DNA of 25,609 bases from positions 1 to 25,609 of IMG/VR virus record IMGVR_UViG_3300044972_000332. One strand, given 5' to 3'. The DNA comes from a virus. Position 1 is the first letter of the stretch. Each line of letters opens with the position of its first letter. Shown here in pieces: positions 1 to 25,609 of the stretch. A program made the translations under genes and the position numbers. A model generated the notes under the pieces. The model was not told the DNA's origin, made no database searches, and worked only from the letters and a program-made list of their open reading frames with translations.

Positions 1-341
1 AACGAGGCTTGCTCGAAAAGCCACACCACGTTCTCGACATTGATCAAATACACGCTCGAATCGCTCTGCAACGCTTTCATGCGCTCCTGTGGTGTTCCCA
101 CAATGAGGGCAAACTTCATCTTCTCTGTGTGCGTCCAATTTTCTGCCTCCTGTTTCCAAACGTTTTTAATGACGGCCTTTGGCCCAATAATCAGCGTCTT
201 GCCCTCAAGTTGGCTGAGTATCGTCAGGGCCGTTATCGTCTTGCCCAGTCCCATGTCCATCAGCAGTCCCATGTGCGGCTGAGTCTTGCTCTCCTGCACT
301 AGGCGCTGTTGGTAGGGGTGTAAATTTTTTAATGTCAACAT
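1..341 (-). CDS. SNF2/DEAD-type helicase, N-terminal part (cut by window start)
   Basis: Only the first 113 residues are in the window. The protein opens with a helicase Q-motif-like stretch (LHPYQQRLVQ, residues 7-16), then a Walker A of the SNF2 type (MDMGLGKTIT, about 28-37), motif Ia (TLIIGPKAVIKNVWKQE) and LINVENVVWL, which resembles the strand preceding motif II in phage SNF2-like helicases. It is an ATP-driven DNA translocase or helicase, presumably acting in phage replication or recombination. The start ATG at 341 shares one base with the TGA of the HNH-like gene (TGATG), so translation is probably coupled. The DEAD/DEAH box and helicase C domain lie outside the window, so the subfamily is not certain. 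Confidence 0.9.
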   Translation of the reverse strand, partial: MLTLKNLHPYQQRLVQESKTQPHMGLLMDMGLGKTITALTILSQLEGKTLIIGPKAVIKNVWKQEAENWTHTEKMKFALIVGTPQERMKALQSDSSVYLINVENVVWLFEQAS

Positions 342-453
342 CAATAGCCTGCTCTTTCCCTTGCTGTAACGTCGTTAATAATGCGATGACGCGTGGGGCG
401 AGTGATGTAGGTATTTGCAGGGTCGCCAATTGGGGGCGGTCGTGCACCTCCAT
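205..453 (-). CDS. Possible overlapping small protein with a strong RBS
   Basis: An 82-residue frame lies across the end of the HNH-like gene and the start of the helicase. Its ATG is preceded by AAGGAGG at a 6-nt spacing, one of the best Shine-Dalgarno sites in this arm. Residues 1-44 look like a real protein (an amphipathic stretch LAPRVIALLTTLQQGKEQAI followed by DVDIKKF). In the same bases the HNH-like frame encodes a proline/arginine-rich tail that looks unconstrained. The last 38 residues overlap the helicase N-terminus and look like its shadow. Either a short gene is overprinted here, or the HNH-like protein really ends earlier through a sequence difference. The function is unknown. 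Confidence 0.45.
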   Translation of the reverse strand: MEVHDRPQLATLQIPTSLAPRVIALLTTLQQGKEQAIDVDIKKFTPLPTAPSAGEQDSAAHGTADGHGTGQDDNGPDDTQPT

Positions 454-823
454 TATTTACCTCCTTTATTTTTTCGTGTGTCCAGTCTGCAACCTTGTAC
501 AACTCGTCTTGGGTTGCGTTTGATTTGATTGTGTTTGCTCTGTTGCTTAACCATGCCACGTTGCCTTTGACATACCCCTTTTCAGGAATGATTTTGTCTA
601 GGCTCGGTGAATCAGGGCCGCTCGATCCCACAGTGCCCGACTGCCCATAGCCCCAAAGAATCTTGGTCCTGAACACCGGACAGTATTCCGGCGCGATTGC
701 ACACAGGTAACTATGGTCCAACTCAAATGGAATACCTGCGGCAGTGGCGCGTCGTTTAACGTTATACATTGTTTTGGCAATGTGTATACGTTTTTTAATT
801 TCGTGGGCTTCGTCGTCTGTCAT
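341..823 (-). CDS. HNH-like endonuclease / zinc-binding phage protein
   Basis: The protein has 160 residues. Residues 32-51 (PFELDHSYLCAIAPEYCPVF) hold two cysteines spaced as in a zinc knuckle, and residues 71-97 (DSPSLDKIIPEKGYVKGNV..SNRAN) match the conserved tail of HNH-like phage proteins, where S-L-D-(R/K)-I...KGYV.GNV..(S)..AN..K is typical. Such proteins are usually annotated as nicking or homing-type endonucleases, and cleavage activity is inferred here. The gene overlaps the VRR-NUC gene upstream by ATGA and the helicase downstream by TGATG. The last ~38 residues are Pro/Arg-rich, share DNA with a well-initiated frame at 453, and may not be conserved. Confidence 0.75.
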   Translation of the reverse strand: MTDDEAHEIKKRIHIAKTMYNVKRRATAAGIPFELDHSYLCAIAPEYCPVFRTKILWGYGQSGTVGSSGPDSPSLDKIIPEKGYVKGNVAWLSNRANTIKSNATQDELYKVADWTHEKIKEVNNGGARPPPIGDPANTYITRPTRHRIINDVTARERAGY

Positions 824-1092
824 AGTTGGTCAACGAACTCGTCTACTTCTTGCTCGCTCGCCAAGACGTGCGTGAACACCCCATGGGTCAGAAGAATCTT
901 GTGCATCAATTCTTGCCTCGCGCTTAGTTTTCCCTTTAGGTCTTTCAACTCCACTGGGATCACCTTGCTCTTGTAAAACACTAGCCGGTCCGGCACCCCC
1001 GTCATCGACGGGCTTACCCACTTCAGGCATAGGCCACCCTTCTCCTTCACTTTTTTTACCAACCTTTGTTCGATTTTCTTTTCGTTTTGCAA
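820..1092 (-). CDS. VRR-NUC domain nuclease
   Basis: This is a stand-alone VRR-NUC (virus-type replication-repair nuclease) of 90 residues, a PD-(D/E)XK-fold enzyme common in phage replication modules and often next to SNF2-type helicases. Visible motifs are the N-terminal glutamate in IEQRL (E8), GVPDR with D35, the E-x-K pair in VELKDLKG (E48, K50) and Q60 in SARQ. I place the start at TTG 1092 and not at TTG 1101: GGAGG abuts the upstream TTG but stands 9 nt before this one, and family members usually begin with a short M-x-E-K-x-I-E lead. Almost the whole gene is overprinted on the tail of the HEXXH protein in another frame. Confidence 0.9.
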   Translation of the reverse strand: MQNEKKIEQRLVKKVKEKGGLCLKWVSPSMTGVPDRLVFYKSKVIPVELKDLKGKLSARQELMHKILLTHGVFTHVLASEQEVDEFVDQL

Positions 1093-1483
1093 TTTTGGCA
1101 ACCTCCACTAAACAGGCCGTGAACATTTGACGCACCAACCATTCGGTCAGGTACGCCCGAGACTCTTCACCAAAATCCTCCACGTCTTCGCCAATGTGTT
1201 CGAGCACCCGCGCCACCACGTGTGTGGCCTCGTGGGCCACCACGCTGGCCAGCAGGGCCGCGTTGTCAACACACTCGATCAGGTTGAACACCACGATGAC
1301 AATAGCCTCTTTTGGTGTAGAGAAGCTGTGTGTCTCCGCGATGCCCAACTCTAGTGGCGCCATGTCGGGTTGTGCTGTGATGCCGTGGTCCTTCAACACT
1401 TTGTAGAACGCCTGTGATGTAAAGCACATCTTTACAGGCACCGGAAAGAAACCAACATCCACATGAAAATATGCGTTGCTCAA
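830..1483 (-). CDS. HEXXH-motif putative zinc metalloprotein, with long overprinted tail
   Basis: The 217-residue frame contains VVAHEATHVV (H84, E85, H88), a classic zincin HEXXH, followed about 20 residues later by DFGEESRAYLTEWLVRQM, where E106 or E107 is placed to be a third metal ligand. Hydrophobic strands precede the motif (IVIVVFNL). A peptidase-like role is inferred, and the target is unknown. The ATG at 1483 overlaps the primase stop by ATGA. Residues after ~130 are a charged, Gly/Pro-rich tail encoded on the same DNA as the VRR-NUC gene but in a different frame. The globular domain therefore probably ends near 1095, with the last 262 nt a read-through extension. A run of seven A (minus strand) lies inside the overlap. 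Confidence 0.75.
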   Translation of the reverse strand: MSNAYFHVDVGFFPVPVKMCFTSQAFYKVLKDHGITAQPDMAPLELGIAETHSFSTPKEAIVIVVFNLIECVDNAALLASVVAHEATHVVARVLEHIGEDVEDFGEESRAYLTEWLVRQMFTACLVEVAKIAKRKENRTKVGKKSEGEGWPMPEVGKPVDDGGAGPASVLQEQGDPSGVERPKGKTKREARIDAQDSSDPWGVHARLGERARSRRVR

Positions 1484-3795
1484 AATATCTCCTCCCGTTC
1501 AAAGTTGCTGATACTGTCCACGTACTTCTGTGCCTTCGGTTTAAGCTTGATGCCAAGGTAAACGTTGGCCAACTCACCATCAACACGAAGCCTGCTTGCT
1601 GTCACGCGGTGGTCCTGCGTTGCCGCAAGAAACCTACGCTTGAACGCCATGTCACTTCCGGGCGGTATGTTCTTTGCAGTGGCCCATTTGCGCCAACAAA
1701 TAAACACGTCGTCCTTCATTGCCTTGGCATCTAGGTCATAGTCCAGTGCGTCTGTAACGAACGACCCGATAGGGTTACCTAACTCCTCCATCAACTCCAG
1801 TAACTCGCGCCCTGTTGTTGGTTGTTGGAACCGCTGACCCTCGCGCGCCATGCGTCGTTGCTGTCCTGCAATGGCCCAGTTAAAAATGGCAGGCAACTCT
1901 TTGGCCAACTTGTCGGCCAACAGTGTGTCCTCTTTGCCGTAGAAACTATTGCTCATCTTCAGCACAATCATGCGTCCTGTTAACGCGTTTGAGTTTTCTG
2001 TTAACTGCAAGGCCTCGTTAGAGTAGATCACAATGCGCGTTGGCAAATAACCACTCCAAGCTTCCTTGTTTTTTCTGTTCACAGTCACAGTATCCCCGCC
2101 AACAATCCGGAGCAACTGGCTCACTACAGCACCCCTGTTGCGCTCCGGTGCTCGTGCGTCCGTGAAACTCGCTAGCAGTTTTCCTAGCCATGGTTGAAGT
2201 CCAAAAGTATCGCATAACTCATCCAGTTGTGGCGCTACTGTGTTGTGTTGCCCCAAGAGGCTTACGAGCACCTTGTTAATCGTTCCCTTGCCAGAGCGGC
2301 GCGGTCCTATGATGTTAAAGAATTTCTGCTGTGTTGAATCACCGCTCAGAATGTAGCCGAACATCTCCTGCAGGCAGGTAATGCTCTCAGGGTCGTCGTT
2401 CCAAATGTCCTGCAAGAAACGCTCCCACGTCGGGCACGTCGCGTCAGGGTCGTAAGCAAACGGCAAACTGTTCTGCGTGAAAAACCCCAAGCTGTGGGGT
2501 ATCAGCAGGTTTTGCTCGGTGTGAAAAATGCCGTTCTCAAGCGACACCAGTTTGCTTGGGTCTGGCCTGTTGTTCCCGTACCCCTCAAGCCACACCGGTG
2601 GTTTGGTGTTAGCCGTGTTGGGTAGGTGGGTGACTGCGTGCACCGCGTCTAGGATCGCAGACACGTGCGCAGGCGTCGGGTTAAACGGCATCAGGTTTTG
2701 CTTCTTGTCGTACTTCTTGCACCGGTCCAAAAACGTGTACAGCAGGGACCGCACTGTGGCCTCCTCAATGTCTTGGTAGTGTGTGCCCTTGTACTGGAAC
2801 ATGTCGTTTGCGTACGTGGTCAGCGACGTGCCTTCTTCGCACGTGAACTGACTGGCCAAAAACTCTTTGGCGTGGTTCAGCGGGCCACCCGTGAGCACCT
2901 TCTCCCCGTTGGCCACCACCGCGGCCTCTTTAGTCTTGTTGACCTTAAACACCAGTGAACGCAGTGTGGTGCCACCAGTGCCGCCGAAGCTGTCCCACTT
3001 GGCCGCGCACTGCCCTGCCGCGTATGACCCGCAGGCCCCGTCGTTATCAGACCACCGGTCCCACAACTCCAGTGCCTCGTAGTCACCACCGAACTGGTGG
3101 TGTAGGGCCATGCCCACCGCCAACCACTCTGTGTAGCCACAGTCGGGGTCTAGCAGGGTCAGCAGGTCGGTCTCAACACGTGCCAAGTCCCACCCGTCCA
3201 GTGGTGGGCTGTAGTCCGCAAACGAATCGCCCGAGCGGTAACTGCGACGTGCAGGCACGATGTGTTGCAGGTCCTGCTCTTGGTCGGGAATGGTGCCACC
3301 AAGTGTGTGGCCGGTCACTGTAAAGTAACGGCCCTTGGGGTAGATTTCGAGACCCTTCTCGTGGTCGACGTGCGCGGCATTCAACTGCGCGCGTGTAAAG
3401 ATTTTGATGCCGGTGCCTGAGGGGCTGACCTCTGCGTAGCCTAGGACCGCGTCTTTAATGGACTGCGCCTCAGGCGTAAGAGACGTTGGACCCTGAACGG
3501 CATCCACGCAGTCGTCCAAGTCAATGCCCATGATGCCGTCGCTACCATCAAAGACAAAGCCAACACCATCGAAGCGACCTGTTTGATAAGCCTCTTGTGC
3601 ATGTAAAAAGTCACACCATGTTGTTGGGTTTGTGGAACTTGCTGACGACCCATTTGACTGCAGTGGTAATTTTGACCACCGCTTGTTCGACTCTTCCCCA
3701 ACCTCGACTAACCTCCACAAAACCCAACGGGAGATTTTCTTGAGGCTGATCGGGATGTTCTCGAATTGAACCGCTAGTGCTGTTGGTTTGTTCAT
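1480..3795 (-). CDS. Primase-helicase (AEP primase-polymerase plus D5/P4-type helicase)
   Basis: The protein has 771 residues and several domains. Residues 14-135 resemble the archaeo-eukaryotic primase fold of NrS-1-like phage polymerases: IPISLKKISRWVLWR, then DGVGFVFDGSDGIMGIDLDD with the D92-x-D94 metal pair, then SPSGTGIKIF. Residues ~205-275 match a PriCT_2 linker. Residues ~400-700 are the D5_N and superfamily 3 helicase region, with Walker A GPRRSGKGT at 497-505 and a B-like strand LLASFTDAR at about 541-548. It should prime and unwind DNA at the phage fork and may itself polymerise. The ATG at 3795 has only a weak AAAGG about 12 nt upstream. The gene overlaps the HEXXH gene by ATGA. 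No separate DNA polymerase gene is seen in the window. Confidence 0.92.
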   Translation of the reverse strand: MNKPTALAVQFENIPISLKKISRWVLWRLVEVGEESNKRWSKLPLQSNGSSASSTNPTTWCDFLHAQEAYQTGRFDGVGFVFDGSDGIMGIDLDDCVDAVQGPTSLTPEAQSIKDAVLGYAEVSPSGTGIKIFTRAQLNAAHVDHEKGLEIYPKGRYFTVTGHTLGGTIPDQEQDLQHIVPARRSYRSGDSFADYSPPLDGWDLARVETDLLTLLDPDCGYTEWLAVGMALHHQFGGDYEALELWDRWSDNDGACGSYAAGQCAAKWDSFGGTGGTTLRSLVFKVNKTKEAAVVANGEKVLTGGPLNHAKEFLASQFTCEEGTSLTTYANDMFQYKGTHYQDIEEATVRSLLYTFLDRCKKYDKKQNLMPFNPTPAHVSAILDAVHAVTHLPNTANTKPPVWLEGYGNNRPDPSKLVSLENGIFHTEQNLLIPHSLGFFTQNSLPFAYDPDATCPTWERFLQDIWNDDPESITCLQEMFGYILSGDSTQQKFFNIIGPRRSGKGTINKVLVSLLGQHNTVAPQLDELCDTFGLQPWLGKLLASFTDARAPERNRGAVVSQLLRIVGGDTVTVNRKNKEAWSGYLPTRIVIYSNEALQLTENSNALTGRMIVLKMSNSFYGKEDTLLADKLAKELPAIFNWAIAGQQRRMAREGQRFQQPTTGRELLELMEELGNPIGSFVTDALDYDLDAKAMKDDVFICWRKWATAKNIPPGSDMAFKRRFLAATQDHRVTASRLRVDGELANVYLGIKLKPKAQKYVDSISNFEREEIF

Positions 3796-3828
3796 GTGTT
3801 TGCGCCTTTGTGTTTGGTGAATAGTTTA

Positions 3829-4185
3829 TCATTTTTTGACACCTCTCAGTGTGTCGTACGCTGTTTCTCGCGCTTGCTTCATTTCCATAAGACCCATCTC
3901 GGCCTCCTTAATCTGGTCGTCCATTTCGTTGATCACCGCCTGCCCGTACTTCTCCGCGGCCTCCTCGGCTGTCAGGTCATCACGCGATGCTTTACCGAGC
4001 ACGCTGTCGTTGTCCTCCGGCCCGTGGTACCCAAATTGTACAACACCCTGCATTTCCAGTATGGTGATCACCACCATAGGCATGACTAGCACGATGGCCA
4101 GTGCTGTAATCGGGTCCAAAAAGTAGCCCGTCACTAACGCGAGTATTGCGCCAAATAAATAGATTGCGTAAATTATTTTTTTCAT
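3829..4185 (-). CDS. Small membrane protein with coiled C-terminus
   Basis: The protein has 118 residues when started at the ATG that overlaps the preceding stop (ATGA at 4185); a longer start at 4200 would add five residues. The N-terminus has two hydrophobic segments (IIYAIYLFGAILALVTGYFL and ITALAIVLVMPMVVITIL) separated by a short polar turn. This suggests a hairpin in the inner membrane with the charged C-terminal two thirds on one side. That part is rich in Glu, Met and Ala (EEAAEKYGQAVINEMDDQIKEAEMGLMEMKQ) and should form a helix or coiled coil. I do not recognise a family; superinfection exclusion or a membrane anchor are possible but unsupported. Confidence 0.75.
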   Translation of the reverse strand: MKKIIYAIYLFGAILALVTGYFLDPITALAIVLVMPMVVITILEMQGVVQFGYHGPEDNDSVLGKASRDDLTAEEAAEKYGQAVINEMDDQIKEAEMGLMEMKQARETAYDTLRGVKK

Positions 4186-4388
4186 CCGATTTCCTGACAC
4201 ATTTTTAAAGCCTCAATGACCAACTCGTTTATGTTGGCCAGTATTTGGTCGCCGTCTGCCTCGTACTTGTAGTGCAGGCGCAGTTGTTCTGATATGTCCA
4301 ACAGCGCAAAGATCGCGTCCTGCCCATGTAGCGCGTGCCTCAGTTTGTCCTCGTCGTCGGGGTACTCAAATTCAAGTATTGCTTTCAT
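4182..4388 (-). CDS. Conserved phage hypothetical, 68 residues
   Basis: This small acidic protein begins MKAILEFEYPDDEDKLRHAL and continues with a predicted helix (IFALLDISEQLRLHYKYE) and a C-terminal helix. The opening beta-strand followed by D/E-x-x-x-L-x-x-A-(L/V)-x-G resembles a family of short phage proteins of unknown function that start MKAILEF. It overlaps the oxygenase gene upstream and the membrane protein downstream, both by ATGA, so it is translated as part of the coupled chain. Confidence 0.8.
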   Translation of the reverse strand: MKAILEFEYPDDEDKLRHALHGQDAIFALLDISEQLRLHYKYEADGDQILANINELVIEALKMCQEIG

Positions 4389-5524
4389 TTGTTTTCCTTA
4401 AACTCATTGACACGTAACCATTTTGTGGCCACCCATTTAACACCGGCTTCTACTGGTGTGCCACCATGAAGCGTTTTACTGTCCGCTGTTGGTGTGTTGT
4501 ACCTAAACAATAAAGCATTTCCTTCTTGTGCATGAACTTCTAACCCTGCGTCAGGAAAAATAGTTGCGCCTCCGCTTTCAGGCGTGTTTAGGTACATTAA
4601 AAATGTTGCAATTCGTTGGCCACCATTTTTAATGTGTGTTGCTGATCCTTCTTTATCTTCCGGAAAATAATCAAAATGCGGTTTGTATTGTTGCCCTTTT
4701 TCGTAACGAAGAACTTGTATGCCTTCGCCATTTTCTACAGGGATGCCGGTCAGGTCTGAAATTCTTTGTTCAATTTTCTGAATCAGTGGTGTTTCACCAA
4801 TTAAAAAGTGCATGCCCGAACTTGTACGTCCCTCGTGTGAAACCCACTCTCCGTTTTTATCGTCCACCACCTGCGACGCAACTAATTTAGCGCTTGCGTG
4901 GTTTATGATTTCTTGGCATTCGTTCCGGTCTAAAAAATTACCAAACACAGTTGCGTCAGGAACTGTAGATTTCAACAATGTAGTTGATTTGTCTTTTATT
5001 TTATTTTCCACCGACCAGTGGTAAAACACATAAATTGATCTTTGCGCTTCACCACACAATAACTCTTCACGCCAGTGTGGGTGTTTTCTTCCTTCCATCA
5101 TCGCGCCCTGACCTACAGGAATCACAATTCCATAGGCTTGGCTTACAAATTCTGTGTCATCTGTTGACCTATCCCACTCTTTGTTTTCGTACTTTTTTGC
5201 ACTGATATACAAAGGCCATTCAAGGTTGTTTTTATCTTCTATACACACGCTCAACGTTATGTCCAAACCTTCGCGGTCGGTGTGAATTTTAAGATAGCTT
5301 CCTCTTTTGTAAACACGCGTGTAACTATTTACAAATGTTGCTTTGGGGTAATATTTTTGAACCTGTTTAGTTATGCGGTCCGCGTAAGCCAGTGTGGCCG
5401 GCAGGTTATATAACCCCTCACTATTTTTGTAATAGTTTTGGGAATCTTCGTTCACTTTATTTTCTGTGCCGTCAAAAGCTGAAACTATAGAAGCACATTC
5501 TTCAGGACTAAAAATATACATCAT
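4385..5524 (-). CDS. Tandem 2-oxoglutarate/Fe(II) dioxygenase (two DSBH domains)
   Basis: The protein has 379 residues with two prolyl-4-hydroxylase-like double-stranded beta-helix domains. The C-terminal one (about 195-375) is canonical: HFDYF gives H283-x-D285, LHGGTPVEAGVKW gives the distal His353 and the 2-oxoglutarate-binding Lys363. The N-terminal one (about 1-175) is divergent but retains H81-T-D83 and a distal His in GRKHPHW (H148 or H150), with R162 as a possible co-substrate ligand. Both could hydroxylate a protein or nucleotide substrate, which cannot be read from sequence. I chose ATG 5524 because it forms ATGA with the previous stop and has GGAG six bases upstream; ATG 5536 would also be open. 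The gene is visibly more A+T rich than its neighbours, suggesting recent acquisition. Confidence 0.9.
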   Translation of the reverse strand: MMYIFSPEECASIVSAFDGTENKVNEDSQNYYKNSEGLYNLPATLAYADRITKQVQKYYPKATFVNSYTRVYKRGSYLKIHTDREGLDITLSVCIEDKNNLEWPLYISAKKYENKEWDRSTDDTEFVSQAYGIVIPVGQGAMMEGRKHPHWREELLCGEAQRSIYVFYHWSVENKIKDKSTTLLKSTVPDATVFGNFLDRNECQEIINHASAKLVASQVVDDKNGEWVSHEGRTSSGMHFLIGETPLIQKIEQRISDLTGIPVENGEGIQVLRYEKGQQYKPHFDYFPEDKEGSATHIKNGGQRIATFLMYLNTPESGGATIFPDAGLEVHAQEGNALLFRYNTPTADSKTLHGGTPVEAGVKWVATKWLRVNEFKENK

Positions 5525-5853
5525 GCTTTGCTCCAATCGTAGTCGTCGTCATCTTCGCCCGCACGTGCGCGCTCTTCAAAAATGTATTTGGGTTGGTAGT
5601 TTTGTGTGTAGTCGATCCATGCCTCTTCGTAGCGCATGAACTCTGTGTTTGGAATGAAGAGGGGCGTCAGGCGCCCGTCCTCTTTGACTGAACCTAGACA
5701 ACGTGTGGCGGGTGTGCGCGTTGCGCGCCACACCTTTCTCGCCCGTCGCACACGTAACCACGCCTCCCTGACCTCCTCGGTCCACTGTGCCGCCTTCTCA
5801 GGCGGTAACTTTTTTAGGTTGGCTTCGTAAACTGCGCGCTCGTTGTCTGTCAT
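5521..5853 (-). CDS. Hypothetical protein, charged, 110 residues
   Basis: The N-terminal half is a highly charged helix (MTDNERAVYEANLKKLPPEKAAQWTEEVREAW continuing to the basic RVRRARKVWRATR), and the tail is acidic (GEDDDDYDW). AAGGA stands seven bases before the ATG. The gene overlaps the tandem oxygenase by ATGA. No domain is recognised. The pairing of a basic middle with an acidic tail would suit a nucleic-acid- or protein-binding adaptor, but that is only a guess from composition. Confidence 0.75.
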   Translation of the reverse strand: MTDNERAVYEANLKKLPPEKAAQWTEEVREAWLRVRRARKVWRATRTPATRCLGSVKEDGRLTPLFIPNTEFMRYEEAWIDYTQNYQPKYIFEERARAGEDDDDYDWSKA

Positions 5854-5856
5854 GTC

Positions 5857-6048
5857 TTAGTCCTTCGGTGTAAGCAGTTTGCCTTCAGCAATGGCGGTTT
5901 TCAGCACGCCAATGAACGCAAAATTTAGCAGGTACTTGGTTGCCAGTGGCCCCATGTTGATGTTGCAGTCACAGGACCCGTCCTCATTTTCTTTGACGTT
6001 CTCTACCCGTATGTAGTCAAAATCTTTAAGGTCAACTTCTGAGATCAT
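5857..6048 (-). CDS. Hypothetical protein, 63 residues
   Basis: The frame is open from 6111, but the start is more likely the ATG at 6048, two bases after the stop of the small membrane protein gene, because the upstream 21 residues lie inside that gene. The product (MISEVDLKDFDYIRVENVKE... to KLLTPKD) has a beta-rich acidic N-terminus, a Cys pair (GSCDCNINMG) and a hydrophobic stretch (ATKYLLNFAFIGVLKTAIAEG). I do not recognise it. Its stop is three bases before the ATG of the next gene. Confidence 0.7.
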   Translation of the reverse strand: MISEVDLKDFDYIRVENVKENEDGSCDCNINMGPLATKYLLNFAFIGVLKTAIAEGKLLTPKD

Positions 6049-6050
6049 AA

Positions 6051-6194
6051 TTAACTCGCTAGTTTGTACAGGCCGACGTTTGCAAACGCGTAGCCTAGGT
6101 ACGTTAGACACATGGGTGTATTGCCCTTGAGCCCCTGCTCAACTGCCACGCCCGCATAGATTAGCCCCGTCAGGGCTATTAGCCACCCGCTCAT
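6051..6194 (-). CDS. Small two-helix membrane protein, 47 residues
   Basis: The ATG at 6194 opens a 47-residue protein: MSGWLIALTGLIYAGVAVEQ, a GLKGNTP turn, then MCLTYLGYAFANVGLYKLAS. Two hydrophobic helices around a K-G-N turn are the hallmark of a very common phage small membrane protein family of the W-L-(I/L)-x-L-T-G-x-I-Y-A-x-V-A type, of unknown function. It overlaps the 68-residue gene upstream by 56 bases in another frame and ends two bases before the next start. Recognition rests on the conserved pattern, not on any activity. Confidence 0.85.
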   Translation of the reverse strand: MSGWLIALTGLIYAGVAVEQGLKGNTPMCLTYLGYAFANVGLYKLAS

Positions 6195-6345
6195 ACTCAG
6201 CCTCCACCAGTTTAGTGAACTTCCTTAACTCTTTGTCGTAGTCGCAGGACCAGTCTATCGTGGCGCCCTTAGGCTTCCAGTCACAGTCCGACCACATGAC
6301 AAAACCCGCCTGCTCTGCTAATTGTAGCATTCTAGCACGTTTCAT
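6139..6345 (-). CDS. Small conserved phage protein, 68 residues
   Basis: The frame is open from 6555, but the credible start is ATG 6345, which forms ATGA with the stop of the preceding basic protein. The product begins MKRARMLQLAEQAGFVMWS and ends with ELRKFTKLVEAEYERVAN. This matches a widespread group of small phage proteins that combine a short I-x-x-M/L-A-x-x-A-G-F helix with a C-terminal F-x-x-L-V-x-A-x-x-E helix. Function is unknown. The C-terminal end shares DNA with the start of the 47-residue membrane protein. Confidence 0.8.
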   Translation of the reverse strand: MKRARMLQLAEQAGFVMWSDCDWKPKGATIDWSCDYDKELRKFTKLVEAEYERVANSPDGANLCGRGS

Positions 6346-6581
6346 GCCAACCCCCTGTATTTTAATTCCGGTCCAGTGTACGTGGTCGCCTTCCAGTCTG
6401 CGTGGTACGCGCTCTTGACCCTCATGGTCTTTTGCTCGGCCGCCCTTGCGGCCCTTGCGGCCGTTCTGTACGCGTTTACCTTGTCCCTGTTGGCCTTGGC
6501 CCCCTCGCGCTCTGTTTCGCGCTTGCGCTCTAAACGTTTTCGGTTTGTTTCCCACACGTCCCGAATGTCCCCTTTAGCCAT
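6342..6581 (-). CDS. Basic alpha-helical hypothetical protein, 79 residues
   Basis: AAGGA stands eight bases before the ATG. The sequence (MAKGDIRDVWETNRKRLERKRE... ) is nearly all helix-forming and very rich in Arg, Lys, Glu and Ala up to residue ~58, then a short tail YHADWKATTYTGPELKYRGLA. The composition suggests a nucleic-acid-binding or coiled-coil protein, though no family is recognised. Its start overlaps the upstream gene by eight bases, and its stop overlaps the next start by ATGA. Confidence 0.75.
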   Translation of the reverse strand: MAKGDIRDVWETNRKRLERKRETEREGAKANRDKVNAYRTAARAARAAEQKTMRVKSAYHADWKATTYTGPELKYRGLA

Positions 6582-6741
6582 GGTTTTTATCCTTCAGTTT
6601 GGTTTCAATCTCTTTTGCAAAATCGTTAACGTGACCACCATAAATTATTTTCCACTTGTCACACATCGCCTTCAACTCCTCGTCTGTCAGCGGCCTCCAT
6701 GGGCGCGTGTACTCCTGAATGTCATCGTCGTCGTATCTCAT
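6574..6741 (-). CDS. Small conserved phage protein, 55 residues
   Basis: The start is set at ATG 6741, in ATGA overlap with the Rap1a-like gene, although the frame is open 21 bases further up. The core is RPLTDEELKAMCDKW followed by FAKEIETKLKDKN. This matches the common phage motif P-L-T-(D/E)-E-E-(I/L)...F-A-(R/K)-x-I-E-x-K-L-K-x-K-N found in many short proteins of unknown function. A related arrangement ends the 65-residue protein at 8229-8426 (GLTEDEIPDIYV...KWAEARLKEKN). Confidence 0.8.
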   Translation of the reverse strand: MRYDDDDIQEYTRPWRPLTDEELKAMCDKWKIIYGGHVNDFAKEIETKLKDKNHG

Positions 6742-7073
6742 GTTAGCCCTTTCTTCGCGCATGGTGCGCGTTGTGCGAACACTGCCGCCAGTAGGTGGTC
6801 CGCGCCCCTGTTAGGCCCGTGGTACCGCTCCAGTCCCTCTTGCGTCCACTTGATCAGCGTGTCCCTCGTTGGCGTCATGCCGGTTGGGCAGTGCACGATC
6901 CCCGTCATGGCGTCGTACGCGCCCTGCACGTAGCCGGTGGCCTGCACCGCCTGCGGGGTGTACTGGTGTTTGAGCGCGTCTTTAAGTTGCATGATAGTCA
7001 ACTGTTGAGAGTAAGCGCTCACTTCAAATAGGGCGCTTGCTGTGATGATGAGGGCTTTAATTACGCGGTTCAT
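6738..7073 (-). CDS. Secreted Rap1a/Tai-like protein
   Basis: Residues 1-24 form a signal peptide (MNRVIKALIITASALFEVSA then YSQQ), so the protein should be exported to the periplasm. The mature part has ATGYVQGAYDAMTGIVHCPTGMTPTRDTLIKW and then ADHLLAAVFAQRAPC. This follows the Rap1a/Tai domain pattern: GY..G..DA....CP.G.T...L......, then a helix ending in (A/F)PC, with two cysteines placed for a disulfide. Rap1a proteins protect Serratia from type VI effectors, but the fold is widespread in phages with no proven role. A periplasmic inhibitor or superinfection factor is an inference. The ATG has GGAG seven bases upstream and lies 17 bases inside the previous gene. Confidence 0.75.
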   Translation of the reverse strand: MNRVIKALIITASALFEVSAYSQQLTIMQLKDALKHQYTPQAVQATGYVQGAYDAMTGIVHCPTGMTPTRDTLIKWTQEGLERYHGPNRGADHLLAAVFAQRAPCAKKGLT

Positions 7074-7317
7074 GTCTTTGCTCCATCTCAGCCGCTAGGC
7101 TGTTTAGTTGGTCGTGTGCGTCGGGGTTCCATATTGCATCGTCTAGCGACGGGCCTGTTAGGGTCGTGTTGATGGTCCACTGGTTTGCCTCTCGGGTAAA
7201 CAGGGGCCGCAGGTACCGGCCCAACATGGCGTCGTCCACCAATCGGTCGGCTCTTGCCCGCTCCAATTCGTACGACCGCTTGTAGGCCTCTGCTAGTTGT
7301 ATCATTCTGTCAATCAT
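7057..7317 (-). CDS. Hypothetical protein, 86 residues
   Basis: The N-terminus is a charged helix (MIDRMIQLAEAYKRSYELERARADRLVDDAML). The rest is polar with LTGPSLDDAIWNPDAHDQLNSLAAEMEQ. GGAAG lies six bases before the ATG, which overlaps the end of the sigma factor gene by eight bases, so it is probably translated together with that factor. A helper of the sigma factor would be an attractive idea from position alone, but the sequence gives no direct support. Confidence 0.7.
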   Translation of the reverse strand: MIDRMIQLAEAYKRSYELERARADRLVDDAMLGRYLRPLFTREANQWTINTTLTGPSLDDAIWNPDAHDQLNSLAAEMEQRHEPRN

Positions 7318-7834
7318 AATCTTCTTCCGTTATTTGGTCTTTCTTGTACGCGTCCAGTGACACCGGTTGTCTCTGACTCACCACCAGTCTGTCGCGGACC
7401 CTGCTCTCTGACAGGCCCGTCAACTTGGCCACCTCTTTGGGTGTGGCCTCCCTGTTAAGCACTTGGGCCAACTCGGTCTCCACCCGCTTGATCTTGCGCA
7501 GGTCCTCCTGCACCGACACCGGCACGTGAATGAGTAGGGCCTTATTTTCCACCGCTCTGAGCACTTGGCTCTTGATCAGTGTGCGCGCGTAACTCGCAAA
7601 CCTTCCCTGCGGTTTCCACCGGTGTGCCGCTTTCATCAGGGCTATGTAGCCCTCCTGCAGTAGGTCGTCGCGTGTCATGCTCCCCGTCATGTCCCACTGT
7701 GGCAACTTCTGCACGATGTACACCACCAGTCCCATGTTGGCCTCCACCAACTGGTCGTGGGCCTCCTCGTCACCCTGCACGATCCGGTGGTGTAGTTCGA
7801 TCTCTTGTTCTGCCGTCAGTAGTTGTCGTCGCAT
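7310..7834 (-). CDS. Sigma-70 family factor lacking region 4
   Basis: The protein has 174 residues. Residues 5-35 resemble region 1.2/2.1 (LLTAEQEIELHHRIVQGDEEAHDQLVEANMGLV). Region 2 continues through DDLLQEGYIALMKAAHRW and RFASYARTLIKSQVLRAVEN, the core-binding and -10 recognition helices. Residues ~102-160 match region 3 (HVPVSVQEDLRKIKRVETEL, then REATPKEVAKLTGLSESRVRDRLVVSQRQPVSLD). The protein stops within 15 residues of region 3, so region 4, which reads the -35 box and touches the beta flap, is absent. It should redirect host RNA polymerase to phage promoters with a -10 or extended -10 type element. The start is TAATG-coupled to the gene upstream with GGAGAG as RBS. Confidence 0.88.
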   Translation of the reverse strand: MRRQLLTAEQEIELHHRIVQGDEEAHDQLVEANMGLVVYIVQKLPQWDMTGSMTRDDLLQEGYIALMKAAHRWKPQGRFASYARTLIKSQVLRAVENKALLIHVPVSVQEDLRKIKRVETELAQVLNREATPKEVAKLTGLSESRVRDRLVVSQRQPVSLDAYKKDQITEEDYD

Positions 7835-8232
7835 TATCTCTCCAGTGTTAGGCGCTCAATTTGGCGCGCAAACTTAATCGTGTTATCACCTAAGTCGTTC
7901 ATGTCGCACTGGTACACCGCTGTGGCGCAGTCCACGATCTCTGAGGCTGTGAGGGGTATGTAGTTGTCTCTCTCGTACTTGAGCATGGCCTGCACGCCCT
8001 CCTCCCTGCCGGCCTCGTACGGGTCCCATGCCTCACAGTCGCACACGTAACGGGCCGCTTGGTGGCTTGCCTCTCTCGCAAACCCGTGTGGCGCCTTTGA
8101 GTGTGGGTTGCACTTGGGTTGTTGGGGGTCGGGGTGCTTGACGCCTTGGTCGTACGCGAACTGGACCATTTCAATGGTCCGCGGGTCCACGTTGACTATT
8201 TGCAACATTTGCGTAATGTCATCTCGGTTCAT
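7834..8232 (-). CDS. Hypothetical phage protein, 132 residues
   Basis: The start is taken at ATG 8232 (ATGA with the preceding gene); the frame extends 33 bases further but without support. The protein begins MNRDDITQMLQIVNVDPRTIEMVQFAYDQG, contains a His/Cys-bearing stretch (NPHSKAPHGFAREASHQAARYVCDCEAW) and ends in a charged helix (IKFARQIERLTLER). The opening residues recall small phage proteins of the M-x-x-x-D-I-x-x-M type. No domain is recognised. It immediately precedes the sigma factor. Confidence 0.75.
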   Translation of the reverse strand: MNRDDITQMLQIVNVDPRTIEMVQFAYDQGVKHPDPQQPKCNPHSKAPHGFAREASHQAARYVCDCEAWDPYEAGREEGVQAMLKYERDNYIPLTASEIVDCATAVYQCDMNDLGDNTIKFARQIERLTLER

Positions 8233-8426
8233 TTGTTCTTTTCCTTTAGACGGGCCTCTGCCCATTTAACCCCGTGGCGAAACGCTGTGCCTTCAACATA
8301 AATGTCGGGTATTTCGTCCTCTGTCAGGCCCACCCACTCGCGCTTGGGTTTTTTGGACCCCTCGTAGATCACCTGCATGCGCAACTTGGACCTGCGCTCT
8401 GCCTCGTTGAATTCATCTTGGTTCAT
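8229..8426 (-). CDS. Small conserved phage protein, 65 residues
   Basis: The start at ATG 8426 forms ATGA with the stop of the previous gene. The protein has a basic N-terminal half and the core WVGLTEDEIPDIYVEGTAFRHGVKWAEARLKEKN. This is a familiar phage pattern: G-L-T-(D/E)-(D/E)-E-I, then an acidic site, then F...W-A-E-A-(R/K)-L-K-E-K-N. Function is unknown. The pattern is related to the 55-residue protein at 6574-6741, suggesting two members of one family in this operon. Confidence 0.8.
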   Translation of the reverse strand: MNQDEFNEAERRSKLRMQVIYEGSKKPKREWVGLTEDEIPDIYVEGTAFRHGVKWAEARLKEKNK

Positions 8427-8665
8427 AGGTCGTACTCCTCGTCGATTACAGGCCACACTAGCAGTGGGGTGTCTTTGCCAATATACGCGTTATCTATGTT
8501 GAAGTCAATAAAATCCAGTGCCTCGTCCCACTCCATGCCGTCCCTCTCCATAAGTATGCTTACGATCTCATCGCCACTGTACACAAACACAGGCACACGT
8601 TCACCTGCTTGGTGCGTCAGGGTTGTCCCTATGATCGCCTTGTCTAAGTCGGTCCATCTTTTCAT
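8423..8665 (-). CDS. Conserved phage hypothetical, 80 residues
   Basis: I use ATG 8665, which has AAGGA five bases upstream. The frame is open to 8722, but that extension lies inside the preceding gene. The protein reads WTDLDKAIIGTTLTHQAGERVPVFVYSGDEIVSILMERDGMEWDEALDFIDFNIDNAYIG with TPL and V after it. This closely follows a very common phage family of the form D.AI.G...R......VYD...(C)I.ILM.RDGM..EEA.E...FN...AYVG..TP. No activity is known for that family. Confidence 0.85.
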   Translation of the reverse strand: MKRWTDLDKAIIGTTLTHQAGERVPVFVYSGDEIVSILMERDGMEWDEALDFIDFNIDNAYIGKDTPLLVWPVIDEEYDL

Positions 8666-8801
8666 CTCGGTCCTTTTCCAGTTGTTTTCTAAGAACATAC
8701 CTTGCGTCGGGCCTGCTTGCAAACCACCTGCTCAGTCTTTTGTCGTCGTCCTGCAATAACCCTTCGGGCCATCCGGTCTTTTTTATGTCCTGTCGTGCCA
8801 T
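8601..8801 (-). CDS. First gene after the hairpin, hypothetical, 66 residues
   Basis: The ATG at 8801 has GAGGA seven bases upstream, and that RBS begins right where the 27 bp inverted-repeat arm of the upstream hairpin ends. The protein is small and very charged (MARQDIKKTGWPEGLLQDDD, then KRLSRWFASRPDARYVLRKQLEKDRDEKMDRLRQ). Its last third overlaps the next gene by 65 bases in another frame. No family is recognised. It is probably the leading gene of the distal minus-strand unit. Confidence 0.65.
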   Translation of the reverse strand: MARQDIKKTGWPEGLLQDDDKRLSRWFASRPDARYVLRKQLEKDRDEKMDRLRQGDHRDNPDAPSR

Positions 8802-8815
8802 GTTTTGGTCCTCGC

Positions 8816-8930
<115 letters not shown>

Positions 8931-8953
8931 AGAACAGTACTAAAGTACTCATT

Positions 8954-9052
8954 TTATTCAAAGTAGCAAAGTAGGGCCAGTACAACAAAGGCCCACCGGC
9001 CTTTGTCGGCCGCCCACAGGGCCAACATGGTTATTAGGCCTAAGTACAGCAT
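8954..9052 (-). CDS. Small membrane protein, 32 residues
   Basis: The ATG at 9052 shares one base with the stop of the preceding gene (TGATG). The product is MLYLGLITMLALWAADKGRW followed by AFVVLALLCYFE: two short hydrophobic runs separated by ADKGRW. It would form one long or two short membrane helices. It is the last gene before hairpin element A. The start-stop coupling is the main evidence that it is translated. Confidence 0.6.
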   Translation of the reverse strand: MLYLGLITMLALWAADKGRWAFVVLALLCYFE

Positions 9053-9207
9053 CAGTACACCACCTTGATGGGTGTATCCGGTGGGATACAGGCCTTAAAG
9101 GCCTCTATGGCCTCTAGGCGCGAATTTCCGAAGTACTGACGGCCTGACCCTGTCCAAACCACCCACTGCTCTGCCACAGTGTTATACGCCACGTGTATGT
9201 TGATCAT
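9052..9207 (-). CDS. Hypothetical protein, 51 residues
   Basis: The ATG at 9207 overlaps the previous stop by ATGA and has GGGAAG five bases upstream. The protein starts MINIHVAYNTVAEQWVVWTG and continues with SGRQYFGNSRLEAIEAFKAC and IPPDTPIKVVY, a strand-strand-helix-strand layout that looks globular and complete. The pattern of an aromatic beta hairpin followed by S-x-x-E-A-I-x-A-F is typical of tiny phage beta-alpha proteins, but no named family is assigned. Confidence 0.7.
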   Translation of the reverse strand: MINIHVAYNTVAEQWVVWTGSGRQYFGNSRLEAIEAFKACIPPDTPIKVVY

Positions 9208-9422
9208 GTGATCTTCCCTTCATGGACCATTTTCTCAAACGTGTCAAATAAACGCTGAAACCGGATTTTGTACAACTCCTGCACGCCTAGTAGCACGTTC
9301 ATCATGCGGTCCTCGTCTTGGTACAGGGCCTCGGTATGGTAGATCATGTCTAGGTCTTCGGTAACACCCCAACACTGCATGATCTGTTCTTCCAGTGTGA
9401 ATCGGTCTATTTGTTCCATCAT
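9204..9422 (-). CDS. Conserved phage hypothetical, 72 residues
   Basis: The protein reads FTLEEQIMQCWGVTEDLDMIYHTEALYQDEDRMMNVLLGVQELYKIRFQRLFDTFEKMV. The pattern (F-x-L-E-x-x-I-M-x-C-W-x-V-x-(E/D)-D-(L/I)-D-x-(L/I), then L-L-G-(I/V)-x-x-L-Y-x-x-(K/R)-F-x-x-L-(F/W)-x-x-F-E) is one I recognise from many myovirus and cyanophage genomes, where it has no assigned role. It should be fully helical. The gene is coupled on both sides by ATGA overlaps. Confidence 0.82.
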   Translation of the reverse strand: MMEQIDRFTLEEQIMQCWGVTEDLDMIYHTEALYQDEDRMMNVLLGVQELYKIRFQRLFDTFEKMVHEGKIT

Positions 9423-9637
9423 GCCATGCTCCGGTTAAGGGTTTTCCCTAGTAGGTTAAAAAGGTCGTTTTGTGCCGCTTCTCGTTGGCCACACACCAGT
9501 AGGTGTTCAATGTCTGCTAACTGCTCTTGGCTGACCCACAGGCCGTCACCCGCGTCTGCCGGTGCCGTCACCACGTAGCCCCAGTCCCGCAGGTACTCGG
9601 CCACGTCGCGAATATCGTAGTCTTCTAACGATCTCAT
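9419..9637 (-). CDS. Hypothetical protein, 72 residues
   Basis: The protein begins MRSLEDYDIRDVAEYLRDWGYVV, a helix that resembles the start of small phage proteins of the D-x-x-D-(V/I)-x-x-Y-(L/V)-x-x-x-G-(Y/F) type. It then has DGLWVSQEQLADIEHLLVCGQREAAQNDLFNLLGKTL. It is probably all-helical. It shares ATGA overlaps with both neighbours. No function is known. Confidence 0.75.
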   Translation of the reverse strand: MRSLEDYDIRDVAEYLRDWGYVVTAPADAGDGLWVSQEQLADIEHLLVCGQREAAQNDLFNLLGKTLNRSMA

Positions 9638-9858
9638 TGCTTTCCTCCTAATTGCAGGGCAATATCAACAAGCTTTTGGTCGTACGCATACCCTGCCTCG
9701 TACGACGTCCAGTTTGGGTCAAACAAACCTATCAATTCATTTAACTCCGCGTCTAACGCTGTTGCTAGGTCTAACACCTCCTGTGTTATCTCCTCGTCGT
9801 TGCTAATCGTGGACGTCAACGATTGGGCGCGTTTCAATATAGATACTAATGCTTTCAT
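9634..9858 (-). CDS. Hypothetical protein, 74 residues
   Basis: This is an acidic helical protein (MKALVSILKRAQSLTSTIS, then EITQEVLDLATALDAELNELIGLFD, then YEAGYAYDQKLVDIALQLGGKQ). Heptad-like leucine spacing in residues 20-45 suggests a helical bundle or dimer. It is ATGA-coupled to the genes on both sides. No family is recognised. Confidence 0.72.
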   Translation of the reverse strand: MKALVSILKRAQSLTSTISNDEEITQEVLDLATALDAELNELIGLFDPNWTSYEAGYAYDQKLVDIALQLGGKQ

Positions 9859-10091
9859 GCTGTCTCCACTGGTTCGTAAGTCATTTGAAATATGTCAGGC
9901 TTGCATGGGTAATGCTCACCCTTCACGCCTGTGATGATCCAGTCACCCGAACTGACAATATGATCACCCTCAAGGGTTTCGATCAAGTTAACATTCATGC
10001 CACTGAGAGACGCCTCAACGACTGCAGGGTGGTCACCATCTTTAAACCATTGCGTGGCTTCAATGACCACAGGCTTTTTTCTGAATTTCAT
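9855..10091 (-). CDS. Conserved phage protein with GDWI...YPCKPDIF motif
   Basis: The start is ATG 10091, in ATGA overlap with the previous gene; 24 further upstream codons are open but unlikely. The 78-residue protein begins MKFRKKPVVIEATQWF and ends GDWIITGVKGEHYPCKPDIF then TYEPV. This is the signature of a very common phage family (M-(K/R)-F-R-K-K-P-V-V-I-E-A, then P-G-D-W-I...G-E-x-Y-P-C-K-P-D-I-F...T-Y-E). The fold is predicted to be a small beta barrel. Its role is unknown. Confidence 0.85.
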   Translation of the reverse strand: MKFRKKPVVIEATQWFKDGDHPAVVEASLSGMNVNLIETLEGDHIVSSGDWIITGVKGEHYPCKPDIFQMTYEPVETA

Positions 10092-10249
10092 GTTGTCTCC
10101 TTCTTTTCCACCTTGATGGCCAGTAAATGCTTGTCTCCCAACATGCGCACAGATTTTACCCACTGGCGCATGTTGTGTCGGGCTGTGCTCGTCGGCACAA
10201 ATTCACGCACAAAAAGTGTGCGCACGTGTTTTAACATTGTTGTGTTCAT
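10088..10249 (-). CDS. Small basic phage protein, 53 residues
   Basis: The start at ATG 10249 makes ATGA with the previous stop. The sequence (KHVRTLFVREFVPTSTARHN then MRQWVKSVRMLGDKHLLA) matches a recurrent tiny phage protein with V-R-x-L-(F/W)...(V/T)-P-x-x-x-x-R-H-x-x-R-x-W-V-x-S-V-R-x-L-G-x-x-(H/W)-L-L-A. It is strongly basic and could contact nucleic acid. The role is unknown. Confidence 0.78.
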   Translation of the reverse strand: MNTTMLKHVRTLFVREFVPTSTARHNMRQWVKSVRMLGDKHLLAIKVEKKETT

Positions 10250-10422
10250 TTTGTTGCCTCTGCTTCCAATTCTTCTAAAAATAATATCACGTCGTCTAGG
10301 CAATCGCCTATCGTGGTCTCTGTGCCGTCGTTGTCTTTTGGTTTGTTCTTGGTGCGCGTGGACAATGCCTCGCGCACGTCGATCAGGTCAAACAATGCTG
10401 ACTGTAAATTGTTCAGGTTCAT
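10246..10422 (-). CDS. Hypothetical protein, 58 residues
   Basis: The start at ATG 10422 makes ATGA with the preceding gene. Two helices (LNNLQSALFDLIDVREALST and IGDCLDDVILFLEELEAEATK) flank a polar linker (KNKPKDNDGTETT). It is acidic overall. The layout suits a helical hairpin that may dimerise. No family is recognised. Confidence 0.68.
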   Translation of the reverse strand: MNLNNLQSALFDLIDVREALSTRTKNKPKDNDGTETTIGDCLDDVILFLEELEAEATK

Positions 10423-10760
10423 CGCGCTGTCTCCCATACGTCTTCGATGTGCCAGTCGTCGGGGTCGCAGTGTGTGTCGAATGATGCCCCGTCTAGCTTC
10501 TTGGCCAACTCGTATGCCTCGTCTAGGCTATTGGCCTCGATCTCTGCCTCACACATAGCACTGTACGACGCGCGCACCTTGAACTTGCGTTTTGGTGCCT
10601 CGGGCCAGTCTTCTTTGTAGATGTGGATCGGGTTGTCGTTGTGGTCGTAGACCTCCACCCACAGGGCGCCCAATGACATGTGCACCGCCACCCACCCGTT
10701 GTCTTTGCCAATCCAAACCTCTGCTCGGTTTTGTTGGTTTTGTTTTGCTAACACTGTCAT
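10419..10760 (-). CDS. Hypothetical protein, DpnD/PcfM-like C-terminal half
   Basis: The protein has 113 residues, with GAGGAG eight bases before the ATG. The N-terminal half is beta-rich with many Trp and acidic residues (VWIGKDNGWVAVHMSLGALW). The C-terminal half (FKVRASYSAMCEAEIEANSL, then DEAYELAKKLDG and DDWHIEDVWE) has the beta-alpha pattern of small phage proteins that carry a DpnD/PcfM-like repeat: a strand with alternating residues, then (S/D)-x-(D/E)-E-A-x-x-x-A. It shares four bases with the preceding gene (ATGA). Confidence 0.75.
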   Translation of the reverse strand: MTVLAKQNQQNRAEVWIGKDNGWVAVHMSLGALWVEVYDHNDNPIHIYKEDWPEAPKRKFKVRASYSAMCEAEIEANSLDEAYELAKKLDGASFDTHCDPDDWHIEDVWETAR

Positions 10761-10912
10761 TTTGTTTTCTCCTCTTTTTTAATCTGATCACGCACGTCGT
10801 CGATCGCCAGTCGTATTCTGTCCAGTCGGTCCCAATCGCCCTCGTCAAAACAGACCTTGTCTTCGGCCAGTAAAAACGCTAGGTGCTCTTCTAGGGTTGA
10901 TAGGGTGATCAT
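10757..10912 (-). CDS. Small helical protein, 51 residues
   Basis: AAAGGAG lies six bases before ATG 10912, and the start forms ATGA with the preceding gene while the stop forms ATGA with the next. The product begins MITLSTLEEHLAFLLAEDKV and ends with a charged helix (RLDRIRLAIDDVRDQIKKEE). The double coupling and strong RBS make translation very likely. No family is recognised. Confidence 0.75.
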   Translation of the reverse strand: MITLSTLEEHLAFLLAEDKVCFDEGDWDRLDRIRLAIDDVRDQIKKEEKTK

Positions 10913-11127
10913 GTTGTCTCCTTTCGTTGGTAAACTGTTTCGATGTACCGCTTTGCGGACTCCATGCTGTCGTGGTATTTGGTGCCCTTGTCCATGATCA
11001 ACATGGTCACAGGGCGCCTGTCTTCATGCAGACTACGCAGGTCACCAAACGACAGCCACCCCACTTTCTTGCCGTCGAAGAACACGTCCTGCCCGTCACA
11101 GGCTCGGTCAAGCTTGTAATCTATCAT
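10909..11127 (-). CDS. Hypothetical protein, 72 residues
   Basis: The protein begins MIDYKLDRACDGQDVFFDGK and continues KVGWLSFGDLRSLHEDRRPV and ESAKRYIETVYQRKE. It appears to be a small alpha-beta domain with a strand pair around DGKKVGWLSFGD. It is ATGA-coupled to the gene upstream. No function is known. Confidence 0.72.
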   Translation of the reverse strand: MIDYKLDRACDGQDVFFDGKKVGWLSFGDLRSLHEDRRPVTMLIMDKGTKYHDSMESAKRYIETVYQRKETT

Positions 11128-11390
11128 ACTGCCTCCTGTGTGTATGTGTTGCCTGCCAACTTGACTGACAGGATGGTCTCGCGGTTGATCGCGCGGTACT
11201 CTTCCTTTTTAACGTCAAACACTGTCAGGTACTTGTCCGCGTCCAACTTGGACGTGCCACCCTTCAGGTACTTTGTGACGCCTAAACGGCACAACATTGT
11301 GCGCTCTGTGCCGTCTTTTTTGACGAACACCACGCTGACAAAACGGCCGTTTGATTCGGCCACGATAGAGGCTAGTTCTTTGCTGTCCAT
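11124..11390 (-). CDS. Conserved phage beta-barrel-like protein, 88 residues
   Basis: I start at ATG 11390, which has AAGGAG six bases upstream; ATG 11411 lies before the RBS and inside the previous gene. The core VSVVFVKKDGTERTMLCRLG then VTKYLKGG, YLTVFDVKKEEYRAINRETI and LSVKLAG matches a family common in podoviruses and other phages: F-x-K-K-D-G-(T/S)-x-R-x-M-x-C-R-x-G-V...L-x-G-G...(V/L)-x-(V/D)...Y-R-x-I-x-x-x-x-I-x-x-(V/I). It is predicted to be a small beta barrel. The role is unknown. Confidence 0.85.
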   Translation of the reverse strand: MDSKELASIVAESNGRFVSVVFVKKDGTERTMLCRLGVTKYLKGGTSKLDADKYLTVFDVKKEEYRAINRETILSVKLAGNTYTQEAV

Positions 11391-11400
11391 GGTTTTCTCC

Positions 11401-11655
11401 TTAAATTTCATAAATAACTACGTTGGGGTCAATCTTCATCAGGTCTTTTGCCGCACCTGATAACATGCGGTACTTCATCTGCGCCTCTGTGTGGCTGATC
11501 TCGCCATCACAGTACAGGTTTTCGGGGCTTAGTTGAATGTCGATCAACTCTGCCACCTGTTGTCTGCCTTCCGGTGTGTCGATTGTCAGGGCAGGGTTGC
11601 CGAAAATCTTACGCCAGTCGTTTTCTGCTTTGATAAATTTCTGTAACTTTTTCAT
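11401..11655 (-). CDS. Hypothetical protein, 84 residues, own leader repeat
   Basis: ATG 11655 has AAAGGAG six bases upstream and one copy of the conserved leader repeat 15 bases further up, so this gene probably has its own promoter. The protein is helical and polar (MKKLQKFIKAENDWRKIFGN, then TPEGRQQVAELIDIQLSPENLYCDGEISHTEAQMKYRMLSG). The DGEIS..EA..KYR segment recalls small phage proteins that count turns between helices. No family is assigned. The frame is open above the start only because it reads through the leader repeat. Confidence 0.75.
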   Translation of the reverse strand: MKKLQKFIKAENDWRKIFGNPALTIDTPEGRQQVAELIDIQLSPENLYCDGEISHTEAQMKYRMLSGAAKDLMKIDPNVVIYEI

Positions 11656-11669
11656 GGTTTGCTCCTTTG

Positions 11670-11697
11670 TACTACTATGGTCAATTGGGGGTGAATT
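11670..11697 (-). promoter_or_regulatory. Leader/promoter-like repeat, copy 1
   Basis: This is the first of eight near-identical copies, all read on the minus strand. The core is AATTCACCCCCAATTGACC followed by ATAGTAGTA, and it ends 10-15 bases before a strong RBS. The two AATT(C/G)ACC halves are direct repeats 11 bp apart, one helical turn. A TTGACC box and a loose TAGTAT could be -35/-10 elements, but the spacing (15 bp from the first half-site) is not canonical. A phage-specific promoter or an operator is equally possible. Here it also contains the TAA of the upstream gene. Confidence 0.75.
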
Positions 11698-12223
11698 AGG
11701 GCATGTTCCTAATATAGTCTGATGAATACGTGACGTACCCCACAAACTCGGAGGGGACAATGTAACTGTCGTAATGGTGCAGGGCCAAATGGTTTTCAAT
11801 CTCGTTGGGGTCCATAAGGGCCTTCTCGTCGATTGAATGAATGATCACCATGGGCTCAATGTCGTGCTCTGTCACACCAAACCGGCCATGTGTCATCATG
11901 CCAAACCAAACCATGACCTTGGGGGCTTGGTCGGTCTCTGCTCTCAGGTAATCGCGCACTGTGTCCATGTCCTCTGCGCTCACTGTCCACGCAGGGATGC
12001 CACCATCCAAGATCAGGCCTCCTGCACCACGACCCCACTTGTCGGTGCCTAGGATGGTGGACACATAGTAGCGTGTCACAAACTGGCCGTACTCGCAGTG
12101 GGGGTACCGGCCGTCGTAGAACTCGACCAGTGGCTTGTCCTCGTCGTGTGTCAGGCAGAAGTCACGTCCGTACTTGTCACCCTTGCGCAAAATGCGCACG
12201 TTGAATTTGTCTACTGTAATCAT
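11696..12223 (-). CDS. Conserved phage hypothetical, 175 residues
   Basis: The protein begins MITVDKFNVRILRKGDKYGR and continues DFCLTHDEDKPLVEFYDGRYPHCEYGQFVTRYYVSTIL. This Thr-His-Asp-Glu-Asp-containing opening and the following beta-rich segment occur in many phage genomes with no assigned activity. A Gly-rich loop (WGRGAGGLILDGG) precedes a helix (SAEDMDTVRDYLRAE), and a strand-rich end includes the motif ALHHYDSYIVPSEF. It may be an enzyme-sized single domain, but no catalytic motif is clear. The start overlaps the previous stop by ATGA, and the stop lies in leader copy 1. Confidence 0.82.
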   Translation of the reverse strand: MITVDKFNVRILRKGDKYGRDFCLTHDEDKPLVEFYDGRYPHCEYGQFVTRYYVSTILGTDKWGRGAGGLILDGGIPAWTVSAEDMDTVRDYLRAETDQAPKVMVWFGMMTHGRFGVTEHDIEPMVIIHSIDEKALMDPNEIENHLALHHYDSYIVPSEFVGYVTYSSDYIRNMP

Positions 12224-12651
12224 TCTGTTGTCTCCTCGACAAATTGTTCCTGAAATGCGGCCAGTATGAACAGGCCCATCTTGTCCTCAATACGCTCCTG
12301 CGTGTCCATAGACAGCATGCCGTTGGCACGACGCGACCTAATTTCTTTGGCCACGCCTGCAATTTTAAACAGCGTGCTGAACTCACGTGCCCTGTTGCAC
12401 AGGCCGTTGTTGTACACGTCGTAGTAGCAGTTAACTGCGCGCCTGAATGCCTCTAAATGCTTGTTGGCACCCTTGGCGTCCTCCACCACGCCAAAAATTG
12501 GCAGAAGCTTTTCTAACGCGTCGGCCTTCAATTGATACCGGCCTTGGCCGGTCCAGTATGTCCTGTTCATGGTTTTGTCCTCTATTGGGTTGCGAAAGTC
12601 TTGTGGTTTTTCGGCCTCGAATTCGGCCATTGTTTTGATCTCTGTGTTCAT
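12220..12651 (-). CDS. Conserved phage hypothetical, 143 residues
   Basis: AAGGAG is seven bases before ATG 12651. After a 27-residue acidic lead, the body reads TYWTGQGRYQLKADALEKLL and then FRRAVNCYYDVYNNGLCNRA. This is a conserved phage family whose signature is (F/Y)-W-x-G-x-G-x-Y-Q...L...L-(I/V)-P...R-x-(A/S)-x-(C/L)-Y-Y-D-x-(Y/F)-N-N-G-(L/M)-C-N. The family is of unknown function and usually encoded among early genes. An internal ATG at residue 28 just before the conserved part could also serve as start. Confidence 0.85.
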   Translation of the reverse strand: MNTEIKTMAEFEAEKPQDFRNPIEDKTMNRTYWTGQGRYQLKADALEKLLPIFGVVEDAKGANKHLEAFRRAVNCYYDVYNNGLCNRAREFSTLFKIAGVAKEIRSRRANGMLSMDTQERIEDKMGLFILAAFQEQFVEETTE

Positions 12652-12662
12652 GGTGTGCTCCT

Positions 12663-12782
12663 TTAGTGAAATTCGTAAATGACAATGTGTTCGACTCTGA
12701 AGTCTTCATACTTACAAAAATAAGTCTGAATTTCAGGAATATAAAAGCCCGCATTCTTGGCGTTGATTAGTGTTCTTTGCAT
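12663..12782 (-). CDS. Very small protein, 39 residues
   Basis: AAGGAG lies six bases before ATG 12782. The product (MQRTLINAKNAGFYIPEIQT, then YFCKYEDFRVEHIVIYEFH) looks like a compact beta-rich mini-protein ending in alternating hydrophobic residues. The strong RBS of the same type as the neighbouring genes is the main evidence. No family is recognised. Confidence 0.65.
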   Translation of the reverse strand: MQRTLINAKNAGFYIPEIQTYFCKYEDFRVEHIVIYEFH

Positions 12783-12792
12783 GGTCTGCTCC

Positions 12793-13119
12793 TTAAAATG
12801 GAATGTCGTCGAATTCTTCTGTTGCCTGCTTGGGCGCTTTGTACTTTGGGTAAATGTAAACGTCCCACACGTCGTGGTCGATGTTCTCTTCAAAGTAATC
12901 GTTGATCAGGCCCTCGGCCTCCTCACGTGTCTTGCAGGCCTTGAGCACGTGGGGCATGGTGCCCATAGGCGCGTCGGTGTAGGGGCAGTAAGACAGGGAC
13001 TCGAAAATCACCACGTACTTACCGGCCTCGTGGTGCGCGCGCACCTCGTCCATGGTGCGTGTGATCCGGTCCCACTTGTCCATTTTGCCCTGCTCGTATG
13101 CTGATTGGTGTGCGTTCAT
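12793..13119 (-). CDS. Hypothetical protein, 108 residues
   Basis: The ATG shares one base with the preceding stop (TAATG). The protein starts with a helix (MNAHQSAYEQGKMDKWDRITRTMDEVRAHHE), then a strand and loop (GKYVVIFESLSYCPYTDAPM), a helix with CKTREEAEGLINDYFEENID, and an end (KQATEEFDDIPF) that resembles the acidic D-D-I-P-F tail of single-stranded DNA-binding proteins. That tail can dock partners of host SSB-binding factors, so mimicry is conceivable, but the body is not an OB fold by eye. Confidence 0.72.
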   Translation of the reverse strand: MNAHQSAYEQGKMDKWDRITRTMDEVRAHHEAGKYVVIFESLSYCPYTDAPMGTMPHVLKACKTREEAEGLINDYFEENIDHDVWDVYIYPKYKAPKQATEEFDDIPF

Positions 13120-13313
13120 TATTTTGCCCCTTGTGCTTGGTTGAATCGTTTGAATGCGTCATAGCGCAGGACTGCGTTTAGGTAATTGAAGTAGGTCTCG
13201 TGGCCACCGGCCTCCCACTCGTCCGAGGCCTTGCACTGCTCTTCGTACGATGGGAATTCCATCGTGGTGAACTGGCCTGCTCTGTCAATGATGTACAGTG
13301 GAAACTTTCTCAT
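13119..13313 (-). CDS. Hypothetical protein, 64 residues
   Basis: The start is ATGA-coupled to the preceding gene and has no good RBS of its own. The protein (MRKFPLYIIDRAGQFTTMEF, then PSYEEQCKASDEWEAGGHETYFNYLNAVLRYDAF) appears to be a short beta hairpin followed by two helices. No family is recognised. Confidence 0.7.
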   Translation of the reverse strand: MRKFPLYIIDRAGQFTTMEFPSYEEQCKASDEWEAGGHETYFNYLNAVLRYDAFKRFNQAQGAK

Positions 13314-13585
13314 GGTAAGTGTCTTTCATATTGTTGTGCAAAACCCAAAACGTGGGCATTCAATCTTTCTTGGTTGGTCAACTCAGCAAACAACTCGTGT
13401 TTGATCAGGCCCTCGCGCACTTTAGGCGCCAAGGTCCAAATGACGAACTTGTAGTCTCCGTTGAAGTATTCAACGGCCACACAGACACCATGCGCACTGC
13501 ACTTGGTATCGTCCAAGGCCTTGTAGGCCATCTTTTTGTAGTAAATGAAACCTCCGACGTCGTCGGTGTATGGTCGTGCTGTCAT
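13310..13585 (-). CDS. Hypothetical protein, 91 residues, own leader repeat
   Basis: AGGAG lies seven bases before ATG 13585, with leader copy 2 just upstream. The protein has a beta-rich front (RPYTDDVGGFIYYKKMAYKA, then SAHGVCVAVEYFNGDYKFVIWTL) and a helical back (KVREGLIKHELFAELTNQERLNAHVLGFAQQYE). It looks globular. No function is known. Longer versions of this frame run through the repeat and are not supported. Confidence 0.75.
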   Translation of the reverse strand: MTARPYTDDVGGFIYYKKMAYKALDDTKCSAHGVCVAVEYFNGDYKFVIWTLAPKVREGLIKHELFAELTNQERLNAHVLGFAQQYERHLP

Positions 13586-13606
13586 GGTGTGCTCCTGTGT
13601 TGTTGA

Positions 13607-13634
13607 TACTACTATGGTCAATTGGGGGTGAATT
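13607..13634 (-). promoter_or_regulatory. Leader/promoter-like repeat, copy 2
   Basis: The copy has the same core and downstream ATAGTAGTATCA as copy 1, 22 bases upstream of ATG 13585. The stop of the 77-residue gene lies at its edge, so it fills the whole gap between the two genes. No hairpin accompanies it. Confidence 0.75.
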
Positions 13635-13866
13635 AAACTCGTTTGATCCGGACAAATGGTAGGGTTATCCACGTGGAATAATCTGTGCCTGTCTCTTCGC
13701 TGTATGGGTAGACGTTGATCGTGTACCACCCGTTGTTGCGCTCTCCGTCGTGGATATTAAAATCGTGGTCGGACGTGCCAAACCAACAATCTTTGTCGCG
13801 TGTGATCTCGTTTTTGTGCGCCTTGATCAATAGGTCTGCAATAATTTGCAAGTCTTCTTTTTTCAT
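13633..13866 (-). CDS. Hypothetical protein, 77 residues
   Basis: AGGAG precedes ATG 13866 by nine bases. The first 20 residues are a helix (MKKEDLQIIADLLIKAHKNE). The rest is a beta-rich aromatic domain (WFGTSDHDFNIHDGERNNGW, YTINVYPYSEE, WITLPFVRIKRV). It is reminiscent of small phage immune-evasion or adaptor proteins by size only. No family is recognised. The upstream leader contains GGGCACAAACA (13879-13889, minus strand), a word also found upstream of two plus-strand genes. Confidence 0.73.
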   Translation of the reverse strand: MKKEDLQIIADLLIKAHKNEITRDKDCWFGTSDHDFNIHDGERNNGWYTINVYPYSEETGTDYSTWITLPFVRIKRV

Positions 13867-13893
13867 GGTATGTGCTCCTGTTTGTGCCCACAG

Positions 13894-13992
13894 TTACATG
13901 GGCGCGTCTTCGTGATTGTCAGGGTTAAACTTGGGCACGTTGGCGCCCTTGTCCAGTGGGTTTGGAAATGGGGGAAATGGCCAGTTTGTCAT
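13894..13992 (-). CDS. Tiny proline-rich protein, 32 residues
   Basis: ATG 13992 forms ATGA with the stop of the 31-residue membrane protein. The product begins MTNWPFPPFPNPLDKGANVP and ends KFNPDNHEDAPM. Six prolines in 20 residues and W/F spacing suggest an extended peptide. Translation rests only on stop-start coupling, so this is less certain than its neighbours. Confidence 0.5.
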   Translation of the reverse strand: MTNWPFPPFPNPLDKGANVPKFNPDNHEDAPM

Positions 13993-14084
13993 GGTTTCAT
14001 TACGTAAAGAAAATAATAAAACAGCGGGCCACCGATTAGGACGGCCATTATCAGGGCCTCGATAAACTCTCTAAGGTATTTCAT
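13989..14084 (-). CDS. Single-pass membrane peptide, 31 residues
   Basis: ATG 14084 makes ATGA with the stop of the 62-residue gene. The product begins MKYLREFIEALIMAVLIGGP and ends LFYYFLYVMKP: a short charged head followed by one hydrophobic helix. Small single-helix proteins of this type are common in phages, but this one cannot be assigned. The much longer frame open above it is an artefact of reading through the upstream gene and repeat. Confidence 0.65.
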   Translation of the reverse strand: MKYLREFIEALIMAVLIGGPLFYYFLYVMKP

Positions 14085-14269
14085 GCTTGAAAAGCCTCTT
14101 TGATTTTCCTGTACTCGTGTAGTGCAATGTTCAGGTCGTTGTTGGTATCTGTGCGCTCTTCGCGTGTCAGATCGTCGCTGTGCTCTTCGGCCAAGAACTT
14201 GGCCATTGTGTACAGCAGGTTGACGTTTAGGTCGCGCCACTGTTTTTCTGTGATTGTGATTGTCTTCAT
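14081..14269 (-). CDS. Hypothetical helical protein, 62 residues, own leader repeat
   Basis: AGGAG stands seven bases before ATG 14269, with leader copy 3 directly upstream. The protein (MKTITITEKQWRDLNVNLLY, TMAKFLAEEHSDDLTREERT, NNDLNIALHEYRKIKEAFQA) is a beta strand followed by two or three helices. No family is recognised. It heads a short coupled run with the 31- and 32-residue peptides. Confidence 0.75.
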   Translation of the reverse strand: MKTITITEKQWRDLNVNLLYTMAKFLAEEHSDDLTREERTDTNNDLNIALHEYRKIKEAFQA

Positions 14270-14285
14270 TGTTTTCTCCTGTTGA

Positions 14286-14313
14286 TACTACTATGGTCAA
14301 TTGGGGGTGAATT
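14286..14313 (-). promoter_or_regulatory. Leader/promoter-like repeat, copy 3
   Basis: The core and ATAGTAGTATCA extension are identical to copy 2. It lies 17 bases before ATG 14269, and the TAA of the 77-residue gene falls in its first bases. No hairpin accompanies it. Confidence 0.75.
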
Positions 14314-14545
14314 AGTCCTGCAGGACCCGCAGGTCCGGTGTGAGACGCACTCGGTTTCCCAACTCGTCCCATCCCTGTGCGATCGCGTCGGTGGCCTTGC
14401 GGATCTGCGCGACCTTGTTTGTCCTGATCAACTCATGGCCTGTTGGCAGGACCATGGATATGTTGCTGATCCCGTTGGTGCGCGCTGTGGCCACAAAATC
14501 CATTGCGACCATGTGCTGTGTGCGTGTCAGTTTGGTGTAGGTCAT
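14312..14545 (-). CDS. Hypothetical protein, 77 residues
   Basis: ATG 14545 has AAGGAG six bases upstream and also forms ATGA with the preceding gene. The protein (MTYTKLTRTQHMVAMDFVAT, ARTNGISNISMVLPTGHELI, RTNKVAQIRKATDAIAQGWD) looks like a small alpha-beta domain with a basic middle and an Arg/Leu-rich end. No function is known. Confidence 0.75.
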   Translation of the reverse strand: MTYTKLTRTQHMVAMDFVATARTNGISNISMVLPTGHELIRTNKVAQIRKATDAIAQGWDELGNRVRLTPDLRVLQD

Positions 14546-14808
14546 GTTGTGCTCCTTAACTGTTTGATGAATTTGACTAGGCCGGCCTTGTTGGGCTCGA
14601 CGCATGGGGCCTGTATGTATTTGCCTGCGTAATTACTGCCGGACCACTTGTCGTCGTGCTCGAAAACAAAATCGTCGTATCCCAATGCGTTGCGAATGCC
14701 AACTGCACTGGTGTTGAATCGGTCCATCAGGTCCGACACAAAAATGCGTCGGCCTGTTGCGATGTATTGGTCGAGCACGTAGGCCCTGATCGCGTCTGCG
14801 TTTTTCAC
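14542..14808 (-). CDS. Putative winged-helix or HTH protein, 88 residues
   Basis: I start at GTG 14808, which overlaps the preceding TGA (GTGA); a second GTG 12 bases further up is less likely because it lies inside that gene. Residues ~4-45 (ADAIRAYVLDQYIATGRRIF, VSDLMDRFNTSAVGIRNALG) read like a helix-turn-helix: a helix, then V-S-D-L-x-x-x-F as the second helix and S-A-V-G-I-R-N-A-L as recognition helix. A wing-like beta region follows. A DNA-binding regulator is plausible from this pattern. Confidence 0.68.
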   Translation of the reverse strand: MKNADAIRAYVLDQYIATGRRIFVSDLMDRFNTSAVGIRNALGYDDFVFEHDDKWSGSNYAGKYIQAPCVEPNKAGLVKFIKQLRSTT

Positions 14809-14963
14809 GACGCCACCCACTCTTCGTAGGTTTTGAGGGGCGCTCCCTCGCGTGTAATGTCGCCACCTTTGCCGTCGTCAGCACAGGCCAAGTAGATTTG
14901 ATACTCTTGGTCGTTGGTGCCTCGGGCCTGCGTTTGCCAGTCCTGTGTGTACTCTAATTGCAT
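14805..14963 (-). CDS. Small hypothetical protein, 52 residues
   Basis: AGGAG lies seven bases before ATG 14963, with leader copy 4 upstream. The product is MQLEYTQDWQTQARGTNDQE followed by YQIYLACADDGKGGDITREG and APLKTYEEWVAS. It fits a compact alpha-beta mini-domain in which strands alternate with D/G turns and end in (T/S)-Y-E-E-W. It is GTGA-coupled to the putative HTH gene downstream. Confidence 0.72.
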   Translation of the reverse strand: MQLEYTQDWQTQARGTNDQEYQIYLACADDGKGGDITREGAPLKTYEEWVAS

Positions 14964-14979
14964 GGTTTGCTCCTGTTGA

Positions 14980-15044
14980 TACTACTATGGTCAATTGGGG
15001 GTGAATTGATCTGCAATGGCCTGCACGCAGGCCATCACGCATCA
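14980..15044 (-). repeat. Leader repeat copy 4 with hairpin
   Basis: The segment has two parts. The minus-strand transcript first meets the hairpin (dyad 15016-15035, ATGGCCTGCACGCAGGCCAT on the plus strand, 8 bp stem and 4-nt loop), which begins at the stop of the peptidase-like gene. Then comes the leader core (14980-15007) in front of the RBS of the 52-residue gene. There is no U-tract after the stem, so it is not a standard intrinsic terminator. Processing, 3' end protection or partial termination are possible. Confidence 0.8.
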
Positions 15045-15422
15045 TTTTGCCGGCACGTAATAACCCTGCACTCGCGTGCGTGGTCCGCATTTGGCCATGT
15101 CCAACTGTGTGCCGTTGATCAGGGCAAACACATGGCCGGTTTTGTTGATCACTAGGCGCTCATGCTTGGCCCCGTCTTCGCGCATAAACTGCGCCAGTGT
15201 GGGCCTGTCGTTGCGCTTGATGTATGTCAGGCCCTTGCTTGCGTAAGCCCTGACCACGTCACCACGTGGCACGCCACGTCGATTTTTACGGCCGAATGAG
15301 GCCATGATCGCGTGCGCCTCACTGTATGGCATGTCGACCACGTGGGCCAATGCGCGCACTGTGCAATCACGCGCCTCTGTCACGTGCCGGCCGTCCGGCA
15401 CTGTCTTTTTGAATTTAACCAT
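15042..15422 (-). CDS. Predicted papain-like cysteine peptidase, 126 residues
   Basis: AAGGAG is seven bases before ATG 15422. The motif RDCTVRALAHVVDMPYSEAH (Cys20) followed much later by NKTGHVFALINGTQLDMAK (His about 96) matches a phage family with N-D-C-T-V-R-A-L and S-G-H-x-x-A-x-x-x-G, predicted to have a papain/C39-like fold with a Cys-His pair. Between them is a basic stretch (GRKNRRGVPRGDV) and PTLAQFMRE. Cleavage has not been shown for this family to my knowledge, so peptidase activity is an inference. Its stop is the first codon of the hairpin repeat. Confidence 0.78.
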   Translation of the reverse strand: MVKFKKTVPDGRHVTEARDCTVRALAHVVDMPYSEAHAIMASFGRKNRRGVPRGDVVRAYASKGLTYIKRNDRPTLAQFMREDGAKHERLVINKTGHVFALINGTQLDMAKCGPRTRVQGYYVPAK

Positions 15423-15432
15423 GGTGTGCTCC

Positions 15433-15645
15433 TTAGTTTGTAAAAAATCCGTCGATGCGGTAAATGTGGCCGTCGGTGCCTTGCAACAGGGCCTCTAATT
15501 CTGCCTTGTGGGCGCTGTCCATTTTGAATGTCAACGTTTCCCATTTGCGTGTCTGCGCATTCCAGTTAATGGCCACACCATACTCACGTGGGTAAAAATG
15601 GCTTTTTGAATGCATGCGACGTTGAAATGCGTATAACTTATCCAT
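15433..15645 (-). CDS. Hypothetical protein, 70 residues, own leader repeat
   Basis: AGGAG precedes ATG 15645 by nine bases. The protein is basic at the front (MDKLYAFQRRMHSKSHFYPR), then has a strand pair around WNAQTRKWETLTFKM and a helix (HKAELEALLQG). No family is recognised. It lies in a repeat-bounded cassette with the peptidase-like gene downstream. Confidence 0.73.
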   Translation of the reverse strand: MDKLYAFQRRMHSKSHFYPREYGVAINWNAQTRKWETLTFKMDSAHKAELEALLQGTDGHIYRIDGFFTN

Positions 15646-15671
15646 GGTGTTTTCTCCTGTTTTGTTGCTGA

Positions 15672-15736
15672 TACTACTATGGTCAATTGGGGGTGAATTG
15701 ATCTGCAATGGCCTGCACGCAGGCCATCACGCATCA
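15672..15736 (-). repeat. Leader repeat copy 5 with hairpin
   Basis: The 65 bp segment matches copy 4 throughout (leader 15672-15699, hairpin dyad 15708-15727). It separates the Cys-rich protein gene from the 70-residue gene and leaves only one base before the TAA of the former. The identity with copy 4 is long enough to allow homologous recombination between the two. Confidence 0.8.
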
Positions 15737-15737
15737 A

Positions 15738-16481
15738 TTATGCTGTCGCGCGCTGTTCTGTGAAACGTCGTGCCTTGTTGCCATGCACAATGATCACAGG
15801 GCTTGCGCCAGTGGATTTGGTCGTGCCGTTGCACGCGCCACACGTATCACACAGTTTGCGCTTACCGGCCTCTTCACTGGCAGGGCACACGAATTCGCGC
15901 TCCTGCAGGGCCTCGGTGGCCAAGCGAATGCGAAAGTAACGCAGGCCACTGGCGCGTGCCTGTTGGGCCTCTTCTACTGTGTCTACACTGGCCATGGTCA
16001 ATTGTGCAATGTCTGCGCGATGGTCCATTGGCAGGGCCTCGTTGGCCCATTGGTGTGTGTACCCTGTACGGCCGACGGCCTGTGCTGTCAGGGCCTGCCA
16101 TACGTTGGCCGGCACAGCGGCAGGGTCACCATACGTGCCTAGACGCACCATGCGTCCGGCCACCATGGTGCCCACGTCGGCCGGTGTGGCGTCGGGGTAT
16201 TTGCCGGCCTGCATGGTTTTGAAAACCACTGTAGGACCTTGGGCCACGACCACGTAGCACGCGCCACCTAAAAAGGGCCGGTGTTTGCAATTGCCACAAA
16301 TGGCGCTGTCCGCACCAGTTTGGACGGCCAAGGTCGGGCGCATGTCGTCGCGCAGGATATAGGTCTGCACCATATTGCCTGTCTTGCGATTACTGGACCC
16401 AAGCAGGGCAATGGCCACAATTGGTGTGCCGTCCAATAATGAGGGTCCGCGGTATATAACGTATCCGGTGGGTTTTTTCAT
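15738..16481 (-). CDS. Cys-rich conserved phage protein (DUF7227-like), 247 residues
   Basis: ATG 16481 has AGGAG seven bases upstream. The protein starts MKKPTGYVIYRGPSLLDGTP and carries CGNCKHRPFLGGACYV, then FAGR-like VAGRMVRLGTYGDPAAVP, TGYTHQWANEALPM, and near the end CPASEEAGKRKLCDTCGACN. This is a widespread phage family (DUF7227 as far as I recall) with two Cys clusters that probably bind metal. R-(I/L)-G-(S/T)-Y-G-D-P and T-G-Y-T-H-Q-W are its best conserved blocks. The role is not known; a resemblance to replication-protein-like Cys clusters has no test here. It is the largest gene of the cassette region. Confidence 0.85.
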   Translation of the reverse strand: MKKPTGYVIYRGPSLLDGTPIVAIALLGSSNRKTGNMVQTYILRDDMRPTLAVQTGADSAICGNCKHRPFLGGACYVVVAQGPTVVFKTMQAGKYPDATPADVGTMVAGRMVRLGTYGDPAAVPANVWQALTAQAVGRTGYTHQWANEALPMDHRADIAQLTMASVDTVEEAQQARASGLRYFRIRLATEALQEREFVCPASEEAGKRKLCDTCGACNGTTKSTGASPVIIVHGNKARRFTEQRATA

Positions 16482-16504
16482 GGTGTGCTCCTGTTGTTGA
16501 AAAT

Positions 16505-16541
16505 AATCTGCAATGGCCTGCACGCAGGCCATCACGCATTA
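16505..16541 (-). repeat. Hairpin repeat without leader core
   Basis: The hairpin (dyad 16513-16532) is the same as in copy 4, beginning at the TAA of the 88-residue gene. The AATTCACCCCCAATTGACC core is missing. Instead a short A-rich stretch leads to the RBS of the Cys-rich gene. This cassette may therefore depend on transcription from the copy upstream. Confidence 0.8.
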
Positions 16542-16805
16542 TTTGTAGGTCACGTAATAGGTTACGCGTCCGTTTTTCTCGTCGCCTACGTAATGCAGGT
16601 CGTCTTCATTGGCCGGCATCCACCATTGGTCACCGCGCTTTTTAGCGTAGGACATGATCGCGCCACGCACCAAACTAGGTGCGCCATGGTCCAAGGGTAT
16701 AGCCTCGGCCTTGTCGTTCAGGTCCATGCGCTGAACAAGAAAATACGACGATTTGGTGTTTGTCGCGGGTTTGAATGTCACTTTAAACAATGTTGCAATT
16801 GCCAT
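16539..16805 (-). CDS. Hypothetical protein, 88 residues
   Basis: AAGGAGG stands five bases before ATG 16805, with leader copy 6 above it. The protein (MAIATLFKVTFKPATNTKSS, YFLVQRMDLNDKAEAIPLDH, GAPSLVRGAIMSYAKKRGDQWWMP and a beta-rich tail NGRVTYYVTYK) has the look of a small beta domain with one helix. No family is recognised. Confidence 0.73.
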   Translation of the reverse strand: MAIATLFKVTFKPATNTKSSYFLVQRMDLNDKAEAIPLDHGAPSLVRGAIMSYAKKRGDQWWMPANEDDLHYVGDEKNGRVTYYVTYK

Positions 16806-16828
16806 GATGGCCTCCTTTTGGTTACTGA

Positions 16829-16893
16829 TACTACTATGGTCAATTGGGGGTCAATTGATCTGCAATGGCCTGCACGCAGGCCATCACGCATCA
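16829..16893 (-). repeat. Leader repeat copy 6 with hairpin
   Basis: The copy differs from copies 4 and 5 by one base in the core, which makes both half-sites AATTGACC and so a perfect direct repeat 11 bp apart. The hairpin dyad is at 16865-16884. The TGA of the 99-residue gene is the first codon of the repeat. Confidence 0.8.
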
Positions 16894-17190
16894 ATCAGTT
16901 TGGGTATCGGCCTGATAGGCCTCGTCCCATGCGTCCATGAAAGGGTTCACTGACCAGTCCATCATGGTTTCTTCGGGTTCGAGGCCGTAGGCGCTGACCT
17001 TGGCCCAACCGACCACGTTGTCGTCGCTATCACGCACGCGCAGGTCGGCCTCTTCTACTGACTTAACTGCGTCCATGATGGCCTTGAGGCTTGTGGATCG
17101 TTTGACCTGCCACTCTTCACCATCGAACACTGAAATGGTGCATTGTTTGGCTAATGAATACTTGATAAAGTGAATGTATGCTGTTTGCAT
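16891..17190 (-). CDS. Acidic hypothetical protein, 99 residues
   Basis: AGGAG is seven bases before ATG 17190. The N-terminal half is mixed (MQTAYIHFIKYSLAKQCTIS, VFDGEEWQVKRS) and the C-terminal half is acidic (SVEEADLRVRDSDDNVVGWA, EPEETMMDWSVNPFMDAWDE). Small acidic early proteins are often anti-defence or host-takeover factors, but nothing beyond charge supports that here. Confidence 0.73.
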   Translation of the reverse strand: MQTAYIHFIKYSLAKQCTISVFDGEEWQVKRSTSLKAIMDAVKSVEEADLRVRDSDDNVVGWAKVSAYGLEPEETMMDWSVNPFMDAWDEAYQADTQTD

Positions 17191-17218
17191 GGTTTGCTCC
17201 TGTTGGTTGGTAACACTG

Positions 17219-17278
17219 ATATGGTCAATTGGGGGTCAATTGATCTGCAATGACCTGCACGCAGGCCATCACGCATCG
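17219..17278 (-). repeat. Leader repeat copy 7 with hairpin, diverged
   Basis: Both half-sites are AATTGACC as in copy 6, but six bases after the core are missing, so the ATAGTAGTA extension is replaced by ATATCAGTG. The hairpin (17250-17269) has one base change that turns a G-C pair into G-U in the minus-strand RNA, so the stem is kept. This is weak support for selection on the RNA structure. Confidence 0.75.
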
Positions 17279-17279
17279 A

Positions 17280-17597
17280 TTAAACCTTGTCGAAAATTGC
17301 GCAATCACTGAAATTGCCCAGAATGCGCGTTTTGTACTGTTCACCATTGATCAGGACAATGTCGCCATTTTCCAATGGTTTCATGCTGTTCAACCGGTCG
17401 CGGTGGGCAATGTCTGCCTCGCTGTAATGGCCCTGTAAACAGGCCGAATGTTGCAGGGCCCAATAGATGCCGTCGCCTGTTGTCTTGTAGTCCTTATACA
17501 AGCTTGCTTCGCTGTATATGCCACGTGTGCGTGGCAGGTTAATTGTGAACACGTTGTCGCGGTCCATTGTGTGCTGTGCTTCGTTGATAGTTTGCAT
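17280..17597 (-). CDS. First gene of the minus arm, hypothetical, 105 residues
   Basis: AAAGGAG lies seven bases before ATG 17597. The protein (MQTINEAQHTMDRDNVFTIN, LPRTRGIYSEASLYKDYKTT, then HSACLQGHYSEADIAHRDRL and PLENGDIVLINGEQYKTRIL) ends in a beta-rich segment. It is the gene nearest to the divergent hub and probably the earliest expressed. No family is recognised. Confidence 0.73.
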   Translation of the reverse strand: MQTINEAQHTMDRDNVFTINLPRTRGIYSEASLYKDYKTTGDGIYWALQHSACLQGHYSEADIAHRDRLNSMKPLENGDIVLINGEQYKTRILGNFSDCAIFDKV

Positions 17598-17627
17598 GGT
17601 GTGCTCCTTTAGGGGTTTGGTTTACTT

Positions 17628-17656
17628 ACACTATCATGGTCAATTGGGGGTGAATT
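17628..17656 (-). promoter_or_regulatory. Leader/promoter-like repeat, copy 8 (hub-proximal)
   Basis: The core AATTCACCCCCAATTGACC is intact, but the following bases are ATGATAGTGTAAG instead of ATAGTAGTATC. This is the outermost copy and marks where leftward transcription of the minus arm most likely begins. It is 31 bases from the first ATG. Confidence 0.75.
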
Positions 17657-17753
17657 AGGATCCGCATTAGACGATCTTCTAGGGGAATCGCGTGACCTTA
17701 TATATTAGTGCAATGACGCTACACAGGCAGATCGGCCTCGCGTGCGCATTGGT

Positions 17754-17767
17754 CATATGATCATATG
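17754..17767. promoter_or_regulatory. 14 bp palindrome CATATGATCATATG
   Basis: This is a perfect dyad in an otherwise plain part of the hub, about 100 bp upstream of leader copy 8 on the minus strand and 74 bp before the first sigma-54-like site on the plus strand. It has the size of a dimeric repressor or activator site. No cognate protein is identified. Confidence 0.5.
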
Positions 17768-17820
17768 GTATGATGATTGGCCTAAATGCGAATCGTTCTC
17801 ATTGACGTTTCATGCAAATT

Positions 17821-17955
17821 GCCACGTTGGCATGCTTCTTGCTAATAGCACAATGCGTGCCACTGTGCCTTGGCATGCTTCTTGCTAATAGCACAATGCG
17901 TGCCATGCCACGTTGGCACGATACTTGCTAGCCATGCAAGATCCATGCCAGCTTG
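17821..17955 (+). repeat. 43 bp dyad array, also matching sigma-54 promoter spacing
   Basis: TGGCAT-type boxes start at 17828, 17871 and 17914, exactly 43 bp apart, and a degenerate one at 17954. Each unit is a nested dyad: outer arms TGGCA(T/C)G and its complement TGCCA, inner TGCTAATAGCA or CTTGC...GCAAG. In unit 3 the inner arms change but stay complementary. Read on the plus strand, each unit also fits the -24/-12 pattern TGGCAYG-N4-TTGCW; unit 3 (TGGCACGATACTTGCT) is a perfect match. Alternatives are protein operators, iterons of an origin, or RNA hairpins. Confidence 0.75.
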
Positions 17956-17962
17956 GCGCGCA

Positions 17963-18140
17963 TACTGTACTCGGTAGGGTATGCGCCTCGGTGGTACTGT
18001 ACTGGGTAGGGTATGCGCCTCGGTGGTACTGTACTGGGTAGGGTATGCGCCTCGGTGGTACTGTACCCCGTAGGGTATGCGACCAAGCCGGTACTATACC
18101 CCGTAGGGTATGCTACTATACCCCGTAGGGTATGAGGGGG
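17963..18140 (+). repeat. Six-unit tandem array, mostly 32 bp periods
   Basis: Units begin at 17963, 17995, 18027, 18059, 18092 and 18114, so the periods are 32, 32, 32, 33 and 22 bp. The common core is TACTRTACYCCGTAGGGTAT or the close TACTGTACTGGGTAGGGTAT. In units 4-6 the core becomes a dyad (ATACCC-CGTA-GGGTAT in units 5 and 6). The first three units are nearly identical, the last three diverge. It could be an iteron array for replication, a multi-site operator, or a set of promoters. Spacers are absent, so it is not CRISPR. Confidence 0.85.
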
Positions 18141-18198
18141 CGTTGTTTTTTAGCGACACCCCATTTAGGGTCCCATCCGACACCCCGGGCGGGGGGCC

Positions 18199-18328
18199 CC
18201 CACAGACAGCAAGTTTTTGCAATTTCTGTATTTTTTTTTACATATAGGTTAACAAAACACTTTATTTGTTAACGTATAAGTTTACAAATATACCCCCGGG
18301 GGTATATAGACCCTGCTGTCAGTGTGGG
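18199..18328. other. Candidate replication origin: dyad-bounded AT-rich segment
   Basis: An imperfect inverted repeat (CCCACAGACAGCA at 18199-18211 and TGCTGTCAGTGTGGG at 18314-18328) encloses about 100 bp. The interior is very A+T rich with runs of T, a 9 bp inverted repeat GTTAACAAA/TTTGTTAAC (18248-18273) and a perfect 20 bp palindrome (18288-18307, centre CCCCCGGGGG). The layout of an AT-rich unwinding region beside tandem repeats, near the divergence point, fits an origin. A regulatory role is equally allowed by the data. Confidence 0.45.
18288..18307. promoter_or_regulatory. Perfect 20 bp palindrome with C5G5 centre
   Basis: The sequence is TATACCCCCGGGGGTATA plus one more pair (A/T) on each side. 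As RNA it would fold into a very short-looped stem. As DNA it is a strong dimeric binding site candidate. A 10 bp GGGGGCCCCC palindrome lies at 18192-18201, so two GC-only dyads flank the AT-rich part. Confidence 0.6.
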
Positions 18329-18384
18329 TATTTGTGACACCCTAACCTTCATAGTTTCAAAACTGTATACCTAAGTACTCATGT

Positions 18385-18496
<112 letters not shown>

Positions 18497-18537
18497 AAAC
18501 ACCGATTTTTGGGTCATATACCCCCCACCCTAAACTG

Positions 18538-18577
18538 GGGCACAAACAACCACATCCATGGGTAATTAGGGTTAGAC
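18538..18577 (+). promoter_or_regulatory. Leader upstream of the plus-strand unit (GGGCACAAACA type)
   Basis: The 40 bases before the first plus-strand ATG begin GGGCACAAACA, contain ATGGGTAATTAGG and end in a weak AGGG Shine-Dalgarno. A clearly related stretch, with the same GGGCACAAACA and ATGGGTGATTGG, lies at 21239-21279 before the next separated gene. The same 11-base word occurs on the minus strand at 13879-13889. This may be a promoter or leader signal. A mini-frame ATG GGT AAT TAG sits inside it. Confidence 0.5.
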
Positions 18578-19450
18578 ATGGGAATCGACGCACGTACCCC
18601 CATTCCCACCACTGCCGGATGGCAGTTAGCGAGGTTTATCAAACCCGGGGATGAGGTTTTTGATTACACGGGCCTGCCCGTCAAGGTTGTTTCTGTTCAG
18701 GAGTACACGCCGGTGGTGTGTCATAAGATCTGGACCAAGGACGGCCTGACGTTGGTAGTGGATAGCCGTACCGGCATTCCGGTGTACGACAGCAAGATAT
18801 TCCTCACACTGTCCAAGTGGGGGCGCAAGGTCCCGCCCAGAGAAGAGTACAGCCTTCCAATCTACGCGCCACAGAACCTAGCCACCATAGACACGGGCTG
18901 GTGCAGGATGCCAACGTGCTACCCGATTAAGCCAAGCGCCAAGCCGCTACCCCTCCACCCCTACGACATGGGGATGTGGATAGGGGACCCACACAGGGAC
19001 AGGCGCACCCACGTAACCTCCAAGCTGATCGAGGCATACGGCAAGATACCAGACCACATTCCCGAAGAATATTTGTTTGGATCCTTTGAGCAACGACTGG
19101 CTATACTCCGGGGGGTATGTGCCTCACGGCCAAAATGCCACAGCCGCATCTCGGCAAAGTTCAGGTTCAACATCAAGGACCTTAGGCTGTTCAGGTCAAT
19201 CCACAACCTGACAGAGTCCCTAGGCATACGCACAGAGATAGCACAACACCAACACCAGTACCACATGGTGTTTAGGACCAACCTCAAACTGGTCGAAGAC
19301 CAGACCCCTGTGCGTAGACCCCAGTACGAAGAGATGCGCAGGATTACCCACGTTACCAAAGTGGACATTAGGCCCTGCATGCACATCAAGACTGCGGACC
19401 CCAACAACACGTTTCTAGTTAGCGAAGGGTACCTGACAGTATGCCTATGA
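18578..19450 (+). CDS. Freestanding degenerate intein-like protein (Hint plus homing endonuclease)
   Basis: The 290-residue protein opens GIDARTPIPTTAGWQLARFI with KPGDEVFDYTG, the block A start of inteins of the (A/S)-x-D-T-P-I-P-T type that lack Cys1. Block B (GLTLVVDSRTGIPVY) lacks the usual T-x-x-H. The middle resembles a LAGLIDADG-type endonuclease (MGMWIGDPHRDRRTHVTS, IPEEYLFGSFEQRLAILRGV), but the second catalytic acidic block is replaced by CASRPKCHS. The end (DIRPCMHIKTADPNNTFLVS then EGYLTVCL) is block F with the Cys seen in class 3 inteins, and block G without the terminal His-Asn. So it spans an intein end to end, with no extein, and should not splice. It is coupled to the HNH gene by ATGA. 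Confidence 0.8.
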   Translation: MGIDARTPIPTTAGWQLARFIKPGDEVFDYTGLPVKVVSVQEYTPVVCHKIWTKDGLTLVVDSRTGIPVYDSKIFLTLSKWGRKVPPREEYSLPIYAPQNLATIDTGWCRMPTCYPIKPSAKPLPLHPYDMGMWIGDPHRDRRTHVTSKLIEAYGKIPDHIPEEYLFGSFEQRLAILRGVCASRPKCHSRISAKFRFNIKDLRLFRSIHNLTESLGIRTEIAQHQHQYHMVFRTNLKLVEDQTPVRRPQYEEMRRITHVTKVDIRPCMHIKTADPNNTFLVSEGYLTVCL

Positions 19451-19797
19451 ACACCTACTACGAGCAAAACCGGGACAAGGTACTAGCGTACCAAAGGAAA
19501 CGGCGTGCAGAAATGCCGGCCGAAAAAAAGGCCCGACTGTCTGAACAAAAACGCGCGGATAACTGGCAACGCAGGTACGGGCTAACACCCGAGCAAGTCT
19601 GGGCCATGGAAAAAGCACAGAATGGGTGTTGCGCAATATGCGCCAACAAGGTGGCACAATACCACATTGACCACTGCCACACAACCGGCAAGGTGAGGGG
19701 GCTACTGTGTGTTAACTGCAACAGGGGCCTCGGTGCGTTCCGTGACAACGTTCAAAACATGGAAAAAGCACTGGAGTACCTGCAAGCATGCCTATGA
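19447..19797 (+). CDS. Recombination endonuclease VII-type HNH protein
   Basis: The protein has 116 residues from ATG 19447, which overlaps the previous stop by ATGA; ATG 19441 is also open. A basic helix (YYEQNRDKVLAYQRKRRAEM) precedes YGLTPEQVWAMEKAQNGCCA and ICANKVAQYHIDHCHTTGKV then RGLLCVNCNRGLG. This is the endonuclease VII/HNH signature: two C-x-x-C zinc pairs, the catalytic H-x-D-H-C-H and G-K-V-R-G-L-L-C. Phage members resolve branched DNA or act as homing nucleases. The position between the intein relic and the terminase, with the same 12-base word at both ends, favours a homing insert. Confidence 0.92.
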   Translation: MNTYYEQNRDKVLAYQRKRRAEMPAEKKARLSEQKRADNWQRRYGLTPEQVWAMEKAQNGCCAICANKVAQYHIDHCHTTGKVRGLLCVNCNRGLGAFRDNVQNMEKALEYLQACL

Positions 19798-21233
19798 ACG
19801 ACACACAGCAAAAACTACTCAAGGCTTTTGCAGAACAGAACAAGGGATGGCCCAAGGAGCAACTGGACCTAGCCCTGTGGCGTGTGAGGTGGGAGCTAAC
19901 GGCACTACCGCACCAACAAGAGCCAGAGGACGGGGAGTATGACACGTTCTTACTTTTGGCCGGTCGAGGTTCGGGCAAGACGCACACCGCGTCCAACTGG
20001 CTAGGACTAAGGGCGGCGATCTACGACAAGACCCGCTGGTTGGTAACAGCCCCAACATCAAACGACATTCGCGCAACGTGCTTCGAGGGTGACTCAGGCT
20101 TGCTGAACATCATACCCTCCTCGCTGATCAAGGACTACAACAAGTCACTGTTTGAACTCACACTCAAGAACGGGAGCATGATCCGCGGCATCCCGGCGTC
20201 TGAGCCAGAGCGCTTCCGGGGTACACAGTGGCACGGCATGTGGGCAGACGAGTTGTGTGCGTTCGAGTACATCGACGACGCGTACGACCAGATTCAGTTC
20301 ACGTTGCGACTGACAGACCCGCGCATTGCTAGGGTACAGTCGATCATTACCACCACGCCCAAGCCGCTGGAACTAATCACAGACCTGAACGAGGGCAAGG
20401 TCGGCGGTGACGTGTACGTGTCAAGAGCCTCCAGCTACGACAACAGGTCAAACCTCTCCAGCACGTTCTTCAAACAACTTGAAGCCTACGAGGGCACAGA
20501 CCTAGGACGTCAGGAGATTTACGGCGAGATCTTGGACCCAGAGAACGCGGGTATTGTCAAGCGTAAATGGTTTAAGAGTTGGGCCGCGCACAAACCAACA
20601 CCGACCTTGGAGTACGTGCTGGTGTCGTACGACCCAGCCACCAGCGAAAAGACACACAACGACCCGACCGCGTGCATCGCGTTAGGTGTGTTCGAGCAAG
20701 ACGACTTTGCGACAAGTTGCATTTTGCTGGACGCATGGGACAACCACCTATCGTACCCTGAGTTACGACGCAAGGTGATCGAGGACTACAAGGAAGTTGT
20801 GTACGGCGCGGACAACACCTTTGCCAAGGGCAAGAAAACGGACCTGATTTTGATGGAAGATAAGTCCGCGGGTATCTCCCTCATTCAAGAACTACAGGCC
20901 GCGCACCTGCCGGTAAGGTCATACAACCCCGGAAGAGCCGACAAGGTGCAGAGGATGAACATTGTGGCGCCTCTGATTGCAAAAGGCCGGGTGTACGTGC
21001 CAGAGGACCCAGAAAATCCGGGTGAGGTGGCACCTTGGGCCAAGCGTTTCATCAGGCAGGTGTGTTCTTTCCCCGAAGCTAAAGGCCACGACGACTACGT
21101 TGACGCACTTTCACAGGCTCTGAGGGTCCTGCGCGACTCAGGTTGGCTTGAACTAGACCCATTGCCGGCGCGAGACTACGCACACGCGGATGATATTGCG
21201 CGAAACAGGGTCAATAACCCCTACGCCGCGTGA
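19794..21233 (+). CDS. terL: Terminase large subunit
   Basis: The protein has 479 residues from ATG 19794 (ATGA with the HNH stop; ATG 19788 is also open). It is the DNA-packaging motor. The ATPase domain has Walker A GRGSGKT (57-63), a Walker B-like GMWADE (D152, E153) and motif III TTTPKP (about 187-192). The RNase H-like nuclease domain has VSYDPA (D280), LILMEDKSAG (E355/D356) and GHDDYVDAL (D433, D434). It should dock on the portal, cut concatemers and pump DNA. A small terminase gene is not recognisable in the window. The frame is uninterrupted, so no intein splits it. Confidence 0.97.
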   Translation: MNDTQQKLLKAFAEQNKGWPKEQLDLALWRVRWELTALPHQQEPEDGEYDTFLLLAGRGSGKTHTASNWLGLRAAIYDKTRWLVTAPTSNDIRATCFEGDSGLLNIIPSSLIKDYNKSLFELTLKNGSMIRGIPASEPERFRGTQWHGMWADELCAFEYIDDAYDQIQFTLRLTDPRIARVQSIITTTPKPLELITDLNEGKVGGDVYVSRASSYDNRSNLSSTFFKQLEAYEGTDLGRQEIYGEILDPENAGIVKRKWFKSWAAHKPTPTLEYVLVSYDPATSEKTHNDPTACIALGVFEQDDFATSCILLDAWDNHLSYPELRRKVIEDYKEVVYGADNTFAKGKKTDLILMEDKSAGISLIQELQAAHLPVRSYNPGRADKVQRMNIVAPLIAKGRVYVPEDPENPGEVAPWAKRFIRQVCSFPEAKGHDDYVDALSQALRVLRDSGWLELDPLPARDYAHADDIARNRVNNPYAA

Positions 21234-21238
21234 TTTTC

Positions 21239-21279
21239 GGGCACAAACACCCTCATTTATGGGTGATTGGTTATAGGAG
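21239..21279 (+). promoter_or_regulatory. Second GGGCACAAACA-type leader
   Basis: The 41 bases resemble the leader at 18538-18577 (GGGCACAAACA, then ATGGGTGATTGG). CACCC and GGGTG around TCATTTAT form a small hairpin, and AGGAGG follows directly for the next gene. The location, just after the terminase, suggests re-initiation of transcription or a conserved leader. Confidence 0.5.
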
Positions 21280-21288
21280 GCCCCTTGA

Positions 21289-21486
21289 ATGCACAGTTCA
21301 TCGCACGCAAAAGAGATCAGGCAGTGTGGTTGTCAGATGTGTCGCTATATCCGAGGACGAAGCGAGTCATATTCTGTCTGGGGCAAGGTTAGAGCAGGGT
21401 ATCGGAGCATGTTGAAAGACATTGTTAAGGGCGGCGACCTTGAAAACTACAACAAAATTTTGAAAAACCGAGATTACGATGCTTAA
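21289..21486 (+). CDS. Hypothetical protein with Cys cluster, 65 residues
   Basis: AGGAGG is eight bases before ATG 21289. The protein has QCGCQMCRYIRGRSE near the N-terminus, where three cysteines could form part of a metal site, then a helical end (GKVRAGYRSMLKDIVKGGDL, ENYNKILKNRDYDA). Its last eight bases overlap the start of the next gene. The location after terL suggests a head or packaging accessory, but the sequence does not show it. Confidence 0.8.
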   Translation: MHSSSHAKEIRQCGCQMCRYIRGRSESYSVWGKVRAGYRSMLKDIVKGGDLENYNKILKNRDYDA

Positions 21487-23146
21487 TCCAATTAAAACAC
21501 CGACACAAATGATGTACGAACAAGCAGGCATCCCTCATTACGGTACCGGCGGTAAAACTGGCGTGGTTGAGCAGTTTGCAAGCCGAATTCAAGACGCAAT
21601 TCGCAAATATACAAAAGCGGTGGGCAAACCACCGTCACCAGAAGAAGTAAAACAGCTAGAGGACCACATTCGGTCCCTTTCTCAGCCGACAGGCAACGCA
21701 CCACAAACGATGGCGCGCACACAACAACAAACACCGTTCTCAAACCAGCTTGTTGACGCAACAGGCCGTCCATATCAAGCGGTAACAACACCAGAAGGCC
21801 GCACAATCACACCAGAGCGCGCCAAGGGTGTAGCAACACGCGAGTCAGTGGGTCCTTACCAAGATTTACCAAGCCAGTTTGGTATGTCACCCGCAAACAT
21901 CAAGGCGCGTGCATACCCCAAGGGTCAGTTTCTAAACGCGTTCCCTGAAGACGAGTTCATGTCGATGGCCAACACGGGCCGCACAGGCAACCGCACATGG
22001 AACAAGTCATTCACACCCTCAACAGAAGAGTTGGCAACGCGCCAGCAGTTGGGTGAAGAGGCGATGGACCTGTCAGACGACGCAATGGGTGGTCTTGATG
22101 CCATTCGTATGACCGAGGGTGACATTCCGCAGATGACCAGCGCCAGCGAGCCGTTTGCCACACGCGCGGCGTCAATGGAAGCCCCCGGTCTGGACAAACT
22201 GACAGACGAGATGTTGTTGGGCAAGCACGGTGCCTTGGTGGACAAGGTGGTTGCGGACTTCAAAGCCCGCGGCATTGACCCAGACCAAGAAGACATTGTG
22301 AACGCGATCAACGCAATGATCAACCCCATGCGCCACAACTACACCGGCATGAACCCGATTGCCCAACGCCCTGTGCAGGGCCGTGGCCCCGCAACGGCAG
22401 AGATGCAATCATGGCGCGACGAGGCCCGCATGTCTGGTCTGCCAGAGACGGTGGTGACTAAGCACCCAGATGATTGGAAAGCACAACACCAGCGCGATTA
22501 TTTGCTGGACACAGCCCCCGAGCAACGCGCACCGTTTGCGCAAGACTGGCAGATGCAAGAGTTGGAAGACAAGCGCCGCCGTGCGGTGCAGGGTAAAGCC
22601 GCAGGCGGCATGATGTACTCTCCACGCGACATGCAGGCCGAGATGATGGTCCGCGGTTACGCAGGCGGTGGTTACACACAAGAACAACAACCTTCAATGG
22701 AAGAATTAACAAGCTACATTCGTGAAGGTCGCAGTCAATTTCCAGATTCACTTACCGAAGTGATGATGCGCAACGCCGAAAAGGCACGAACAGAATATGA
22801 GGCGCGCGAGCCAAGAATGTCTGAGTACGAACCAACACCACGCGAACGTATTTCATCATTAGGAAGCGGCATGCTTGAAAAAGTAGGCATTCGTCGTCCT
22901 ATTGCACGACGTGCGGCAGACACTATTGTTGGAGGCCCATCAAGCAACATCCCCGGAGGTTGGGGCGCAATGGACGTTGCCGCTTTTGCTAACCCCGCTG
23001 TTGCCATGATGCAAGCACCAATGTTTGCCGCTGAAGCAGGACAAAATTACCGACAAGGCAACTACGGCGGAGCGGCCATGAGCGCGCTAGGCGCACTGCC
23101 TCTCGTAGGACCAATTCGTAAAGCATACAAAGGCTTTAACCAATAA
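21479..23146 (+). CDS. Large unrecognised protein between terminase and portal, 555 residues
   Basis: No known domain is recognised. The first ~120 residues are Gln/Pro/Thr-rich and probably disordered (QPTGNAPQTMARTQQQTPFS). The middle (about 120-370) is acidic with many Met, Asp and Ala. Residues ~375-400 have Gly-rich turns (KAAGGMMYSPRDMQAEMMVR and GYAGGGYTQE). The last 60 are hydrophobic and Ala/Gly-rich (FANPAVAMMQAPMFAAEAGQ, GGAAMSALGALPLVGPIRKA), which resembles ends of phage internal or ejection proteins. The two ends use more A+T than the middle, hinting at mosaic origin. A minor head or internal virion protein is a position-based guess. The stop overlaps the portal start (TAATG). 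Confidence 0.85.
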   Translation: MLNPIKTPTQMMYEQAGIPHYGTGGKTGVVEQFASRIQDAIRKYTKAVGKPPSPEEVKQLEDHIRSLSQPTGNAPQTMARTQQQTPFSNQLVDATGRPYQAVTTPEGRTITPERAKGVATRESVGPYQDLPSQFGMSPANIKARAYPKGQFLNAFPEDEFMSMANTGRTGNRTWNKSFTPSTEELATRQQLGEEAMDLSDDAMGGLDAIRMTEGDIPQMTSASEPFATRAASMEAPGLDKLTDEMLLGKHGALVDKVVADFKARGIDPDQEDIVNAINAMINPMRHNYTGMNPIAQRPVQGRGPATAEMQSWRDEARMSGLPETVVTKHPDDWKAQHQRDYLLDTAPEQRAPFAQDWQMQELEDKRRRAVQGKAAGGMMYSPRDMQAEMMVRGYAGGGYTQEQQPSMEELTSYIREGRSQFPDSLTEVMMRNAEKARTEYEAREPRMSEYEPTPRERISSLGSGMLEKVGIRRPIARRAADTIVGGPSSNIPGGWGAMDVAAFANPAVAMMQAPMFAAEAGQNYRQGNYGGAAMSALGALPLVGPIRKAYKGFNQ

Positions 23147-25609
23147 TGCAACCAATCATTCCACTCCAAAAGGGCGGTAACCTGTCCGCGTTGTCGTACG
23201 CTGAAAACGAGACAACGAAAGAAGTAGACACGGACAAAGAAATCCAAGATTTGGCCGAGGCGCTTGACATCGACATTGACGATGTAGAGTCTGAGGTCAT
23301 TGAGTTGGAAGATGGATCTGTTGTGGTAAACATGACAGAGGTGGAGAAGCCTTCACAGAACCCAGAGTTCTATGCCAACTTGGCCGAAGAGATGGACGAG
23401 TCCATCCTTGACGGTTTAGCGTCTGAGTACCTTGACCTGATTGAGGTGGACCGCGAGTCCCGCAAACAGCGTGACAAGCAGTATGAAGAGGGCATCCGCC
23501 GCACAGGTCTGGGCAACGACGCCCCCGGTGGCGCAACGTTCGACGGCGCGTCCAAGGTGGTTCACCCCATCATGGCAGAGGCTTGTGTGGACTTTGCGGC
23601 AAACGCCTGCAAAGAGTTGTTGCCGGCAGACGGATTGGTGCGCACGTACATCAAGGGCAAGGCTGACCAAACTCGTTTGGACACAGCACAACGTAAAGCC
23701 AACTTCCTGAACTGGCAGTTGACAGAGCAGGTTGAAGAGTACCGCGACGAGATGGAGCAGTTGTTTACACAGCTTCCCCTTGGCGGCTCACAGTATCTCA
23801 AATGGAGATGGGACAAGGACCTGAACCGCCCAGTGCCAGAGTGGGTTCCAATTGACAACGTGCTGTTGCCTTTTGCGTCTACAAATTTTTACTCAGCCGC
23901 GCGTGTTACAGAACAGCAAGACATCACCGAAGATATGTTCAAGCAACGTATCGAAGTTGGTGAGTACCGCGACATTGAGCTATACACCTCTGACCTGTTG
24001 CCTGAGAACCAGACACAGTCTAAAAAGGCCAACGACAAAATTGAAGGTCTAACAGAGCCAACGAAGAACGTAGACGGTTTGCGCCGCGTGTACGAAATTA
24101 CCGCGTTCTTGCGTTTGGAAGACGACCCTCTGACAAAAGGCGCACGTGCGCCGTATGTTATGACGGTGGACGAGATTTCAAGCAAGGTGGTTGCACTGTA
24201 CCGTAATTGGCAGTCTGGTGACCTGCGCATGCGCAAGCTGGATTGGATGGTCGAGTACAAGTTTATTCCATGGCGCGGCGCTTATGCGATTGGTATGCCA
24301 CACCTGATTGGTGGCCTCTCAGCGGCACTGACTGGTTCATTGCGCGCGTTGATGGACTCAGCGCACGTGAACAACAGCCAGACAATGTTGAAGCTAAAAG
24401 GCGGACGCATTGGTGGACAGACAGACCGCATTGAACCAACTCAGGTCGTAGAGATCGAGGGTTCACCCGGCGTGGACGACGTGCGTAAGTTGGCCATGCC
24501 ACTGCCGTTCAACCCACCGTCTTCTGTGCTGTACAACCTGTTAGGTTGGTTAACAGACGCGGCTAAAGGTGTTGTGAAGACCAGCGAAGGCCGTATTGCC
24601 GACGCGGGTAGCAACACACCAGTTGGCACAACACAGGCGTTGATCGAGCAGGGTTCTAAAGTATTCTCAAGCATTCACGCGCGACTGCACCGCAGTCAGG
24701 CTAAGAGCTTGCAGGTCTTGTCACGTATCAACCACTGGTACTTGGAAGACATGGACAACCAGTCCGGTGCCGAGATCGCGGTTGAGGACTTTGAAGACAA
24801 CTCAGACGTCAGCCCGATCTCTGACCCTAACATCTTCAGCGAAACACAGCGCCTGACGCAGGCTCAACTGGTAATGCAGTTGGCAGACAAGGCGCCGCAG
24901 TTGTACAACGTGCGGGAAGCGCACATGCGCGTGATGAAGTTGATGAAGGTGCCTGACATTGAGAAGGTCATGCCTAACCCACAGGGCTCGGTTGAAAGCA
25001 ACCCTGCACTGGAGAACGTTCAGATGACAATGGGCCACGCGGCGGCCGCGTTCCCAGACCAGAGCCACATTGACCACCTGAAGGTGCACTTGGCGTACAT
25101 GATGGACCCTGCGTACGGCGGCAACCCACTCATTGGCCCCGGTGTGACGCCTTTGATGTTGGAGCACATCAAGCAACACCTGACACTGCACTACTTGCAG
25201 TCGATGCGCAACTACGTGTCACACGCCGCGGGTGGCAAAGACTCGTTCAAGTTGAACGAAGAGCGCAAGCTGGACCTAGCCGCCCAAGAGGCGCTGGCAA
25301 TGGCCGCGCAGTTGGTCAACCAAGACGCGCAGAAGACATTCGAGGGCATCACGCCAATTATTCAGCAGTTGGTGCAACAGATGCAACAGGCCAAGCAGAC
25401 CCAGATGCAGTCAGCGGCGATGGCAGACCCAACGTCTCAGGCACTCATCCAGACACAGATGGCCGAGACAAAGCGCAAGACAGAAGAGGCGCAGGCCAGA
25501 TTCCAGTTGGAGCGCGAGAAGATGCAGGCCGAGATGGCAGACAAGGTGCGCGACATGCAGGCCAAGTTGGCAGAGATCCAAGCCAAGATGGGACTACAGC
25601 AACAGTTGG
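23146..25609 (+). CDS. Portal protein (C-terminus cut by window end)
   Basis: 821 residues are visible with no stop. After an acidic lead of ~95 residues, the characteristic block GATFDGASKVVHPIMAEACV, DFAANACKELLPADG follows. Then come FLNWQLTEQVEEYRDEMEQL, TQLPLGGSQYLKW, VPIDNVLLPFASTNFYSAAR and MPHLIGGLSAALTGSLRALM, the blocks typical of p19-type phage portals. The last ~120 residues are Gln/Met/Ala-rich coiled coil (QQLVQQMQQAKQTQMQ). The protein forms the dodecameric DNA gate of the head and docks the terminase. The ATG shares one base with the preceding TAA. Its length is greater than many portals because of the acidic head and the coiled tail. Confidence 0.93.
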   Translation, partial: MQPIIPLQKGGNLSALSYAENETTKEVDTDKEIQDLAEALDIDIDDVESEVIELEDGSVVVNMTEVEKPSQNPEFYANLAEEMDESILDGLASEYLDLIEVDRESRKQRDKQYEEGIRRTGLGNDAPGGATFDGASKVVHPIMAEACVDFAANACKELLPADGLVRTYIKGKADQTRLDTAQRKANFLNWQLTEQVEEYRDEMEQLFTQLPLGGSQYLKWRWDKDLNRPVPEWVPIDNVLLPFASTNFYSAARVTEQQDITEDMFKQRIEVGEYRDIELYTSDLLPENQTQSKKANDKIEGLTEPTKNVDGLRRVYEITAFLRLEDDPLTKGARAPYVMTVDEISSKVVALYRNWQSGDLRMRKLDWMVEYKFIPWRGAYAIGMPHLIGGLSAALTGSLRALMDSAHVNNSQTMLKLKGGRIGGQTDRIEPTQVVEIEGSPGVDDVRKLAMPLPFNPPSSVLYNLLGWLTDAAKGVVKTSEGRIADAGSNTPVGTTQALIEQGSKVFSSIHARLHRSQAKSLQVLSRINHWYLEDMDNQSGAEIAVEDFEDNSDVSPISDPNIFSETQRLTQAQLVMQLADKAPQLYNVREAHMRVMKLMKVPDIEKVMPNPQGSVESNPALENVQMTMGHAAAAFPDQSHIDHLKVHLAYMMDPAYGGNPLIGPGVTPLMLEHIKQHLTLHYLQSMRNYVSHAAGGKDSFKLNEERKLDLAAQEALAMAAQLVNQDAQKTFEGITPIIQQLVQQMQQAKQTQMQSAAMADPTSQALIQTQMAETKRKTEEAQARFQLEREKMQAEMADKVRDMQAKLAEIQAKMGLQQQL

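Follow-up and report, generated by a model that had tools for sequence, protein, structure and literature searches.

Organisation of the small-gene island

The window, that is, the whole 25,609-nucleotide stretch of viral DNA analysed here, contains eight short leaders (AATT[C/G]ACCCCCAATTGACCATAGTAGTATCA-like) and five hairpins. Every one of them lies on the minus strand, which gives the array a reading direction from 17.66 kb towards 11.4 kb. All eight leaders match AATTSACCCCCAATTGACCAT without mismatches (0 expected, from 100 dinucleotide-preserving shuffles), and for the five hairpins the expectation was likewise 0. They are arranged as four hairpin-leader units, one hairpin alone (16506-16539) and four leaders alone, which are the numbers given in an earlier note on this DNA. 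The eight exact matches bear out the leader described in that note, but not its length, as the conserved sequence extends further, as ATAGTAGTATCA or a close variant. Two leaders carry AATTGACC in place of AATTCACC.

The leftward operon opens with a leader without a hairpin (17626-17656, match 17636-17656), which has no upstream gene and is orthologous to the first leaders of relatives. It is followed by gene f01 (105 aa, 17280-17597) and by unit 1, whose hairpin starts near the f01 stop codon (17242-17277, match 17243-17276, one mismatch) and whose leader is of the AATTGACCCCCAATTGACC form (17211-17241, match 17221-17241). Gene f02 (99 aa, 16891-17190; phrog_5680, of unknown function) precedes the hairpin (16857-16892, match 16858-16891) and leader (16826-16856, match 16836-16856) of unit 2. 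Between f03 (88 aa, 16539-16805) and f04 (247 aa, 15738-16481; phrog_2554, C-terminal part) lies the lone hairpin (16505-16540), which has a terminator-like tail, AGATTATTTT. Unit 3 (hairpin 15700-15735, match 15701-15734; leader 15669-15699, match 15679-15699) is followed by f05 (70 aa, 15433-15645) and f06 (126 aa, 15042-15422; phrog_3754), and unit 4 (hairpin 15008-15043, match 15009-15042; leader 14977-15007, match 14987-15007) by f07 (52 aa, 14805-14963), f08 (88 aa, GTG start, 14542-14808) and f09 (77 aa, 14312-14545). The remaining leaders stand alone: one over the f09 stop codon and before f10 (leader 14283-14313, match 14293-14313; f10, 62 aa, 14081-14269), one before f13 (leader 13604-13634, match 13614-13634; f13, 91 aa, 13310-13585) and the last before f18 (leader 11667-11697, match 11677-11697; f18, 11401-11655). 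The cargo genes did not match any family of known function and thus give no support to the anti-defence role that the earlier note expected of the island. The f06 product is predicted to adopt a papain/C39-like cysteine peptidase fold, and the AlphaFold model of f04 was too poor for assigning a function by structure.

The stop codon of the upstream gene is the point at which the hairpin or the bare leader starts or which it overlaps, and a Shine-Dalgarno sequence is conserved after each unit or leader, mostly as GGAGCA-ACC-ATG. These observations agree with the stop-hairpin-leader-RBS frame that had been proposed for the small genes. In the reading direction the hairpin precedes the leader, and the two have only the outermost AATT in common. 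All leader sites of the window are at gene starts within one island, and those of the 53-kb G003 and 63-kb G017 genomes are likewise confined to one island.

The stem-loop fold of the hairpin is conserved, and compensatory changes preserve it: 97.6% of the cells are paired, five pairs show changes on both sides, and 0 of 500 shuffles reach this. The stem measures about 18 bp and is interrupted by an internal loop of fixed 2x2 size. Except for the one at 16505-16540, the window hairpins have no U-tract, so that a role in RNA processing rather than termination is possible. No Rfam family was identified. A hairpin match in G014 was discarded as a chance match in an unrelated AT-rich contig.

Cassette turnover and genome-specific leader halves

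The comparison covered close relatives of the window, a small number of more distant relatives, and 80 terminase-related loci. The relatives have genomes of 53-63 kb with a gene content unlike that of T4, and the nearest cultured terminase relatives are the Caulobacter phages RW/GB2A/RLK. The exact leader had no match in bacterial genomes, and among cultured phages there was no leader-bearing record, short matches being at chance level only.

Cassettes are gained, lost, exchanged and moved, and several breakpoints lie within the unit. In G007, the three genes between the leaders at 15007 and 14313 (f07-f09) are missing and the join is inside the leader-RBS segment, the unit 4 leader forming one of the breakpoints. 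Gene f02, which is flanked by two units, is missing from G007, G009, G011 and G016; f01 is absent from relatives or alternates with f02; and f07 is absent from G004, G005, G007, G011, G013, G015 and G016. In four relatives (G004, G006, G009 and G013) f04 is placed after f06, and it is also present in the more distant phage G021 (77% amino acid identity). Gene order thus differs among relatives and breakpoints are present in the units, which is not the identical order that the earlier note had named as speaking against its proposal of recombination between units. Turnover of neighbouring genes at unit junctions did not exceed that at junctions lacking units, and identity jumps were modestly larger at unit junctions (mean 0.169 versus 0.113 over genome pairs; junction-level p = 0.034). 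The proposal is thus supported as regards gene gain, loss and exchange and a single relocation involving breakpoints in the unit, but not as regards the units being special recombination sites, as turnover is not enriched at them.

The leader is composed of a constant 3′ half (ACCA-N4-AGTA family-wide; TGACCATAGTAGTATCA in the window) and a lineage-specific 5′ half of 12-15 nt, of which at least ten versions were seen. The 5′ halves are genome-specific and change in concert. Within one genome, the 5′ half is nearly identical across all copies, and in two relatives that have hairpins and cassette genes in common with the window every leader copy is different (TTCACCCCCAAT to TCTGTGGGTAAA). Among 14 island-bearing genomes, the 12-nt part differed by 0.53 nt within a genome versus 3.04 nt between the leaders of the same gene in other genomes, a contrast reached by 0 of 2000 permutations. 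In G015, a type-2 leader takes the place of the unit 3 leader; the 5′ half alone is replaced, and the flanks and the gene are near identical. The cassette genes of the window and G015 are up to 100% identical at the amino acid level, and their leader types are different. Further genome-uniform types were found in G021 (x5), G017 (x4), L093 (x5), L098 (x5), L140 (x7), L105 (x4), L147 (x3), L148 (x3) and L084 (x3); G005 contains a mix of two leader variants. Read in the opposite orientation, types 2 and 12 are similar to the type-1 motif (uncorrected p = 0.027 and 0.0025).

As a separate observation, the match between 5′ halves and origin iterons was slightly better for the own genome than across genomes (P = 0.016), a difference confounded by relatedness; the correspondence is absent in G017 and L148, and we regard it as a lead only.

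The leader as a putative promoter

In G017-G019 (the G017 terminase is 79% identical), most leaders with the same constant half directly follow GC-rich hairpins with U-tracts (GAGCCCGGCAGCC..GGTTGCCGGGCTTTTTT), and the leader of about 50 nt is the sole stretch left after these terminators for restarting transcription. Because textbook U-tract terminators directly precede the G017 leader, the unit most likely combines a hairpin for termination or RNA processing with a promoter downstream of it, the leader most likely being this promoter, judging from its sequence context. Several genomes have a small hairpin (for example CAGGCAAATGCCTG) after the constant half of their first leader, resembling what is seen at the 5′ end of an mRNA. 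The distance between leader and RBS varies from about 0 to more than 30 nt.

The window leaders have no recognisable sigma-70 -35 element, a simple consensus promoter scan gave no site there, and the putative -10 (TAGTAT/TATTAT) is a partial match only. An ordinary sigma-70 promoter was rejected for the window, the -35 not being consistent. The window does encode, on its minus strand, a sigma-70-family protein with regions 2 and 3 and no full region 4 (7310-7834). Between type-1 genomes and the G011 and G016 variants, which differ slightly, its sequence is 97-98% identical; this protein is a candidate partner of the constant leader half. The type-2 contigs, of 6 kb, are too short to show a candidate trans factor.

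Our preferred explanation, to which we assign a probability close to 0.6, is a shuffled cassette array under promoters that are read by a putative phage-specific trans factor. We infer promoter activity, the position of the -10, and the existence and identity of this factor. Each cassette would be opened by its own two-half promoter, and a full-unit cassette would end in a stem-loop that is fused to the stop codon and serves for termination or RNA processing. The constant 3′ half probably holds the -10 element and the start point, and the 5′ half, in the place expected of a -35 element, would be the recognition site, one per phage lineage. This half would be read by a trans factor, most likely one encoded by the phage, which would thereby switch the cassettes of its own genome all at once. 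Exchange of cassettes between phages would take place by recombination in the shared hairpin, the constant half, the RBS or neighbouring genes, and the resident recognition half would be kept uniform by conversion or selection. More tentatively, the leaders may form a promoter code with an exchangeable key, in which machinery that is conserved (the phage sigma factor without region 4 is one candidate) reads the constant core and a phage-encoded partner replacing sigma region 4 reads the lineage key. As a change of key affects every site in a genome at once, traded cassettes would then always obey the resident key.

Other explanations seem less probable to us. The leader might be an operator for a phage repressor or regulator that overlaps ordinary promoters, an immunity-type site comparable to stoperators, the specific half being the immunity type and the constant half the promoter. 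Genome-uniform, lineage-specific short sites that differ between gene-sharing phages are typical of immunity sites (cf. PMC6550527), and the opposite-orientation resemblance of types 2 and 12 suits a DNA-binding protein better than an RNA polymerase. However, the window, G003 and G017 proteins looked at included none recognised as a repressor or integrase, the sites of the window and G003 are all at gene starts in one island, and we consider an operator unlikely. The idea that 5′ halves track hosts, being read by a host sigma factor or regulator instead of a phage factor, is less probable still. A host sigma-70 might read the fair -35 of the type-5 leader (TTTACA, 18-nt spacer), but types 1, 2, 7 and 9 have no -35 in common, and the window and G015 differ in leader type despite cassette genes whose identity suggests a shared host pool.

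Between these two in probability, and slightly below the operator, we place the possibility that leader and hairpin are 5′ UTR elements of one long early transcript, with RNase III-type processing hairpins and a site at which an RNA-binding protein or small RNA controls translation. The stem of about 18 bp with its 2x2 internal loop and no U-tract is like processing sites, the covariation implies that structure matters, and stop codon, hairpin, leader and RBS are fused; yet real U-tract terminators stand immediately before the same leader in G017-G019, and the leader-RBS spacing is variable. It is highly improbable that the repeats are mainly recombination tracts whose uniformity is a by-product of recombination or gene conversion, with no trans-acting recognition: although breakpoints fall inside units, G005 mixes two variants as expected of a recombinant, and gene conversion also yields homogeneity within a genome, conversion alone explains neither a constant 3′ half beside a lineage-varying 5′ half nor the equal turnover at junctions without units. 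As to an integron/attC reading, no integrase-like gene was noticed.

Significance and comparison with known systems

The leaders would constitute a natural series of at least ten putative promoter specificities built on a common scaffold, and some of the phages concerned have genes in common. If the cognate phage factor of our preferred explanation exists, this series would show the joint change of a regulator and all its sites in a genome, would explain how shuffled cassettes are kept under a single control, and would offer a set of mutually independent promoters. The leader/hairpin array is also a marker for recognising an uncultured phage group and its accessory genes.

The promoters of single-subunit RNA polymerases (T7, T3, SP6 and K11) have a variable upstream recognition part and a constant initiation part, with one type per phage. 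The leaders share this layout; the difference is that no single-subunit RNA polymerase gene was found in seven relatives. The T7-type RNA polymerase family PF00940 was absent from G017, G003 and five others, some of whose records may be incomplete, and was found in phage T7, the positive control of the search; a T7-type promoter was rejected on this ground.

Stoperators of cluster A mycobacteriophages are many short oriented sites with a motif of the genome's own, differing between heteroimmune phages, as is the case for the leaders in number, orientation and genome-specific motif. Stoperators are spread over the genome, mostly outside promoters, and are bound by a known repressor (PMC6550527), whereas the leaders are at gene starts in one island (in the window; one island also in G003 and G017) and the proteins looked at included no recognised repressor.

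In cluster K mycobacteriophages, SAS and ESAS repeats precede many small genes and their consensus varies by subcluster; the 13-bp SAS, 3-9 bp away from the start codon, includes the Shine-Dalgarno sequence, and ESAS contain putative SigA promoters that overlap a 15-17 bp inverted repeat (PMC3203893, PMC11373665). Both systems pair an inverted repeat with a shorter element nearer the start, before many small genes. Unlike SAS, the leader lies upstream of a separate RBS at variable spacing; unlike ESAS, the hairpin follows the upstream stop and overlaps the leader by the outermost AATT only, and there is no SigA-type -35 at the leaders.

According to the summary in PMC4503421, PeSLs (promoter-early stem-loop cassettes) of T4-type phages place a promoter and a stem-loop between small early genes and are associated with modular shuffling of accessory genes. 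The array may be of a comparable build: it has a repeated hairpin-leader unit between small genes, for which a promoter role is suggested by the G017 terminators only, and breakpoints occur in units, with turnover not enriched there. It differs in that its phage is not T4-type, with relatives of 53-63 kb, in that a simple consensus scan gave no match of the leaders to the sigma-70 early promoter consensus, and in that its putative recognition half is genome-specific and changes in concert.

Array anatomy and distribution

Leftward-pointing genes occupy 1-17.6 kb of this 25.6-kb phage contig, which comes from a virus record, and the terminase and portal genes point rightward, starting at 18.6 kb. 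From 17.66 to 11.67 kb, the leftward operon contains eight leaders and five hairpins, every one in the sense of transcription; neither element was found in shuffled window sequence. They are arranged as four hairpin-leader units, one hairpin alone (16505-16540) and four leaders alone. Units overlap or abut the upstream stop codon and are followed by a variable spacer, a Shine-Dalgarno sequence and an ATG. These counts and placements agree with the repeat-bounded array described in the earlier note, but the conserved leader, in full AATT[C/G]ACCCCCAATTGACC ATAGTAGTATCA, is longer than stated there. Gene maps were made with a simple ORF caller, which missed some very small genes (e.g., 13894-13992).

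When aligned, 21 distinct hairpins share an 18-bp stem whose 2x2 internal loop is fixed; their end loops vary. Paired positions made up 97.6% of cells, and five pairs were changed on both sides. No shuffle reached this pairing level, and slid partners failed, which indicates selection on a stem, at the level of either RNA or DNA.

Scanning viral contigs for the pattern detected the same leader in 10 records; with relaxed scans for leader, hairpin and core, the set grew to 21 (G001-G021), of which G014 proved to be a chance match. A terminase scan added 80 loci (L-numbers), partly within records already in the set, these being the top 80 among several hundred terminase relatives. All contigs compared are metagenomic and partial. 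The leader was absent from all cultured phages and bacterial genomes searched; the closest cultured terminase relatives are Caulobacter phages (~41-43% identity), and one metagenomic record from the same collection has a 53% identical terminase.

Among other window genes, the cargo protein encoded at 15042-15422 (minus strand) has invariant Cys20, His97 and Asp108, and its predicted fold is nearest (best E 1.2e-3) to that of the C39 peptidases in AMS/PCAT and ComA transporters. A weak Rap1a immunity protein match (6738-7073, minus strand; E 5e-5) was below the cut-off. The product of 18578-19450 (plus strand), a gene standing alone upstream of the endonuclease VII and large terminase genes, matches phage large-terminase profiles over an N-terminal segment; we take it to be possibly intein-like (Hint).

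A genome-specific 5' half

The putative recognition half of the leader (~12 nt 5' of TGACC, AACC or TACC) occurs in distinct types that are almost uniform per genome. The window and most relatives carry TTCACCCCCAAT (type 1), and G013 (6/6) and G015 (4/4) carry TCTGTGGGTAAA (type 2). Further types are ACCACCCCCAAT/AGT in G016 (7/7), TTCACCCCGAGT in G011 (5/6), ACATGTACGGAT and close variants in G017-G019, CCCCCTGCCAAT in G021, GCCCTACAGTT in L093 (five copies), AACACCCCGGAT in L084, AGTACCCACGAAA in L098 and L140, AAATGTCCACTTTT in L105, GTGGGGGTAAAA in L147 and GGTACGTAGTT in L148; this number of types, taken from the 80 best among several hundred terminase relatives, is a minimum. Types 2 and 12 (G013, G015, L147) resemble the type-1 motif reversed in direction (uncorrected test).

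Across 14 genomes, the mean difference per 12 nt was 0.53 within a genome versus 3.04 for leaders of the same gene elsewhere, which are no closer than unrelated leaders (3.07). None of 2000 permutations matched the within-genome uniformity; type-2 genomes supply much of this signal, the values without them being 0.58 within versus 1.22 between. When the window and G015 are aligned at the small cassette gene f05, the recognition half alone is swapped, and hairpin, flanks, constant half and gene are nearly identical.

Sites that change jointly per genome in unchanged surroundings point to either a putative trans factor of lineage-specific specificity or very efficient conversion. The contrast inside one 31-nt element, constant in its 3' half and variable in its 5' half, favours a putative trans factor over conversion alone. 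The type-2 contigs break off too early to reveal a gene for such a factor. G005 combines two similar leader variants, with two copies of each, the mixture expected in a recombinant.

An origin-like element also occurs twice in the window, in opposite orientations (8816-8930 and 18385-18496); in it, TTCAGGGTG (CACCCTGAA) repeats flank a 27-nt poly-A/T tract. Such an AT tract, bracketed by short inverted repeats of lineage-dependent sequence (ACCCTGCAAACCCTGCAAA in the type-2 phage G013, GGCTAGGTT in G017, GCAGGGTTGGCAGGGT in G021), is present in many relatives, and in G021 the repeat and its own leader have CCCTGCCAA in common. Overall, the link between origin repeat and own leader is weak (P = 0.016) and confounded.

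The leader as a candidate promoter

In G017-G019 (the G017 terminase is 79% identical to that of the window), most copies of the constant half TTGACCATAGTATTATCA directly follow hairpins with U-tracts, textbook terminators. If these work and the genes are expressed, transcription must restart in the ~50-nt leader. TAGTAT/TATTAT is its likely -10 element, and we infer that the 5' half occupies the position expected for a -35; a simple sigma-70 scan did not score the leader. A short hairpin directly 3' of the constant half, as would be seen at the 5' end of an mRNA, is present in several first leaders.

Seven relatives tested yielded no single-subunit polymerase, with T7 as positive control. All seven encode a sigma-70 region 2 protein, the counterpart of window 7310-7834 (minus strand), a phage sigma-70-family protein with regions 2 and 3, and region 4 not above the cut-off; it is kept across the group (34-100% identity).

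Upstream of the first leader, the divergent control region contains tandem 32-bp repeats with GGTACTGTACTGGGTAGGGTATGCGCC (17961-18138). A palindrome, CTAGACGATCGTCTAG, imperfect in the window (17657-17690) and CTAGTTGGCCAACTAG in G004, directly precedes the first leader here and in several relatives, and is a possible operator.

Cassette shuffling and known systems

According to the gene maps, f01, f02 or both head the array, depending on the genome. G007 is missing f02, a loss that falls between two units, and f07-f09, with two breakpoints, each within leader-RBS sequence. In most genomes f04 lies between f03 and f05, preceded by a hairpin alone; in G004, G006, G009 and G013 it is downstream of f06, behind a hairpin and leader, with a bare leader next. 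In G021, a more distant phage, a 77% identical f04 comes first in the array.

The earlier note proposed gene gain and loss through the units. The f07-f09 breakpoints fit this, but the chance of a differing right-hand neighbour between two genomes is similar at junctions with and without units; gene turnover shows no preference for units. Neighbouring genes show bigger jumps in identity where a unit separates them (mean 0.169, n=198, versus 0.113 elsewhere, n=437; pairs not independent; p=0.034 at junction level).

The closest known kinds of system are the PeSLs of T4-type phages, the ESAS of cluster K mycobacteriophages and the stoperators of cluster A mycobacteriophages, and the array differs from each of them in at least one defining feature.
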